The notes under the pieces were generated by a model that was given only the letters and a program-made list of their open reading frames with translations, had not been told where the DNA came from and did no database searches. Below, one piece after another: positions 1 through 64,000 of a stretch of DNA of 64,000 nt. The first letter of the stretch is position 1; each line of letters starts with the position of its first letter. The translations under genes and the position numbers were made by a program. The stretch is taken from contig CAUJGP010000015.1 in the NCBI GenBank assembly GCA_963170155.1, forward strand, positions 124,001-188,000, in the 5' to 3' direction. The DNA comes from Bdellovibrionota bacterium (GTDB lineage Bacteria; Bdellovibrionota; Bdellovibrionia; Bdellovibrionales; Bdellovibrionaceae).

Positions 1-1198
1 GAATCAAATAGCCTTGTCTTGTAGACAAAGGAGCATCTTCTCGAATTGTTTTTAAAATTCGATCCGACTGCTCCTGAAAGAGTTGTCCTTGATGGGGAGC
101 CATTCGCAGAGTCCAGCCCTCTTGTTGCGCCATCGCCAGAACGGATAAAGATCCTTGCGTCGCTTGAGCCAGAGATAAGAGATCCCGAGCTTGACTCTGG
201 GGTGTGACCAAACGACTCATGCGCCGCTCAATATCTCCAATTTGAGCTAATCTTTTACGAAGCTCTTTAAGCTCGTTCAAGCGGACTCTCCATCTCTCCA
301 CCTGATTCAATCGCGTCTCTAAAATGTCTGGATCTCGGAGCGGAAAAGCCAGCCATTGCCTTAACAACCGCCCTCCCGCCGACGTTTGTGTACGATTTAA
401 AGCTCTAAATAAACTTCCTTTACTTTCGCCTTTATAAGTCTCATACACTTCCAGATGTCTCAGCGTCGTTGGAGAAAGAATCAAGCGCTGCTGCCACTCT
501 CTTTTTTCAAAGGTATTTAAAATAGCGAGGGTCTCCTCATTCCCTAAGCTACGAATATAAGAACGTAACAAAGAACAAGCGATAGGTTCTTGCTCTTGTT
601 CCACCAATAGGTCATCATGAACCGAAAGACTGAGAAAGAGATTTTGGTTTTTCCAGTGACTCAAATCGCCACTCTTCACCACTAATTCCGCCACAGGTAA
701 AACATGGAGGAGTTGATGCCAACGTTCAGAATCTTTGGAGTGAAAATAAAAAGCCTCTCCGGTTGTTGAATCGACAAAAGCCATAAATGGCCCTTCAACA
801 CAAGCCATATAATGAGACTCAGTGGCTTCGAGCGTGTCACTGTCAAACACCATTCCGGGAGTCAGGATACGAGTGACTGCTCGCTTTACAATGCCCTTCG
901 CCATCTTAGCATCTTCCACTTGATCACAAATAGCCACTTTATGACCACACGACAGAAGCTTATTGATATGAGCCGCAATGGAGTGATGAGGAACCCCGCA
1001 CATCGGAGTTTCATCTAAGGCTTTCTTGTTCCGAGACGTCAAAGCAATCCCCAAAAGAGGAGCTGCCGTCACCGCATCGTCAAAAAACATTTCAAAGAAA
1101 TCTCCCATCCGGAAAAAAAGAATCTTATCGGCATGGGCGGATTTAATTTCCCAATACTGCTTCATCAAGGGAGTTGAGGTATCTTTTGCTTTTGTCAT
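1..1198 (-). CDS. mutS: DNA mismatch repair protein MutS, N-terminal part (3' end outside window)
   Basis: About 399 N-terminal residues are visible; full MutS is about 850, so the core and ATPase domains lie beyond base 1. The mismatch-binding Phe-x-Glu motif is in the GDFFEMF segment near residue 35, followed by the usual start of domain I (RNKK...PMCGVPHHS) and, further on, the FRALNRTQTSAGGRLLR clamp/core segment. MutS dimers scan DNA for mispairs and recruit MutL. I place the start at the ATG at 1198, which begins MTKAKDTSTPLMKQYWE. The frame stays open about 20 codons upstream without a better start, and no clear ribosome binding site is seen. The gene follows the M16 pair on the same strand after 66 bases, so co-transcription is possible. 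The identification is firm. Confidence 0.95.
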   Translation of the reverse strand, partial: MTKAKDTSTPLMKQYWEIKSAHADKILFFRMGDFFEMFFDDAVTAAPLLGIALTSRNKKALDETPMCGVPHHSIAAHINKLLSCGHKVAICDQVEDAKMAKGIVKRAVTRILTPGMVFDSDTLEATESHYMACVEGPFMAFVDSTTGEAFYFHSKDSERWHQLLHVLPVAELVVKSGDLSHWKNQNLFLSLSVHDDLLVEQEQEPIACSLLRSYIRSLGNEETLAILNTFEKREWQQRLILSPTTLRHLEVYETYKGESKGSLFRALNRTQTSAGGRLLRQWLAFPLRDPDILETRLNQVERWRVRLNELKELRKRLAQIGDIERRMSRLVTPQSQARDLLSLAQATQGSLSVLAMAQQEGWTLRMAPHQGQLFQEQSDRILKTIREDAPLSTRQGYLI

Positions 1199-1264
1199 GG
1201 GTAAGGGGATAATCAACTTAAAGCGAGAATTCACCCATCGACTTACAACGTCATAGGAATAATC

Positions 1265-2677
1265 CTAAAGCTTTTGGATAGCTCCCAGTTTCTTAAGTTG
1301 CCCCTCAATCTGAGACGCATCTCCATAAACCACGATCCCCAATTGCTCCGGCTTGAAATAAGTCTTCAAAAGACCATTCACTTGAGGGAGAGTTAAAGCT
1401 TTCACATTTGTCACGAATTGAGTGAGATAACTCTCATCAATGCCATAAAATCTCAAAGCCAACATCTGATAAGCCAGAGCCTCGGTCGTCTCAACAGCTC
1501 GTGGAAACTGGCCAATGAGTGTGGATTTAGAGGCCTCTAATTCTTCTTGCGTAATTCCTTTTTGCGAAAAATCACGATAAACTTCCAAAGATGAAGAAAT
1601 CGCTTCACCCACCTTATCGTTCCGCGTAAATGTATCGATCATAAAAGGCCCTATGAACTTTCGAGCGTCAAAAGAAGATGAAACTCCATAAGTTAAACCC
1701 AAATCATCTCTCACACGCTGATTCAATCGGCTGGCAAAAGCACCGCCCAAGACCATATTGGCAGCACGGAGAGCCATGAAGTCCGGATGAGTCCGATTAA
1801 TGAACAAGTGCCCCATGCGAATTTGGGTTTGAACTAAACCCTTTTTATTTTTAAGAAAAATCCCGGACGTATTGTTTTGAACGTCTTTTGCGACTATGGC
1901 CGGTGGCTGGCGATCTGAAACCCAAGTGGAAAACTTCGTTCTGACCTGTTGAATGAAAAGATCGTCAAAATCCCCTACCACGGCCACTCTGATATTTTTA
2001 GGAATAAAATATTTTTGATAATGAGCGACAACATCCTTACGCTGGATTTTAGATAAACTTGTCAACTCTCCCATAGTTGGACGTGCATAAGGATGATTTT
2101 GAAATAAAACTTTTGACATCAATCGATCTGCGAATTGATCAGGATCATCTTCCATCTTGTGAAGCACCCCAAGAATTTGTTTCTTCACTCGATCTAATTC
2201 TTTTTGTTCAAATTGAGGCATCAATAGGATTTCAAGAAAAGAATCCAATAAATGATACTTGGTATAAGATAAGCCTTTAATAGACATGTGAGTGAAGTCA
2301 TACCCTGGCTGAATAGATAACGAGGCTCCTAAACTTTCCAACTGTTCTGCAATCTCAGCACTGGAATGTTTTTTAGATCCTTCATCCAAAAGACTCGCTG
2401 TTAAATAAGATAAACCTGAGAGATCTTTTGAGTCATCAATAGCTCCGCTACTGACAAAAGCCATGATATTAATACGCGGCAAGCTGCTGTCGCGAATAAA
2501 AAGAAGCTTTAAACCATTATTCAATTCAACTTCTTGCTTTTCAGGCAGTCGTACTCCCTCCGAAAAAGCAGATGCACTGTCCTGCTTTTGTGCTGAATGA
2601 CAGCCTGACAAGAGACTCCCCGCCACAACAAAACACCCCATGATCTCCCAGCCCATTAAACTTCTTAGTATCCTCAT
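1265..2677 (-). CDS. M16-family peptidase-like lipoprotein lacking the zinc motif (inactive partner subunit)
   Basis: A 470-residue protein with a signal peptide ending in the lipobox LLSGC (Cys26), so it is probably a lipoprotein. The body follows the insulinase/M16 two-lobe pattern, including the C-terminal 'R-x-x-LGLTYGVSSSFD' substrate-binding segment near residue 345. Where active members have HxxEH, this one has a HSSAEIAEQLESLGA helix with no inverted zinc motif. In paired bacterial M16 enzymes one subunit carries the catalytic site and the other only the binding site; this is the second type. The ATG at 2677 is chosen because AGGAGAGG lies just upstream. That start follows the stop of the active M16 gene by one base, so the two are almost certainly co-translated and form a heterodimer (inference). 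The site is probably periplasmic. Confidence 0.85.
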   Translation of the reverse strand: MRILRSLMGWEIMGCFVVAGSLLSGCHSAQKQDSASAFSEGVRLPEKQEVELNNGLKLLFIRDSSLPRINIMAFVSSGAIDDSKDLSGLSYLTASLLDEGSKKHSSAEIAEQLESLGASLSIQPGYDFTHMSIKGLSYTKYHLLDSFLEILLMPQFEQKELDRVKKQILGVLHKMEDDPDQFADRLMSKVLFQNHPYARPTMGELTSLSKIQRKDVVAHYQKYFIPKNIRVAVVGDFDDLFIQQVRTKFSTWVSDRQPPAIVAKDVQNNTSGIFLKNKKGLVQTQIRMGHLFINRTHPDFMALRAANMVLGGAFASRLNQRVRDDLGLTYGVSSSFDARKFIGPFMIDTFTRNDKVGEAISSSLEVYRDFSQKGITQEELEASKSTLIGQFPRAVETTEALAYQMLALRFYGIDESYLTQFVTNVKALTLPQVNGLLKTYFKPEQLGIVVYGDASQIEGQLKKLGAIQKL

Positions 2678-2678
2678 T

Positions 2679-4130
2679 TTATTTCCTCTCCTTGACGGGA
2701 GCATCCACTGTGATCAAAACTCCTCCACTCTTGACTAAATAACTCTGAACACGCTTTAAATCATCCAAGGTCACCTTGAGATAACGATCAATGTCGCGGA
2801 AAAATTCTCGATAATCGCCAAAAAGAACTTCATTCATGGCCAGTAATTTAGCTTTACCATCATTCGTTTTAAGAGCTTCAACATAGTCGCTTAAAATCAT
2901 ATTCTTCGCTTTAACCAACTCTTCTTCTTTCAGGGTGTGCTTTAGAAACTTTTCTAATTCAGACTCAAGAGCTGATTTCAAGGCTCGTGCTTTCACACCG
3001 GGCTTGGCGACGGCCTGCACATAAAAAATGCCAGAGTCCTGCATGGTATAGTGGCCACTTCCTGCTGACAAAGCGATTTGCTGGCGATAAACAAGTTCTT
3101 GGAAAAGATGAGATGACTTGCCTTGACCCCAAATAGCACTCAACAAATCAAGAGCGTAAGCATCATCAACACCACTTTTAATAGTGCGAGCGCCCCACAT
3201 CAATTCGGGAGAATTAACAGGAAAAGAGACTCCTTCTTCGACTCTTTGTGCCGAACCTTGCACGGGTTGATTTTGGCGCTGAGGTCGTGGAAGACTTTTG
3301 ATGGATCCATAATAACGCTGAATCCACTTTTTTGTCGTAGCCACATCAAAATCTCCGACAATAACCACCACAGCATTCGAAGGAATGTACCATTTTTTAT
3401 AAAAACGATTTAACTTTTCAATATTGAAATTGTTAATATCATCCATCGTTCCAATCACGGGAAGCGCGTATTTGAAGCCTTTGAATACAAGGCCATTGAG
3501 TTTTTCCCAAACCAATCCACCTGGATTATTATCCACTCTCATTCGCCGCTCTTCTTTAACCACTTCTCTTTCTTTTTGAAATTCCTCATCCACGATATGC
3601 AAGTTTTGCATACGATCGGACTCCATATCCATGATCAATTCCAACTTTGAACTGGGGAGAATTTCAAAATACCCCGTGTAATCTTGATTCGTAAAAGCAT
3701 TATTCACAATGCCATTGGCTTGAAGAATACGGTCAAACTCTTTATTTGGATAACGAGGCGTCCCTTTAAACATCATGTGTTCAAACAGATGCGCCAACCC
3801 TGATTCACCAGGGAGTTCATCTTTGGCTCCCACTCGAAACCATGTATGATAAGAGACAAGGGGAATGGATTTTTGAGAGTGCAATAAAAACTCCATTCCA
3901 TTAGACAGAGTCACTCGCTCCACTTCAAAATCTAACTTGATGCTTTTCGGGCTCTCGTTTTTGCGGATTCCAACAAGAGCCCCCATCTCTCCGCTCTCTT
4001 TTTCAGCTCCACTCAAAGAGGCACCTGTGACTAAATCCTTTCCGCTCGCCGAAGGAGAGGTTCTTGCTGTCTCAATAGCATGGCCCGGAGGAGATAAAAA
4101 AAATAACGAAAAGACAACCTCTAAAAACAT
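2679..4130 (-). CDS. Zinc-dependent M16 (insulinase/pitrilysin family) peptidase, active subunit
   Basis: 483 residues. The inverted zinc motif HLFEH (residues about 114-118, in GLAHLFEHMMFKGT) and the downstream EREVVKEER segment supplying the third ligand are both present, so this subunit should be catalytic. The family degrades peptides and signal sequences in a clamshell chamber. An N-terminal hydrophobic stretch (MFLEVVFSLFFLSPPGHA) looks like a cleavable signal peptide, placing it in the periplasm. I take the ATG at 4130, seven bases after GGAGG; an upstream in-frame ATG at 4178 has no such site. The gene is followed directly by the inactive M16 paralogue. About 80 residues of low-complexity Ser/Gly/Glu sequence separate the signal peptide from the M16 core. 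Confidence 0.9.
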   Translation of the reverse strand: MFLEVVFSLFFLSPPGHAIETARTSPSASGKDLVTGASLSGAEKESGEMGALVGIRKNESPKSIKLDFEVERVTLSNGMEFLLHSQKSIPLVSYHTWFRVGAKDELPGESGLAHLFEHMMFKGTPRYPNKEFDRILQANGIVNNAFTNQDYTGYFEILPSSKLELIMDMESDRMQNLHIVDEEFQKEREVVKEERRMRVDNNPGGLVWEKLNGLVFKGFKYALPVIGTMDDINNFNIEKLNRFYKKWYIPSNAVVVIVGDFDVATTKKWIQRYYGSIKSLPRPQRQNQPVQGSAQRVEEGVSFPVNSPELMWGARTIKSGVDDAYALDLLSAIWGQGKSSHLFQELVYRQQIALSAGSGHYTMQDSGIFYVQAVAKPGVKARALKSALESELEKFLKHTLKEEELVKAKNMILSDYVEALKTNDGKAKLLAMNEVLFGDYREFFRDIDRYLKVTLDDLKRVQSYLVKSGGVLITVDAPVKERK

Positions 4131-4312
4131 AAACAAATCCTCCCAAAACAATAAGCAGGAACCCAAGAGACCCCTCAAAGGGACTTCTTTTTTCTCAATT
4201 TTGTGGCACTAACTGATTACTAAAGCCTCAGATTCAAAGCCTAAAAGCACAACTCTTTACGCTCTGCATGTCAGAAATACTTTTTTATCAATGCCCACTT
4301 TCTAAACTAAAC

Positions 4313-4786
4313 TTATTGATTATGATAAGGAAGACCTTTGATGATCGTAAAGGCCCTATAAACTTGCTCCAGCAAAACTGTTTGTGCAACAAGGTGGTTC
4401 AAGGTCCACGGCCCCATTTGCAAGATCACTTTAGCTCGCATCTTAACCTCGTCACTCACTCCATACGCTCCCCCAACCATAAAAACAATCCTCTTGTAAG
4501 ATTGAGAAAGCCCCTCTCTCTCCACCCACTGTGCAAACTGAAGAGAAGACCAGTTTTTACCTCCTTCATCCAAAAGGACAACGAGATCCTCTGGCTTGAG
4601 GTATTTTAAAAGTTGTTCGGATTCTTTTTTCTTTTTTTCTGTGGCCTGGGCCCGATCCATTTTAGGAGCTTTTAAAGCTTCGATTTCAAATGAAACAAAA
4701 TAGTTTATTTTTTTTAAATACAGTTCTTTAAGCTCTTGAAACCATTTTTCTTTATTTGAAGTTATCGTTAATAAAACGATTTTCAC
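4313..4786 (-). CDS. rlmH: 23S rRNA (pseudouridine1915-N3)-methyltransferase RlmH
   Basis: 157 residues, the usual RlmH length. The SPOUT-fold signatures are clear: LVVLLDEGGKNWSS at mid-length, VFMVGGAYGVSDEV for the SAM-binding knot, and the invariant C-terminus ending GLPYHNQ. RlmH methylates N3 of pseudouridine 1915 in helix 69 of 23S rRNA, using SAM, on assembled 70S ribosomes. It starts at the ATG at 4786. It lies between the lipoprotein gene (30 bases upstream on the same strand) and the M16 pair (182 bases downstream). Nothing is unusual apart from an extended Lys-rich segment (EKKKKESEQ) in the middle. Confidence 0.95.
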   Translation of the reverse strand: MKIVLLTITSNKEKWFQELKELYLKKINYFVSFEIEALKAPKMDRAQATEKKKKESEQLLKYLKPEDLVVLLDEGGKNWSSLQFAQWVEREGLSQSYKRIVFMVGGAYGVSDEVKMRAKVILQMGPWTLNHLVAQTVLLEQVYRAFTIIKGLPYHNQ

Positions 4787-4816
4787 AAGAACCCCGCCCT
4801 TCCATGAATAATAGCC

Positions 4817-5491
4817 TTAAGGGACTACGCGAATTCTAAATGTAGATTTAACACGATAATACTTTTCGTTTTCCGCACCTTCATTGGTTAATTCTGAAGC
4901 CTTAACAGTCAACTCTCCTGACGCTGAAATTTCAGGGCGATCGGGGTTTGCTAAAGAGAGCGGACATGCAATTCGACACCTTGGATTGCTTGTAATCGTA
5001 CCTGGAGCCATAAACATACCTCCTAAAAAAAGATTTTTCTTACGAATTTCATTTTCCGTAGGGTCAGCAGAAGTCACAGCAGGAACACGAACTCCAATCG
5101 CCTCTTCAGATTCAAAAAAACTATTAAGATACTGCGTTAACTCGCAAGAACTTTCGCCCCCTTGCAATCCAACCCCAGTAAATCGAATCTTAGCCTGGTG
5201 AACGATAAGCTTCGTATTCTTCTTCCACTGCATACTCATTCGATTAAATAAAACAACGGGGCCTCGAATTGCGGGATCGACCACTCCTCCGCCAGTCTCA
5301 TTATTAATTCCTTCGATGATTTGATCACAACTATAAGCATTCAACTCTAAAACCAAAGTTTCAGTAGGAACTATTTTAAGCACAAGGTCATCTTGTGGTT
5401 TTTTGCCGCAAGACCCTACCGCCACGAGCAGCAAAATACCACCCAATCCCTGGGCAAGTTTCATAAAACACTTCTTTTTAGAATGTTTCAT
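4817..5491 (-). CDS. Predicted lipoprotein of unknown function
   Basis: 224 residues. A basic N-terminus and hydrophobic stretch end in the lipobox AVGSC (Cys28), followed by GKKPQDD, so the mature protein should be lipid-anchored. There are several cysteines (CDQIIEG, SSCELTQYL, CRIACPLS) that could form disulfides in the periplasm. I recognise no family. It starts the minus-strand run leading to rlmH, 30 bases downstream, which may only reflect compact packing. The 329 bases between it and metG (5492-5820) hold both divergent promoters, but I can point to no confident boxes there. Confidence 0.7.
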   Translation of the reverse strand: MKHSKKKCFMKLAQGLGGILLLVAVGSCGKKPQDDLVLKIVPTETLVLELNAYSCDQIIEGINNETGGGVVDPAIRGPVVLFNRMSMQWKKNTKLIVHQAKIRFTGVGLQGGESSCELTQYLNSFFESEEAIGVRVPAVTSADPTENEIRKKNLFLGGMFMAPGTITSNPRCRIACPLSLANPDRPEISASGELTVKASELTNEGAENEKYYRVKSTFRIRVVP

Positions 5492-5820
5492 AATGTAACT
5501 CTCTCCTTAAAGACCCTTTATTTGAGCTTCTCACAATCTATTTTAGTCTGGAGCTTCAAGAGACTCAACCCAAGGCCAAAGTATTTTTTAAAACCCGACG
5601 AAAGCAGAGGCTTAAACACCTTTGTTTCTCTTTGCGTTTCAAAACGAGCCACCCTCTGACCACACAACCTCATTCATAATAACAACAACTGGTACAAATA
5701 AAATTCGCGGAGCACCATATCTCTTTTTGAAAATACTTTTACACCTATTTGATTTTATTTTTCTCTAGGGCTATGAAAGTAAAAGCCCTCTCTTTAATTT
5801 TAAAAAGGATGAATTGAATT

Positions 5821-7458
5821 ATGGCTGAACCACGTCGCATTGTTGTCACCGCTGCACTTCCCTACGCTAACGGAAAAATTCATTTAGGTCATCTTGTGGA
5901 ATACCTTCAAGTGGATTTTTGGACACGTTTCCAGAAAATGCGTGGGCATGAGTGCCTTTACATTTGTGCTGACGATACCCATGGAACCCCTATTATGGTG
6001 CGCGCTCGCCAAGAAGGTCGCAGTCCTGAAGATCTCATTGCTCAGTCTTTAGAAGAACACCAACAAGATTTTCACGACTTCCTGATTGAATTTGACCATT
6101 ACGGATCCACCCACAGTGAAGAAAACAAAACCCTTGTCTCTGAAATCTTCAATACTGTTAAAGAAAAAGGCCATATCCGCTCCAAACTTATTGAACAGCT
6201 TTATTGCGAGCACGATAAAATGTTTTTACCTGACCGCTTTGTCAAAGGAACATGCCCTCGGTGTGGCTCCACCGAACAATACGGTGACTCTTGCGATAAA
6301 TGTAGTGCCACCTATTCTCCAATGGAGCTTAAGGATGCCCAATGCTCTCTCTGCGGCACTAAACCTACGATCAAAAGCTCAGAACATTTGCTTTTTCAAC
6401 TTCAGCACTTTCAAGACTTTTTAAAAGAATGGGTGCCGCAACACACACAACCAGAGATTGCAAGAAAGATGTCTGAATGGCTGGAGCAAGATTTAAGAGA
6501 ATGGGATATTTCCCGCGACGAACCCTACTTTGGCTTTAAAATTCCCGGCTACGACGACAAATACTTCTATGTCTGGGTGGACGCGCCCGTTGGATATATT
6601 TCATCAACCTGGCAATGGTGCCAAAAAAAGGGCAAAAAACTAGAGGACTACTGGCAACACAAAAAAGCTGAAATTTTTCACTGTATCGGAAAAGATATTG
6701 TTTACTTTCATGCTCTCTTTTGGCCCGCCCTGCTCAGCGAATCTCGTTTCAAAACTCCTTCTGCCATTTGGGTCCATGGGATGCTCACCATCAATGGTGA
6801 AAAAATGAGTAAATCAAAGGGAACCTTTATCAGCGCCCGCACTTATTTAAATCACCTCTCCCCTGAGCACTTGCGCTATTATTATGCCTGCAAACTCTCC
6901 AGCAGCATTGATGATCTCGATTTAAATTTAGAGGATTTCACACAACGGGTGAATAGTGACCTCATTGGAAAAATAACTAATCTTGGATCGCGGGGAGCCC
7001 AACTTCTCTCCAAAAAAATGGATGGAGTTCTTGGTACGCCCTCTGCTGAAGGCCTCGATTTGATTCGTTATGCCCAAAAACAGTCTGAAACGATCGCCGC
7101 TCATTATGAAGCCAGGGATTTTTCAAAAGCCATTAATGAAATTAGAGCGATCGCTGACAAAGCGAACAAATACTTTGATGAAAAAGCACCCTGGAAAACT
7201 CTAGAGTCACACCCTCAAGAAACTAAGGAGATCATTAGTACAATCTTAAATATTTTTCGAATCCTCAGTATTTACCTCAAACCCATTCTTCCTCATTATG
7301 TCAGCCGAGTTGAAAAGCTTTTCGGTGAATCCAATTATTCATGGTATCATGTTGCACAAACTTTAGAAAATGTTCGATTGAATGAATACGAACATCTCAG
7401 TTCTCGTATTGACCCTGTCAAAGTAAAAGCAATTCTAGAAGAAACAAAGAAGACGTGA
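5821..7458 (+). CDS. metG: Methionyl-tRNA synthetase
   Basis: 545 residues. Class I signatures are present: HLGH near residues 21-24 (within ALPYANGKIHLGH) and KMSKS near 329-333. The four-cysteine-pair zinc insert, CPRCG...CDKC...CSLCG, lies around residues 143-175, so this is the two-knuckle MetG type. The C-terminal region is the anticodon-binding helical bundle. There is no tRNA-binding (EMAP/Trbp111) extension, which some MetGs carry. It charges tRNA-Met with methionine in the cytoplasm. The ATG at 5821 is preceded by AAAAGGATG, a moderate Shine-Dalgarno. A hairpin immediately follows the stop, so the gene is probably monocistronic. Confidence 0.97.
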   Translation: MAEPRRIVVTAALPYANGKIHLGHLVEYLQVDFWTRFQKMRGHECLYICADDTHGTPIMVRARQEGRSPEDLIAQSLEEHQQDFHDFLIEFDHYGSTHSEENKTLVSEIFNTVKEKGHIRSKLIEQLYCEHDKMFLPDRFVKGTCPRCGSTEQYGDSCDKCSATYSPMELKDAQCSLCGTKPTIKSSEHLLFQLQHFQDFLKEWVPQHTQPEIARKMSEWLEQDLREWDISRDEPYFGFKIPGYDDKYFYVWVDAPVGYISSTWQWCQKKGKKLEDYWQHKKAEIFHCIGKDIVYFHALFWPALLSESRFKTPSAIWVHGMLTINGEKMSKSKGTFISARTYLNHLSPEHLRYYYACKLSSSIDDLDLNLEDFTQRVNSDLIGKITNLGSRGAQLLSKKMDGVLGTPSAEGLDLIRYAQKQSETIAAHYEARDFSKAINEIRAIADKANKYFDEKAPWKTLESHPQETKEIISTILNIFRILSIYLKPILPHYVSRVEKLFGESNYSWYHVAQTLENVRLNEYEHLSSRIDPVKVKAILEETKKT

Positions 7459-7484
7459 GAGTTGCATGTATCTTATGCACTCTC
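7457..7484 (+). terminator. Hairpin at the metG stop, probable terminator
   Basis: GAGAGTTGCAT (7457-7467) pairs with ATGCACTCTC (7475-7484) with one bulged base and a seven-base loop. It overlaps the last base of the metG stop codon. The downstream T-tract is weak, so the efficiency is uncertain. Confidence 0.55.
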
Positions 7485-7511
7485 CAAACATTCTTACTTT
7501 AACTTTAAGTT

Positions 7512-7540
7512 TTGACATTGCTCCTGTTTTTTCTTATGGT
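7512..7540 (+). promoter_or_regulatory. Sigma-70-like promoter for the membrane pyrophosphatase gene
   Basis: A perfect -35 TTGACA (7512-7517) is followed after 17 bases by TATGGT (7535-7540, 4 of 6 match). This predicts a leader of roughly 50 bases before the ATG at 7600. Read by eye only. Confidence 0.55.
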
Positions 7541-7599
7541 TCCTGCTCCATAAAAAACAAATAACATATAACAAAACGGTATAAGAATATGAGGTTGAC

Positions 7600-9999
7600 A
7601 TGAGAATGCTATTGTTTGCGGCACTCACTTTGTTGACAAGCTCAGCTTTTGCAAGTGAAGCTGATCTTGTCATCCCAAATCTGGACATTGCCTTTCCTCT
7701 GCTCGGGAATCTTTCGGGTCATTCCATTTTGGCAGGCGGAGCCATTGTTTCGATTCTAGGGATTCTTTTTGGACTTTATGAATTTATGGGAATTAAAAAA
7801 TTACCTGCTCATAAATCCATGCTTGAGGTTTCAGATCTCATTTATGAAACCTGCAAAACATATCTTTTCCAGCAAGGAAAGCTTTTAATCGGCCTCGAAA
7901 TCTTCATCGGCCTTTGTATTATCTATTACTTTGGGTTTTTAATGGGATTTGACGGTGCTCGCGTGGCGACGATCCTGATGTGGTCTGTACTCGGAATTTT
8001 GGGATCCTTTGCCGTTGCATGGTTTGGAATCAGACTGAACACCTATGCCAATAGCCGAACCTCTTTTGCTTCTTTAAGAGATAAGCCCTACCCTGTTATG
8101 GATATCCCATTGCGCGCAGGAATGTCCATCGGAGTGGTTCTAATCTGCGTAGAACTCATTCTAATGATTATCATCCTCACTATGGTTTCTGCAGAAGCCG
8201 CCGGTGCTTGTTTTATTGGGTTTGCCATTGGGGAATCTTTAGGAGCCAGTGCGCTTCGCGTTTGCGGTGGAATCTTCACTAAAATTGCCGACATTGGTTC
8301 TGATTTAATGAAGATCGTTTTTAAAATCAAAGAAGACGATGCTCGAAATCCTGGTGTAATTGCTGATTGTACAGGTGATAACGCAGGCGACTCAGTAGGT
8401 CCTACAGCCGATGGTTTTGAAACTTACGGAGTTACAGGCGTGGCTCTGATTAGCTTCATTGTGTTAGCGGTTGGTTTCCACATGATCAACGGCGCTCGAG
8501 AATTGATGCCTGAGGGAATTGAACTCCAAGCTACATTTATTGTCTGGATTTTCGCAATGAGAATTTTAATGGTCGTGACATCCATTGTTTCTTACTGGGT
8601 GAACAACGCCATCTTCAAAGCTAAATACTCTCAAGCCAAACACTTTGATTTTGAAGTTCCCTTGACAGCTCTTGTTTGGATCACATCGATTGTATCGATC
8701 CTTGTCACCTTTGCTGTCAGTTACTTGATGCTCAGTGATATTCAAAATGGAATTTGGTGGAAACTTTCAACGATTATTAGTTGTGGAACTCTTGCAGCAG
8801 CGATTATTCCAGAGCTCACTAAAGTATTCACATCCTCCAAATCAAAACATGTGTTGGAAGTGGTAGAAGCTTCTCGCGAAGGAGGTGCTTCTCTGAACGT
8901 TCTTTCTGGTATTGTGGCTGGTAACTTCAGTGCTTTCTGGAAAGGGATTACCATGGTGGCTCTGATGTTTGTGGCTTATAAAACAAGCCAAGAAGGTCTT
9001 GATGCCCTCATGATTTACCCTGCCGTCTTTGCTTTTGGTCTCGTGGCTTTTGGAATGTTAGGAATGGGGCCTGTCACTATTGCCGTCGACTCTTATGGAC
9101 CTGTAACAGACAATGCTCAGAGTGTATTCGAACTTTCACAGATTGAAACACTTCCTAATATTGATAAAGAAATCGAAAAAGATTTTGGTTTCAAGCCTGA
9201 CTTTGAACGTGGAAAATTATTTTTGGAAGAAAATGATTCTGCCGGAAATACCTTCAAAGCCACGGCAAAACCAGTTCTTATTGGTACAGCGGTAATCGGT
9301 GCAACAACCATGATTTTCTCTATCATCCTTCTTCTTAACTTGAAGCTTGATTTGATGGATCCTCAAGTGCTTATGGGTCTCATTACTGGTGGAGCTGTTA
9401 TTTACTGGTTCACAGGCGCATCTACACAAGCCGTAGTGACAGGAGCCTATAAAGCCGTTGAGTATATCAAGAAAAATATTAAACTGGATTCCAATTCCAA
9501 AAAGGCGTCCGTGGAAGACTCTAAAGCTGTAGTGAAAATTTGCACTCAATTTGCTCAGCTAGGAATGGTTAATATTTTTGGAGTGGTGTTCTTTTTGACA
9601 CTCGCTTTTGCTTTCTTCTCTCCTGTTTTCTTCGCAAGCTATCTCATTTCCATTGCCGTGTTTGGTCTTTACCAAGCTATGTTTATGGCGAATGCAGGCG
9701 GAGCTTGGGATAATGCTAAGAAACGCGTAGAAGTAGACTTGAAAGAAAAGGGAACAGAGCTTCATGCCGCGACTGTTGTGGGTGATACTGTTGGCGATCC
9801 CTTTAAAGATACGTCTTCTGTTGCTTTGAATCCCATTATTAAGTTCACAACTTTGTTTGGGCTTTTAGCTGCAGAAATCGCGGTTAAACTCTCTAACCAT
9901 GGCCAAGACACAAACATGACATCAACCATCGCTATCGTTATGAGTCTTCTTGGTTTAGTTTTTGTGTGGAGATCTTTCTACACTATGAGAATCAAATAA
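7600..9999 (+). CDS. hppA: Membrane-bound ion-pumping pyrophosphatase
   Basis: 799 residues with about 16 hydrophobic segments, typical of the family. The acidic PPi-binding motifs are clear: EDDARNPGVIADCTGDNAGD then SVGPTADGFETYGVTG near residues 245-285, and a C-terminal GDTVGDPFKDTS. The enzyme couples pyrophosphate hydrolysis to H+ or Na+ transport across the inner membrane. In the GNT(T)xA motif it reads GNTFKATAKP: the lysine sits where K+-independent enzymes have Lys and K+-dependent ones have Ala. The second diagnostic position, usually Thr in K+-independent enzymes, is Ala. I infer K+ independence; the pumped ion cannot be set from this alone. The start is the ATG at 7600 after GAGGT. 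A sigma-70-like promoter lies upstream and a 13-bp hairpin downstream. Confidence 0.95.
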   Translation: MRMLLFAALTLLTSSAFASEADLVIPNLDIAFPLLGNLSGHSILAGGAIVSILGILFGLYEFMGIKKLPAHKSMLEVSDLIYETCKTYLFQQGKLLIGLEIFIGLCIIYYFGFLMGFDGARVATILMWSVLGILGSFAVAWFGIRLNTYANSRTSFASLRDKPYPVMDIPLRAGMSIGVVLICVELILMIIILTMVSAEAAGACFIGFAIGESLGASALRVCGGIFTKIADIGSDLMKIVFKIKEDDARNPGVIADCTGDNAGDSVGPTADGFETYGVTGVALISFIVLAVGFHMINGARELMPEGIELQATFIVWIFAMRILMVVTSIVSYWVNNAIFKAKYSQAKHFDFEVPLTALVWITSIVSILVTFAVSYLMLSDIQNGIWWKLSTIISCGTLAAAIIPELTKVFTSSKSKHVLEVVEASREGGASLNVLSGIVAGNFSAFWKGITMVALMFVAYKTSQEGLDALMIYPAVFAFGLVAFGMLGMGPVTIAVDSYGPVTDNAQSVFELSQIETLPNIDKEIEKDFGFKPDFERGKLFLEENDSAGNTFKATAKPVLIGTAVIGATTMIFSIILLLNLKLDLMDPQVLMGLITGGAVIYWFTGASTQAVVTGAYKAVEYIKKNIKLDSNSKKASVEDSKAVVKICTQFAQLGMVNIFGVVFFLTLAFAFFSPVFFASYLISIAVFGLYQAMFMANAGGAWDNAKKRVEVDLKEKGTELHAATVVGDTVGDPFKDTSSVALNPIIKFTTLFGLLAAEIAVKLSNHGQDTNMTSTIAIVMSLLGLVFVWRSFYTMRIK

Positions 10000-10020
10000 A
10001 AGAAGATTAATCATTAATTA

Positions 10021-10056
10021 GAAATGCCAATGACAGCGCTCGCTCATTGGCATTTC
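10021..10056 (+). terminator. Perfect 13-bp stem-loop after hppA
   Basis: GAAATGCCAATGA (10021-10033) is exactly complementary to TCATTGGCATTTC (10044-10056), with a ten-base loop. It lies 22 bases past the hppA stop and should terminate hppA transcription. It lacks a long T-run. Confidence 0.7.
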
Positions 10057-10258
10057 AAGATTCGACCTATCTCCGTCACCGAATATCCGAAATCAGGGGC
10101 GATTTTTCAAAACTAAGTCAGCGTAAAACCAACCCATAACAGGAGCGTCTGTCGCTTCTAACCCCATACTCACTATTATCCCCCACACCCACAACTTCCT
10201 AAAAAAATTTATTAATCCCGATTGACAACCATTGAAAAATTCAGAAGAATTTTATTAA

Positions 10259-10687
10259 ATGCAAAAGTTTTTTTACCTTCCTTTTTTATTATTGGTGTGT
10301 TCATGTGCTCAGCTTCACCATGTTCAACTCGGGGAGATCATGAGCCACCCTGATTATGTTCAAAAGCCCTTTGATATCAAAATCAGTGAATCTGGTATTA
10401 ATTTAGGAGAGGCCGCTGATGTTTCAAAAATCCTGCTTCGTAAAGATAGACACTCGGATGTTGACAATCTTGCTGGATGGATTGGACTTTTTCAAATCGG
10501 ACCCAGAACAGGTAATCCAGTTTATGTTAAAGACTATGCAAAAAACTTAATCCATCTTATTTATGAAAAATGCCCCTCTGGAAAAGTCACGGGCCTCATG
10601 TCTGTAAGAGAGTCACGAAAGTATCCCGTTATTTCTGGAGAGATCGTTAAAGTGACTGGCTATTGTTTAATAAGAAAGGGCAGCTAA
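10259..10687 (+). CDS. Small lipoprotein, first of three tandem paralogues
   Basis: 142 residues. A signal peptide ends in a lipobox-like VCSC (Cys16). The C-terminal half carries the segment LIYEKCPSGKVTGLMSV, then a beta-like stretch and a final Cys (VTGYCLIRK). The same C-P-x-G-x-[VI]-x-G-[LI] signature followed about 25 residues later by G-x-C recurs in the next two genes. The signature Cys and terminal Cys may form a disulfide (inference). TTGACA at 10222-10227 with AAGAAT 17 bases later could be its promoter, giving a leader of only a few bases. Function unknown. It resembles short TRL-like lipoproteins in layout, but I would not assign that family. Confidence 0.7.
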   Translation: MQKFFYLPFLLLVCSCAQLHHVQLGEIMSHPDYVQKPFDIKISESGINLGEAADVSKILLRKDRHSDVDNLAGWIGLFQIGPRTGNPVYVKDYAKNLIHLIYEKCPSGKVTGLMSVRESRKYPVISGEIVKVTGYCLIRKGS

Positions 10688-10690
10688 ACT

Positions 10691-11086
10691 ATGAGAAGTT
10701 TATTTTTATTATTAATAGGTTCGATCCTTTTAGCCAGTTGCGCTTCAATCAACAGCGTGTCATTGACTCCTATTCCTGCCAATCGAAAGACACAAGTCAG
10801 GACTGAAAAAAGTAAGATTATTTTACTAGGATTTAATTTTGATAATGATTTTGTTGATGAAGCTGTCAGCGATCTCACAAGACAATGTCCCAATGGACAA
10901 GTCACAGGTCTTTTAACCAAAGATGAAAATATTAATTATTTTCTTTATTTTGTTTGGAAAAAACAAATTACGGCCACTGGCTTTTGTGTTCCTGTAGCCG
11001 CCTCAACCACTTCTACTAAAACGAAATCTCGAAAAGCGGCCTCTAATGAGGGAACTCATAATTCTATATCTGAAAGTGAGTTGTAA
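10691..11086 (+). CDS. Small lipoprotein, second of three tandem paralogues
   Basis: 131 residues with the lipobox LLASC (Cys17). It has the shared pattern DLTRQCPNGQVTGLLTK followed by ITATGFCVP. It also has the preceding element ILLGFNFDNDFVDEA, which matches AVMGFVTETNYVDNAYKKL of the third gene, so these two are the closer pair. It ends in a Ser/Thr/Lys-rich tail of about 30 residues not found in the others. It begins three bases after the first gene's stop, so the three form one operon. No function is recognised. Confidence 0.7.
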   Translation: MRSLFLLLIGSILLASCASINSVSLTPIPANRKTQVRTEKSKIILLGFNFDNDFVDEAVSDLTRQCPNGQVTGLLTKDENINYFLYFVWKKQITATGFCVPVAASTTSTKTKSRKAASNEGTHNSISESEL

Positions 11087-11088
11087 AA

Positions 11089-11415
11089 ATGCTCCGCGCC
11101 TTCGCCCTCCGCTGTGCTTTTATTTTTGCGCTCTTTTCAACAGGTTGTACTCACAGCATTCATATAGCGAATGTAAGCGATTTTGCACCGACTTATAAAG
11201 AGTATAGCAAAGGCGAACTTGTTAAGGCGAAATCGGAGCAATTTGCGGTGATGGGCTTTGTAACAGAAACCAATTATGTCGATAATGCCTATAAAAAATT
11301 AATGGCTAGCTGCCCCAATGGAACAATTCAAGGCATCACCACGCAATATTCAACCAGCCATGGTTTTCTATCATGGACTAACATCATTGAAATGCAAGGG
11401 CTCTGCATCAGATAG
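11089..11415 (+). CDS. Small lipoprotein, third of three tandem paralogues
   Basis: 108 residues with a lipobox FSTGC (Cys20). It carries the signature KLMASCPNGTIQGITT and ends MQGLCIR, so the terminal cysteine is two residues from the end. It starts two bases after the preceding stop codon. Tandem duplication followed by divergence explains the set. An outer-membrane-anchored periplasmic or surface location is inferred from the lipobox only. Confidence 0.7.
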   Translation: MLRAFALRCAFIFALFSTGCTHSIHIANVSDFAPTYKEYSKGELVKAKSEQFAVMGFVTETNYVDNAYKKLMASCPNGTIQGITTQYSTSHGFLSWTNIIEMQGLCIR

Positions 11416-11504
11416 TCCTCGCGTCCCTTTACTTAAATCATACCTGACTTTACACAAATCATATTTACACTCAGTGCGAGCAGCCCAATAAGAAGCCATC
11501 TTAA

Positions 11505-11726
11505 CTTTTATTCTTAAGATCTTATCAACAATCATCAATAAAAACGTCATTGTGGGAACTTAGCAAAACAAATACAGAAGTTACGCTTCTTGCTGAGTCA
11601 GCTTCAACTCCTCTGACACCGGGACAGCAAGCGTGGTTCATTTCTGTTGATGATGGAAATAAAAAGTTTTCTTTGGACAATGGGAGCGATATGACTTTGT
11701 CTTCATTGTGGAAAACCACTGATTAA
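11505..11726 (+). pseudogene. Orphan coding remnant without a start codon
   Basis: The plus frame is open from 11505 to a stop at 11724-11726 (73 codons). It contains a protein-like stretch (EVTLLAESASTPLTPGQQAW ... KKFSLDNGSDMTLSSLW) but no ATG or GTG start or ribosome site. It reads like the C-terminal end of a secreted protein whose 5' part is lost. The family is not recognised. It stops one base before the convergent OmpA-like gene. A chance open frame cannot be excluded. Confidence 0.35.
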
Positions 11727-13061
11727 CTACGGTGATTCTGCATTGTCAATTTCAAACTCAACCCGTCGATTTTGCTGTCGTCCTTGGTAATTACCATTGT
11801 CCGCGATAGGTTGAGTTTCACCAAAACCTTTTGCATACGTCTTGTCGGGGGAAAGTTCTGAGTACTTATTTAATAAATATGTTCTTACCGTATTCGCTCG
11901 CCTTTCACTAAGGTTTTGATTGTATTCTTCGCTTCCCATTGAATCCGTGTGGCCTTTGATGACAATAGACTTAATCACTGATTTATCAATGCTATTAAAA
12001 AAATCATCAATCTCAGGGATATTACGCGTTCTTAACCGATCCGAATCAGTATCGAATAATATATTGGCGTTCAATAATAACTTCTTTGGCGCGGGCATTG
12101 CTGTAGGGATCTCTGGTGGAGGCGCTGATTTTTCTGTTTCACAAAAAGGCCCAAAAGCCCAGTTCACACCCATGTAGGCGCGCATCTCAGGACTCCCAAT
12201 TGCTGACGCGAGCTGCGTACCTCCACCAAAATGAAAGGCCACAGATTGACTTACATCTTTTTTCAATCCCAATTGCCATTCTAAGCTGTTCAAGTTTTTT
12301 GAAGACGCTTGATTGGAGCCAGAGGTGAATTGAGAGCCAAAAACCTCAAATACAAACTTGGCATCTAAAGAGCTAACAAAGTAACTGCTGGCAACAGAAT
12401 AAATCCATTGATTCCCTAACGTTTCAAAAGGCATATCCGGAACAGTTTCCCCTCGATTATGCCACCGATACCCCACATTAAAAGCTGAAGCTATCTTTTC
12501 ATTCCAAGCTTTATCGACAACAAATTCAAAATTGACGGTGGGCTTGGCTCCCTTTCCTGAGAAAGGATTATTCTTAATCAGGTTTTGGTTCATACTCAAA
12601 ACACCGGCCATTCCGCCCTGATCATCACCAGAAATCCGATATTTAACATTTCCACGAATTTCTGTCGCACCTCTCGTTTTGTAATTTACATTTGAGTAAA
12701 GATCATCAATATCCTGCCTAAGAATAAAGGGAACACTGATACCAAAATCCAAATTATTGCTCAACCCCCATCCCAAACTAAGATCAGCGCCCCACAAGCT
12801 ATCTTGAGGCTTATCTCCCGCCAAGTAAGTCTTACCGTTGCTATCCGTATAGTTTTTATTATATGTAATCGCATTCTTCGAATAATTTATGAAAAAGCCC
12901 ATGTTGAGAATGCATGGTTTCAATGTTTCAGAAGAATGAACGGTGATAAAATCTAAACCTGAAGTTGTTGGATTAAACGTTTGGAAATCCGTTCCACAAA
13001 CATTCGCTTTTGCTAAAGACGCAGAGAAGATAAGGACACTCACTGATAATAAGAATTTCAT
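11727..13061 (-). CDS. OmpA-family outer membrane protein
   Basis: 444 residues. The signal peptide (MKFLLSVSVLIFSASLAKA) is followed by a beta-rich region of about 280 residues with alternating aromatic strands, suggesting an outer-membrane barrel. Then comes a Pro-rich linker (PPPEIPTAMPAP) and a C-terminal OmpA domain from about residue 330. The peptidoglycan-binding signature is clear: VIKGHTDSMGSEEYNQNLSE followed by RRANTVRTYL and NRRVEFEI. This domain binds diaminopimelate in peptidoglycan and anchors the outer membrane. The gene stands alone, with about 200 bases before the vWA lipoprotein gene. The barrel part is inferred. Confidence 0.85.
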   Translation of the reverse strand: MKFLLSVSVLIFSASLAKANVCGTDFQTFNPTTSGLDFITVHSSETLKPCILNMGFFINYSKNAITYNKNYTDSNGKTYLAGDKPQDSLWGADLSLGWGLSNNLDFGISVPFILRQDIDDLYSNVNYKTRGATEIRGNVKYRISGDDQGGMAGVLSMNQNLIKNNPFSGKGAKPTVNFEFVVDKAWNEKIASAFNVGYRWHNRGETVPDMPFETLGNQWIYSVASSYFVSSLDAKFVFEVFGSQFTSGSNQASSKNLNSLEWQLGLKKDVSQSVAFHFGGGTQLASAIGSPEMRAYMGVNWAFGPFCETEKSAPPPEIPTAMPAPKKLLLNANILFDTDSDRLRTRNIPEIDDFFNSIDKSVIKSIVIKGHTDSMGSEEYNQNLSERRANTVRTYLLNKYSELSPDKTYAKGFGETQPIADNGNYQGRQQNRRVEFEIDNAESP

Positions 13062-13261
13062 AAAGCCATCATAGCTTTCAATATCACATTATTGTAGAGA
13101 AAATTTTCGAAAACTAGACCTTCTAAAAACGAACGATAGGAGCGCCTGCTTCAACCACACATGCCGTTCATCTTCATCCCACTAAAACCAGAGAATTCTC
13201 TTTTATAAGACTCAGACTCCATTGCTCACCAAGAAAATAGCATTATATGAATAATGTTTTA

Positions 13262-15064
13262 CTATTTCTTAACCAAAAGGACTTCTACAACGTCGCCCAA
13301 TTCAATTTTTTGTGTTACAAAAATAAGCTTTAAGTCCTTCGAATTTGCAAGGGGCTCCAATCGATAGTCCTCATTCAAAACAAGAGGAAACACCTCTTCT
13401 CCTCGGCGAATAACCACTGACTCAATCTCCTCATCAACTAAAATTTGATTTAAAACCATGTCTGGCACAAATTCTTTCGCAATTAATTGCGAAAGCCCTG
13501 AGAAAGAATTTTTATAATCAGCCTCACAAATGGAATTTGTAATAATCCTGTCCGCAACATCAGGTGATCGGCTGGCTAAATTCATAAATGCAGCTCCAAT
13601 CGATTGACTCGTCCCCTGTACACATTGATTTGTTTTATGAATAATAGAGGAAATATAAAACCTCTTAGCGCCAAACAATTCTTTGGCACGATTCAAAATA
13701 GCTTTTTGCATAGAAGGAATATGGTGGCCCACAGGAAGCCGATCTGTTTCAAGAATCACCGGGTCCAGGGCTCCATCAATATAAAAATCTGAAAACCCTC
13801 TATGGCTCATGCCTGATGAAACGCGACGTTGACAGGAGCCTTTAACCAGTATTGCATTCCGGTCTCTTTCATAATAATCAGCCATCCCTTGGTAATTAAC
13901 AACCGGCCCAGATTTTTGAACTGAAAATAAAGAAGTACAACGATCTTCAGAGGGCTTTCCAAATCCATAAAGTGCTGTCCATGAGGGAATAATTCGGCAG
14001 TTTTTGATTTGGATGCTCTGGATGAGCGCACTCCCAACAAGGTATTTTGCATAATTTTGCGCCGAATTTAACTCTTCATTTCCACACTCTAATTTTACAG
14101 AGGCATCTGCATTTTTCAATTCAGGGAACTTTGATGGTGAAACAGGAAGGCCTCCATTATCTCCCGCTGTTTTGGCTTCAACAATACCATCATTTAATTT
14201 TTCGTATGCAATCTCAAATTTAATATTCCATGTATTCATTTGATATTCTACATTCTGAACATGAGGTTTGCTGGTATCACCGATGCTTCCATAAGTATAG
14301 CGATTGCGACAGTCCCGTCTCCACTCCGCGGTATCCATAGTGTGCCAACGAGAACCATCATCCTCATCCGTCAGGATAACGATCGCGGCCCTATCACCTG
14401 GGTGAAAAAGCCGATTAGGACCCTGATCATATAATGCTAACAATGTATTGCATAACGCCTGCTCTCGGTTTGATCCTTTACCAGAAGAGCTAATCTGCAC
14501 AATTCTATTTCTAATGACTTCAATTTTTGATGCAAAATCAGGGTCATCAGCTAAAAAATTATAAAGATCCGCCCGATTCAAATAATAAAAAACATCGTAC
14601 CCCGAACTAAAAACCTCATGAGGTTGAATCTTGAATTTTTTCTTTAAATAGTCAGAAGCACTAACTTTAGGTCCCAAATTCGATATAGCCACTGACCACC
14701 CTTGTGATTCTAAAGCCACTTTATCCTGAGTGAGAGCGTCTGTTGTAATAATCTTTAACTGCACCGGAACATGCTTGAGTGGCTCAAGCAAAGTATGAAT
14801 GCTCTCCTTCAGTTTGAGGTTATTGAGAAGCATTGATTTTGAATTATCAATCACGAGCAGTACTTTAACTGGGGAAACGGGATCTTTATCTTTAAAGACA
14901 GGCGTCAGGAGCACGGTCCTGGGATTTCCTTCATGCCCTAGAGTTTTATGGACATCACTCGATGGTGAGCGAAGATACTGCACTTCTGCGCAATTTTGAA
15001 AAACAGTGGCTCCAGCAATAAACAAAATGAATATTAGTATTATAGGATATGGTGAATATTTCAT
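13262..15064 (-). CDS. Predicted lipoprotein with a von Willebrand A-type domain
   Basis: 600 residues. The hydrophobic N-terminus ends VFQNC (Cys25), a non-classical lipobox in which the residues before Cys are Gln-Asn; such boxes are known from Bdellovibrio-like lipoproteins. A MIDAS motif, DNSKS, sits at residues 73-77 within KVLLVIDNSKSM, and an acidic AIVILTDEDDGSRW strand at about residue 225 fits the vWA metal site. The rest, including several cysteines, matches no family I know. vWA domains bind protein ligands through a divalent metal, so adhesion or surface assembly is possible (inference). The ATG at 15064 is preceded by a very strong GGGGGGTAG ribosome site. Monocistronic by appearance. 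Confidence 0.75.
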   Translation of the reverse strand: MKYSPYPIILIFILFIAGATVFQNCAEVQYLRSPSSDVHKTLGHEGNPRTVLLTPVFKDKDPVSPVKVLLVIDNSKSMLLNNLKLKESIHTLLEPLKHVPVQLKIITTDALTQDKVALESQGWSVAISNLGPKVSASDYLKKKFKIQPHEVFSSGYDVFYYLNRADLYNFLADDPDFASKIEVIRNRIVQISSSGKGSNREQALCNTLLALYDQGPNRLFHPGDRAAIVILTDEDDGSRWHTMDTAEWRRDCRNRYTYGSIGDTSKPHVQNVEYQMNTWNIKFEIAYEKLNDGIVEAKTAGDNGGLPVSPSKFPELKNADASVKLECGNEELNSAQNYAKYLVGSALIQSIQIKNCRIIPSWTALYGFGKPSEDRCTSLFSVQKSGPVVNYQGMADYYERDRNAILVKGSCQRRVSSGMSHRGFSDFYIDGALDPVILETDRLPVGHHIPSMQKAILNRAKELFGAKRFYISSIIHKTNQCVQGTSQSIGAAFMNLASRSPDVADRIITNSICEADYKNSFSGLSQLIAKEFVPDMVLNQILVDEEIESVVIRRGEEVFPLVLNEDYRLEPLANSKDLKLIFVTQKIELGDVVEVLLVKK

Positions 15065-15974
15065 TAAGACTACCCCCCATCTTTACACAATCAATTATGC
15101 ACAATATTTTTGAATTTGATAATCTAAAGGAGTTATTTGGATCAATTTGATTCATAAAGCACCAAACATCATAAAAAACTCTGCCTGAAAAGCGATAGAC
15201 ACACCCATTACTAAACCTCATTCAATTTTATAAATTGTTACTGCCAATATTTTAATGTTCAAAAAGAATGAATTTTTAACCTGATTCTCTCAGCTCAAAC
15301 TCTCTCAATTCATACATATTGGCTCTTGATTTTTTCTATCCCTACCACAAGGCCCCATTGATGTAAATGAGGCAAAAAACGACAAGCCCTTGCCTTACAT
15401 AGCCGAACCCCCTTAGCCAATCACTCACACTAATCTAATCATTGGATTTCAGAGCTTTAATCCATTTTAATGACCGGACATTCAGCCTTCGAAATTGAGA
15501 CAATCTCTTTTATAAAATCATTCAATCCATGAAGAATTTTCATTTAGTCTTCTATAAAAAGTAGTCTCTTTAAAGAAAGACTCATTCCTTTTAAATGAGA
15601 TCAAATCAAATGCATTGAAGTAACACTGGGAAGTAACATAAAATCTGAAACTAAATTAAATTTAGTTATTTAACTTCATCGATCTCATTTTGGAATTGCA
15701 ATGAGCTTCGAACAAAACAAGAAAAAAGAGAAATAAAATTAACTTTCTCCTGCGTTATTATTTATAAATAATAATGATTAAAATACCACAAAACATTCAT
15801 CAAAAAAGGCCCACCCATGAAGCTATGGTTCTGTTTGAAAGTAAGGTTCAAAGGCTCTTTAATCTTTATTTATGACCAAAGATGAACAATCATGGACTAG
15901 GTCATTTATCTGGAGCGTCAAATCTCATCTCTTCCCTTGAGTAAATTCGAAACTTTTACCGATGATCTGAAATA

Positions 15975-16009
15975 AAACATTATTGCTCTTGAAAAGAGCA
16001 ATAATGTTT
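15975..16009 (+). terminator. Perfect 16-bp stem with a three-base loop
   Basis: The arm 15975-15990 (starting AAACATTATT) is exactly complementary to 15994-16009, with loop GAA. Because it is A/T-flanked it could terminate in either direction, yet no gene ends next to it. It may end an unannotated small transcript. Confidence 0.6.
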
Positions 16010-16107
16010 GTTAAACTACCCAGATGACATTAAGGCTTCACTCTTTTATTATTTTATTTGTTTCTGTCAGCCAAACGGTTGGACTGAGCCTTAAGTTTAT
16101 TTCTTTC

Positions 16108-16146
16108 GGCGATTGAGCACTGATAGATTTAAAAAACTCAATCGCC
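16108..16146 (+). promoter_or_regulatory. 10-bp inverted repeat in the rnk leader
   Basis: GGCGATTGAG (16108-16117) and CTCAATCGCC (16137-16146) are perfect complements with a 19-base A/T-rich spacer, 115 bases before the rnk start. It could be a leader hairpin or an operator; the sequence alone does not decide. Confidence 0.45.
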
Positions 16147-16260
16147 AAATCAATTTAATTTATAAATCACCAACACACTCAATATCACCTTCTAAGAAAC
16201 CTAAATTTTTCATTTTTATAATCTTCTTCGCTCAGCGAAGAAACAAAAAGGAGCTTTTTC

Positions 16261-16635
16261 ATGATGAATCAAGATCACATTATTTTAACTCAAACAGACT
16301 TTCAAAAATTGATATCTCTACTTAATTCCATTAAATCAGAAACAACCGAACTATTAGAAGATGAATTGGGACGAGCTCACCTGGTCGCTGACGATAAGAT
16401 TCCACCCGATGTCGTGTCTATGAACTCAACTGTAGGCTTTCAAGATTTGGAAGAGGGGAAAAAATCACTCATCACCCTGGTTTATCCTCATGAAGCCAAT
16501 ATTGATGAAAATAAGATTTCCATACTAACACCCGTTGGATCTGCTCTGATTGGTCTACGAGTCGGTCAGATTATTCGATGGCCCTTTCCAAATGGTAAAG
16601 AAAAACAATTAAAAGTCATCTCTGTGGAACGCTAA
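16261..16635 (+). CDS. Rnk/GreA-like nucleoside diphosphate kinase regulator
   Basis: 124 residues. The C-terminal half is a GreA/GreB FKBP-like domain (VGFQDLEEGKKSLITLVYP ... ILTPVGSALIGLRVGQ). The short N-terminal helix (QTDFQKLISLLNS) replaces the long coiled coil of true Gre factors. This is the Rnk layout; Rnk binds RNA polymerase near the secondary channel. Two consecutive ATGs lie at 16261 and 16264 after AAAAGGAG. The leader has two strong hairpins, and the stop codon itself lies in the loop of a third. Confidence 0.85.
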   Translation: MMNQDHIILTQTDFQKLISLLNSIKSETTELLEDELGRAHLVADDKIPPDVVSMNSTVGFQDLEEGKKSLITLVYPHEANIDENKISILTPVGSALIGLRVGQIIRWPFPNGKEKQLKVISVER

Positions 16636-16646
16636 TCCACAGAGAT
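16618..16646 (+). terminator. Terminator hairpin containing the rnk stop codon in its loop
   Basis: ATCTCTGTGGA (16618-16628) pairs perfectly with TCCACAGAGAT (16636-16646). The seven-base loop ACGCTAA includes the stop TAA (16633-16635). Elongating ribosomes would therefore melt the stem, coupling termination to the end of translation. Confidence 0.65.
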
Positions 16647-16959
16647 TCCATAAAAACCTATCTTATCAATCCAATGGTCTATTAAAATTGTGAGCGCCGA
16701 ACCACTAAACGTTACGATTAAATCAATTTTATGGGTTTAACCCACAAATCTCAGCAAGAGACACAACCTTGTCAAAAGAATAGACAAATGTGCGCCTTTT
16801 TCTCCTCCACTCTAAAAACGACTGTTAAATCAAAACCATAAAACTCTTTCTTTGTTTCAAAGTAAGACAACAAACATCTCAAAAGGATTATACGATGATT
16901 TAAATTATATTCATTCTTTTTTCTTAATGGCACGCAGATTGAATATCTCATAGTAGTAT

Positions 16960-18009
16960 ATGAAAACACTCAAGCATTTTTTTACACTCAATTTAATCAT
17001 CGTATTTTTTGTTCCTTACTCTGCTTTAGCAGAAACTAAAATAGTGAAAGAGCAAAAGAAAAAAACCTCGATCTATACTGTGCCTTCAAATTTACAATGG
17101 CTAAGAAATTTCTTTGGCGGCGACAACGCCGGTCATTTCTACATTCCCCCCAAAAAAGGAAATGCAAGGCCTTCTAATATTAAAAAGAATTCTTCCCTAC
17201 AACTTCCACGTCCCACAAAAAAACCAGAGCTCCCAGGAGGAGTAAGAAAAGGTTTAGAACAAGTGAAAGAAAAAGCACAACACCCCATCGGACGTTGCGA
17301 TAAATCGGGAGATACAAGCAGAACAACATCGTACCAAACTGAAGAACAAAAAGCTCTCGCTCATAAATGCTTCTCAAATAGAGACGATCGCTCTTTTGAA
17401 TGTGTGCGCTTTATCACAGAACAAGCTGTAGCTGCTTTTAGTACTGAAGCGTCTTGTGCTGGCCGTATTACAACTGAAAAATTACTGTGTATTTTTAAAC
17501 AAGAGGTCACTCGTTATGACAATAATCCTTACGGTCGAAATGGTTACGGACTCGCTCAAATGACAACTGAAGGAGTCAAAACTGTTAAGCGCGGATTCAG
17601 TGTTTTTAAACTTGGCTATGAATACGATTCTTTTTGGGATATGATTGAAAGATCTGAAGAAAAAAACAACAAATGCTCTCTAACCAGAAATAATGCTTTG
17701 GATCGGGATACCTCCATTGTGATGGCAGCAACCCATTTATGTGCACAGGCAAAACATAGCCCTCGAAGCAGTGGACAGTTTTTGAGTTGTGAATACAATC
17801 GAGGTTACAGCGAATGTAAAAGAGTTGGGGCTAATACCCATTACGCTAGAAGCGTCGAGCGCTGTGAAACGACAGAAGGCTGGAGAGAAGTTGAGGAGCA
17901 AATGAGAATTGCTTCCATGGCAAAAAAATTAAAAACACAAAAACAACCGGCATCGTATCCAGGTTCTTTCAATAATGATAGTTACTCTTCTTCAGGAGGT
18001 TCGCAGTAA
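16960..18009 (+). CDS. Secreted lysozyme-fold (SLT-like) protein
   Basis: 349 residues with a signal peptide (FFTLNLIIVFFVPYSALA). A Lys/Pro-rich region of about 90 residues precedes a cysteine-rich core. The core segment LLCIFKQEVTRYDNN followed by GYGLAQMTTEGVKTV matches the lytic transglycosylase pattern (Glu before an aromatic segment, then G-x-GL-x-Q). Glu near residue 182 is the likely catalytic acid. I infer cleavage of peptidoglycan, but the cysteine pattern and extra length make it a divergent member. The C-terminus is a Ser/Gly/Asn tail. Its stop codon overlaps the next gene's start (TAATG), so the two are translationally coupled. Confidence 0.65.
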   Translation: MKTLKHFFTLNLIIVFFVPYSALAETKIVKEQKKKTSIYTVPSNLQWLRNFFGGDNAGHFYIPPKKGNARPSNIKKNSSLQLPRPTKKPELPGGVRKGLEQVKEKAQHPIGRCDKSGDTSRTTSYQTEEQKALAHKCFSNRDDRSFECVRFITEQAVAAFSTEASCAGRITTEKLLCIFKQEVTRYDNNPYGRNGYGLAQMTTEGVKTVKRGFSVFKLGYEYDSFWDMIERSEEKNNKCSLTRNNALDRDTSIVMAATHLCAQAKHSPRSSGQFLSCEYNRGYSECKRVGANTHYARSVERCETTEGWREVEEQMRIASMAKKLKTQKQPASYPGSFNNDSYSSSGGSQ

Positions 18010-18683
18010 TGATTTCCTATTCTTCTTACATTGTTAGATTAATAATCCTTGTCTCAATTCCTTTTTTGAGCTTCAACCTTTTTGCCAAAGAGTCGCAAGC
18101 ATATCACTCTCTTTTAAAGTTCTTCACAGAAAGTCCCTCTGGAAATGTGGACTACCATAGAGAAGCTATTGAAAAATGCACTGTGGAATTTGAAAAAGAT
18201 AACACCAGTAACCGCAAATCCTATAAATTGAAAAAGTTAAAATTTTCACGTTGCGATTGGAAAGATCAAATTAATGGCCCCATCAAAAGCATTGGATCTG
18301 AAGGAGAGTCCTTTCTACAAGAAGGAATAGAGTTTCAGAACGTGGAAGTTTCATGGGAGACATTCATGTGTTCAGCTGAATTAATTTTGCCAAAAAATCG
18401 TCGTGTTAAAATGGAAGGGTGGTGTGCTCCACGCTTCAGAGACATCGCCGATCAGAACATAACAGAAAAAATCGGCCACCAAGATGTTAGAATTTTTCAA
18501 AATTCAATGATAACCTTTTTAAAAGCCTCCAAGAAAAAGAACGCTTTAGACAAAGCTGTTAATACCGCTGTTCGAATCAATAATGAAACGCTCTCTTTGA
18601 TTATTGGTTTAGCAATACCCATTCTTGATGAAGCTGCTTATATTCAAGTTCAGAAAAGAGTCGAAAAACTCGAACGTATGTAA
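18009..18683 (+). CDS. Secreted protein of unknown function coupled to the SLT-like gene
   Basis: 224 residues. The hydrophobic N-terminus (LIILVSIPFLSFNLFA) is a probable signal peptide. There are four cysteines (EKCTVEF, SRCDWKD, TFMCSAEL, GWCAPRF). No family is recognised. The ATG overlaps the stop of the lysozyme-fold gene by one base, so it may be a partner, inhibitor or chaperone of that protein (inference only). The dus gene begins 37 bases after its stop. Confidence 0.6.
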   Translation: MISYSSYIVRLIILVSIPFLSFNLFAKESQAYHSLLKFFTESPSGNVDYHREAIEKCTVEFEKDNTSNRKSYKLKKLKFSRCDWKDQINGPIKSIGSEGESFLQEGIEFQNVEVSWETFMCSAELILPKNRRVKMEGWCAPRFRDIADQNITEKIGHQDVRIFQNSMITFLKASKKKNALDKAVNTAVRINNETLSLIIGLAIPILDEAAYIQVQKRVEKLERM

Positions 18684-18720
18684 TTGAGTTTTCAGTTCAA
18701 TGACGCTATAGCTGTCACTC

Positions 18721-19797
18721 ATGAAAAGACCTGTGGGTTTAGAACGAAGCATTTTAAATGGACGAGTGAATTTCCCACTCACATTAGCCCCTATGGTGGG
18801 GCTGTCACACTCCCCCTTTCGCCGATTAATTCAGTCCTATTTGCCTGAAGGAGCTGAGCCGCTATGGCCTACTGAAATGCTGAATTCCAGACGAATTCCT
18901 CGGGAAACTTTAGGAGCCACTCCAGAAACCTATCGCCATCCTTTAGAAAAAGGATTTCTTGTCCCACAGCTTTTGGGAAATGAAGAGGAGCCTTTGCGCC
19001 TCTCTGTCGAAAAGCTAGAAACTTGGGGCGCTCAGGGTATTGATATTAATATGGGCTGCCCTGTTTCAAAAGCTTTAAAACACAACTATGGAGTGGCCCT
19101 CATGGGTGACCCCTCTTATGCCTCTGAAGTGGTTCGCATGACCGTTCGTCATGCCAAAGTTCCGGTTTCTGTAAAACTGAGAGCCATGGAATCAGGAGAT
19201 CGAAATGATCTCAAAATCTTTGTCAGTGGTTTAATAGAAGCAGGAGCTTCCTGGCTCACGCTTCATCCTCGCCGAGGAAGTCAAAAAAGAAGAGGAGAGG
19301 CTGACTGGTCTCAAATTGCTTGGCTCAGGGATCAAATCTCCTGCCCTCTTATTGGAAATGGCGATATACAAACCGCAGAAGATGTAACAAAGATGCTACA
19401 AGAAACGTCTTGCGATGCCGTCATGGTAGGGCGGGCGTTGACAGCACGGCCGTGGTTATTCTGGCAATGGAGCGAAACTCAAGGAAACTGGAAACCACCT
19501 TCAGATCAATATGGACTGCCCGCCAGGGCACCTCGAGGCCCTAAAGAGGAAGCCCAAGAGTATGGAGTGGCTCTACAAAGGCTTCTCCAATACATGATGG
19601 AAGATTTTTCATCCGAAGCCCTTGCCCTTCGAAAGTTTCATTTCTTTGTAAAGACAGGATCCGTTTGGCTTAACTTTGGCCAACAGCTCTGTGGTATCAC
19701 TCATCGTGCTCCATCTTTTTCCCAGCTTTCGCAAGATTTGGAAATTTTTTTCAAACAAGAATTATCTATGAGTGAAAGAACGGAGCTCAGACAATAA
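18721..19797 (+). CDS. tRNA-dihydrouridine synthase
   Basis: 358 residues forming a TIM barrel. APMVGLSHSPFRRLI begins the FMN-binding region, and the catalytic cysteine is in DINMGCPVSKALKHNYG. Further conserved pieces are SVKLRAM, LHPRRGSQKRRGEADW and IGNGDI followed by DAVMVGR. The enzyme uses FMN and NADPH to reduce uridine in the tRNA D-loop. I cannot say which of the Dus subfamilies it belongs to. The C-terminal helical domain is present. There is no strong Shine-Dalgarno before the ATG at 18721, and the first 20 residues precede the conserved barrel, so a later start is possible. Confidence 0.9.
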   Translation: MKRPVGLERSILNGRVNFPLTLAPMVGLSHSPFRRLIQSYLPEGAEPLWPTEMLNSRRIPRETLGATPETYRHPLEKGFLVPQLLGNEEEPLRLSVEKLETWGAQGIDINMGCPVSKALKHNYGVALMGDPSYASEVVRMTVRHAKVPVSVKLRAMESGDRNDLKIFVSGLIEAGASWLTLHPRRGSQKRRGEADWSQIAWLRDQISCPLIGNGDIQTAEDVTKMLQETSCDAVMVGRALTARPWLFWQWSETQGNWKPPSDQYGLPARAPRGPKEEAQEYGVALQRLLQYMMEDFSSEALALRKFHFFVKTGSVWLNFGQQLCGITHRAPSFSQLSQDLEIFFKQELSMSERTELRQ

Positions 19798-20012
19798 TTG
19801 TCACAAAGCACAGTCGGTTTGGATTCATAGGATTAAGGTCTATCTCTTGTCAGGCTTAGACGGAAGTTTCATTGAAAAGCCACTGCAACTCATAGGTTTA
19901 CTAAAATCAATGGATATTGCTAACCAAGATTATTTTTCAATCTCCCCTTCGCTTCTATATAATAAATGCAAAAAAGGTTGTCTTCGAAGAAAAAATCGTT
20001 CATGGTGCGCCG

Positions 20013-21347
20013 ATGACAATTGATAAAAAGAACCATTCCGATACTAAAAACTTCTCCGATTTAAAATTATTGCCAGAACTGTTAAAAACGATCAGTGCTG
20101 AAGGATATGATAAACCGACGCCTATTCAAAGTGCTGCCATTCCGACCATTCTTATGGGAAAAGACCTCTTAGGTATTGCTCAAACAGGTACAGGAAAAAC
20201 AGCAGCCTTCTCTCTGCCATTGCTCCAAAATTTAATGGGGACAAAAGGGGGGCTCACTCCCAAATCACCTCGTTCTTTAATTCTCGTTCCCACACGGGAA
20301 CTCGCTGTACAAGTTCATAAAAGCTTAGAGACCTATGGTCGTGGTCTTTCTATGAAATACGCCGTGATTTATGGAGGTGTTGGTCAAGCCCAACAAGTGC
20401 AGTCTTTGGCTCGCGGTGTGGATGTCCTTGTTGCAACTCCAGGTCGTCTCTTGGATCTTCTCAATCAGAAATATTTAAAACTGGATAAAGTAGAAATCTT
20501 TGTCCTCGATGAAGCGGATCGAATGCTCGATATGGGTTTTTACCGGGATATCAAACAAGTTTTGCCTCTGCTTCCTAAGAAAAAACAAAATTTATTTTTT
20601 TCGGCCACCATGCCCCGGGATGTGCAAGACTTAGCCCATTCTATTTTAACAGAGCCCATTAAAGTCTCTGTTACCCCTCAATCCACCACAGTCGAAAAAA
20701 TTGACCAAAAAGTTCTTTTCGTAAAACGTGAAAACAAGATGAAGCTACTGCTTCATCTCTTGGAGAACAATGATTTGTATAAGGTGCTTGTGTTTGTCGA
20801 TATGAAGCACATGGCGAATAAAGTCTCTGATCAATTGGTTAAAAATAAAATCTCCTCAACAGCCATTCATGGCAATAAATCCCAAGGAGCTCGCCAACGA
20901 GCTATCGAGGACTTTAAAAAAGACAAGATTCGAGTTCTTGTCGCCACAGACATTGCTGCGCGCGGTATCGATATCGATGGGATCACTCATGTTATTAATT
21001 TTGATTTACCCCATATCGTGGAGAGCTATGTTCATCGTATTGGTCGAACAGCTCGAGCCGGAACCACTGGTGAAGCGATTTCTTTTTGCACCGATTATGA
21101 AAAGTCTTATCTCTTTGCCATAGAAAAACAGACCCGAGCTCGAATTGCAGTAGAAGCCCAGCACCCCTTTCATGCGGCAGAAGTTAGTACAGCGAAAACC
21201 ATGAGCGTGGGAAAAGCAAAAGCTTTCAGTGAATCTGAACGACGCAATCGCCCTCACTCTTCTCGATCGCGCAATGCCCCTAAAGCTCGCGGTGGCCAAT
21301 CCAACAGATCACCACAAGCAGCAAGCCGCCGAGGCAGAGATCAATGA
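20013..21347 (+). CDS. DEAD-box ATP-dependent RNA helicase (RhlE-like)
   Basis: About 444 residues from the ATG at 20013. All core motifs are present in order: PTPIQ (Q motif), AQTGTGKT (I), PTREL (Ia), DEAD in VLDEADRMLDMGF (II), SAT (III), and HRIGRTARAG (VI). The C-terminus is a short basic Arg/Ser/Gly/Gln tail (SRNAPKARGGQSNRSPQ) that would bind RNA non-specifically. This layout fits RhlE-type helicases of ribosome assembly and RNA decay. An in-frame ATG lies 96 bases further upstream (19917), but the protein it would add has no family match, so I take the internal start. The ribosome site is weak. Confidence 0.9.
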   Translation: MTIDKKNHSDTKNFSDLKLLPELLKTISAEGYDKPTPIQSAAIPTILMGKDLLGIAQTGTGKTAAFSLPLLQNLMGTKGGLTPKSPRSLILVPTRELAVQVHKSLETYGRGLSMKYAVIYGGVGQAQQVQSLARGVDVLVATPGRLLDLLNQKYLKLDKVEIFVLDEADRMLDMGFYRDIKQVLPLLPKKKQNLFFSATMPRDVQDLAHSILTEPIKVSVTPQSTTVEKIDQKVLFVKRENKMKLLLHLLENNDLYKVLVFVDMKHMANKVSDQLVKNKISSTAIHGNKSQGARQRAIEDFKKDKIRVLVATDIAARGIDIDGITHVINFDLPHIVESYVHRIGRTARAGTTGEAISFCTDYEKSYLFAIEKQTRARIAVEAQHPFHAAEVSTAKTMSVGKAKAFSESERRNRPHSSRSRNAPKARGGQSNRSPQAASRRGRDQ

Positions 21348-21444
21348 TCTATCTGTTTATTCTTATTAAGAACTAAAGTCAGAGAAATCAGTCCTCTTTG
21401 ATTCAATGAAATCTATTGTTCTATGGCCTGTTGAAACGAACGAA

Positions 21445-23277
21445 TCATAGATGGCATTCTTGATGCTGAAAATCCAAACGACACGCCAATTGTTCGCGCA
21501 TCGGTTTGCTAAGCCAATCCTTAAAACGCTCTTCATTCTCAGGGTGAACGGCTTTATCGATAATCAAATCGCTGAGTGTTTGAAACTGCTCATAGTTGTT
21601 GGATCTTAGATTCGGTTTATCACACAGCCAAAAACTCGATGCCAAGAAATGAGCTCGCCTTTCAATGTATTTAGGATACTGCTTTAAGTATTCCGCTACC
21701 GCAAAACTTGCCAAACGATCCGCAAATCTCTCAATGGGTGGCGATGATAACGAATCCGATTGCAAATCGTACCGTGGAGAAAATTCTCTTTCATTTTGCA
21801 CGACCGCTTTAAGCAAAGCTCCCGTCATCTCTTTTGAAATCTCAATGGATTTTCGTAGCTTGCTTGGACTGTCCTCTTCGCAACGATAAGCCGCAGTAAA
21901 AAATAAGAGGGTGTTAAACTCTGTATCGAGGGGCCGTGTCGGATTATCCCAAAGTTCGTAAGCACAGGGATTCATCAGATTGGGATTATCAATGTGATCA
22001 CCCAATGGAGTGGGTATTTGCGGACTGGTCAATCGAAAGAATGAAGAGTTTTCCGTCAATTTAGAAAACCGGTCTCGTACCATCTTTTGCGTTTTTTCAG
22101 CAATGATCGCTGGAGTGAGTTGCTTGGATGGATGGTTTTTCTGTAAACAAGCGTGAAACTGTGCAATTTCAGGAGCGTAAGACTCCACATCCTCAATCGT
22201 GTTTTGATATTGCTCCCGAAAAGAATTCCAAACAGAACAAGCCTCAGGCTTTTGTTTACAGACAACCTCCCTCAAGGATTTCAATTGTGTCGATAATTTT
22301 GTTGCCTGCTGAAAATCAATCAATCGTGAGTTATAATCGAAGGCGTGAGCCAATTCATGAGCTAAGGTTTGAATTTGCTCACCTCCATTAAAGTATCCAG
22401 CACAAACGGTGATCGTATTTAAATATGGATAGTAGTGAGCATTGCGAGAAGTACCAATGCAATTCATATTAGCTGTCAGCGGGGTTTGCCCAGGAATTGT
22501 CAGCTTGATTTTTTTTAATTTATCAAGCCACGCTTTTCTAACTGTGGGAGCCAAAGGAAAGTTTTCAATGGCAGTACGAAAAGAGCCGCGGATTTTTTCA
22601 AAATCTTTCTCAACTGTTTTCCATCGTGGATGTTGACTCCATAATGCAATTGAAATTTCAGACCATAAGTGATATTTAATCCTAGATCTTTCTAGATCCA
22701 CCTCTTGAGTGATTTCTTCTTCTGTTAACTTAAAGCTACCCTGGTATTTTTTCTCCAAGCGACGCAAAATAGTTTCATCCACAGCGCTCTCCCAAGAACG
22801 ATCCACATGTTCTTCGAGATCCCTAGCGTCAATTCCCTGTTCTAAATGAAATGATTTTTTATTGGGACGGGAAAGAATTTTATTGAGATTGGAGAAAAAA
22901 TTCCTCTTTGTAAGAGCCGCGCGCAAATCTTTGGGGAGACGCTCCTTATTCTCCAAACGAGTTTTGTAGAAAGCAAACCAAGCTGCATCAAAATTATTTT
23001 TTGTATGGCCTTGCTGAGCTAAAAACTGAAGCTTGGGACCTGAAATCTGCAAATTTCCCTGAGCCTCCTTAGAATACAAGTGAGTGCAAAATGTATCCAC
23101 CATTTTCTTACACCCTATTTTATCGCCAGGAACTTGGTACTGAGAATATTCAATAAGATTGACTTCGTTAATCGCTGATTTTAATTTTGTTTTTTCTTGC
23201 CACAATCTGACAATAAGAAAAGAAAGAAGAACTGCCGAAACACATAGACCCAAGATAAATTTCTTTTTGGTTTCCAT
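21445..23277 (-). CDS. Membrane-anchored metalloprotease-like protein (HExxH)
   Basis: 610 residues with one N-terminal transmembrane segment (FILGLCVSAVLLSFLIVRLW) and a long extracytoplasmic part. The zinc motif HELAH at about residues 306-310 is in the context TLAHELAHAFDYNS, which resembles the M13 neprilysin active site (GHExxHAFD). YYPYLNTITVCAGYF just before it also fits the strand that precedes the M13 zinc helix. The third ligand may be Glu in the ERFADRLASF segment near residue 535. Similarity outside these segments is weak, so M13-like is a tentative label. Several Cys residues suggest disulfides in the periplasm. The gene lies 54 bases upstream of the distal end of the Bat operon and may be independent. 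Confidence 0.7.
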   Translation of the reverse strand: METKKKFILGLCVSAVLLSFLIVRLWQEKTKLKSAINEVNLIEYSQYQVPGDKIGCKKMVDTFCTHLYSKEAQGNLQISGPKLQFLAQQGHTKNNFDAAWFAFYKTRLENKERLPKDLRAALTKRNFFSNLNKILSRPNKKSFHLEQGIDARDLEEHVDRSWESAVDETILRRLEKKYQGSFKLTEEEITQEVDLERSRIKYHLWSEISIALWSQHPRWKTVEKDFEKIRGSFRTAIENFPLAPTVRKAWLDKLKKIKLTIPGQTPLTANMNCIGTSRNAHYYPYLNTITVCAGYFNGGEQIQTLAHELAHAFDYNSRLIDFQQATKLSTQLKSLREVVCKQKPEACSVWNSFREQYQNTIEDVESYAPEIAQFHACLQKNHPSKQLTPAIIAEKTQKMVRDRFSKLTENSSFFRLTSPQIPTPLGDHIDNPNLMNPCAYELWDNPTRPLDTEFNTLLFFTAAYRCEEDSPSKLRKSIEISKEMTGALLKAVVQNEREFSPRYDLQSDSLSSPPIERFADRLASFAVAEYLKQYPKYIERRAHFLASSFWLCDKPNLRSNNYEQFQTLSDLIIDKAVHPENEERFKDWLSKPMREQLACRLDFQHQECHL

Positions 23278-23331
23278 GATCGTAACCTCGTAATATAAAG
23301 TGATGAAATCCTATCACAAACGCGATTTCAA

Positions 23332-25242
23332 TCAAGTTCCCTCTTCGGATAAACGTAAAGTCTGCTCCAAAATTTGAAAAGCGCGATCCGTGTGTTTTCG
23401 CAAATCAGCGGAGCTGGAAATATTTGCCCAAGCCCCAGCAGGGGCAAAAGCAATGGTTTGCAGAACCTCCAACTCTTTTTGTAACGGCTCCAAGACTTCC
23501 GTTCTCACCGAGGGAGGTAAAGACTCAAGAAGATCCGATAAATCCCGGTTGAACTCATCTTGATCCATCAAACGACTTAATAAATAATAAGTCGCATTAA
23601 CCACCTCTGCCGCTGCCAATGAAAATTGATTGGATTTTGCGATCTTGTCGCATTTTTGTTTACGCTCGCGCAAATCATCAAAAAGGCTTCGACGATTTTT
23701 AAGTTTTTTCAACCAAACCCAATGGCCAAAGATAAACAACAAAAATATGCCTCCATAGAGCCCACTCCACGTCCAAAAAAGTGGCCACCCATAAAGCCAT
23801 TGCCAAGAACGCGCCAAAGATCGCGTTTCCGGAGGTGGCAAGATCATAAGATCCTCTTGGGGCTTTTCTTCTAGCTTCATTCGCTCCGAAGGAAGTGGCG
23901 CTTGTACAGTTCCCGGAGCAACCTGTAAAACAATTTCCTGTGTTTGAAGGGACTTATAAGTTGCTGAGGCCGGATCAAAATAACTAAACTCAAAAGGAGG
24001 CAATTTCTGCACTCCCGCTTCTTTGGGAATGACCAAAAGCTGGAATTCTTTATAACTCTTACCGGATTGAAAAAACTTTGATTCTGATTTTGAATCGTAG
24101 AGTTCAAAAGAGGCTGGCCACTGAAGCTTGGGCAATTCAATCAATTTTGCGTTCCCATCCCCTTCAAATTGTAATTTGAGAGTGAAGGGTTGTCCTTGAA
24201 CAAAGTTTTGACTATCAACACGAGCCTCGATCTTAAAACTGCCAACAGCCCCAGAAAAACTTTGAGGACGTCCTTCTGTGGGTAAACTCTTCACCTGAAC
24301 TTTCAAGGGCTGACTGGTGCGAGTATAAGTATAGGCTTTACCTAAACCAAACTGACCCAATAAACCTTGTTGAGCCGACGGTAGACTCACTGCTGCCCTG
24401 ATTTTATATTCATCAATTACAGAAATGCCTGCTTTTATGGGGAAAAGAGCATACGAAGCTAACAGAGCTCTGTGAAATAAAACTCCATTCACAATTTCTT
24501 TCTGAAAATTCAAACTGGGAGCGGGCTCTACATCTTCTTTCCAAAAACCTCTCAGTGAAGGAAACTTCAATCGATCAAACTGATGTATATTTCCGCGGGT
24601 GTAGATATACCAACTGGCAAAAATTTGTTCTCCTTCAAAAGCCTCTTTTTTATCCGTTTCAAGAATGATAAAAAAGGCTTCCTTCTCATTAATGGGGAGC
24701 GTGCGTGATGGCGTTTCCTGTTCTTCTTGTCTTAATTGACGGCGTAAAAGTTGACCGAAAAGAGAATCTTCTTCCTCATCAAAGCCAGGAGGGAATAATC
24801 CTCCCAGTCCTCCTCCTCGTTGGCGAGAAGGGGCCGGAGCTTGAGGCGTCACCACCAGCTCTACCACATCAATCTGATGACTTTGCCCTTCCACCATCAC
24901 TGTGAAAGGACCTAGTTTGTATCGACCTTCTTTAAGGCTTTGCATCTGATAAATAAATTCTATAGAACGCTTTTTTTCAAATTGCATTCCCTGAGGCCCA
25001 GGCAACAAACGACTCTCAAAAGAAGATTGGGTATTCATCCCCAACTTTTGAAGTCCTTCAGGCACCATCCACTGGGGCTCTTCCACATTCACTTCTTCTT
25101 CTGTTCTAACACTCACCCGAAGTTCAAAATCCGTTTGAGGACGAATTTGAGAGGCTGAAAGAGTGGCCGCAAGCTGTGGAGCTGCCATAGCTTGCACAAA
25201 ACATCCAAAGAATCCTAAAATCAAAAGTTTGAATGTCATCAC
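23332..25242 (-). CDS. batD: BatD-like protein (aerotolerance operon)
   Basis: About 636 residues: a signal peptide (LLILGFFGCFVQAMA), a long beta-rich periplasmic region with repeated Ig-like strands, one transmembrane segment near residue 500 (LFWTWSGLYGGIFLLFIFGH) and a cytoplasmic helical tail. This is the BatD/'oxygen tolerance' layout. A GTG at 25242 overlaps the batC stop; the ATG three bases later at 25239 is equally possible. It is the last gene of the operon. BatD probably contacts the vWA proteins BatA and BatB in the periplasm (family knowledge). No batE follows here. Confidence 0.85.
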   Translation of the reverse strand: MMTFKLLILGFFGCFVQAMAAPQLAATLSASQIRPQTDFELRVSVRTEEEVNVEEPQWMVPEGLQKLGMNTQSSFESRLLPGPQGMQFEKKRSIEFIYQMQSLKEGRYKLGPFTVMVEGQSHQIDVVELVVTPQAPAPSRQRGGGLGGLFPPGFDEEEDSLFGQLLRRQLRQEEQETPSRTLPINEKEAFFIILETDKKEAFEGEQIFASWYIYTRGNIHQFDRLKFPSLRGFWKEDVEPAPSLNFQKEIVNGVLFHRALLASYALFPIKAGISVIDEYKIRAAVSLPSAQQGLLGQFGLGKAYTYTRTSQPLKVQVKSLPTEGRPQSFSGAVGSFKIEARVDSQNFVQGQPFTLKLQFEGDGNAKLIELPKLQWPASFELYDSKSESKFFQSGKSYKEFQLLVIPKEAGVQKLPPFEFSYFDPASATYKSLQTQEIVLQVAPGTVQAPLPSERMKLEEKPQEDLMILPPPETRSLARSWQWLYGWPLFWTWSGLYGGIFLLFIFGHWVWLKKLKNRRSLFDDLRERKQKCDKIAKSNQFSLAAAEVVNATYYLLSRLMDQDEFNRDLSDLLESLPPSVRTEVLEPLQKELEVLQTIAFAPAGAWANISSSADLRKHTDRAFQILEQTLRLSEEGT

Positions 25243-26060
25243 CAGTCTTTCTCCCGTTTATTGTCACGACCCTTTTGTTTTTGCTCTCGATTGCTTTGTT
25301 TATAGTAATCCCCACGGATTTTTTGCTCTTGCTGCTTTAACTCTTCTAAAATTTTCTTAATATCTCCTGGGCTCAAATCCTGAGGTTGTTTCTCTTTCTC
25401 TTGCGATTTATTTCCAGATTTCGGGTTTTCTGCAAACTCCTTTGGTTCTTCAGACTGATCATCACCCTCATTGTCTTCTTGATTTTGATTTTTATCTTGA
25501 TCCTGATTTTGGCTCTGATTTCCTTGGCCCCCTTTTCCGCCTTTGGTAGAAAGCAACAGTTCAATGTTAGTCTTCACCACCTTAGACGACGGATCAAGTT
25601 CAAGGGCCTTTTGATAATATGCCAGAGCTTCCTCAATCTTTTTCTCTTTCGCAAAAGCCTGAGCTTGATTAAAACGGGATTGAAAATGGATGGAAGGATC
25701 TTTCGTTAATTTTTCAGCTGTCGCATAAGCATCTCGGGCTTTTGAAAGGGAGCCCAATCCCTCTAAAGCATTCCCTAAATTAATTTGCAACGCCGATTCT
25801 AAAGGTGAACCTTCTAATGCTTTTAAAGCGTGCTTGTAAGATTGATCATAAGCTTCTTTTTCTAGAGTCCATTTCGTCATTAAAGAGTGCCAAAAAGTCT
25901 GGGGAGAGTAGGTTGTTGGCAAAGGGGGAGACTCCGTAGCGGAAGAAGGTTGCTCAACGCCCTCTTCTGCTGCCTGTCCCAGAGAGACGAACACAATGAT
26001 GATCCCTACAGCAAAAAACAATACTTGTTTTGACTGAATTTTCTTAAGGATGTCTCTCAT
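25239..26060 (-). CDS. batC: BatC-like TPR protein
   Basis: About 273 residues. An N-terminal hydrophobic segment (VLFFAVGIIIVFVSLG) is followed by two to three tetratricopeptide repeats (SALQINLGNALEGLGSLSKA; EALAYYQKALELDPSS). The C-terminal half is low-complexity Gln/Asn/Asp/Lys sequence (NQSQNQDQDKNQNQ). The ATG at 26060 overlaps the batB stop as ATGA, so I prefer it to an upstream ATG at 26087. TPR repeats would bridge the vWA partners in the membrane complex (inference). Confidence 0.8.
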   Translation of the reverse strand: MRDILKKIQSKQVLFFAVGIIIVFVSLGQAAEEGVEQPSSATESPPLPTTYSPQTFWHSLMTKWTLEKEAYDQSYKHALKALEGSPLESALQINLGNALEGLGSLSKARDAYATAEKLTKDPSIHFQSRFNQAQAFAKEKKIEEALAYYQKALELDPSSKVVKTNIELLLSTKGGKGGQGNQSQNQDQDKNQNQEDNEGDDQSEEPKEFAENPKSGNKSQEKEKQPQDLSPGDIKKILEELKQQEQKIRGDYYKQSNREQKQKGRDNKREKDW

Positions 26061-27124
26061 GATTTCACCTGAAAGCGACCTTTCCAATCTGCACCTGGAC
26101 GCTGATAAACGCTTATTAATAATTCCACCAGCAACATCAAAAGACCTGCCAACAAGAAAACCTGATACCGTTCTTGAAAATTAACAATTGTTTGCGAATC
26201 AAATTCTGTTTGTTCTAATTTATTAATATCTTCTACAAGCTGATTCATATAGCTTCCACCAAATGCCGCTGTATAAAAACTGCCTTTTCCCGCTTGAGCC
26301 AACGACTTTAACACCACCCCATTACTCGTCGTATTAATAACTTGCCCAGAAGAATCTTTTTTATAACCTCGCAAAAAACCATTACTATCACGCAAAGGAA
26401 TTGACCCTCCTTTTTCTGTTCCCACAGAAATCGAGAAGATACGAATTCCTTGATTCGCCAGTTTTTCAGCCAGCTCCAGAGCTCCTGGCTCCTGGTCTTC
26501 TCCATCAGAAACAACAAGAATCACACGGGTGACCTTTGACTGAGGATCATCTCCTTGTCCACCACGAGCGAACGCATCTTCAGCCTGTTCCAAAGCCATC
26601 TTAAATTCTGTGCCTTGAGTGCTGATCGCTTCTGTCGTGAGGGACTCTATAAACATTTTCAATGCCGAAGAATCTGTCGTAATAGGAGAAATTAATGCCG
26701 CCGACCCTGCAAACGCCACGAGACCCATCTTGCTCCCAGGGATCAAATCCACCAATCTCATAATCTCATGCTTTGCAAATTCTAAGCGACTGGGACTGAC
26801 ATCCTCTGCCAGCATACTTTGCGAGACATCAAAAAGCAGGATCATCTCCACGCCCAAACTTTTAATGTTTTCTTTGGTTTCACCAAATTGGGGACGCATC
26901 AACGCTAAAATCAAAGGAACCAAAGACAATATACATAAAATTAATTTTATTTGATGCTTACGAAAAGAAAAACCACTGGTTAAAAATGGCAGCATTTTTT
27001 CACCAAAAGCAGCCCGCAACTTTATCATTTTACGGCGGCCCACCAGAGTTGCTAAAGCATAAATAAGAGGGATCAGGAGCAACCAAGAAAGATACATAGG
27101 ATCGGCCCAACGCCATGATGTCAT
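26057..27124 (-). CDS. batB: BatB-like membrane vWA protein
   Basis: About 355 residues with two N-terminal transmembrane segments, a vWA domain and a C-terminal transmembrane segment (VFLLAGLLMLLVELLISV). The MIDAS motif is DVSQS in MILLFDVSQSMLAED, followed by the TDSSAL and SDGEDQEPG loops that complete the metal site. The ATG at 27124 overlaps the batA stop (ATGA) and follows GAGGAGAT, which favours it over an upstream ATG at 27196. The vWA domain is expected to bind partner proteins via a divalent metal. Confidence 0.88.
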   Translation of the reverse strand: MTSWRWADPMYLSWLLLIPLIYALATLVGRRKMIKLRAAFGEKMLPFLTSGFSFRKHQIKLILCILSLVPLILALMRPQFGETKENIKSLGVEMILLFDVSQSMLAEDVSPSRLEFAKHEIMRLVDLIPGSKMGLVAFAGSAALISPITTDSSALKMFIESLTTEAISTQGTEFKMALEQAEDAFARGGQGDDPQSKVTRVILVVSDGEDQEPGALELAEKLANQGIRIFSISVGTEKGGSIPLRDSNGFLRGYKKDSSGQVINTTSNGVVLKSLAQAGKGSFYTAAFGGSYMNQLVEDINKLEQTEFDSQTIVNFQERYQVFLLAGLLMLLVELLISVYQRPGADWKGRFQVKS

Positions 27125-28119
27125 GGGAATCTCCTCAATAAAATATACTTTAGAAAAAAACTGAACACCAACAAAAGAATTCCAGCCTTGAGCCACTCTT
27201 GATAAAGCTCCGTGTAACGGGTAAATTTATGAACCTCAATATTGGTTTTCTCTAAATGATCGATTTCTTCAAAGACCTCTTTTAATCCCGAATAAGATGT
27301 GGCTCGCCAATACTTTCCACCTGTTTCATCAGCCATTTTCTTCAACAGCTCTTCATTGACGGCGCTGTGAAATGGTTGATACGTTTTTACTTTTCGACCA
27401 AAAGGATCGACGCCGTAAACAGGAAGCTTTGTCTCTCCATCCTTACCAATACCAATCGTATAAATTTTAACATCTTCACTCTTGGCGATTTCTAGCGCTG
27501 TTTCCGGATCAATAGTACCACTGTTGTTTTCTCCGTCCGTGAGAAAAATAATCACCCGAGATTTGGCTTTTGAATCTTTAAGGCGCGCTACGGAGTTAGC
27601 CAGCGCGACTCCAATGGCCGTTCCCATTTTAATGGTGCGAGAAGGTTGAATCGTGCTCAGCTCATCCACCAGCATATCATAGTCTAAAGTCAGAGGGATT
27701 TTTGTAAAAGCCTCGCCCATGAAAAGCACCAAGCCAATACGATCCGATACGCGACCTTTAACGAAATCCCGAATGGTTTCTTTGGCGCTCTCCAATCGAT
27801 TAATGGGCGGCATATCCTCAATCAACATACTATCTGAAATATCCAAAGTGATCACAATATCAATCCCCTCGACATTCCGCTTGGTCATCTCATCACTTTT
27901 TTGAGGCCGCGCCAAGGCGACAATCAGTAAAATCAAGGACAAAATCTGCCCCAAAGGAATTACAGCACTGAGATAAATCCTCCATGATTTGCTTTGGGGA
28001 ACTAATTGAAAACTCGAAAACTTGAGGCCCAGGCGTTGTCTTTGTCTCCACCACAGATAAAATGCCAATGCCCCTAAAGGAATTAATAATAAAAAGGCTT
28101 CGGGATTGTGCCACGTCAT
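27121..28119 (-). CDS. batA: BatA-like membrane vWA protein
   Basis: 332 residues: transmembrane segments near residues 8-23 and 55-70, a vWA domain with DISDS (in VITLDISDSMLIED), a TDGENNSG loop, and a final transmembrane segment (AGILLLVFSFFLKYILL). It is paralogous to the next gene, batB. The start overlaps the previous gene's stop as ATGA (28116-28119). Bat proteins were first linked to aerotolerance in Bacteroides; in other phyla the operon is thought to act in envelope stress or protein maturation. Confidence 0.88.
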   Translation of the reverse strand: MTWHNPEAFLLLIPLGALAFYLWWRQRQRLGLKFSSFQLVPQSKSWRIYLSAVIPLGQILSLILLIVALARPQKSDEMTKRNVEGIDIVITLDISDSMLIEDMPPINRLESAKETIRDFVKGRVSDRIGLVLFMGEAFTKIPLTLDYDMLVDELSTIQPSRTIKMGTAIGVALANSVARLKDSKAKSRVIIFLTDGENNSGTIDPETALEIAKSEDVKIYTIGIGKDGETKLPVYGVDPFGRKVKTYQPFHSAVNEELLKKMADETGGKYWRATSYSGLKEVFEEIDHLEKTNIEVHKFTRYTELYQEWLKAGILLLVFSFFLKYILLRRFP

Positions 28120-29078
28120 AAATGCAGCCCTTCAGATTGATGAAGAAACCCTAAGCTACGATCGACTTGATCGGCCCATCGCTTTATTTTCTTGCCCAAA
28201 CGCTCAATGTCTCGCAAGACTTCTTTTGGTCGCGCGCTCTTTTCATTTTTAAAATTTTTCTGAATAAATTCTTTATTTTTTTTTATTTCTCGTAGCAAAA
28301 CACGCAAATCTTTTGTAAGCTCCTGACCTAAAAAAGAAAATCGCTTTTGAAAATCATTGATGATTAAACGATCAGACCAATCCTGTGCCGGTATTTTAAA
28401 TCTTCTAATGATAAAAATTCTTAAAATATGATCCAACTCTACAAACTGATTTTCCAAAGCATCAGAAGTGAGACTGTCTCCTTGAGAATAACTCAATTGT
28501 CTTTGTCGCTCTAACTGACGAAAATGCACATGCAACTGAGTCAAAGGGCTCAATCGACTGTCGTGTTTTTTCAAACCTACGATTAAGCGTTTTTTCTGCC
28601 AACGACGGTAAAAACGAAAGCCAAAAAAAACAATCACCATGACAAATGCCAGAATGATTCCCCATAAATAAAATAACGGAGGAACAAGAACAATACCCCC
28701 AAAGGGTCCATAAGGACCTTCTGGAGGATTTTTCGGATCAATAACACTTTCAATTTTGGCTTGAACGCCTGTGATAGCCATTTTATTGATACCATCGGTC
28801 AAAAAGAGGCCTTCTGAGTTTATTTCTCCCACTTGATAACTGGTCACTTTTAAAAGCAATCGCCCGTCAGGCTGCATTTCAGACCCAAGAAGATGCCATT
28901 GGTAAGGTTGATTTGTAACCAGCCTGAGCTGAGAGGGATTTAATGTAAAACTCTCAGCGGAGCATTCGAGGAGAAAAAGGTCTCCCACAGTCAAGGGGGT
29001 AGATTTTGTCGAAGCGGACTCTTTCTTACAATTCAGTATTGAAGACGCTGGCACCTCTTTTTCTGCAGTACCCGTCAT
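28116..29078 (-). CDS. Membrane protein of the MoxR/Bat operon (DUF4381-like)
   Basis: 320 residues. An N-terminal extracytoplasmic beta-rich part of about 125 residues includes two cysteines. One transmembrane segment follows (LVPPLFYLWGIILAFVMVIV, about 125-150), then a basic, helical cytoplasmic tail. Its position between the DUF58 and batA genes, overlapping both by ATGA, is that of the DUF4381-type gene in many proteobacterial operons. The sequence match to that family is weak by eye. No signal peptide is apparent at the annotated ATG. Confidence 0.65.
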   Translation of the reverse strand: MTGTAEKEVPASSILNCKKESASTKSTPLTVGDLFLLECSAESFTLNPSQLRLVTNQPYQWHLLGSEMQPDGRLLLKVTSYQVGEINSEGLFLTDGINKMAITGVQAKIESVIDPKNPPEGPYGPFGGIVLVPPLFYLWGIILAFVMVIVFFGFRFYRRWQKKRLIVGLKKHDSRLSPLTQLHVHFRQLERQRQLSYSQGDSLTSDALENQFVELDHILRIFIIRRFKIPAQDWSDRLIINDFQKRFSFLGQELTKDLRVLLREIKKNKEFIQKNFKNEKSARPKEVLRDIERLGKKIKRWADQVDRSLGFLHQSEGLHL

Positions 29079-29950
29079 CGGTGTTTCCTCTTCTTAAAAA
29101 ACTTCACCAAAGGATCTACCAAATCCTCATTCAACCACACATCAATTCTCTCCACTTGAGCTTTTTTCAAAAGGCGATCACGCTCCACCTCACGCTCCTG
29201 ATGCAACTTTTCCCACTCTTTCTGAAAAGCTGGAGAACTGGTATCCACAGTAATGACATCACCTAATTCATTATCCCAAAGATCCATTAAGCCAAGCGCT
29301 GGAATTTTTTTTTCGAGAGGATCTCTGACCACCACCGATACGACTTCATGTTTTCGCCCTAACCATCTTAACGCTTCATCATACTGACTGTCTAAAAAAT
29401 CACTCATAATAAACAAAGCGGAACGTTTTTTTAAAACACCATGAAGAAACCTCAGCGCCGGCTCTAACTTGGTTTGACGACTCTTAGGCTCGTAGTAATA
29501 AAGATCTCTCAAAATTCTCTGAACATGGGCATGACCCTTCTTAGGGGGAACAAAATGTTCCACTTGATCAGAAAAAAGCAACAAACCCACTTGATCATTA
29601 TTTTTTGCCGCGCTGAAAGCCAATAAAGCAGCCAAATGAGCCATCGCCTCACCCTTGAATAAATTTTGGCTTCCAAAGTCAGTGGAACCACTCACATCCA
29701 CGAGTAACATGAGTGTCATCTCTCGCTCTTCATCAAATTTTTTGATAAAAGGTTTTCCGGTCCGCGCGGTCAGAGGCCAAGAGATATGACGAATGTCATC
29801 TCCCGGAACATACTCCCGAAAATCAGCAAAGGTCATACCCTGCCCCTTAAAAGCAGTATGATATTCTCCTGCAAAGAGATTGTTCACCAATTTGCGGGTG
29901 GAAATTTCAAGGAGCTTTACTTTTTTCAGTATCTCAGGAGGTAAGCTCAC
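29075..29950 (-). CDS. DUF58 domain protein of the MoxR operon
   Basis: 291 residues. The family signature is clear near residues 30-70: GEYHTAFKGQGMTFADFREY and GDDIRHISWPLTARTGKP. A degenerate vWA-like part follows with DVSGS in LLVDVSGSTDFGS. No transmembrane segment is seen, so it is cytoplasmic. It begins with GTG at 29950, sharing that base with the moxR stop. DUF58 proteins work with MoxR ATPases on vWA partners (family knowledge). Confidence 0.88.
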   Translation of the reverse strand: MSLPPEILKKVKLLEISTRKLVNNLFAGEYHTAFKGQGMTFADFREYVPGDDIRHISWPLTARTGKPFIKKFDEEREMTLMLLVDVSGSTDFGSQNLFKGEAMAHLAALLAFSAAKNNDQVGLLLFSDQVEHFVPPKKGHAHVQRILRDLYYYEPKSRQTKLEPALRFLHGVLKKRSALFIMSDFLDSQYDEALRWLGRKHEVVSVVVRDPLEKKIPALGLMDLWDNELGDVITVDTSSPAFQKEWEKLHQEREVERDRLLKKAQVERIDVWLNEDLVDPLVKFFKKRKHR

Positions 29951-30981
29951 TATTGGAGCTCCACATTCTTCAAAATTTCAGCGATCACATGATCTGTCGT
30001 CATGCTCTCTGCTTCGGCTTCATACGTTAGAATCAAGCGATGACGTAAAACATGATAAGCCACAGCTTTGATATCGTCCGCTGTGACATAACCTCGACCT
30101 TGTAAAAAAGCATGAGCTTTACCCGCTCGAATCAAGCTCAAACTAGCTCTTGGGCTGCCTCCGACCTGAATTAAATCTCGAAGGGAGGAAAGCCCATGCT
30201 CAGCCGGTTCTCGCGATGCCATGACTAATTCAACCACATAGTTTTTAATTTTATTATCCACAAAAATTTGATCCACTCGTTGAGAGGCTCTCAATAAATC
30301 TTCTTTTGTGATTACTGTTTGAAGCGCTGGCTTTTCATTTTTGGACATCCGGTTGATAATTTCCAATTCTTCATTCTTAGACGGATAAACAACATTCACC
30401 TTAAACATAAAGCGATCCATCTGCGCCTCTGGAAGAGGGTATGTGCCCTCTTGCTCCAATGGGTTCTGGGTCGCTAACACTAAAAAAGGCGTTTCAAGAG
30501 GATAAGAAACATCTCCTATGGTCACCTGTTTTTCGGCCATGGCTTCGAGAAGCGCACTCTGGACTTTCGCAGGGGCGCGGTTGATTTCATCAGCTAACAC
30601 AATATTTGTGAAAATAGGTCCCTTACGGGGCGCAAAATCTCCCGACTTAGGATTAAAAATCATAGTCCCAATCAGATCTGTCGGAAGTAAGTCAGGAGTA
30701 AACTGAATACGTTGAAAATCAAGAGAGATCGATTTTGCGACTGTGGAAATCGTTAGCGTTTTAGCAAGACCAGGAACGCCCTCAAGAAGCACATGACCCC
30801 CCGTCAAGAGACCCATGATAATACCTTCCACCATTTCTTTTTGTCCCACCACCACTTTGCTAATCTCATTGAACATTTTTTCAAAAAACTGACTTTCTTG
30901 CTTTACTGCAGCATTCAAAGCCATGATATCGATTGTTTCTCCCTCGGTTAAACCCACCAAAACCTCCTCCACATGATTCAT
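29950..30981 (-). CDS. MoxR-family AAA+ ATPase
   Basis: 343 residues. Walker A is GVPGLAKT (LLEGVPGLAKTLT), Walker B VLADEINRAPAKVQSALLEAM, and sensor/arginine-finger regions ATQNPLEQEGTYPLPEAQMDRF are intact. MoxR ATPases are chaperones that insert metal or assemble complexes with vWA proteins. This is the first gene of a seven-gene run in which each gene overlaps or touches the next, so it should be made as one transcript. The ATG at 30981 is supported by the family's usual N-terminus. I see no reliable promoter boxes upstream. Confidence 0.93.
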   Translation of the reverse strand: MNHVEEVLVGLTEGETIDIMALNAAVKQESQFFEKMFNEISKVVVGQKEMVEGIIMGLLTGGHVLLEGVPGLAKTLTISTVAKSISLDFQRIQFTPDLLPTDLIGTMIFNPKSGDFAPRKGPIFTNIVLADEINRAPAKVQSALLEAMAEKQVTIGDVSYPLETPFLVLATQNPLEQEGTYPLPEAQMDRFMFKVNVVYPSKNEELEIINRMSKNEKPALQTVITKEDLLRASQRVDQIFVDNKIKNYVVELVMASREPAEHGLSSLRDLIQVGGSPRASLSLIRAGKAHAFLQGRGYVTADDIKAVAYHVLRHRLILTYEAEAESMTTDHVIAEILKNVELQ

Positions 30982-31264
30982 GTCCGCATGATCATTCTGC
31001 GATCTGAATTCACTTTATTCGCTTTCATTACCGATTCTATTTCAAACCGAGGGACCTCCACAATCAAGTTTCAAACTCATTCAGTTTTGTTTAATGCTTT
31101 GCAAAATGCTTTGCCCATCTCTGTAATATCCCTCTCCCTCATCTCCAATCTTTAAGATGCAGATTTTCATCTATTTTTTATCAGCCATAACTTTACATTC
31201 TGAATAAAAAAAGCGACAATTTTTCAGAAGCTATTTGAACCGTTCTCGTAATAACAAGAACGCC

Positions 31265-31299
31265 AACAAACACCGTCATGAAAACGGATGTTTGTTTTT
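31265..31299 (+). terminator. Hairpin plus T-run upstream of the HtpX-like gene
   Basis: AACAAACACCGT (31265-31276) pairs with ACGGATGTTTGTT (31284-31296) with one bulge, followed by TTT. On the plus strand this is a classic intrinsic terminator. However, no plus-strand gene precedes it, so it may end a leader or a small RNA. A weaker CGTTCT/AGAACG hairpin lies just before it. Confidence 0.55.
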
Positions 31300-31328
31300 A
31301 ATTTGTCTATTACAAAAAGGATGACGAT

Positions 31329-32153
31329 TTGATTTTACCGCCTCTCAGAGTTTGGGTTCTTGCTGTTCTCTCAACTCTATTTTTACTGCTTCTCGGCTAT
31401 ATTTTCTTGGAACGCTGGGGCCTTCTTCTTGGTTTTATGCTATCGTTGCTTTGGAACTACCTTCTCCTCCTTCACCCTCACAAAAACTCTATCGCTTACT
31501 TAAATGGTCAGCTTCTTCAAGGACAAGATCCCTGGAAGTTAAATGAACTTCTTCAATACTACGAAAATCAATTTCGATGCCCCCGAGTGAGACTCTATCT
31601 TTGTCAAAATCCAGAACCCATTTGCCTTATCTCCACTTCTCACTGGCAAAAACCAGAGCTGCTTCTTTCAGAAAGTCTCCTCACCCTTCTCTCATCCGCA
31701 GAGGTGGAATCTCTCATTGCCCTCTGTGTCTCAAGCATTAAGCATAGAAACACCTTTGCGAAATACACTCTGGATCGCATGGCTCTTACATGGCTCAGCC
31801 TTGGCAAGGCTTGCACTCGTTTTTTTCAACCTCTTAATTCTCTGAATTTTATTAAACAAATTTGCTTTTTTATAGCCTGTTTGCATTGGAAATTAGCTTT
31901 TCCTAAAAGTGCACAAATTCGAGCCGATCTTGAAACCTACAAAACTCTCTCGGACCCCCGCAGTCTTGCTTCCGCATTATGGAAAATTCATGGTGCTCTC
32001 AACACGATTAAGACCCAACCAACCCACCAGTCTCCTCTTCCAAAAATATTTACCCACCAGTCTCTTTTGGGGACTCCAAGGCGCACCGCTTTCCAATTCA
32101 TACTTCCCATTGAGCTTCGGCTTCGACTTCTGATAGGATATTTTCCAATTTAA
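31329..32153 (+). CDS. HtpX/M48-like membrane protein with lost catalytic residues (pseudoprotease)
   Basis: 274 residues with two N-terminal transmembrane segments. The order of elements matches M48 peptidases: LLLSESLLTLLSSAEVES corresponds to the strand and loop before the active site, and the next helix reads LIALCVSSIKHRNTFAKY where HtpX has A-HELSH-IKNRD. All of His, Glu and His are gone. Later, SAQIRADLETYKTL then SLASALWKIHGAL matches the E-x-x-AD and ALASALxKI segments, but the ligand Glu is Ile-Arg. It starts with TTG at 31329 after AAAGGATG. The frame is intact, so it is probably kept as a scaffold or regulatory protein rather than a decaying gene. Confidence 0.65.
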   Translation: MILPPLRVWVLAVLSTLFLLLLGYIFLERWGLLLGFMLSLLWNYLLLLHPHKNSIAYLNGQLLQGQDPWKLNELLQYYENQFRCPRVRLYLCQNPEPICLISTSHWQKPELLLSESLLTLLSSAEVESLIALCVSSIKHRNTFAKYTLDRMALTWLSLGKACTRFFQPLNSLNFIKQICFFIACLHWKLAFPKSAQIRADLETYKTLSDPRSLASALWKIHGALNTIKTQPTHQSPLPKIFTHQSLLGTPRRTAFQFILPIELRLRLLIGYFPI

Positions 32154-32182
32154 AAAATTCTCAAAATATTAAGGAGATTCCC

Positions 32183-32434
32183 ATGTCTGAAAGTTTCGAA
32201 GCCAGCTTTTCCGTGCTCGTCACCTCTATTGCCTCCTCTGCTGCCATTAGTTTAGGCCTTGCTCCAAATCCCTCGACTGGAAAAATAGAAGAAGATCGGG
32301 CCATGGCCAAATTTAACATTGATTTATTGAACATTTTGCAAGAAAAAACTAAAAATAATCTCACGGCAGATGAGCAGCAACTCATTAGCCACCTTGTGCA
32401 AGATTTACATCTTAAATTCGTTCAAAAAAAATAA
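32183..32434 (+). CDS. DUF1844 family small protein
   Basis: 83 residues matching the DUF1844 pattern: an N-terminal FSVLVTSIASSAAISLGLAP, then DRAMAKFNIDLLNILQEKTK and LTADEQQLISHLVQDLHLKF. Short helical cytoplasmic protein with no known activity. AAGGAGATT precedes the ATG. It lies 29 bases after the HtpX-like gene, in the same direction. Confidence 0.85.
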   Translation: MSESFEASFSVLVTSIASSAAISLGLAPNPSTGKIEEDRAMAKFNIDLLNILQEKTKNNLTADEQQLISHLVQDLHLKFVQKK

Positions 32435-32531
32435 ATTTCTGATTGCATCTCGCTCTTATTGGAGTGATACATTGAAACCATTCGCAAATGGCTTTTTCCG
32501 GTCTTTGCGACATGATCAATAAGGAGATATT

Positions 32532-33959
32532 ATGCGTTTATTTCTAACTATGTTATGTTTAGTCGCTAGTGGTTATTTTTCCCACACTCTCTTAGCTCAA
32601 AAAAGTGCCTTGCCAACCACACCTCCCACCCTCAAACTCGGAAACCCACTTCCGGAGAATCTTTTTGTTGAATTAGCTCGCGCCATCAATCCTGCTGTTG
32701 TGAATATTTCTACGTCTGTAGTTCCCAAAGGCCGCGCTATGAACGATCCCATGCTCGAACTTTTAGAACAATTTTATGGACGTCGGTTCCAAATGCCAAA
32801 ACCTCAACCACAAACAGCTCTAGGAACGGGTTTCATCATCCGTGAGGATGGTTTGATTATCACAAACAATCACGTCATTGAAGGGGCTGATGTCATCCAA
32901 GTCCAAATCACTGAAGGAGTGGAAAAAGAATTTAAAGCTGAAGTGATTGGACGAGACTCACGCACAGATATCGCTTTAATTAAAATTACTGGAAAACAAA
33001 AGTTTCCAGTAGCTCCTTTAGGAAACTCTTCTGAAGTCGCCGTAGGAGAATGGGTCGCTGCTTTTGGAAACCCCTATGGCCATGGCCATACCATGACGAA
33101 AGGAATTATCTCAGCGAAGGGACGTGATATTGCAGAACTCAATCGCTTTCCTTTCCTCCAAACCGATGCCAGTATTAACCCTGGGAATTCAGGAGGTCCT
33201 TTAGTCAACTCGAAAGGTTTAGTGATTGGAGTGAACTCGGCCATTGATGCGAGAGCTCAAGGCATAGGTTTTGCCATCCCCATCGATGACGTGAGAAAAG
33301 TCATCAAAGATTTAGAAACTAACGGCCGTGTCAGACAAGGATACATTGGGATTGGAATGGATCAACTCACTCCTCGCGCCGCAGCCCACCTCGGAATTAA
33401 AAAAGATTCTGGAGTTATCATCGTTCAAGTCATGGAAGGAGGCCCTGCCCACAAAGGAGGTGTCGAAGCCTATGATGTTGTTCTTGAGTTTAATGGAAAG
33501 AAAATTTCTAATGAAATGGAACTCATGAATGCCGTGGCTGGCAGTGCCATAGGCACCACTGTTAAAATGAAAGTTCTTCGGGATAACAAAGAAAGAGTGT
33601 TAGATATCAACATCTCAGAAAGACCGGATGATCGAAAAACACTCGTTAAAAAAGAAAGTACTGCGAAAGGCCAAGACACTCCTTTTAATTTGGGATTTAA
33701 AATGTCTGGCATTGATAAACAAATCATTAAAGAATGGAAGCTTTCAGAAGAGCTCTTAGGACTTCCTGTCGTAACAGAAGTCCTTTCAGGAAGCCCTGCT
33801 ACATTGGCTGGCCTCAGACCAGGAGATGTCATTTTCGATGTGAATCGCAAACGGGTCCGATCGGTGAGTGACGCGCAGAAAGCTCTTCAAAAAGGAACGA
33901 ATACCCTTCGAATTCAACGTGAGGGTGGAATGGGATTTGTCATTCTCGAAGGTAACTAA
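32532..33959 (+). CDS. degP: DegP/HtrA-type periplasmic serine protease with two PDZ domains
   Basis: 475 residues: signal peptide, trypsin-like domain, then PDZ1 and PDZ2. The catalytic triad is His114 (TNNHVIEGAD), Asp146 (RTDIALIKI) and Ser220 (NPGNSGGPL). PDZ1 begins near GYIGIGMDQLTPRAA and PDZ2 near LPVVTEVLSGSPATLAGL. It degrades or refolds misfolded envelope proteins. The ribosome site AAGGAGATATT is good. It sits 33 bases upstream of the LtaS-like gene. Which HtrA paralogue (DegP, DegQ) it corresponds to cannot be told. Confidence 0.93.
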   Translation: MRLFLTMLCLVASGYFSHTLLAQKSALPTTPPTLKLGNPLPENLFVELARAINPAVVNISTSVVPKGRAMNDPMLELLEQFYGRRFQMPKPQPQTALGTGFIIREDGLIITNNHVIEGADVIQVQITEGVEKEFKAEVIGRDSRTDIALIKITGKQKFPVAPLGNSSEVAVGEWVAAFGNPYGHGHTMTKGIISAKGRDIAELNRFPFLQTDASINPGNSGGPLVNSKGLVIGVNSAIDARAQGIGFAIPIDDVRKVIKDLETNGRVRQGYIGIGMDQLTPRAAAHLGIKKDSGVIIVQVMEGGPAHKGGVEAYDVVLEFNGKKISNEMELMNAVAGSAIGTTVKMKVLRDNKERVLDINISERPDDRKTLVKKESTAKGQDTPFNLGFKMSGIDKQIIKEWKLSEELLGLPVVTEVLSGSPATLAGLRPGDVIFDVNRKRVRSVSDAQKALQKGTNTLRIQREGGMGFVILEGN

Positions 33960-33992
33960 ATAAGCGTATCAACAAAATAGGTATTCATCGTC

Positions 33993-35924
33993 ATGCCAGC
34001 AGCCAACTCTGATTTTAAAATTCTGATTCGTACGATTTTATGGCTGCTGACCACTTTGATTTTTTATTCTATCATCCGATTAGAATTTCTGCTTTGGAAT
34101 TGGGATTCATGGTTTCGAAATACCGATTCCGCTTCTTTAACAGAAGCGTTTCTCCATGGACTGCGTTTTGATCTCTCAAGCATTACATGGCTGTCTTCCG
34201 TTGTTCTTTTCTTTGCTCTTTTACCTTGGCCTTCTGTTAGTATGCATCTCAAGGAAATGACCCTGAAATGTGTTTTTCTTTTAATTAATCTCCCCTTTTT
34301 ATTTTTAAACACCATTGATATAGAATTTATTCATTTTACGGGTCGGCGACTCACAACTCATAGCTACTATTTACTTGCAGAGACCCAAGGAAAGCTTCTT
34401 TCTCTTTTTACGTCCTATTGGGCCCTCTTTTCTTTCAATTTAATTTTACTCTTTCTTTACTATTATCTTATTAAAAATAATTTCAATTTAAAACACAATC
34501 CTCACCATGAATCCTATTTAAACAATTCCCAAAAAAATGGTTTTTCCCATTTTATCACAGCCTGTGACTTCTTTTTTAAAAAGTGGTTCTTCAGAATTCC
34601 CATTTCTATTTTATTACTGGTGTTATATATTATTTTTGCACGAGGTGGGTTTCAACCTAAGCCTCTGGAACTGGCTCATGCACTCTCTATGAATTCCGAC
34701 CACCGTCTCACTCATCTTGCCCTCAACAGCAGTTTTACAGTCATTCATTCTATACAAAAAAAACCTTTACGTCCCGCTCATTATTTTTCTTCTGATGAAG
34801 AGTATTCACACCTCCTCAATGCTAATACTCCTGGAACAGCTCTCCTGCCATGGACACGAAAACCTAAAAATGTTGTAATCCTAATTCTTGAATCCTTTGG
34901 GACTGAATATACAGGCTTGGATCATCCTAAAGAATTTTCATTTACTCCGTTTTTGGATTCCCTCAAAGAAAAATCAATTTACTTTCAAAATAGCTTTGCT
35001 AACGGAAGACGATCCATTGAAGCTCTCCCATCCCTCTTGGCAGGGATGCCTTCTCTTATTGACGAGCCTTTCTTAACCAGTCCTTTTCAATCAAATACCT
35101 TACCGCGCCTAGGAACCCTGCTTGCTGAAAAAGGGATTGAAACTTTATTTTTCCACGGCGGCGCCAATGGAACCATGTTTTTCCAAGAATTCACGCAACG
35201 CTTAGGCTTTAGCCAATACCGAGGCAAAAATGAATATTCCAAAACCTCTGATCAGGATGATGACAAAACCTGGGGCATTTGGGACGGACCCTTTTTCTCA
35301 TTTACTTCCCGAGAGCTCTCTCAACAGCAAAAACCTTTTCTTGCTGTTCTTTTTTCTCTTAGTTCTCACCACCCTTTTCGAGTTCCTGATGGCTATGAAA
35401 ATAAGCTGCCTAAAGGCCCTCTTCCCATTCATCAAAGCATTGCCTATACCGATCTTATGCTATCTCAGTTCTTTAAAGAAGCTTCACAAACGGAATGGTT
35501 TTCGGAAACATTATTTATCCTCACAGCCGATCACACTTCTAAAAGTTATTATGAAGAGTACCAATCCCCCCTAGGAAGTTTTCGAGTTCCACTCTTGCTC
35601 TTTTTTCCTGGAGCCGATTTTTCTGCAGAAAAAAATCTCGTTGAGATTCAAGAACCAGTTCAGCATATTGATGTCTTCCCCACCTTACTTGACCTTTTTT
35701 CTATTCCCAAAGATTCCACAAACAAATTGGGGCGCTCTCTTCTCTTAACCGGGCCACGCAAAGTCACGCTCTACTTAGACGGACAACAGCTCCTTGTTGA
35801 CCGGAATCAAACTCTTCAAGAGTCGACAAAAGGTGACCTTCACAACCCTCTTCACCCCCTGGCTCCCTCATGGAAAGCTCATCGCCAATATTTTATCAAT
35901 AGCCTTTTAGACAACCGACTTTAA
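33993..35924 (+). CDS. LtaS-type phosphoglycerol transferase / sulfatase-fold membrane enzyme
   Basis: 643 residues: five hydrophobic segments in the first 230 residues, then an extracytoplasmic sulfatase-fold domain. The metal site begins NVVILILESFGTEYTG (about 298-312). The nucleophile position reads NGRRSIEALPSLLAGMP (Ser near 340), where Gram-positive LtaS has Thr. The metal/substrate residues continue with FFHGGANGTMFF, SLSSHHPF and TADHTSKSY. Family members transfer glycerol-phosphate or phosphoethanolamine-like groups to envelope glycans or lipids. In a Gram-negative host it may make an osmoregulated-glucan or lipid modification (inference). It overlaps nothing and follows degP. Confidence 0.88.
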   Translation: MPAANSDFKILIRTILWLLTTLIFYSIIRLEFLLWNWDSWFRNTDSASLTEAFLHGLRFDLSSITWLSSVVLFFALLPWPSVSMHLKEMTLKCVFLLINLPFLFLNTIDIEFIHFTGRRLTTHSYYLLAETQGKLLSLFTSYWALFSFNLILLFLYYYLIKNNFNLKHNPHHESYLNNSQKNGFSHFITACDFFFKKWFFRIPISILLLVLYIIFARGGFQPKPLELAHALSMNSDHRLTHLALNSSFTVIHSIQKKPLRPAHYFSSDEEYSHLLNANTPGTALLPWTRKPKNVVILILESFGTEYTGLDHPKEFSFTPFLDSLKEKSIYFQNSFANGRRSIEALPSLLAGMPSLIDEPFLTSPFQSNTLPRLGTLLAEKGIETLFFHGGANGTMFFQEFTQRLGFSQYRGKNEYSKTSDQDDDKTWGIWDGPFFSFTSRELSQQQKPFLAVLFSLSSHHPFRVPDGYENKLPKGPLPIHQSIAYTDLMLSQFFKEASQTEWFSETLFILTADHTSKSYYEEYQSPLGSFRVPLLLFFPGADFSAEKNLVEIQEPVQHIDVFPTLLDLFSIPKDSTNKLGRSLLLTGPRKVTLYLDGQQLLVDRNQTLQESTKGDLHNPLHPLAPSWKAHRQYFINSLLDNRL

Positions 35925-36092
35925 ACAAGTTCAAAGGGTGGAAGGCCCCATAAACATCCCTAATTGAAACTGCCATACAACTTAAGTCCTACTTCGATCC
36001 ATGAAAAATGAACGATCAATGGCCTTGAGTTCTTTGTCTAGGTTTTACGAGTCATTTGCCATCAAGCGACAAATAAATTAAAATAGTTTAAT

Positions 36093-37313
36093 ATGAAACC
36101 TCTGAATCAAAGACTTCAATTCGTTCTGCAAAAAAACGGAATGATTGATGACAAAAACCAGCTTCACGTTGGCGATCCTCATCGTCTTCTTAGCATTTTA
36201 AATGAAGAATTTGAAATCAGTGACGAAAACTCACGAAAAATTCGCAAAGACATAGAAAAATTAAAAGTCGTCTTAGACACCACTCCTTGCACAGTTTCAT
36301 GGATCGACCGTAACTTAAATTATGAAGGAATCAACAAAACACTGGCTGAGCTCTGTAAACGCCCTAGCTCAGAATTTGTAGGCAAACAGATCGGTTACTA
36401 CTCAAAAGATAAATACTTTTATCACTTTGCCCAAAAACTTTTTACGCAAGATGAACCCAGCATTCGTGAAGAACTCATCGGTCATATCGAAGGCGAGGAT
36501 AAAACTTTCTGGGTCATCGGCACCAAATACGATCAAGGACGCCGTGCTGTAATCATGGGGATTGACGTCACAGAAGTCAGAAACTTAGAACAAACAATAA
36601 CGGTCATGGATAAACTTTCAGCTTTGGGAGAAATGGTCGCTAATATTATTCACGAAGTGAATAATCCCCTGGCATCCATCAAGGCGTGTGCTCAACTCAT
36701 TCCCAAGTTTATCTCCAATAATGATCTTGAAAAAGCCACACAGCTCAGTAATAAAATTGATACAACAACAACTAAAATATCCAAAATCATCAAAGGAATT
36801 AAAACTTTTGTAAGAAGAGGCAATTCAGACCCCCACGAAACCTTGAGGCTGAAACATCTTATTGAAGATGCCTATATTATTTGTGAAGGTCGCTTTAAAG
36901 AAAAAAACATCCAATTCATTCCTCCAACCGAAGAAGAATCCATTATACTAATCACATGTAACGTCACAGAGATTTTTCAGATTTTCGTCAATCTCATGAC
37001 CAACTCCATCGACGCCATTGAAGGTTTAGAAGACCGTTGGATCAAAATTTCAGCCCACCAAGAAGGAACAACGATCAGCGTGCATTTTGTGGATTCAGGG
37101 ACAGGAATCCCTGAATTTGTAGCCAAAAATTTATTTAAATCTTTCTTCACAACCAAAGCTGTGGGCAAAGGAACTGGCTTAGGCCTTTCTCTTTGCAAGA
37201 AAATAATGGAATCTCATAATGGAAGTATTCTCATTGACCCGAGTCAACCAAATACAACCTTTATCCTTACCTTCAAAAACCAAAATGAAAATTTAGTTGG
37301 GAGTGCTGTATGA
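36093..37313 (+). CDS. Cytoplasmic PAS-domain sensor histidine kinase
   Basis: 406 residues, no transmembrane segment. An N-terminal helix leads to a PAS-like domain (LDTTPCTVSWIDRNLNYEGI ... AVIMGIDVTEV). The HisKA phosphoacceptor is His near residue 187 (ANIIHEVNNPLASIKA). The HATPase_c domain has its N box in IFVNLMTNSIDAIEG, G1 in VDSGTGIPE and G2 in GKGTGLGLSLCKK. NtrB/HydH-like in layout. No response regulator is adjacent. It overlaps the next gene by ATGA, so the small secreted protein is co-translated. Confidence 0.9.
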   Translation: MKPLNQRLQFVLQKNGMIDDKNQLHVGDPHRLLSILNEEFEISDENSRKIRKDIEKLKVVLDTTPCTVSWIDRNLNYEGINKTLAELCKRPSSEFVGKQIGYYSKDKYFYHFAQKLFTQDEPSIREELIGHIEGEDKTFWVIGTKYDQGRRAVIMGIDVTEVRNLEQTITVMDKLSALGEMVANIIHEVNNPLASIKACAQLIPKFISNNDLEKATQLSNKIDTTTTKISKIIKGIKTFVRRGNSDPHETLRLKHLIEDAYIICEGRFKEKNIQFIPPTEEESIILITCNVTEIFQIFVNLMTNSIDAIEGLEDRWIKISAHQEGTTISVHFVDSGTGIPEFVAKNLFKSFFTTKAVGKGTGLGLSLCKKIMESHNGSILIDPSQPNTTFILTFKNQNENLVGSAV

Positions 37314-38011
37314 AAAAAATAACCCTATGGATTCTCTTCGCCATGATCAACAATTACGTTTCTCCGGTGCTCGCGCAAGAAAACCCCGCGGATGAAGGAA
37401 AACGAATTGACGAAATCATCAAAGGGGAGCGTACCAACTGCAATCATGTCGCCGACCAAGGGATGACACCGACTCTTCTCTTTGAAACCCTAAGCCCTAA
37501 AATGACCGTCAACGAGCCCGCTAGCATTTTATCTTTACAAATGAAAATTATTTATTATCGTTGCATTAAAAAAAATCCATCCGATTCTCCCGAATTCATG
37601 GTTGCAAGCCCCAGCACTCCCTACAAATACACTGTCGAGCAATTGGATGGTTCCGCCAACACGATCAACGTCAATCATCAAGCTCATCGGTTTAATATCA
37701 AATTCAAGAGTCTCACTTTAGAACCTGGTTATCCGCAAAAGATAGGGAGTACCGGAAATGTTCATCTTATTCAGCTTGATATTCCTTTAAAAAAACTTCT
37801 GACCCCTAGTCAAGAAATTCAGCTTAGAAATGGAAGTGAATTAAACTTAAGCCTTCCCGTCGTGAGTGAGGTTTCTACAGACTACGCCATCGGTACTCAA
37901 ACAAAAAGTAACACAGGATTCGCCGCTGGATCCACTTTTACCTGGAATTTTAAACTCTCCATGAAAGGTAAAAAGACGATGAAAGTAGAACTACAAAACA
38001 TCAAACAATAA
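37310..38011 (+). CDS. Secreted protein of unknown function coupled to the histidine kinase
   Basis: 233 residues with a signal peptide (WILFAMINNYVSPVLA) and a beta-rich body with no recognised domain. The ATG overlaps the kinase's stop (ATGA), so it is translated with it. A periplasmic ligand-binding or envelope sensor role is possible, but nothing in the sequence shows it, and the kinase itself appears cytoplasmic. Confidence 0.6.
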   Translation: MKKITLWILFAMINNYVSPVLAQENPADEGKRIDEIIKGERTNCNHVADQGMTPTLLFETLSPKMTVNEPASILSLQMKIIYYRCIKKNPSDSPEFMVASPSTPYKYTVEQLDGSANTINVNHQAHRFNIKFKSLTLEPGYPQKIGSTGNVHLIQLDIPLKKLLTPSQEIQLRNGSELNLSLPVVSEVSTDYAIGTQTKSNTGFAAGSTFTWNFKLSMKGKKTMKVELQNIKQ

Positions 38012-38062
38012 AACTCACGATCTTCACTTTTACCCAATAACAGCAATAGTCCCTAAAGGCCG

Positions 38063-38088
38063 GGCCAAGAAAAAGAAAGTTCTTGGCC
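38063..38088. terminator. Shared hairpin between convergent genes
   Basis: GGCCAAGAA (38063-38071) and TTCTTGGCC (38080-38088) are perfect complements around an eight-base loop. It lies between the stop at 38011 (plus) and the icmF stop at 38107 (minus), so it probably terminates both. T-tracts are short. Confidence 0.55.
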
Positions 38089-38106
38089 GTTTCAGTCGGA
38101 GTGTCA

Positions 38107-41100
38107 TCACAAATTGCGACGATACTGCCCTCCCACTTCATAGAGAGCCTGAGAAATTTGATAAAGAGAACACACTTGCGACGCCTCCAAAAGCGCTTCA
38201 AAAATATTACCTCCGGCCACAACATGAGCTTTTAGTTTTTTCAATGCCGCTGGAGTTTCTTGAATATGAGTTTTTTGAAATAAATGACAGCTCTTCAATT
38301 GCGCTTGCTTTTCATCATAACTGGCCCTGGCTAATTCAATGCGAGGTGGTTTGTAATCAGCTTCCAGTGTTTTTGGATTGATAAAGGTATTTACACCAAT
38401 GATTGGCAACTCACCAGAGTGTTTCAAGTGCTCATAATACAGAGATTCCTCTTGAATCTTAGATCTTTGGTATTGGGTTTCCATAGCTCCCAAAACCCCG
38501 CCTCTTTCATTGATACGCAAAAATTCCTCAAGCACAGCTTCTTCGACAAGTTCCGTAAGTTCTTCGACCCAATAGGCACCTTGCACCGGGTTTTCATTCT
38601 TCATCATACCAAACTCACGATTAATGATCATTTGAATAGCCATGGCCCGGCGAACTGATTCTTCCGTCGGAGTGGTGATGGCCTCATCGTAAGCATTTGT
38701 ATGAAGGGAGTTACAATGGTCATAAAGGGCAATCAGCGCCTGTAAGGTTGTTCGGATATCATTAAAATCAATCTCCTGAGCATGAAGGGATCGACCACTC
38801 GTTTGAATATGATATTTCAATTTCTGTGATCGATCATTCGCTCCATATTTATTTTTCATGACAATGGCCCATATCCTACGGGCCACCCGTCCTAAAACAG
38901 TGTATTCAGGATCAAGACCATTGCTGAAGAAAAAAGACAGATTTGGCGCAAAATCATCAATGGCCAATCCTCGCGACAAATAATATTCGACAAAAGTAAA
39001 TCCATTTGAAAGTGTGAAAGCCAATTGACTGATCGGATTCGCTCCTGCTTCGGCGATATGGTAACCTGAGATACTGACGGAATAAAAATTGCGAACTTTC
39101 TTCTGAACGAAGTATTCTTGAATATCACCCATCATTTTCAAAGCAAATTGAATAGAAAAAATACAGGTGTTTTGCCCTTGGTCTTCTTTAAGAATATCCG
39201 CTTGTACCGTACCTCGCACCTGTTGCAAGGTCTCTTCTTTGATTTTTTGAATTTCAGTGACAGTTAAAGACCGTTTTACTTGTTTCTCATATTTTTTAAG
39301 ATTTTGATCAATCGCCGTATTAAAGAAAAAAGCCAAAATAATCGGAGCCGGTCCATTGATAGTCATACTGACGCTTGTATTAGGAGCTGTCAGATCAAAA
39401 CCTTCGTACAATTTTTTCATATCATCCAAAGTGCATATGCTAACGCCGCTCTCTCCCACTTTTCCAAAAATATCTGGGCGAGTGTCAGGATCTTGACCAT
39501 AGAGAGTCACGCTATCAAACGCCGTTGAGAGACGATGCGCTTTTTCACCCTTGCATAAATAATGAAAGCGGCGGTTGGTACGTTCTGGTCCTCCCTCACC
39601 CGCAAACATGCGCTTAGGTTCTTCATCTGTTCTTTTGAGAGGAAAAACCCCCGCGGTGAAAGGAAACTCTCCCGGAACGTTCTCCAAGCGTAAATAACGA
39701 TAGCGATCTCCCCAATCCCTCATATTGGGGATGGCTACTCTCGGAATTCTAAGGCCGCTTAAGCTTCTCGTGACAAGAGGCTGTGAAAACACTCGATCCC
39801 GCACGGCGAATTTCAACTCATCTTCGCGGTATCTCTTTTGAAACTCACCCCACGCGTCCAATGAATCTAATTCTTCCTGTGGAAACTCCGCTCGCAAGTT
39901 TTTGATGGCTTCTAAATAAATTTTTTGTAGTGAATCATCAGGATACTGAGAGGATGTTTGATACAAGGCTCCCAACAAGCTCGCTTTCTCCGCCCGCTCT
40001 TTCGTGTGATTTTTGTAAACACGAACGGTCTGTGTAATTTCAGCGAGATAATTTTGCCTCTCACTGGGAATAATAGCGTGGGTTGAATGCACCTGACGAG
40101 AAGCTAAGTAAGTTTCATCCACTGTCCATCGGAGGTTCAAATCATGAATTTTTTTATTCAAAGCCACAAATAATTGATCCACACCACTATCACAAAATTG
40201 AGCGGCTTGAGTGGCAAAAACAGGAACTGCCACCTCGGGATCAAAAATTTTCCTTGATCGACGGTATTGTTTGCTCACATCTCTCAGCGCATCTTTAGAT
40301 CCGCGGCGATCCGACTTGTTAATCGCAATGAGGTCCGCAAAATCAATCATATCGATTTTTTCCAACTGACTTTGAGCTCCAAACTCTGAAGTCATCACAT
40401 ACAAACTCACATCGCTCATCTCAGTGATAGCCATATTGCCTTGACCAATACCACTGGTCTCCGCAATCAAAAGATCGAAATTCAATGTTTTACAAAACTC
40501 AAGCATCGAGGGTAGAGCCTCAGAAATCTCTTTGCCCGACCCTCGAGAGGCCACCGATCTCATAAACACGCGGGAGCGAGAGAGACTATTCATACGAATA
40601 CGATCCCCTAAAAGACTTCCTCCTGTTTTTCGCTTTGAAGGATCAACGCATAAAATACCAATTTTAACCTCTGGATAAGCCTCCAAAAAACGCAAAACCA
40701 ATTCGTCAATTAATGACGACTTTCCTGCACCTCCCGTACCTGTGATTCCCAATACCAGAGGTCGTTCTTCTGTCTTCAATTTAAAAGACTTCAAATGAAC
40801 TTGATCCTCAAAAGCTGATTTGGATTCGATAGCGCTTAAAGCCACTCCCAACTCTCGGTGAGGAATTGTATCTTGAGCATCGATAGCCTGAAGCTCAGCT
40901 GGAGAAACACCTCGCTGGTCTCCTGTCGTCGATATGTTCGATAATGTTTTTTGAAAGTTTTGAAAGGCTTCGGTAATAGAAAAATCACATCCTTCCATAA
41001 TCATGGCAATCATTCCATCCAGACCCAGCTTTCGCCCATCATCAGGATGAAAAATTTGGGCGATTCCATAATTTTCTAATTCTGCTTTTTCTTCATAAAT

Positions 41101-41403
41101 AATAACACCGCCGCCGCCGCCATAAATTTTAACGTAGCTGGCCCCTGCTGAATTCAAGAGATCTCTCATGTACTTGAAGTACTCTAAATGCCCCCCCTGA
41201 TAGGAGCTAATGCAAATTCCTTGAGCTCCCTCTTGCAAGGCTGTCTTAACAACATCCAAGACAGAACGATTATGCCCTAAGTGAATCACTTCTGCACCCG
41301 CCTCTTGGAGCAGTCGCCGAATCATATTAATAGAAGCATCATGACCGTCAAAGAGTGAGGCCGCTGTAACAATTCGAATGGGGTTCTTCGGTTGGTATTT
41401 CAT
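38107..41403 (-). CDS. icmF: Fused isobutyryl-CoA mutase (B12-dependent, with MeaB-type G-protein domain)
   Basis: 1098 residues in the IcmF order: the cobalamin-binding domain ([19 protein letters not shown], His ligand in DGHD, residues 1-140), then a MeaB-like GTPase (Walker [10 protein letters not shown] near residue 222, NKSD near 364), then a linker and a C-terminal mutase TIM barrel. Related sequences interconvert isobutyryl-CoA and n-butyryl-CoA, and some act on pivalyl-CoA or 2-hydroxyisobutyryl-CoA. The G domain gates cofactor loading. It is the last gene of a three-gene minus-strand run with an enoyl-CoA hydratase (6-base gap) and a hydroxyacyl-CoA dehydrogenase, so it likely serves valine/short-chain acyl-CoA breakdown. 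Substrate specificity cannot be set here. Confidence 0.93.
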
Positions 41404-41409
41404 TCTAAC

Positions 41410-42201
41410 CTAATTTCCATTAAATTGAGCTTTGCGCTTTTCAATAAAAGCCGTCATTCCCTCTCGGCTATCCTTAAACTGAAAGAGCTGACTAAAACTG
41501 CTGGATTCAAGAGCTAAAGCACCATCAATATCGATATCATAACCATCCAAAACCACCCGCTTCACAGAAGCAACAGCTCGAGGACCTCGAGTCATCAGGG
41601 ATTTTGCTGTTTTAATGGCAAAGGGAAGTAACTCTGCAGCTGGCAAAACTTTTTGAACTAAACTAATCTGAGAGGCCTCACCTGCGGCAATCATCTCTCC
41701 GGTCATTGCCATTTCTCTTGCTTTATTAAGACCTACAACGCGAGATAAACGCACACATCCTCCAAAGCCAGGCATTAATCCCAAACTCACTTCGGGTAAT
41801 CCAAACTTAGCATTATCAGACGCATAAATAAAATCGCAGCTCAAGGCTAACTCAAGACCTCCTCCTAAAGCAAACCCGTTCACAGCAGCAATCACCGGAA
41901 GACGAAGCATTTCCAACTGTCTGAAAACTCGCTGGCCTTTTTCGGCAAACAAGCGTGCTTCTTCGGCTTCTAATGATATCATTTCTTTGATATCGGCGCC
42001 TGCGACAAAAGCCTTTTCTCCACTTCCCGTCAAAATAAGGGCACGGGCTTCCATCGTGGGTTTTTCTTGTAGAAAGTGGATCGCTTGTTCTAATTCAAGA
42101 ATGGTCTCTCGGTTCAAAGCATTCAGAGCCTGAGGTCTACTCATGGTGAGAATCCACAATCCATTTTCTTCCATCTTAAGCTGAAGGTTTTTCCATTCCA
42201 T
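41410..42201 (-). CDS. Enoyl-CoA hydratase (crotonase superfamily)
   Basis: About 263 residues from the ATG at 42201, chosen because GAGGAG lies just upstream; an earlier in-frame ATG adds a Lys/Arg-rich stretch with no homology. The oxyanion-hole and active-site segments are present: EKAFVAGADIKEM, NGFALGGGLELALSCDF (first catalytic Glu) and FGLPEVSLGLMPGFGG (second Glu). It hydrates 2-enoyl-CoA thioesters. Together with the neighbouring dehydrogenase it forms a hydratase/dehydrogenase pair for short acyl-CoAs. Confidence 0.9.
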   Translation of the reverse strand: MEWKNLQLKMEENGLWILTMSRPQALNALNRETILELEQAIHFLQEKPTMEARALILTGSGEKAFVAGADIKEMISLEAEEARLFAEKGQRVFRQLEMLRLPVIAAVNGFALGGGLELALSCDFIYASDNAKFGLPEVSLGLMPGFGGCVRLSRVVGLNKAREMAMTGEMIAAGEASQISLVQKVLPAAELLPFAIKTAKSLMTRGPRAVASVKRVVLDGYDIDIDGALALESSSFSQLFQFKDSREGMTAFIEKRKAQFNGN

Positions 42202-42272
42202 GTTTGACTCCTCTGATCTATTCTTATTTTTCTTTCTCTTTCTTATTTTTCTGACTGTTTTTATTTTTATTC
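42202..42272 (-). repeat. A/G-rich imperfect repeat between hydroxyacyl-CoA dehydrogenase and hydratase genes
   Basis: Read on the minus strand, the 71-base spacer is almost pure purine and repeats an AAAAATAAGAA-like unit several times, ending in GAGGAG. A tract like this is slippage-prone and may vary between strains. Confidence 0.4.
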
Positions 42273-43145
42273 TTATTTTTGATATTGATAAAAACCACGA
42301 CCTGATTTTCGGCCGAGCCATCCTGCCTCAACATATTTTATTAACAAAGGACAAGGACGATATTTAGGGTCTCCAAGGCCATCGTACAAAACGTTCAGGA
42401 TAGCTAAACAAGTATCTAAGCCCACAAAATCCGCGAGAGTCAATGGACCCATGGGTTGATTCGTCCCCAGCTTCATAGCCTCATCAATTGCCTCCACGGT
42501 TCCAATTCCTTCATACAAAACATACATGGCTTCATTAATCATGGGCATAAGGATACGATTTACCAAAAAGCCAGGCATATCTTTGGCCGATTCAACAAAA
42601 ACTTTTCCCATTTTCTCAGACATTTGACGAATCATTGTGAACGTCTCATCTGACGTTTGCAGCCCTCGAATTCCCTCAACCAATTTCATCAAAGGAACAG
42701 GATTCATAAAGTGCATCCCTGCCACCTTCTCCGGCCTTCGAGTGGCCGCTGCCATTTTGGTAATTGAAATAGAAGAGGTGTTTGAAACAAGAAGCGCATG
42801 AGCGGGTAAAACCTCATCCACTTGCTTGAATATTTTTAATTTTAATTCAATGTTTTCAGTGGCTGCTTCAATAACAATATCGGCGGCTTTAAAAGACTGA
42901 ACTTCCGTCGTCGTTTTGATTCGACTCAAAGTTTCACTCTTTTGTGCTTCTGTGATCACACCTTTTTTAATCAATCGATCCAAACTGGTCTGGATCGTGG
43001 TCATTCCCTTCGTCAAAGCTTCTGATGAAATATCCTGCATAATCACGGTAAAACCAGAGGCTGCTGCCACTTGAGCAATCCCATTGCCCATTTGACCGGC
43101 ACCAACAATCCCTACTGTCTTCAGTTCAACCTTATTGTTTTGCAT
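42273..43145 (-). CDS. 3-hydroxyacyl-CoA (3-hydroxybutyryl-CoA) dehydrogenase
   Basis: 290 residues. The NAD-binding motif GxGxxG is in GIVGAGQMGNGIAQVAAASG. HFMNPVPLMKLVEGIRG (catalytic His region), KDMPGFLVNRIL and the C-terminal domain (GTNQPMGPLTLADFVGLD) are typical of Hbd/PaaH enzymes. It oxidises 3-hydroxyacyl-CoA to 3-ketoacyl-CoA. It is first in the run leading to the hydratase and icmF. GAAGGAGAG lies upstream of the ATG at 43145. Confidence 0.92.
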   Translation of the reverse strand: MQNNKVELKTVGIVGAGQMGNGIAQVAAASGFTVIMQDISSEALTKGMTTIQTSLDRLIKKGVITEAQKSETLSRIKTTTEVQSFKAADIVIEAATENIELKLKIFKQVDEVLPAHALLVSNTSSISITKMAAATRRPEKVAGMHFMNPVPLMKLVEGIRGLQTSDETFTMIRQMSEKMGKVFVESAKDMPGFLVNRILMPMINEAMYVLYEGIGTVEAIDEAMKLGTNQPMGPLTLADFVGLDTCLAILNVLYDGLGDPKYRPCPLLIKYVEAGWLGRKSGRGFYQYQK

Positions 43146-43255
43146 AAAAACTCTCCTTCGTAATGAAGCGTAGATTAGGTTGGCTTGTCTAAAATGTCGA
43201 GTCTATTTATGGATCTATTCAAGAAGTCACTGGAGACAATTGCTCTCTAGTTCAA

Positions 43256-43393
43256 ATGAATCTTAAAACCTCTTTGATAAAGGGAGAGATGCTCCGACCT
43301 TCAAAAATTGAAGAGGTTTGTGCAAACATCACAATGCTTTCACCGCGACAGAATAAGAAGCTCGTTTTGAAATCATTCTGGGATGAAAGTTGA
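43256..43393 (+). CDS. Possible short open frame, low support
   Basis: 45 residues from an ATG at 43256 to a TGA at 43391-43393 (MNLKTSLIKGEMLRPSK...). Composition is protein-like but there is no ribosome site and no recognised family. It lies in a 480-base gap that also holds the frame at 43430-43552. Both may be leftovers of one eroded gene. Confidence 0.2.
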   Translation: MNLKTSLIKGEMLRPSKIEEVCANITMLSPRQNKKLVLKSFWDES

Positions 43394-43429
43394 TAAAGAA
43401 TAAGCAAACACAAATCACAGTCATTAATA

Positions 43430-43552
43430 ATGAGACGTTGGAAGGAACATAAATATTTGCTCCAACCAAATGGAAAGCGGCTCACGCATTTACAGTTCAA
43501 ATTAAAGAGAACCTCATTGTTCTGGTCGAAATTATCGTTGTACGAAGGATAG
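43430..43552 (+). CDS. Possible short basic open frame or gene remnant
   Basis: 40 residues from an ATG at 43430 to TAG (MRRWKEHKYLLQPNGKRLT...). The K/R-W-x-x-HKYLL start and basic character recall DDE transposase tails, but the match is too short to assign. No ribosome site is evident. A mobile-element remnant is one explanation. Confidence 0.2.
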   Translation: MRRWKEHKYLLQPNGKRLTHLQFKLKRTSLFWSKLSLYEG

Positions 43553-43626
43553 GAAATACTCCCAGAATAATTACCGAGAGTAGAGTATAGACGTCCATTG
43601 GATATGGACATGAATCTCAAAGAGTC

Positions 43627-43830
43627 TTAGTGACTCTCGATGTTCTCAGTCTCTGGAGTGTCATTAGCTTCATCATCGACTTCATCCTCAATATCTACTA
43701 AATGAGCACTGTCTTCCAACTGACTCAAATGTTTTTCATACTCTGCCTTGGTGATGAATCCCTGGGATAAATTATACTCTAAAAGTCGAACATCATATTT
43801 CATTTTTCCCATGGCTTTTTCAAACGACAT
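43627..43830 (-). CDS. Small acidic protein of unknown function
   Basis: 67 residues. A helical core (MSFEKAMGKMKYDVRLLEYN then GFITKAEYEKHLSQLED) ends in a very acidic tail (DEVDDEANDTPETENIES). The core has the look of short C-terminal oligomerisation domains, but I would not name it. The ATG at 43830 follows AGGAGAAA, and it starts nine bases after the rhomboid stop, so it is the last gene of the sppA-HIT-rhomboid operon. Confidence 0.7.
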   Translation of the reverse strand: MSFEKAMGKMKYDVRLLEYNLSQGFITKAEYEKHLSQLEDSAHLVDIEDEVDDEANDTPETENIESH

Positions 43831-43838
43831 ATTTTCTC

Positions 43839-44609
43839 CTAATTCCAATATTTAGGACCCTTTTGATTATGAGGATCCTCCGCTTTAGCGTTATCTACAA
43901 CAAGACGCAGGTTTCGTCCACGTTTTTTAGTCAACGGCCGCTGCTCAAACCAACCTTTTGCTTTGAGAAGGATAAAGCCAGATAAAAGTCCCATAAGATG
44001 GGCTAAATAAGCAACATCTCCTCCTGCTGGGGTGTTTCCCATCAAAGAGAGGAATTGAATAACTCCCAAAAGCATCACGAAATACTTCGCTGGCATCGGA
44101 AAAATCATCATAAAAGCAACAACACGATCTCCAAAAAGACGACCGTAAGCTAAAAGAAGACCAAAAATAGCTCCAGAAGCGCCAACCACCGGAGTCAAAA
44201 GCCCCAAGGGAGTTCCATTGTAGAGGTACGCATACACAAACATTGCAGCGGTATAGAAAAGTCCCGCACCGACCCCAGACATAATGTAAAAAAACAAAAA
44301 GTATTTTTTACCCCAAAACTGTTCTAATTCCGAGCCCAACCACCACAGCATCAACATATTGAAGACAATATGCAATTTATCATCCGTGGAGTGCACGAAA
44401 AGATAAGTCAGAGGTTGCCAAAGATAAAGATCAATAAAAACTTTTCCAGGGACTAAGGCAAAAAAGGTGGTAAAAGAAAAAGAATCCAAAAATCCATCTA
44501 AGATAAATTGTCCAACGATCCAAATAGCTACCGTTACAATAATCAAACGCTTTACCATAGGGGTGAAGGGCATTACCACCGGAACTCCGGAGCCTCCTCG
44601 ATAATTCAT
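43839..44609 (-). CDS. Rhomboid-family intramembrane serine protease
   Basis: 256 residues with six to seven hydrophobic segments. The catalytic Ser is in GASGAIFGLLLAYG and the His in AHLMGLLSGF. HIVFNMLMLWWLGSELE provides the H-x-x-x-N element of the third helix. It cleaves transmembrane segments within the membrane; substrates are unknown here. The ATG at 44609 overlaps the HIT stop as ATGA and follows GGAGG, so I use it over one 15 bases earlier. The basic tail is cytoplasmic. Confidence 0.9.
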   Translation of the reverse strand: MNYRGGSGVPVVMPFTPMVKRLIIVTVAIWIVGQFILDGFLDSFSFTTFFALVPGKVFIDLYLWQPLTYLFVHSTDDKLHIVFNMLMLWWLGSELEQFWGKKYFLFFYIMSGVGAGLFYTAAMFVYAYLYNGTPLGLLTPVVGASGAIFGLLLAYGRLFGDRVVAFMMIFPMPAKYFVMLLGVIQFLSLMGNTPAGGDVAYLAHLMGLLSGFILLKAKGWFEQRPLTKKRGRNLRLVVDNAKAEDPHNQKGPKYWN

Positions 44610-45235
44610 AAAACCTCCTGCCAAGCCTCTTTAATACGATGGTACGAGGACTCTAAGCTTTCAACAACCACTTTTGTTTCAGCAATCAAAGGAAAAAAAT
44701 TAACATCCCCAGCCCATCTGGGAATAATATGCCAATGCAAATGAGCGGGAATGCCAGCCCCCGCCACCGCTCCATGATTCATTCCAATATTAAGTCCCTC
44801 ACACCCATAAACCTTTTGGATTACTTTCACTGATTGTCTTAACAGCTCCATGAGGTCACTGTATTCTGCTGAGTTTAATTGGAGAAGCTCGCCACAGTGC
44901 CTCCTCGGGAGAACTAAAAGATGACCATTATTATAAGGATACTTATTGAGCACAACCATCGATTGCTTGGTTTTGACAAGAGTCAAAGTCTCAAAGCTCG
45001 CTTTACCCTGAGCACAGAGGCAAAACACGCAAGATTTTGATTTAACTAATTTTCGCACATAACGGTAACGATCGGGGCGAATCATCAAATCTCGCTCTTG
45101 GGGCCATATCTCCTCAAAAGAAGAAGCAAGTGCCGTCTTTACTAAGGGAACTTCTTCGCGACCTTGAGGACGACGAGGACTCCGACGAGACTTCGGAAGT
45201 TTTTTTTTCTCGCGAGGCGGGCGCGGCAAGGCCAT
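44606..45235 (-). CDS. HIT-family nucleotide hydrolase/phosphorylase with a basic N-terminal extension
   Basis: 209 residues. The histidine triad is HLHWHIIPRW near residue 165, preceded by MVVLNKYPYNNGHLLVLPRR, the usual HIT fold start, and CVFCLCAQG for a possible zinc pair. Such proteins act on diadenosine polyphosphates or nucleotide conjugates. The first 35 residues are rich in Arg, Lys and Pro (PRPPREKKKLPKSRR) and absent from most HIT proteins, so nucleic-acid or membrane association is possible. The start overlaps the sppA stop by one base (TAATG). Confidence 0.9.
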   Translation of the reverse strand: MALPRPPREKKKLPKSRRSPRRPQGREEVPLVKTALASSFEEIWPQERDLMIRPDRYRYVRKLVKSKSCVFCLCAQGKASFETLTLVKTKQSMVVLNKYPYNNGHLLVLPRRHCGELLQLNSAEYSDLMELLRQSVKVIQKVYGCEGLNIGMNHGAVAGAGIPAHLHWHIIPRWAGDVNFFPLIAETKVVVESLESSYHRIKEAWQEVL

Positions 45236-46188
45236 TATTCCATCACCTCATCAAGCCAAAAACCAGGCATGATCGCCATAGGACGATTAAATCCTTTTTG
45301 TTTGATAAGCTGGAGAACCTTCTTTTGAGCCGTAAAAGACCATTCCTCGTCTTCATCTCCTTGAATCAGACGTTCAATCAAAGAAGGCTGATGCTTGGGA
45401 ACTTCAAATAACTCATAATCTTTCTCAACACCGGCTAAACCCGCTAGAATCTCCCCAGCATCTGTCAAGGAACCCACTTGATCCGCAAAACCCAACTTGA
45501 CCGCCTGCTCACCATGCAGCACTCGACCATCTGCATATTCGTCCAAAATAGAATCCTCTAATTTACGCGCTTCTTTAACTGCGCTTCGAAATTGCAAATA
45601 GGTTTCGGCAATCAAACTTTGAAAGTAGGCCTTCTCCTCTTCTTTCATGGGTCTGTACTCAGCTCCAGCATCCTTAAAACGACCCGAAGTGATGGAGTAT
45701 CGCTGAACTTTAGCCCAATCATAAAGCCTCTCTAAATTAGCAAACTCCATCACCACTCCAATCGATCCGATCAGAGTCCCCTTGGCTACAACAATTTTAT
45801 CAGCGGCCATTGAAAGATAATAACCACCACTGGCATTCAAAGAAGGAGAATAAACCACAATCGGTTTTTTAGTTTTCTCCTTAAATTGCTTCAACTCACG
45901 ATAAATTTCTTCAGAGGGCCCTACCGCTCCCCCAGGTGAATTCACTCTGATTAAAAGACCTTTGATAGAGTTATTGTCCGCATACTTTCTTAACCTTTTA
46001 AGAAATTTATCGCTGTCCAAAATAATCCCTTTGATATCCATGACCAATAAATTTGATTTAGATCCCTTTTTCGGCAAACTGGTAGAATCACGTCCGGCAA
46101 CAATAGAAAGCCCCATCACCAAAGAAATAGAAGCTGCTATTAAAAAACCAACAAACAAAAAAACAAACCAGGGATTTCGACTCATCAT
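45235..46188 (-). CDS. sppA: Signal peptide peptidase SppA (short, single-domain)
   Basis: 317 residues, the short 36-kDa type, with one N-terminal membrane segment (WFVFLFVGFLIAASISLVMG). GLLIRVNSPGGAVGPSEEIY and the nucleophile serine in NASGGYYLSMAADKIV are present, and TSGRFKDAGAEYRPM carries the general-base Lys. It degrades signal peptides left in the inner membrane. It is the first gene of a four-gene coupled run (sppA, HIT, rhomboid, small acidic protein), which puts two intramembrane proteolysis enzymes together. Two ATGs (46188, 46185) follow GGAGG. The 323 bases upstream (46189-46511) show no gene. Confidence 0.93.
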   Translation of the reverse strand: MMSRNPWFVFLFVGFLIAASISLVMGLSIVAGRDSTSLPKKGSKSNLLVMDIKGIILDSDKFLKRLRKYADNNSIKGLLIRVNSPGGAVGPSEEIYRELKQFKEKTKKPIVVYSPSLNASGGYYLSMAADKIVVAKGTLIGSIGVVMEFANLERLYDWAKVQRYSITSGRFKDAGAEYRPMKEEEKAYFQSLIAETYLQFRSAVKEARKLEDSILDEYADGRVLHGEQAVKLGFADQVGSLTDAGEILAGLAGVEKDYELFEVPKHQPSLIERLIQGDEDEEWSFTAQKKVLQLIKQKGFNRPMAIMPGFWLDEVME

Positions 46189-46511
46189 AAGAATTGCCTC
46201 CGTATTCGAAATTTCAACCCAAAGTCTATGCTTCCGTCAATGGAATGGAGTGTGTAATCCTTTGGAAGCAGGAAAGTTGCTGCATAGAGTTGGAGTTTTC
46301 CTCAAAATAATCGCGGTGATCTGACAAAAACCAACAGTATGGGCTCTACCATAAATCAAAACTTCTCATTGAAATTGAACTCTCTCCACGGAATAATATA
46401 CTTTTAATACCCATTAAAAATTGTATTGCTTTGATTTCAAATGCCCCTCTCTTTTTTCAAAATTAGGGGGCAAGAAATCATTGAGGTTATTTTAAAAACA
46501 TTAACCAATAC

Positions 46512-47654
46512 GTGAAACCAAAAAAGCCCCTTTGTGTTGGCATTTACAAGCCCTGGAGAATCGTGAAGAAAACGGTATTTATATTTATCATCAGTCTCAC
46601 TTTCTCTATTCTCAGTTTTTTAATGTTTGTGTGGTTCACGACCGAACATTACTCAATGCACGAACTTGCTCAGTTTGACTGTAAAAACCATGCAAAACCC
46701 TTGGATCTTTCCCATCCGATCAAAGTGATGACTTGGAACATCCAATTTTTAGCGGGGAAAAATTATATCTTCTTCTATGATGCAATCGATGGCTCAGGCA
46801 CCGATGAAGCCCCTTCTCAAAAGGACACTGAAATAATCTTTCAGGAGGTCACTCGAATCCTCCATGACGAAAACCCTGATTTCGTCCTCTTACAAGAGGT
46901 TGATGTGGACGCCAAACGCACTTATTTTCAAAATCAAGCCCAAATGCTGTATAAATCTTTGTCTTCTCAATTCCCCTGCATGACCTCTACCTACTATTGG
47001 CGCGCAGGCTTTGTACCTCATCCCCACATTTTAGGAAGCGTGGGAATGAAACTGGTGACTCTCTCGCGTTATCTCATTGAAAAATCAGAACGTCATTCGT
47101 TGGGAGAGTTTCCCTCCGATATTCTCTCTCGACAATTTCGCCCAAAGAGAGCCATTTTAGAGAGTACAATTGCCACGACCGAAGGCCCTTCTTTTCATCT
47201 TTTAAATACACATTTAGAAGCTTACTCTCAAGGGTCCGATCTAATGCAACAACAAGTTCACATCTCCTCTCAACAGCTGCAACGCTTGGAAATCCAAGGG
47301 CGTCCTTGGATTTTTGGAGGTGATTTCAACCTGCTTATGCCAGGTCAAAGCTACTTTCAATTGAGCCACTCGCAGCGTTCTCTCTATCAAGAAAAGAGTG
47401 AACTACAAATGCTCACTCACCAATTCCCGGTATTGCCTCAACCTCACGAAGTCAATGGCCTCTCCCCCGCGCAATGGTACACGCATTTTCCCAATGACCC
47501 AGAGGTCAATGGTCCCGATCGAACCATTGACTATCTCTTTCATAGCCCGCGCTTTCAGACTCTTAAACATTATGTGCGATTTCAAGATACGATCAAAATT
47601 TCAGATCATTTGCCGTTAATTGGAATTTTTCATTTAAAAAAAATAAATCCTTAA
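46512..47654 (+). CDS. Membrane-anchored endonuclease/exonuclease/phosphatase-fold protein
   Basis: 380 residues with a GTG start. One N-terminal transmembrane segment (VFIFIISLTFSILSFLMFVW) is followed by the EEP fold: MTWNIQFL, LLQEVDVDAKRTY (metal-binding Glu), WIFGGDFNLLMPG and TIKISDHLPLIGIFH (Asp-His pair), with PDRTIDYLF before it. This superfamily includes DNases and sphingomyelinase-like phosphatases; the extracytoplasmic side and the substrate are inferred only. GTG at 46563 after GGAGAAT is an alternative start that leaves the membrane segment intact. It converges on the response regulator with a four-base overlap of the stops. Confidence 0.75.
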   Translation: MKPKKPLCVGIYKPWRIVKKTVFIFIISLTFSILSFLMFVWFTTEHYSMHELAQFDCKNHAKPLDLSHPIKVMTWNIQFLAGKNYIFFYDAIDGSGTDEAPSQKDTEIIFQEVTRILHDENPDFVLLQEVDVDAKRTYFQNQAQMLYKSLSSQFPCMTSTYYWRAGFVPHPHILGSVGMKLVTLSRYLIEKSERHSLGEFPSDILSRQFRPKRAILESTIATTEGPSFHLLNTHLEAYSQGSDLMQQQVHISSQQLQRLEIQGRPWIFGGDFNLLMPGQSYFQLSHSQRSLYQEKSELQMLTHQFPVLPQPHEVNGLSPAQWYTHFPNDPEVNGPDRTIDYLFHSPRFQTLKHYVRFQDTIKISDHLPLIGIFHLKKINP

Positions 47655-48316
47655 GAAACTCTCTGCGCTTGTTTTTCCAGCGCCTGTCGGTATTGAGTTT
47701 GTTTCATTTTCGCCAATAAATTCTCTTCTTTCAATAAAAACTCTAGCTTTTCCTCTAATGTATCCAACAAAAGATCAAAGTTTTCATTTTTGCCATTATC
47801 ATCCACAAAAATTTTATCCATCATTTCAGGTGCCACATAATTCGTTACTGCCAATCTAAGGCTAGAGTAAATTTCTTTCACTTGCTTGGTGAGATCCCGA
47901 ATATCCTGACGCGTTTTCATGAGTTCCCAATCAATAAGGCTATCGTTGACCACTTCATGCACCACTTCAATATCCACCGGTTTTTCAATAATGTGGATGA
48001 CCCCTAACTCTAATGCTGAAATCGCATCATCCTTGTCTAAATAACCAGAAAACATCACCGTAGGGATATGAACACTGGCTTCATTGATTTGTTTGAGTGT
48101 TTGCAATCCATTCAAAACCGGCATTTTCAAGTCAATGACCAGAATAGCGGGCTTGATGGTTTTATTTCTGACAGCTTCAACAAACTTTTGGGGATTGTTA
48201 AATTGCAACACATCATAGTCACCCTTGAGTTCTTCAAAAAGCAATTCTGTAATATCTTTTTCATCATCGACAAGGACCACCAATGGGCGTTCAGATTCCA
48301 TAGTGACTTTTAGCAT
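47651..48316 (-). CDS. Response regulator with REC domain and coiled-coil output
   Basis: 221 residues. The receiver domain has the acidic pair in VDDEKDITE, the phosphoacceptor Asp in LVIDLKMPVLNG, and Lys in IIEKPVD. No DNA-binding or enzymatic output follows; the remaining 90 residues are helical and charged (KQVKEIYSSLRL ... LEEKLEFLLKEENLLAKM). It probably acts through protein contacts. The ATG at 48316 fits AAGGAAG better than the upstream TTG (48322). A sigma-70-like promoter lies at 48361-48390. Confidence 0.88.
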   Translation of the reverse strand: MLKVTMESERPLVVLVDDEKDITELLFEELKGDYDVLQFNNPQKFVEAVRNKTIKPAILVIDLKMPVLNGLQTLKQINEASVHIPTVMFSGYLDKDDAISALELGVIHIIEKPVDIEVVHEVVNDSLIDWELMKTRQDIRDLTKQVKEIYSSLRLAVTNYVAPEMMDKIFVDDNGKNENFDLLLDTLEEKLEFLLKEENLLAKMKQTQYRQALEKQAQRVS

Positions 48317-48360
48317 AAACAAACTTCCTTTAATAAAGAATAGGGTTCGTATTTAAATCC

Positions 48361-48390
48361 ATTATATAATATTCTATTAATTTAAAACAA
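48361..48390 (-). promoter_or_regulatory. Sigma-70-like promoter of the response regulator gene
   Basis: On the minus strand, TTGTTT (48390-48385) is followed after 18 bases by a perfect TATAAT (48366-48361), giving a leader of about 40 bases. Read by eye only. Confidence 0.5.
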
Positions 48391-48525
48391 CCTCATACCC
48401 TGTTAAATTTATCTTATCTCATTGGATGCAGGAATCTTTTTTTATTTAAAAAGAGGAACCAGACTTTTATCCACCAAGCAGCCGAGTGTTTGGCCCCAGT
48501 ACAATCCGCGACAACAAAGATTCAA

Positions 48526-51504
48526 TCAATCATCGCTTTCGATATCCACCACAGAAAGGCTCCACGGTGAACTCCACGGAGACTCAAGCCCTTGCTCATC
48601 ATTAAGCCCTTTGACTCGCCAAAATACTTTTCCCCGAATGGCGGCGTTATCAAGCAAGATTCGATTTTCTTTGGGTTTGAGTGTGTAGAGTATTTTTTTA
48701 AAATTTCGATTTGTTGAAAACTCTATCACATATTGATTTGCTAATTGATCGCCTCGCCATTCTAGCCAAACTTCAGGCCTCTCCATTTTTGATAAAATAT
48801 AGGAGACTTTGTCTTTAGGTAAAACTAAGGTGGGGCTTTGCAAAGGCTTTTTCACAAGATACCTTACCATTTCAACATTCGAATACTGTGAATCTCCAAC
48901 CCCAGAACCTCCCAGTCCTTTGACTCTCACATAAAACTTCCCTGGTTCCGCCAACTGTAGGCGATAAGATCGCTCTTTAACCATCTCTTTCAACTTCAAG
49001 CGAGAAAATTGGGGCTGCTCCGATAGCTCCACCTGAAAAGAAGAGTGTCCAGAAGAAGAATTCCACTTGATGGTAAAATGACCAGGGGGAACTGCCGTCT
49101 CAGCTAAAGGAAGTGCCACAGCCAAAGCATCCACCGGCAACAATTGAGGAGCCCCGGCCTTCACAACCCAAGAAACCGGAGAACTCCAGGGGCCGACTCT
49201 TTTCGTGTCTGAAAGACCAGCCACACGAATTGTGTAGGTTCCTAGTTTCTTGAGGGATACATTCAATTGATTTTGATCCGCAATTTTTTCAAAAACAATA
49301 TTTTTAAATTGGGGATCTTCAGACACTTGTACTTTGAATTGCGCAGCAACACCTCTTTTTTCCCATTGTAGTTTCAGCATGGCCGGCTTATCGCCTTCTA
49401 AAGCACTCTCGTGCATTTTAGAAGCGATAAGAGGTGCCTGTAAACCTTCTTTGTGTGATTCATAAACTTCAACTTTCAAAACCGGAGATGGAATGGAGAC
49501 AATCTCCATCAAAGGATTCTCCAAACGGCTTGTTGGAGTTGATGATTTATCATTGGCAGAAGATAAATGATTTTTGATTTGGTAAACCGATCGAACGCGA
49601 TAATAATAAGTTCCGGGAGCCACATCTTTTAAAGTGAAGGATGTGTAAGGAACCTCCACGCGATGGGTTTGACCATCAAGCTGCGGGAAATTAGGATCTA
49701 AACTGCTCTCCAAGATATAACGAACTGGAATAGACAGCTTTTCATACTCCGCTTTCAAGCGAGACTGGAGAGAGAGTTGAGCTTTTTTCGAGCGCTCTGT
49801 TTTGGTTCCCACAAGAGTTTTTAGATTCCAAGGTAACCATTGTAGTGAGGTATCCGGGAAGGGCGAGAGTCCTCCGTCGTCACTGCGGGGAAGCGCCACG
49901 GACAATGAGGACGCCTTGTGTGCCCATGTTGGTCCAGGGGGACGGATATGCCAAACAAGAGTTTTGGAAACAGGTCCTTTTCTTCCTTGGGAAGACAAAG
50001 GAAAAATTCTGAAATACACAGGCCCAAAACCTCGACCTGAAGGCCCTACAAAACGATTCCCTTTGACCTTCTCCGCATGCAACACATCCGTAAAATGAGG
50101 AGACGTAGAACTCTCGACCCAGAAATCCCTTGTCATCTTTTGAACGTCCCATTGGAAAGCCGGAGCTTCAGAGCCCAAAAGCGTTTCTATCTCTTCTTTT
50201 AAAGCAAGAGGCGTGGTTAATCCATCGGGGTCCACATCGGTCACCTCGACAATCAAAGTATGAGACCACAAAGAAGGAGGTCTTCCCAAACTCTCACTTC
50301 GCACTCGTGCATAATATTTTCCAAGAGTTAACCTTGGAATAGACCATTGTTTTTCTTTAACCTCATAACTCATCTTTTCTTTAAATTGCGGGTCTCGCCC
50401 AAATTCAATGCGATAAAGCATTGCTTTAATTGAACTGTCCCACTTCAAAATTGAAAGTTCCTGCTGTCGGCTGTCCACAGCAGAGGGAGAAAGATCTTGA
50501 GTTTCAGCCCACTGATTGGATGGAATCATCAATGGGTCCATTTTATTCTTCCATTCTGGCGACGTTAACAACCCAAGATTCCATTGAATAACTTCAGATT
50601 GCAAAGAAGCTTCCGAACGACCCTTTTTAAAAACTTCTACTTGCCAATAAAGACTGCCCTCCGCAAAAGAAGGAACCCATTCAAAGCCATTGATCTTTAA
50701 AAATTCATTCACCAACGGTTGGCTCAGATCGGGTTTTGTAGAGACAATGAGCCTATAGCGATCGACCGGCCCTTCTGCGTGCCAATAAAATTTCAGTTTT
50801 TGTTTTTCAGAAAACCATAGATTTTTATTTTCTGCCCACTGATCAAGTCTTACAAAAAGAGGTTCTTCCTCCAGAGGAGCTAAACTTCCAATGCTGGCAA
50901 CCCCACGGTAAATATTCAATTGGTGTTTCTTGGCAAGAAGCAATTTTTTTTGTGATTTAGATTCAGTTAATTTAACTTGACCTTCAATAATTTTCAACTG
51001 GGTGGTTTGCAGCTTTTTTTTATTGAGAGAAAATTCAACGGCTTTCCCCTCTAAATCCAAATCCTGGTCATTAATATTGAGCTTCAAGGGTAATCCTTTA
51101 TTGGAACCTAAATGGCCCCTCAGATTTCCAAAGCGCAAATCCAACTTCATCATGTTCTGAACCTGATCTAAAACCACTAAAGAATTAGGATCAATCCAAA
51201 GGTTAATTCCGGTAGTAAGACGTATGGCGACAGAACTCTTGCTTCCCGTAAAGATTGAATCCCCAACATAGACAGATTCCAAATCGTTCAATGGCAACCA
51301 AACAAAATCATCGGTGGATCGGCGTCGAACATCCCTGATGAGCTGGTCAACCGCGCCAATTTGAGTTCCTTGATTGGTAAAACGAGATTTAAAAAAACTG
51401 GAATTGTCATTCAACAAAAACAAAAATAATAACATCCCCAGCATTGAAAGGCCGAGGAGCCATCGATCCAGTCGGTCACCCTGATGAAAAAAAGGTAATT
51501 TCAT
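48526..51504 (-). CDS. FecR-domain protein with fibronectin-III-like repeats
   Basis: 992 residues. There is one N-terminal transmembrane segment (LLGLSMLGMLLFLFLL). A FecR-type domain follows at about residues 75-200 (WLPLNDLESVYVGDSIFTGS ... IRLTTGINLWIDPNSLVVL). At least five beta-rich units then recur with 'ARVRSESLGR', 'YRVRSVYQIK', 'IRVAGLSDTK', 'VRVKGLGGSG' and 'WRVKGLNDEQ', each ending in a WS(S)P-type loop. Fn3-like repeats are inferred from this spacing. An envelope-spanning scaffold or adhesin is likely; no catalytic motif is seen. There is no Shine-Dalgarno before the ATG, and a sigma-28-like promoter places the transcript start almost at it. Confidence 0.75.
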   Translation of the reverse strand: MKLPFFHQGDRLDRWLLGLSMLGMLLFLFLLNDNSSFFKSRFTNQGTQIGAVDQLIRDVRRRSTDDFVWLPLNDLESVYVGDSIFTGSKSSVAIRLTTGINLWIDPNSLVVLDQVQNMMKLDLRFGNLRGHLGSNKGLPLKLNINDQDLDLEGKAVEFSLNKKKLQTTQLKIIEGQVKLTESKSQKKLLLAKKHQLNIYRGVASIGSLAPLEEEPLFVRLDQWAENKNLWFSEKQKLKFYWHAEGPVDRYRLIVSTKPDLSQPLVNEFLKINGFEWVPSFAEGSLYWQVEVFKKGRSEASLQSEVIQWNLGLLTSPEWKNKMDPLMIPSNQWAETQDLSPSAVDSRQQELSILKWDSSIKAMLYRIEFGRDPQFKEKMSYEVKEKQWSIPRLTLGKYYARVRSESLGRPPSLWSHTLIVEVTDVDPDGLTTPLALKEEIETLLGSEAPAFQWDVQKMTRDFWVESSTSPHFTDVLHAEKVKGNRFVGPSGRGFGPVYFRIFPLSSQGRKGPVSKTLVWHIRPPGPTWAHKASSLSVALPRSDDGGLSPFPDTSLQWLPWNLKTLVGTKTERSKKAQLSLQSRLKAEYEKLSIPVRYILESSLDPNFPQLDGQTHRVEVPYTSFTLKDVAPGTYYYRVRSVYQIKNHLSSANDKSSTPTSRLENPLMEIVSIPSPVLKVEVYESHKEGLQAPLIASKMHESALEGDKPAMLKLQWEKRGVAAQFKVQVSEDPQFKNIVFEKIADQNQLNVSLKKLGTYTIRVAGLSDTKRVGPWSSPVSWVVKAGAPQLLPVDALAVALPLAETAVPPGHFTIKWNSSSGHSSFQVELSEQPQFSRLKLKEMVKERSYRLQLAEPGKFYVRVKGLGGSGVGDSQYSNVEMVRYLVKKPLQSPTLVLPKDKVSYILSKMERPEVWLEWRGDQLANQYVIEFSTNRNFKKILYTLKPKENRILLDNAAIRGKVFWRVKGLNDEQGLESPWSSPWSLSVVDIESDD

Positions 51505-51511
51505 GATTTCA

Positions 51512-51538
51512 TTATCGGATTCAAAGGAGATTTCTTTA
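51512..51538 (-). promoter_or_regulatory. Sigma-28 (FliA)-like promoter of the FecR-domain gene
   Basis: On the minus strand, TAAAGAAA (51538-51531), exactly 11 bases, then TCCGATAA (51519-51512). The consensus for flagellar sigma is TAAAGTTT-N11-GCCGATAA, so the -10 box matches 7 of 8. The predicted start of transcription is around 51505-51506 and the ATG is at 51504, so the mRNA would be leaderless or nearly so. Confidence 0.6.
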
Positions 51539-51752
51539 GATATCTTAGAGCTTGTTTGGCAAAGGACTCCTCCTCTTTAATTTCATAACTAGGCTCTAGA
51601 CCTCACTTCAATGAAAAAAAAACAGCACCTTGGTTGAGATGATAAAGTTGATTTTGAACTTTAGACACTTCAAATCTGGACCCCTTTTAAAGGTTCCAAG
51701 CAAATCATAGCCTCGAACATAACAGGATCTCCAGTTCGATGTGAATCAGGAC

Positions 51753-51779
51753 TAAAGAACTTTAATTTATTGTCGATAA
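51753..51779 (+). promoter_or_regulatory. Sigma-28 (FliA)-like promoter of the partner-switch operon
   Basis: TAAAGAAC (51753-51760), 11 bases, GTCGATAA (51772-51779). Seven of eight -10 bases match the flagellar sigma consensus. The expected start is about 51786; the ATG is at 51787 and has no Shine-Dalgarno. Confidence 0.6.
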
Positions 51780-51786
51780 ATCCCAC

Positions 51787-53619
51787 ATGAAATCCATCCA
51801 CTTATCATTAAAATACAAAGTAATGATATTACTTACTGTGATCCCCTTGCTGCTACTGGGGGCCTATTTGCAGTTGGTTGTTGGTGTTTTCGAAAAAGAT
51901 AAAATTGCATACGTTTACGATACAAACTCCAGCGTCAATCGCAGCATTGCCTCGCAAACAAGAAGTGTTTTTTTGACTGTTCTGAGCGCGATGAAACCCA
52001 TGTTGCAGGAGCATTTTACCAATGGCGAATTTGGAATCCTGTCCAAAGAAATTTTTAGAAATGATAATTCCTTATTGTTTATAGGTCTGTTAAAAAGCAA
52101 TAAAGGTCAAATTTCTATTTACGATCACATCGAAAAGGATCAAGAGTATTACAATGATTTTATCAAGGATCTCGGGCACCTCAACATTATTCTCGGTGGG
52201 CTTAAAAATGAAGAAAGAACGGTTAGAACCCCCTTTCCCAATAACAACATTCTCCTCATCGAATCGGTTCAAAACCCAATAGATCAATCTTTATATCACT
52301 TTGCTGTAATCTTTCAAAGTCACGAGTTGACAGATCTTTTTTCAGGAGCCAAAAGCCAATTCTTCTTAGCCAATGAAAACGGAGAAATGTTATTTAAAAA
52401 TTCGAATCGTACTTTAAAAACCAATAGCTTTCTTTCCTTAGACAATAAATTTTTCAAGAAAATAAAAACATCAAAAATCTCTTATGGCACAGAAGAAACA
52501 AAAGATAAAAAAACGACCTACTTGACCTCTTACAACAAGGTGGGGTTTGCGAATCTAATGACTATTTCCATGATCAATAAAAATGCGGCACTGTCTGCAA
52601 TTCAAATATTGGTCACGAAATCCCTGTTGTTCGCGGGACTTTTACTTTGCTTTGCTTTATTCATCAGTATTGTCAGCTCACAAAGCATCACAAAGGCGCT
52701 GACTGAACTTATGCAAGCCTCTCGGAGGATCGCGCTTGGGGATTTCACTTCAAGAGTCAAAATCAAAGCCAACGATGAGATCGGGAGTTTAGCCAATAGT
52801 TTTAATTTAATGTCTAAAGAAGTCGGTCGCTTAATGAATGAGACCGCTGAAAAAGCCAGAATGGAAAGTGAATTGCAAACCGCTAGGACCGTGCAAGAAA
52901 CGCTCTTCCCTCCCAATATTCAAGACTTCGATCAATTACAAATTGCGGGCCACTATGAACCAGCCAGTGAATGTGGTGGTGATTGGTGGTATTACTCTAA
53001 GACCAATAATAAAATCATTTTATGTATTGGAGATGCCACAGGGCATGGAGCTCCTGCCGCGCTTATTACCAGTGCGGCTCGTTCCGCGGCCAGCGTGGTG
53101 GAAACCTTAGACCTGGATGCCAGTAAAATCATGCATTATATTAATAAATCCATTTATGATGTCTCTCGCGGACGCGTGATGATGACTTTTTTTCTGGGCA
53201 TCATAGATCTAGAAACTTCACAAATGACTTATTGTAATGCCAGCCACGAACCTCCTTTTCTAATTAAGGGAGAGATTGGCCCTAATCCCAAGAAAAAAGA
53301 TTTGATCCCTCTGATTGAAGTCAATAACGCTCGTTTAGGTCAGGACCCCAACACGCTCTTTGACCAAACTCAAGTCACTTTAAATGAAAATGATTTTATT
53401 TTATTTTACACAGACGGAATTGCCGATATCCGCAATATTAATGGCGTGAATCTGGGAGAAAGAGAATTCATCAAAGTTTTTTTGAAATCTTTGGCGCACA
53501 AAGAAAATCCAGAAATTTTTGTTCAATCAATGACTAGCACCCTCAATGAATATCGAGAGCAGACAGATCTTATCGACGACGTCACGTTTTTTTGCATTAA
53601 ATACGGAAGAGCCTCTTAA
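51787..53619 (+). CDS. SpoIIE/RsbU-type PP2C phosphatase with sensor and HAMP domains
   Basis: 610 residues: a transmembrane segment near residues 13-28, an extracytoplasmic sensor region of about 240 residues, a second transmembrane segment (LLFAGLLLCFALFISIVSS), a HAMP domain (LTELMQASRRIALGDFTSRV), a helical linker (ESELQTARTVQETLFPP) and a SpoIIE phosphatase. Metal-binding Asp residues are in SECGGDWWYYS, CIGDATGHGAPAA, LFYTDGIAD and IDDVTFF. RsbU-type enzymes dephosphorylate STAS proteins and free a kinase/anti-sigma factor. The next two genes supply these partners. Confidence 0.92.
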   Translation: MKSIHLSLKYKVMILLTVIPLLLLGAYLQLVVGVFEKDKIAYVYDTNSSVNRSIASQTRSVFLTVLSAMKPMLQEHFTNGEFGILSKEIFRNDNSLLFIGLLKSNKGQISIYDHIEKDQEYYNDFIKDLGHLNIILGGLKNEERTVRTPFPNNNILLIESVQNPIDQSLYHFAVIFQSHELTDLFSGAKSQFFLANENGEMLFKNSNRTLKTNSFLSLDNKFFKKIKTSKISYGTEETKDKKTTYLTSYNKVGFANLMTISMINKNAALSAIQILVTKSLLFAGLLLCFALFISIVSSQSITKALTELMQASRRIALGDFTSRVKIKANDEIGSLANSFNLMSKEVGRLMNETAEKARMESELQTARTVQETLFPPNIQDFDQLQIAGHYEPASECGGDWWYYSKTNNKIILCIGDATGHGAPAALITSAARSAASVVETLDLDASKIMHYINKSIYDVSRGRVMMTFFLGIIDLETSQMTYCNASHEPPFLIKGEIGPNPKKKDLIPLIEVNNARLGQDPNTLFDQTQVTLNENDFILFYTDGIADIRNINGVNLGEREFIKVFLKSLAHKENPEIFVQSMTSTLNEYREQTDLIDDVTFFCIKYGRAS

Positions 53620-53620
53620 T

Positions 53621-54478
53621 ATGAATCGTTTCAAATCCCTACTGAATCAATTCAAAAATATACAAGTCATTGATTGCCAATCCATCGATTTATTGCCTCA
53701 ACCTCTTTTTCCATCATCAGAAATACAATCCACTATCATTCGGTTCAGTCATTGGACCCAGAACCAAATGTTAGAAGTCGCCGCTTCGGGGCGTTTTCAG
53801 GTATTTTTGAATACAAACGGCCAACTTGCTGATTCAGAATTATTTTCGAGTCTGCATATCCAATCCAACCCTAAAGAGTTTTTACTTTCTGATCCAATTC
53901 CTTTTTGGTTTCAGAATGATCCTACAAAACTGGTTCTTTCTTTTCGTAAAAAATCAGAGAAATTCGAATTGATGCGACACTTTGAGCCTTTTCTGGAACA
54001 AACGGAATCGCGTCTTGTTCAGGAGAACGCTCGCCTTCTTTTTCAAGAACTTTTTATGAACGCCGCTATCGATGCCCCAAGAGAGGCTAAAAAACACGGA
54101 ATCGCTGTAGACGGTCAAAAAGAAAGTCAGATGATTTTCGCTTATGATCATGAAAAATTTGTGCTTTCCTGCTTTGATCCCTATGGAGCGCTGGACCCCC
54201 AAGCGGTCGTCGTCAGAATCCACCAAATCCTGAGCAAAGAAAATATCAACATTCTCAATTTTGACCGCAAAAAAGGGGGAGCTGGAATTGGAAGTTCCCT
54301 TCTTTTTCGTTACTCAAGCACATTAAGCCTTGTTGTTGAAGAGGGAAAAGGAACTCGTGTCAGCTGTACCATCCCTTTAAAAATAGGACAAAAAAAATTC
54401 GATCTACTAGAAAAAAACCTTCAATTTATTAAAATACCCCCACAAGGAGAACTTTATGAAAAACAACGTAATGCTTAA
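53621..54478 (+). CDS. RsbW-like GHKL kinase / anti-sigma-type protein
   Basis: 285 residues from the ATG at 53621, two bases after the phosphatase stop. The C-terminal half has an N box (FQELFMNAAIDAPREA, the E-x-x-x-N pattern), a degenerate acidic box (FDPYGALD), and a Gly-rich G2 region (KKGGAGIGSSLLFRYSS) ending GTRVSCTIPL. This is the RsbW/SpoIIAB nucleotide-binding fold, found in serine kinases of partner switches. The N-terminal 140 residues match nothing I know and may bind a target. Its 3' end overlaps the STAS gene by 23 bases. Confidence 0.75.
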   Translation: MNRFKSLLNQFKNIQVIDCQSIDLLPQPLFPSSEIQSTIIRFSHWTQNQMLEVAASGRFQVFLNTNGQLADSELFSSLHIQSNPKEFLLSDPIPFWFQNDPTKLVLSFRKKSEKFELMRHFEPFLEQTESRLVQENARLLFQELFMNAAIDAPREAKKHGIAVDGQKESQMIFAYDHEKFVLSCFDPYGALDPQAVVVRIHQILSKENINILNFDRKKGGAGIGSSLLFRYSSTLSLVVEEGKGTRVSCTIPLKIGQKKFDLLEKNLQFIKIPPQGELYEKQRNA

Positions 54479-54944
54479 AAATGAAGGCGATAAAGTGGTC
54501 GTAAAACTACTTGGAGTTCTTGATGAAGAAGTGACTTTTGCTGCATATTCTCTGAATGGAGCCCCCAACATTGTTTTTGATTTTTCAGATGTCAAAGGTA
54601 TCAATTCTTGTGGTATCCGAGAATGGATTCGCTGGATTGGTCCTCACTCTAAAGTCGCTATGGTCTACAAAAACTGTCCTAAAATCATCGTTGATCAAAT
54701 CAATATGGTCGATGGTTTCTTACCTAGCAATGGGTTTGTGGAATCTTTCTATGTTCCTTATTATTCCAACGAAACCGATGAAGAAAAGCATATTCTATTT
54801 TCTTATGGCCAAGAATTTTCCGAAAATGGAATTCATTATCCAACACAAGTCCTCGACTCCAAAAACAACCCTATGGATATCGACGTTATTGAAAGTAAAT
54901 ATTTTCGATTTTTACAAAAAGGCTTGAATAAAAAAGTCTCCTGA
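54456..54944 (+). CDS. STAS-domain anti-anti-sigma-like protein with a C-terminal extension
   Basis: 162 residues. The STAS core reads VVVKLLGVLDEEVTF ... IVFDFSDVKGINSCGIREW. The phosphoacceptor serine of SpoIIAA/RsbV aligns with Ser51 in NSCG, but the usual preceding Asp is Asn. After the STAS part, about 70 residues (FVESFYVPYYSNETDEEKHI ...) extend the protein beyond the normal RsbV length. GGAGAACTTT precedes the ATG. With the phosphatase and RsbW-like gene it completes a partner-switch set. The final target (sigma factor or other) is not encoded nearby. Confidence 0.8.
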   Translation: MKNNVMLKNEGDKVVVKLLGVLDEEVTFAAYSLNGAPNIVFDFSDVKGINSCGIREWIRWIGPHSKVAMVYKNCPKIIVDQINMVDGFLPSNGFVESFYVPYYSNETDEEKHILFSYGQEFSENGIHYPTQVLDSKNNPMDIDVIESKYFRFLQKGLNKKVS

Positions 54945-54957
54945 GCGTTTTTATCAA

Positions 54958-54992
54958 TGTAATGACGCAGCCTTCTTGCTGCGCACATTACA
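54958..54992. terminator. Bidirectional hairpin between convergent genes
   Basis: TGTAATG and CGCAGC (54958-54971) pair with GCTGCG and CATTACA (54978-54992), with an unequal small internal loop. It lies 14 bases after the STAS stop and 25 bases before the end of the convergent lipoprotein gene. Confidence 0.65.
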
Positions 54993-55016
54993 TCCCCACA
55001 CTCTTCTTTGCGGGAA

Positions 55017-56942
55017 CTAACGTTGTTGTTGCAAAGAAGGAGATACTTCAGATGAAAAGTCCATCTGTTGGTATTCTTGAGCTTCCCTGGCAAGTGGTGA
55101 TACAGGAACTCCACGACTTGTAATTGGTGCGTGGTTTTGTTGCTGTTGGTCTTGCTGATGATATCCATCACGCTCTGAATGAGAAACTCTCGAAGGATCT
55201 GAATTCCCATTAGAAAAAGAGTCGTCGTCAAACCGAACATCTAATGGCTCAGAGGAACGGTCATAGGCAAAGCCTCCCTCCTGCTGCTGCTCATAAGATG
55301 TTGCTGTTTCGACACCATTTGCTGCGTTTGTCGTTGTCATAGGTACCGTTGGCAAAGCTTCTCGCTGTTGAAGAGAAGTCTGTGATTGCAAAGGCTGTTT
55401 ATAGGCCGTGGTATTTTCTTGTATGTTTCCAGCAGAATGCAGCGGTTGTTGTTGCGCCACCGACGATGGGCTCGCGGGAAAAACAGCAGGACGGTTCAAT
55501 CTTGCTGTTTCATCTTCAATATCTTTATTTCTTTTTTCACACTCACTGTTGTCATCAATGTCTTTAATATGAATTTTATCATCAAAATTATTTGCTGTTC
55601 TTGTTATTTGGTTTTTCACGCAAATCTGATTCTGATTATCAAAATCAATCAACCGTGCCTTCACTTCGAATTTCATGTTTTCATCAGCATCATATTGAAA
55701 CTCTTCAAACATCAAGGTCTTCGGACTTTTTTCTCCCACTAATGTATATCTTTGTCCCCAATAATTACACGTAGCCTCATTAATGCGAATGCGGTCTTCT
55801 CCCGTGTTATCATCGGTCGAAACTTTTACAACGCATTTAGGCTTGAAGGGAATCGTGTTCTCTTTGGAATCAATATCAATGGTGCTAATGTAACCCAGCA
55901 TAGTACTATCAATGAGTTGCTCCATTCCTTGAATATTTGTTTTTAAATTCCATGTATTTCCTTTTTGTGCAAAAACCAAAACAGGAGCCTCTACATTATA
56001 GGGTTGTTTTTTATAACAATCATAAAGAAAAAGCCTTTGCTCAGAACTTCCTGAGTATGTTTGCAACTCAACTCCAGTTCCACTACAAGTACGGTTTCTG
56101 GATTCCTCAGTATAGCGTTCCTCTTTTTTGATGAAAAATTTGTTTTGCTCCACAGCCTGCTTTACCAATCGTCCTAAATATCCAAAATAGTTTTCTGGCG
56201 TAACATAGCGATCAGCCGTTGCCGCCCATACTGCATTCACATAAAAATTACTTAATTCATTTAAAATTAAATTCAATTTTTTTAATTGTTGAATTGAATT
56301 CGTTGCTTTGGATTGAGGGTTTTCCTGCTGACCCTCTTCATCTTTACCAGCTTCATGCAAACTTAAATCCTCTAATTTTGTGAGAGCTCCCTGACCTTTA
56401 CCCGAAGTCCCATCACTCGTTTGCTTGAGATCAGAAGAGTTTCCACCTTCATTTTCAGCAGTTCCTGAAGTTTGTTGATTGCTTTGAGGAGCCAACATAG
56501 GATTGAATCCTTGCCCTGGACGCTGAGGTGTTTCACCCGCTGTCCCAGCTTTTTGCGCTGTAGATGAACCAGGAACACATGGGACCTGTTGACCATTTTG
56601 AGTGGTCACGACATGAGTGGCTGCTTTTTGTGTCTCTATTTTATTTTGTTCTTGATTATTTGAATTTTGGGAAGAATCAACAGCAACCTGTCCCTTTGAA
56701 GACGGGGTGTTTTGTTCGTTAGCCGTTCCATTAACACCAGGACGTGCATGAGGGGTCAAGCAAGGATCGCTCATATTTCCTGAGTCTCCTTTATGGGAAT
56801 AATGGGTGCTGCCAACTTTGGTGCCTGGAATTTTACGGCCTGATTTTTTATCACAACCGGCAATAATAAAACTCACAGAGAGGACTCCAATGAGGATGCT
56901 CTTATTTGTAAATGTTAAATGTTTATAGCTTGGTAATCTCAT
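55017..56942 (-). CDS. Gln/Ser-rich predicted lipoprotein
   Basis: About 641 residues with lipobox IIAGC (Cys30). A low-complexity region rich in Gly, Ser, Gln, Asn and Thr (about 35-220) precedes a more ordered core of about 270 residues with six to eight cysteines (RTCSGTGVEL, YDCYKKQ, FKPKCVVKV, EATCNYWGQRY, NQICVKNQ). A second low-complexity Gln-rich tail follows (QQQPLHS, HQQDQQQQNH). The core matches no family I know. The ATG at 56942 after GGAGGT is preferred to one 30 bases earlier. The disordered flanks suggest a surface-exposed, envelope-spanning lipoprotein. Confidence 0.7.
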   Translation of the reverse strand: MRLPSYKHLTFTNKSILIGVLSVSFIIAGCDKKSGRKIPGTKVGSTHYSHKGDSGNMSDPCLTPHARPGVNGTANEQNTPSSKGQVAVDSSQNSNNQEQNKIETQKAATHVVTTQNGQQVPCVPGSSTAQKAGTAGETPQRPGQGFNPMLAPQSNQQTSGTAENEGGNSSDLKQTSDGTSGKGQGALTKLEDLSLHEAGKDEEGQQENPQSKATNSIQQLKKLNLILNELSNFYVNAVWAATADRYVTPENYFGYLGRLVKQAVEQNKFFIKKEERYTEESRNRTCSGTGVELQTYSGSSEQRLFLYDCYKKQPYNVEAPVLVFAQKGNTWNLKTNIQGMEQLIDSTMLGYISTIDIDSKENTIPFKPKCVVKVSTDDNTGEDRIRINEATCNYWGQRYTLVGEKSPKTLMFEEFQYDADENMKFEVKARLIDFDNQNQICVKNQITRTANNFDDKIHIKDIDDNSECEKRNKDIEDETARLNRPAVFPASPSSVAQQQPLHSAGNIQENTTAYKQPLQSQTSLQQREALPTVPMTTTNAANGVETATSYEQQQEGGFAYDRSSEPLDVRFDDDSFSNGNSDPSRVSHSERDGYHQQDQQQQNHAPITSRGVPVSPLAREAQEYQQMDFSSEVSPSLQQQR

Positions 56943-57269
56943 AGATACCTCCAACTTTTTCTTAGTGCACAAAGTGTGCCAGAGAAAATGAAATAGAATA
57001 TCAAATCTTTCTTAAACATAATGAATATACAATTCACCACCCACAGAATGATTCCAAAACACAAAAAGGGAATAATTTTATCAATTAAAACACCCCCAAA
57101 AACACCAGCGGAAGAGTCGTTTTTGGAATAAATTGGATTCCTCAATGATCCATTAATTAATACCCCATAGTCTGTTTTTTATGGAACTCGGTAACAAATT
57201 GGAAGAAATAGCACTATAAACTTATTTTGTTGAACAACTGTCAAAATAGTAAACACAATATGGTGTCAT

Positions 57270-57329
57270 TAGATAAATGCCGTTTAAAACTCTTTCTCAA
57301 TAAATTATGATCTTGTTTTGTTATTACAT
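57270..57329 (-). pseudogene. 60-bp copy of the 3' end of the DUF4105/Lnb-like gene
   Basis: This segment matches 62701-62760 at 58 of 60 positions. On the minus strand it encodes ITKQDHNLLRKSFK, the same C-terminal residues as the gene at the right edge. It then diverges and meets a different stop codon. Nothing else of a paralogue is visible around it, so this is a truncated duplicate. Confidence 0.7.
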
Positions 57330-57371
57330 GCTCGTAAAGTGGATTTAGGCCCGATGATCCCTCTGGACTAA

Positions 57372-57569
57372 AGATACCCTGGCTACTTAGCTAACGACTT
57401 CGGTCTTTACCATATACTGGGTAACCTGTCGAAGTGGACAGCGAATGTGTATAATGACAGCTACCTCGATGCACCTACAGACGGTAACGTAGCTGTTGCT
57501 GCTGGTAACACGAACTTCCACATTATTCGTGGCGGTAATTCGTATAGTAGTGTGACCTTTGAGGTTTAA
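57372..57569 (+). pseudogene. Fragment of a formylglycine-generating-enzyme / SUMF1-like domain
   Basis: 65 open codons begin after a stop at 57369-57371 and end at TAA 57567-57569. The frame contains YLANDFGLYHILGNLSKWT followed 25 residues later by IIRGGNSYSS. This matches the ND-x-GLYDMxGNVxEW and R-V-x-RGGS signatures of FGE-sulfatase domains. There is no start codon or ribosome site, and the upstream half of the domain is missing. Codon use looks more GC-ending than that of its neighbours, hinting at foreign origin. Confidence 0.65.
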
Positions 57570-57572
57570 CTC

Positions 57573-57692
57573 TCAAAATCCGTTTAGACACTTCATTTTT
57601 TCTCCGTCGTGAGGCTCTATTTCATAGAGGAGCGTTTCCTCTTGGAGTAGTTTTTTCGAGGGCAACTCATTGAGTTCTTCTTGAATGGGCAT
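57573..57692 (-). CDS. Short open frame covering the first copy of the 76-bp repeat
   Basis: 39 residues from the ATG at 57692 (MPIQEELNELPSKKLLQEET...) to TGA at 57573-57575. AGGA lies seven bases before the start. The N-terminal 22 codons are shared with the second repeat copy, where the frame then differs. It may be the 5' end of a mobile-element gene or a genuine small protein; nothing is recognised. Confidence 0.35.
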   Translation of the reverse strand: MPIQEELNELPSKKLLQEETLLYEIEPHDGEKMKCLNGF

Positions 57693-57701
57693 TATTAATT
57701 C
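57626..57701. repeat. 76-bp direct repeat, copy 1
   Basis: Identical by eye to 59712-59787 (same orientation). Its right boundary lies exactly where the truncated IS5-family transposase reading begins. Confidence 0.85.
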
Positions 57702-58079
57702 CTACCTGTCGCCATTGGGATTGAAAGTGCTAACCCACATGAAGTACGACTGGTGGAAGACACACTCAAAAACCGCTTTGCCAGAGAAGTACCTATTAGA
57801 GCGATCGGAGACAAAGCCTACGATAGTGATCCTATTGATGAACGCGTGGCAAAGAAATTTAGAACCAAACTCATTGCTCCCCATAAATCCAATAAAAAGT
57901 CAGAGCCTACACAAGATGGAAGAGAGCTTCGAAGATACAGACGACGTTGGAGAGTTGAAAGATTTTTTGCTTGGCTACAAAATTTTCGACGAATTGTTGC
58001 ACGATGGGAATACAAGCAAGAAATTTTTCTAGGTATGATAGAGCTGGCTTGTATATTGATTTTCGTAAAGCGTTTTTGA
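57699..58079 (+). pseudogene. IS5-family transposase, C-terminal fragment
   Basis: 126 open codons beginning LPVAIGIESANPHEVRLVED, then IGDKAYDSDPIDE, IAPHKSNKKS and RRRWRVERFFAWLQNFRR, ending in FVKRF and TGA at 58077-58079. These are the standard C-terminal blocks of IS5-type DDE transposases, including the terminal catalytic Glu in VERFFAWL. The N-terminal part with the first two Asp residues is absent: the reading begins within one codon of the 76-bp repeat. No terminal inverted repeats are evident, so the element is dead. Confidence 0.85.
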
Positions 58080-58170
58080 GATCGCTTATAAATTATCGAA
58101 GGCATTTAAAAGTGGGCTTCCAAGATCAAGATAAGGTTCATTGTCTGGAGTAAAGAAAACTTCTATTTTT

Positions 58171-58518
58171 TTATAATTGTCCATTAAGTTCCTCAGAAAA
58201 ACACAGTTTCATATTCTCTAGGGCGATCTTGCGAGTATCTCGGTCATCATTTGTATCAACAATACTTTGAATCGCATTCTTGGTTTTCTGAGAGCAAATT
58301 AGCTCACAACGAATCTGCCAATATGCGAACTCTTTTGCTGTCTTCTCTGTTGGCTCAACGGCAGCGCTACGATAGGCTGTCAGCAGACCCACAAATGCTT
58401 CTTTTTTTTCTTGAAAGAGCATTGTTTTTCTTTTTGCACGCTCATTGAAATAATATTGCAAAGGAATTGTTAGTAAGGCTCCAAAACCTACTGCCGATAA
58501 AATTGAAAGCGCATCCAT
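58171..58518 (-). CDS. Small membrane protein, third gene of the toxin-antitoxin-like operon
   Basis: 115 residues with one N-terminal transmembrane segment (ILSAVGFGALLTIPLQYYF) then a charged helical cytoplasmic part (RAKRKTMLFQEKKEA) with two cysteines. No family recognised. It starts three bases after the HTH gene's stop, so it is made with it. The membrane location is unusual for a toxin-antitoxin accessory. Confidence 0.6.
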   Translation of the reverse strand: MDALSILSAVGFGALLTIPLQYYFNERAKRKTMLFQEKKEAFVGLLTAYRSAAVEPTEKTAKEFAYWQIRCELICSQKTKNAIQSIVDTNDDRDTRKIALENMKLCFSEELNGQL

Positions 58519-58521
58519 TGT

Positions 58522-59013
58522 TTACCTCAGCCACTCTGTTGCGATTTGTACTTGGCTTAAGTTCAACGCTTTTGCAATTTTTAGAAGAGTATTTCTTCTT
58601 GGCATTGAAGCAGAACCAAAAAAACGAGAGAGAGATGGTTGTGGGATATCTGTCAATTGTGCGAGATGGTTTAATCCGCCTTGCTTGTCAATTTCAAGTC
58701 GAAGAGTATCCTTAAAGACTCTTATGTTTTTTGCAATTCCTTCTAAATCATCAAAGCGTATGTAAGTTCCTTCTATTTTTTCTTTTTGAGAGCAGTCATC
58801 AATTAAATCTTGAATATCGGCTACAATTTCATCTTGTTCAGATTTATCTTTTTCGTCGGCCCACATTTTCATTAGGTCGTAAACGCCTTCAAATTCAAAA
58901 GCCGTTTCAACAGCAGAAGCAATAAACGAACTAGGAAGACCTTTCTTATGCATCAAGGCTCCAATTTCCATAAGCTCAACTTTTAAATCAGGTGTAATTG
59001 CTTGTGCTTTCAT
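58522..59013 (-). CDS. XRE-type HTH antitoxin-like protein
   Basis: 163 residues. The C-terminal 65 residues are an XRE/HigA-like helix-turn-helix (LNHLAQLTDIPQPSLSRFFG then NTLLKIAKALNLSQ). The N-terminal 100 residues are helical and acidic and may neutralise the partner. The ATG at 59013 shares a base with the stop of the upstream gene (TAATG) and follows GGGAGA. This order, small toxin-like gene then HTH gene, is that of HigB/HigA-type pairs. Confidence 0.75.
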   Translation of the reverse strand: MKAQAITPDLKVELMEIGALMHKKGLPSSFIASAVETAFEFEGVYDLMKMWADEKDKSEQDEIVADIQDLIDDCSQKEKIEGTYIRFDDLEGIAKNIRVFKDTLRLEIDKQGGLNHLAQLTDIPQPSLSRFFGSASMPRRNTLLKIAKALNLSQVQIATEWLR

Positions 59014-59408
59014 TATAATCTCCCACACTCGGTGAATTGATTTCTTCGTATTAATTCTAAATGAGTTTTAAAAACTGCCATTTTTCTTTTTTCAAAATTC
59101 GTGTTGCCTTTGATGTAAGCGCCGCAAAGAACTGCTTCAGCGAACATACCAACAGGTAGGCGTAACTGAATTTTACCATTACCAATATTGTGCCATTTCA
59201 TTTTATATCCTTCTGGAATTCGGTTGCTCGTATGGTTAGTAGCAATTGACCAGAATTTGGAATTTTGAAATTTGGTGTTCGTGGGGTAATTCTTTAACAA
59301 CAAAACATCAGGGCGAATGACTGAACTATAGTCTTGATTGCTTATTGAATTGCTGTGCTTTAAATCCAAATAAGAGTCTAAAGCCCACTGGGTTATTACA
59401 ATATCCAC
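59013..59408 (-). CDS. Toxin-like protein (RelE/HigB-type arrangement)
   Basis: 131 residues with a GTG start at 59408 after GGAGG. The C-terminal region KMKWHNIGNGKIQLRLPVGM ... VLCGAYIKGN has the beta-rich, basic pattern of RelE/ParE-fold toxins, and ends in a helix with KRKMAVFKTHLELIRR. I recognise no exact family. Its position before an HTH gene, with overlapping TAATG, supports a toxin-antitoxin role. Two inverted repeats lie in its promoter region. Confidence 0.6.
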   Translation of the reverse strand: MDIVITQWALDSYLDLKHSNSISNQDYSSVIRPDVLLLKNYPTNTKFQNSKFWSIATNHTSNRIPEGYKMKWHNIGNGKIQLRLPVGMFAEAVLCGAYIKGNTNFEKRKMAVFKTHLELIRRNQFTECGRL

Positions 59409-59427
59409 CTAAAACTCCTCCCTGTGG

Positions 59428-59454
59428 TTATCGGATATAACCTAAATATCCTTA
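59428..59454 (-). promoter_or_regulatory. Sigma-28-like promoter overlapping a GGATAT/ATATCC operator
   Basis: Minus strand: TAAGGATA (59454-59447), 11 bases, TCCGATAA (59435-59428). The -35 match is weaker than in the other three. The spacer holds the inverted repeat GGATAT-N7-ATATCC (59433-59451), a plausible binding site for the HTH protein, so autoregulation is likely. Confidence 0.45.
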
Positions 59455-59479
59455 ATAATAAATATAACATAAATAACAT

Positions 59480-59519
59480 TTTAGTGCAATTAATTTATTA
59501 AGTGCTTAATTACACTAAA
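59480..59519. promoter_or_regulatory. 14-bp near-perfect inverted repeat in the divergent intergenic region
   Basis: TTTAGTGCAATTAA (59480-59493) and TTAATTACACTAAA (59506-59519) are complementary at 13 of 14 positions. It is placed between the toxin-antitoxin operon and the gene at 59549, as an operator or hairpin would be. Confidence 0.5.
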
Positions 59520-59548
59520 GAAATTAGTAATATAGTCGACAGATAACT

Positions 59549-59770
59549 ATGGCTAAGACCACAAAATTTGAACTTAAACTACGCAGAAGAAATATTCCAT
59601 CAGAGGATATAGTTGATGATATCAAACGCGTGGTCCAAGAGATTGGTGCTGAGTTAATCGCCTCAAATATAAATCGCGAAAAAGGATGCTTTGGCACTAA
59701 CGCAGTTCTTGAGAGGAGCGTTTCCTCTTGGAGTAGTTTTTTCGAGGGCAACTCATTGAGTTCTTCTTGA
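59549..59770 (+). pseudogene. Gene truncated by the 76-bp repeat (homing-endonuclease-associated-repeat-like)
   Basis: The first 54 codons (MAKTTKFELKLRRRNIPSED ...) look genuine. The stretch IPSEDIVDDIKRVVQEIGAE to GCFGTNAVLER resembles the helical DNA-associated repeats found with HNH endonucleases, where the next residues would be FGSW. The frame instead runs into the 76-bp repeat at 59712 and ends SVSSWSSFFEGNSLSSS. The family label is tentative, but the truncation at the repeat boundary is clear. Confidence 0.55.
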
Positions 59771-59787
59771 ATGGGCATTATTAATTC
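59712..59787. repeat. 76-bp direct repeat, copy 2
   Basis: Same sequence and orientation as 57626-57701. The left boundary truncates the gene at 59549; the right boundary is ten bases from the stop of the gene at 59797. Confidence 0.85.
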
Positions 59788-59796
59788 TTATTAATA

Positions 59797-61044
59797 TTAT
59801 TCGTCAGAGAGAACACCCATTTCATATAAACCTCGAACAAAGTTTTTAAGTGCTTTGCTCTCTCGCTTAGAGGTTTTAGGGTGTGTATTGTATATTTTGG
59901 CCTGCATGGCTATTCTTAATATGCTATTGTATTCTTTAGTAATTAAAAAAGAAAGACGCTCTAATTCAGATCCATTTGAGTCTTCTAAAAAACATTGACT
60001 GCGCAGGTTTCTGGATAATTCAATTAAATGCCGAAATAATTCGATATTTTGGTCTATTGTATCTTTTGCTGATTTTTCAAAGATACGACTGCCTAGGAAT
60101 TCATTCGTAAAATTTACTATTTCTTTACGACTCAAGTTCTCTAAATAACAAGTCTCTGTCCATTTTTTACATAAATTTTCCAACATTATTTTGGCCATAA
60201 TTTTGAGATCTGCGACAAGAATGATATTCTGTAATAATGGCCCTTGTAAGTAAAGAGCTTGATCCAAGGTAAATCCTTGTTGAGGTTCGCTGAGCAATAA
60301 TGCCGTCAGTTTCTGGAGAATTTCATTGCTCATGCCTGACTCAAAATTCAATTGTAGATGTCTGAATGCTTCGTGTATTAAAAGACCCTTTTGATTGGGC
60401 AAAGACAAGTGATCAAAGGATTCTTTTTCAATAAAAACTCCAAGACCTGGAATGTAATGCGCGACTTGTTTAAAATTTTTTTTATTAATTTTAACCTCAT
60501 AGGAAGGAATAAAGACCATTTGGTTTTTAAACATCAATTTTGATTTAACGTAATAAATAGGTAACTGCTTAAGAGCATCAGTCACAAATTTAAATATAAT
60601 GGGGGATGAATTTTTCCATTTCTCAATAGAGCTAATAGTTTCAAAAATAATTGGTGAATTTGAGTTTATTAAAGAATCAAAACCATGGTCCATGTAGGAA
60701 GGTGTTTCTGGGAGAATAAAACCTTTCTCCTTTGAATTAAAAGCTTGGCGATTATGTAAATAAAGATCTAGTAATCCTGTGGTTTTGGCAGTTTCCACCA
60801 AACTGCCTCCACCACTATCGACGCCGCCGGCCACTTTCATTTCATTGATGGGTTGATTTTCTTGAGATAAATTACTTAAAGATGATTGCAAATCATTGTT
60901 ATCTATAACTTTTCGTCCCAGAAGTTTTTCTATTAAAAATTTAGTTTGCTGATAATTAGCATCAATACTGTCTAAAGTTTTTCCATAGCAAATATTTGTC
61001 AGTATTATTAAAAATAAACTCAAACCTATTGCAATAAATCTCAT
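59797..61044 (-). CDS. Secreted protein with a HE-x3-H motif, downstream of the TIGR02147 regulator
   Basis: 415 residues with a signal peptide (LFLIILTNICYG). A Gly-rich element (VAGGVDSGGGSLVE, about 71-84) and the motif HEAFRH at 224-229 resemble secreted Bdellovibrionota proteins. HEAFRH is one residue longer than a zinc HExxH, so metalloprotease activity is doubtful. Four cysteines lie in the C-terminal third. It is 92 bases downstream of the TIGR02147 gene on the same strand, a common arrangement for such regulators and a secreted partner. A hypothetical protein otherwise. Confidence 0.65.
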   Translation of the reverse strand: MRFIAIGLSLFLIILTNICYGKTLDSIDANYQQTKFLIEKLLGRKVIDNNDLQSSLSNLSQENQPINEMKVAGGVDSGGGSLVETAKTTGLLDLYLHNRQAFNSKEKGFILPETPSYMDHGFDSLINSNSPIIFETISSIEKWKNSSPIIFKFVTDALKQLPIYYVKSKLMFKNQMVFIPSYEVKINKKNFKQVAHYIPGLGVFIEKESFDHLSLPNQKGLLIHEAFRHLQLNFESGMSNEILQKLTALLLSEPQQGFTLDQALYLQGPLLQNIILVADLKIMAKIMLENLCKKWTETCYLENLSRKEIVNFTNEFLGSRIFEKSAKDTIDQNIELFRHLIELSRNLRSQCFLEDSNGSELERLSFLITKEYNSILRIAMQAKIYNTHPKTSKRESKALKNFVRGLYEMGVLSDE

Positions 61045-61136
61045 TGATTTCTCCCAAGCCTCTAAGAGTGCAATTTATATGCTTGAAATAAAATGATGAT
61101 ATTCACTTGTATTAGCTTCCGAAGAAATTCAGATTA

Positions 61137-61955
61137 TTATTCCTTTGATGGTTCGATCCAAAGCCAATCAATATTTAAAAAAGCGACTTCTTCGGCCTTG
61201 GATTCTTTGGCCACTTCGATCACTTCTTTTATGGAACTCAAAAGGTTTTCTCGAATCTTTAAAAAATCCTTTTTTGAAAGTGATATTGGGGCTGTGAATG
61301 CCAGTTCCTCTCTTCTGATATTCTCATGGCGTTGTAAGGCTTTTATCCGCCAATTCATATGATGCTTTATGATAAAAGGAGAATCACCAGAAAGATGAGT
61401 GTGAGCTTCTCCTAACTTATAGAGTCCATCCTCTAACAGAATAAGTCCGGCACGTTCTAGAAAATCCACATAGTTCGATGCCTTTTTTCGTCCTAGATGA
61501 AATTGTAGACCAATTTCATCTAATGTTTTTCCTGGATCTATGGAACAAAAAAGTCGAATAGCAGAGTAGAGCCAAGTTGAATAAAAAATAGCGCTATCTT
61601 CTTTCGTTAAGATACTAGGTTTATTAAGATGTTTAGATACAGTGAGCATTGACGATTTTAGCTCTTCGATTTCATTCTTAAAATAATTTTTGACATTCAC
61701 CGTGCCAGCTCGATCTTTTTGCACTAATAACAGAAAAAACTTTTTCTCTATTTTAGTGAGCTGTAAATATTCAGTTATAGCATAGCTTTGTTCAACATTA
61801 AAATCCTTAGTGCCAGCAAGAACCTGAGACACAAAAGTAGAATGTACGCGTATAAACTTAGCGAGTTTACCAATTTCGCCCCGTCCTCTCGGTGAACGTT
61901 TGGCGAGATAAAATCGAATAAAATGACGGTAATTTTCAATATTTAAAACTTCCAT
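61137..61955 (-). CDS. TIGR02147 (DUF4423) family regulator
   Basis: 272 residues. The N-terminal block NYRHFIRFYLAKRSPRGRG is followed by an HTH-like segment (IGKLAKFIRVHSTFVSQVLAG ... SYAITEYLQLTKIEKKFFL) that defines the family, and then by a second winged-helix-like region (LDEIGLQFHLGRKKASNYVDF) and a C-terminal charged part. These regulators are abundant in Bdellovibrionota and Fibrobacteres, and often sit next to secreted proteins. The ribosome site AAAGGA is good. A sigma-28-like promoter lies 34 bases before the start. Confidence 0.85.
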   Translation of the reverse strand: MEVLNIENYRHFIRFYLAKRSPRGRGEIGKLAKFIRVHSTFVSQVLAGTKDFNVEQSYAITEYLQLTKIEKKFFLLLVQKDRAGTVNVKNYFKNEIEELKSSMLTVSKHLNKPSILTKEDSAIFYSTWLYSAIRLFCSIDPGKTLDEIGLQFHLGRKKASNYVDFLERAGLILLEDGLYKLGEAHTHLSGDSPFIIKHHMNWRIKALQRHENIRREELAFTAPISLSKKDFLKIRENLLSSIKEVIEVAKESKAEEVAFLNIDWLWIEPSKE

Positions 61956-61995
61956 TATATCCTTTAAATATAACTCTTTATATTATAATAGTGAC

Positions 61996-62022
61996 TTATC
62001 GGTTATATTTTAGATTCCTTTA
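61996..62022 (-). promoter_or_regulatory. Sigma-28 (FliA)-like promoter of the TIGR02147 gene
   Basis: Minus strand: TAAAGGAA (62022-62015), 11 bases, ACCGATAA (62003-61996). Predicted start near 61989, leaving a 34-base leader that carries the AAAGGA ribosome site of the ATG at 61955. Confidence 0.6.
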
Positions 62023-62125
62023 TGACTAAATACATAGCGACATTTGATTCAATGCATCATATAAATGTTTTACCTTTTTGCAATTAAGGAAGTGAATGTA
62101 ACTTTAACCACCTATAAGGATTTTT

Positions 62126-62524
62126 ATGAAACTTTTTATAACTATTAATTATATTATTTTCTTCTTACAATCTCAAGTTTTTGCTCATGTAACTCAAACC
62201 ACTTATTATGATGGAGTTAGAATTGAAAGATTATATTCAAATATTAAAAAGGCACACAAGACGTGGTGTATTGATTTCCAAGAGATTGGTGTAATAGAAG
62301 GGCAGATCTTTGCAAGAGATTATTTAGCACCTGTTCATAATGACAGTAACCTTGATCTCGATGATGCCCTCACCATGTTTGAACATATGTTATCTCATGA
62401 TACGATGTTGAGAATTAGATATGACATTAAAAATCCATATTCAAAAAGAAAAACAAATTATACAAAAAATGAGACTTGTCATTTTTTAAAACAGTTATCT
62501 CAAAAATACTCAATGAAATTTTAA
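62126..62524 (+). CDS. Small secreted protein of unknown function
   Basis: 132 residues with a signal peptide (FITINYIIFFLQSQVFA) and two cysteines (TWCIDFQ, ETCHFLK) that may pair. No family recognised. TAAGGATTT precedes the ATG. An intrinsic terminator lies 84 bases after the stop. It is divergent from the TIGR02147 gene. Confidence 0.65.
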   Translation: MKLFITINYIIFFLQSQVFAHVTQTTYYDGVRIERLYSNIKKAHKTWCIDFQEIGVIEGQIFARDYLAPVHNDSNLDLDDALTMFEHMLSHDTMLRIRYDIKNPYSKRKTNYTKNETCHFLKQLSQKYSMKF

Positions 62525-62608
62525 AGGAACTCAATAGATAATATTGTAGGTATGCTACTTACAATGAAGAGAGTTAAATTTGGATTTAATATTGATTTGA
62601 ATATACTA

Positions 62609-62636
62609 GAAGCGGTCTCAAACCCGCTTCTTTTTT
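62609..62636 (+). terminator. Intrinsic terminator
   Basis: GAAGCGG (62609-62615) and CCGCTTC (62624-62630) form a stem with an eight-base loop, followed by six T. It serves the gene at 62126. Confidence 0.8.
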
Positions 62637-62674
62637 AAGGGTGCTATACCTAGATCAAACCCTTCCCTCTTGGG

Positions 62675-64000
62675 TCAATAAAGAGGAATTTTTAAATCTA
62701 TAGATAAATGCTGTTTAAAACTCTTTCTCAATAAATTATGATCTTGTTTTGTTATTGCATAATCTTCTTTAAACTTTCCATCTAAATAATAATTGATCGA
62801 TTGATTAATTATTATTCTTTCTTCTTGAAGACTTTTTAGTTTCTCACTGTTGTTAAATTTTTTCATCAAAGTATCCATATCTTTTGATGAGGGAAGTCCA
62901 TATCCTCCTTCGTCAATATTAAAAAGCTTGATTAAGTATCCAGGCGACTGTGTTAAAATAATGGAGTTTTGAAGCATCTCTATTAACTCCTTAGAAGTTA
63001 TCGAAACTTTATTATCAAATTTCACTTCATAAGAGGGTTCATGTCCCACACCTGATTCATTCCCTCTCTTGTCTAGGTTAAGAATAGCCTTCGAAAATCT
63101 TAATTGTTCATTATTATCAAGAACTTTATTTTCTAACAAAAAAAGAGAATTAATAACATTCGCATTAAAATGAATCTTATTGTCTAGAGCATCATGAATC
63201 AATTTCTGTCTCTCGCTGGCCGGTAATAAAAAGTAATTTTCTACTGTCATTTTTCTAGGTATAATTTCATTTTTTTTCAAAATATTTATCGCATCCTCAT
63301 AATTTTGTTGCATTGATGGAAAGTAGTAACCTTTTTGGACGGCTTCCTTTTCGTCAAATAGATATTTTTCTTCTCCAATTCCAGTTTTTATGAGCTCCTT
63401 ATAAAGAGAATCTGGGCGCGATATGCTTAATTCTTGAATTGCCTTATTGAGGGGCAATCCCCTTTTTAAGACTTGTAATGTTTCGTCAGCACAATTGTTG
63501 GTGAAAAACTTGTATTTTCCTTCATAGGTCCATTGTGATTCAATAATCGCCTTCAATAAAGTTTCTATTTCATTTCGACTTAATTTTAGGGGTAAACTTT
63601 TAATCCCACGTAATTCACCTTTAGTGTATTCACGGATGATAGAACTCATATAAAAGACAAATTCAATTGATGGATATAGGCCATTAATGCCGTTCAAAGA
63701 AATCATTTTCAAATCAGTCACTAAGGCCCTAAAACTGATAACAAGATGATGATTAATGTCTTTTAGACAATCTTCGTTAACAACTTTTCGCGAAGGTTTG
63801 CAAATAATCAAACGAAGCATAGAGTGGCCGAACTTACTAAAACTCTCATTTCCTTTTCCTGCAAACAGATAATGAATGGCATAAACCTTTGAAAAATCTA
63901 TTTTTATAAAAGGTGAAAGTAACTTTTCTTGAACGGTAGAGGACAGAAAAATGGTATTATTACTTTGACAAGAATATCTTTTAAAAGGTCTTTCCTTAAA
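62675..64000 (-). CDS. DUF4105/Lnb-like protein, 5' end outside the window
   Basis: The frame is open from the window edge (codon 64000-63998) through the stop at 62675, about 441 residues. The DUF4105/Lnb N-terminal signatures are present: VYAIHYLFAGKGNESFSKFG then GHSMLRL (family His) and FFTNNCADETLQVL (family Cys). The ATG at 63820 is internal because the GHS motif lies just before it. In Lnb this domain belongs to an envelope acyltransferase; related papain-like proteins act in the periplasm. The C-terminal half has Lys/Glu-rich helices without known match. Its last codons are duplicated at 57270-57329. Confidence 0.7.
   Translation of the reverse strand, partial: FKERPFKRYSCQSNNTIFLSSTVQEKLLSPFIKIDFSKVYAIHYLFAGKGNESFSKFGHSMLRLIICKPSRKVVNEDCLKDINHHLVISFRALVTDLKMISLNGINGLYPSIEFVFYMSSIIREYTKGELRGIKSLPLKLSRNEIETLLKAIIESQWTYEGKYKFFTNNCADETLQVLKRGLPLNKAIQELSISRPDSLYKELIKTGIGEEKYLFDEKEAVQKGYYFPSMQQNYEDAINILKKNEIIPRKMTVENYFLLPASERQKLIHDALDNKIHFNANVINSLFLLENKVLDNNEQLRFSKAILNLDKRGNESGVGHEPSYEVKFDNKVSITSKELIEMLQNSIILTQSPGYLIKLFNIDEGGYGLPSSKDMDTLMKKFNNSEKLKSLQEERIIINQSINYYLDGKFKEDYAITKQDHNLLRKSFKQHLSIDLKIPLY
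62701..62760. repeat. 60-bp direct repeat, parental copy
   Basis: Matches 57270-57329 with two mismatches. It lies at the 3' end of the DUF4105-like gene, so this is the probable source of the shorter copy. Confidence 0.7.

Follow-up and report, generated by a model that had tools for sequence, protein, structure and literature searches.

The window, by which we mean the whole 64,000-nucleotide stretch of DNA that was analysed, comes from a bacterium that belongs to the family of Bdellovibrio and has a genome of 2.85 Mb. Here, two transcription units diverge from a gap of 282 bp. On the minus strand lies the gene of a FecR-domain protein of 992 aa (48526..51504), which has a hydrophobic segment at its N-terminus and Ig-like repeats. 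Both the FecR and the Ig-like matches are weak (E 2e-4 for Pfam FecR, which narrowly misses the curated cut-off), and the protein is probably periplasmic or located at the surface. The plus strand starts with the gene of a membrane sensor phosphatase (51787..53619), made up of an N-terminal sensor region, a HAMP domain and a SpoIIE/PPM domain (Pfam SpoIIE 6e-33, HAMP 1e-12). Orthologs of this phosphatase were found in records of Bdellovibrio and of other Bdellovibrionales, and in their alignment the GDATGHG motif and the DD metal ligands, that is, the metal-binding Asp residues of a PPM phosphatase, are invariant.

Downstream follows the gene of a predicted SpoIIAB/RsbW-like serine kinase (53621..54478, plus strand). 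It gave no Pfam match above the cut-off, but it carries the N, G1 and G2 motifs of a GHKL protein (E..N, DxxGxL, GGAGIG), and its AlphaFold model (pLDDT 85) has SpoIIAB among its best PDB matches. The kinase probably starts at 53621, 2 nt past the end of the phosphatase gene; the longest ORF would begin at 53546, and its first 22 residues are modelled with pLDDT below 50. The last gene (54456..54944, plus strand) encodes a protein resembling STAS anti-sigma antagonists, with a conserved C-terminal extension. It has no Pfam STAS match; its model (pLDDT 92) matches SpoIIAA/RsbV, and the invariant S51 within INSxGIREW is a candidate phospho-Ser. Four of the STAS orthologs (L096, L104, L135 and L138) present Cys pairs of the YCExC type in the extension, which are absent from the window copy and possibly represent a metal site that was lost or gained. 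There is no sigma factor gene in the operon. The phosphatase-kinase-STAS relay that had been proposed for this locus is thus borne out by catalytic motifs and predicted folds.

Within the gap, the plus strand carries TAAAGAAC-N11-GTCGATAA (51753..51779; in full, TAAAGAAC-TTTAATTTATT-GTCGATAA), followed by 7 nt (51780-51786) and the ATG of the phosphatase gene at 51787. The minus strand carries TAAAGAAA-N11-TCCGATAA (51512..51538; read from 51538 to 51512 as TAAAGAAA-TCTCCTTTGAA-TCCGATAA), again followed by 7 nt and the ATG of the FecR gene at 51504. Both sites agree with the sigma-28-type pattern TAAAG-N16-CGATAA, a TAAAG-type -35 and a CGATAA -10 with N16 between the cores, at 11 of 11 core positions. 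The original prediction of sigma-28-like boxes with exact spacing on either side therefore describes what is there, and its -10 boxes are indeed adjacent to the starts, but the distance that it gave as seven to eight bases is 7 nt on both sides. A search of the gap for structured RNA detected none.

The start codons on which these distances depend are well placed. In neither the FecR nor the phosphatase reading frame is there a further ATG, GTG or TTG between the start and the preceding in-frame stop, and the conserved N-terminal residues of the phosphatase relatives begin directly 3' of the ATG. The lack of a Shine-Dalgarno sequence, also claimed beforehand, was confirmed for both genes: between -20 and -4 the longest run of anti-SD complementarity is 3 nt or less, against at least 4 nt in 74% of the genes sampled in this genome. 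Both genes thus combine the absence of a Shine-Dalgarno sequence with a -10 box that lies 5-10 nt before the start codon. Given the usual distance from -10 to +1, the transcript of the phosphatase operon would start within 1-2 nt of the A of its ATG (51780..51787, plus strand), and that of the FecR gene is predicted to start at 51504..51511 (minus strand), likewise leaderless.

The host has the factor that could read such promoters. Its genome encodes FliA (sigma-28) in one copy above the cut-off (TIGR02479, 267 bits), as well as FlgM, and holds eight matches to Flagellin_N, one of which (L041) resembles a hook-associated gene. Sites of this type lie upstream of at least three flagellin genes, where we found TAAAGGGAAACAAGACCCGGCCGATAG (L036), TAAAGCTGCACGAGACCTCGCCGATGG (L037) and TAAAGTTTGCTGGACCTTCGCCGAGAA (L040), which are TAAAG-N16-CGATRG or near matches to it. 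As reported in the main text of Karunker et al. 2013 (PMC3627812), 140 attack-phase promoters were mapped in B. bacteriovorus, of which 92 contain TTAAG-N16-CCGATA and were assigned to FliA; with two thirds of the mapped attack-phase promoters, FliA is described there as a global attack-phase sigma factor. A promoter study of 2025 assigns the motif in the same way. The idea that the kinase could replace FlgM as anti-sigma factor of FliA was considered and is not needed, since the host has FlgM and, of the 30 genomes searched, 28 contain it above the cut-off.

How far the motif by itself identifies a promoter was evaluated by counting. In a sample of 464 kb of the genome (the window and 400 kb of stretches), three exact 11-position matches were counted among about 200,000 intergenic positions, each of them inside the window, and coding DNA yielded a single one in about 726,500 strand-positions. 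When one or two mismatches are allowed, the motif is as frequent in coding as in intergenic DNA of this sample, and the genome-wide count of TAAAG-N16-CGATAA with mismatches shows no excess over a reversed-pattern control. It should be noted that the genome-wide motif listing missed the minus-strand site of the gap, which two other read-outs confirmed. The argument that the arrangement is unlikely by chance stands for the exact pair, although motif statistics alone would not suffice to support it. Since the loose counts are uninformative, the question of coding versus upstream occurrence calls for a comparison with relatives.

Two further sites of this type were noted elsewhere in the window. 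The third exact TAAAG-N16-CGATAA match lies at 61996-62022 (minus strand), about 40 nt before a called minus-strand gene. A high-scoring FliA-like site, ATTAAGG..TCCGATAA (59428-59456, minus strand, score 15.3), is located about 19 nt ahead of a small minus-strand operon of two genes (59013-59408 and 58522-59028) that by eye resemble a HigB-type toxin and an XRE-type antitoxin.

For the comparison we collected 80 loci with a relative of the phosphatase, 71 of them with enough upstream and 74 with enough downstream sequence. A divergent FecR homolog stands beside the phosphatase gene in 58 of the 71, and downstream there is a STAS gene in 50 and a kinase gene in 27 of the 74. Of the phosphatase orthologs, 16 of 67 have CGAT at -15..-12, where the background is 1.2% (P 2e-16); for the FecR orthologs the figures are 11 of 39 and 2.6% (P 3e-9). 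These P values treat loci as independent and so overstate the significance of what is a large effect. Near-identical upstream regions were removed in the phosphatase set only, and the window contributes one row per side, whose removal leaves the conclusion unchanged. Within the wider interval of -31..-11, CGAT was seen in 21 of 66 orthologs of the phosphatase and in 26 of 38 of the FecR protein, a partial conservation of the promoter. With CGAT as the only anchor and the window excluded, TTAA was best placed at -22, independently for either side (combined z 4.2), which is the register of the published FliA consensus TTAAG-N16-CCGATA.

The two sides have not kept the same features. About two thirds of the phosphatase orthologs have no clear FliA -10. 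In Bdellovibrio proper the phosphatase gene shows instead GGGCATACT (CATACT) or CATAAT about 7 nt before a GTG, a box that looks like a sigma-70 -10 and that preserves the leaderless distance. In the loci of Bdellovibrio proper and close kin with this box (L073-L076, L083, L100 and L101) the kinase gene is absent alongside. In front of the FecR gene, Bdellovibrio proper carries CCGATAA together with a leader of roughly 10-20 nt with a GGAG-like site, and FecR orthologs form a second CGAT group at -23..-25. As far as these upstream regions tell, with some start codons in relatives having been assigned within this analysis, the FecR side has better preserved FliA control, and the phosphatase side the start-abutting geometry; the window has the FliA-type box together with the start-abutting position on both sides.

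These data allow the possible explanations to be weighed. A chance match of AT-rich intergenic DNA would agree with the failure of looser motif versions to be enriched genome-wide. However, two exact sites that lie 241 bp apart on opposite strands, each 7 nt before a start codon, cannot be put down to chance, and together with the positional footprint in relatives they make this explanation extremely improbable. It is also conceivable that it is the housekeeping sigma-70 that reads the boxes, with GATAAT or GATAAA as the -10: the minus-side GATAAT matches TATAAT at 5 of 6 positions, and the boxes ahead of the phosphatase gene in Bdellovibrio proper point in the same direction. Nevertheless, a -35 at a spacing of 17 bp would read CTAAAG, which matches TTGACA poorly; the -35 recovered in relatives is TTAA, placed at the offset of FliA, and the C/G that precedes GATA has been conserved, so that we hold this explanation to be quite unlikely.

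A different possibility accepts the promoters as FliA-type but places the main transcripts at a second promoter upstream, which would give them an A/U-rich or S1-dependent leader and make neither gene truly leaderless. The gap does offer room for other promoters, being longer than the roughly 80-170 bp of most relatives, and short leaders that include a Shine-Dalgarno sequence occur on the FecR side of some relatives. On the other hand, the maintenance of a distance of 7-8 nt between the -10 and the start in many diverged phosphatase orthologs would be hard to explain by such upstream starts, and we regard them as unlikely.

The reading that we prefer, and hold to be probable, is that the gap contains two divergent FliA promoters, with leaderless starts and joint expression of the FecR gene and the partner-switch operon in the motile stage. 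According to this model, FliA-RNA polymerase would start both transcripts at the AUG or within a base or two of it, giving mRNAs that are leaderless and have no Shine-Dalgarno sequence, and the FecR-repeat protein would be made together with the phosphatase, kinase and STAS protein in a motile, attack-like stage. The FecR protein may then feed the phosphatase, which would dephosphorylate the STAS protein and so bring about a partner switch with the kinase. We infer the use of FliA, the transcript starts and the timing in the life cycle, and the motility-stage sigma factor originally proposed for the two genes is supported by the presence of FliA and FlgM, by the flagellin sites and by the footprint in relatives.

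A small leaderless FliA class is also hinted at for this genome. When 332 sampled genes were scored with a matrix derived from the relatives, five had a site of score 8 or more at 5-9 nt ahead of the chosen start, compared with about 1.5 per 5-nt bin elsewhere; the window pair accounts for two of the five, and the excess is not significant without it. FliA-like boxes that end 6-7 nt before an ATG were noted at L155:16023 (plus), L153:5701 (minus) and L152:5136 (minus), and represent candidates for further leaderless FliA genes.

Another aspect to mention is a palindrome found in the relatives. Upstream of the phosphatase orthologs (L072-L149) the most enriched words were GGACC/GGTCC, and a palindrome model, GGAC-NWWN-GTCC, reached a mean score of 13.8 in the top 30 loci versus 7.6-8.0 in shuffles, its centre clustering between -58 and -61 relative to the start codon, about -59. 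If transcription begins at that codon, this would be close to -61.5, around which class I activators usually bind. In the host genome, palindromes scoring at least 10 occur about three times more often between genes than within them (24 versus 8 per 100 kb), and one (L170:2410-2425) precedes the end of the FliA -10 box at flagellin L036 by 51 nt. The window gap has no clear copy, its best score of 7.3 being at background level. Strongly enriched and fixed in its position in the relatives, the palindrome is probably the operator of a regulator, and we treat it as a lead. It would have escaped the published attack-phase analysis, in which, as the main text of that article indicates, only 50 bases upstream of the transcript starts were examined (PMC3627812).

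A general role of the palindrome as partner of all FliA promoters was rejected: the strict arrangement GGACNNNNGTC-N28..52-CGATA is not enriched in the three genomes searched, and only one of the host's own flagellin promoters has a strong copy at a matching distance. The idea that the palindrome compensates for a weak FliA -35 gave rho -0.22 (P 0.07). A more ambitious proposal, which we put forward only tentatively and consider rather doubtful, is that the FecR-repeat/partner-switch module would be an undescribed attack-stage unit of the Bdellovibrionales whose start-abutting transcription is conserved across a change of sigma class, with GGAC-NWWN-GTCC (centre about -59, also at a flagellin FliA promoter) marking an activator that works with FliA.

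How Bdellovibrio senses envelope signals and relays them in the attack phase is poorly known, and a FecR-type envelope protein, a membrane phosphatase and a STAS switch under FliA would be a concrete and deeply conserved candidate for such signalling. FliA and its part in the attack phase are already known, while the literature searched appears to hold no description of the conserved module with its start-abutting promoters, and we found no account there of partner switching in Bdellovibrio. Conserved leaderless sigma-28 genes, if confirmed, would be unusual: we know of no described set, and a search limited to titles and abstracts returned no obvious one.

Among the known systems, the operon is predicted to resemble SpoIIE-SpoIIAB-SpoIIAA and RsbU-RsbW-RsbV in bringing together a PPM phosphatase, an ATPase-fold kinase and a STAS protein. 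It differs from them in the extra conserved C-terminal part of the STAS protein, in the lack of an operon sigma factor and in the absence of the kinase alongside in many relatives. SiaABCD of Pseudomonas aeruginosa likewise joins a membrane PPM phosphatase with a kinase and a STAS-like partner; the phosphatase profile matches the serine phosphatase structure 6k4e in the PDB (E 6e-12), and the kinase model weakly matches SiaB (6kko). Unlike SiaABCD, the window operon has no diguanylate cyclase that we could see, and the STAS and kinase alignments gave no SiaC or SiaB Pfam match at E up to 1, so that we do not assign it to SiaABC. The main text of Karunker et al. 2013 (PMC3627812) mentions neither SpoIIE nor phosphatases nor leaderless starts, and its supplementary gene tables may list the pair. 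The FliA attack-phase regulon of B. bacteriovorus described in that text shares with the window the sigma family and the -35/-10 register, and its known targets include cell-surface proteins (PMC3627812).
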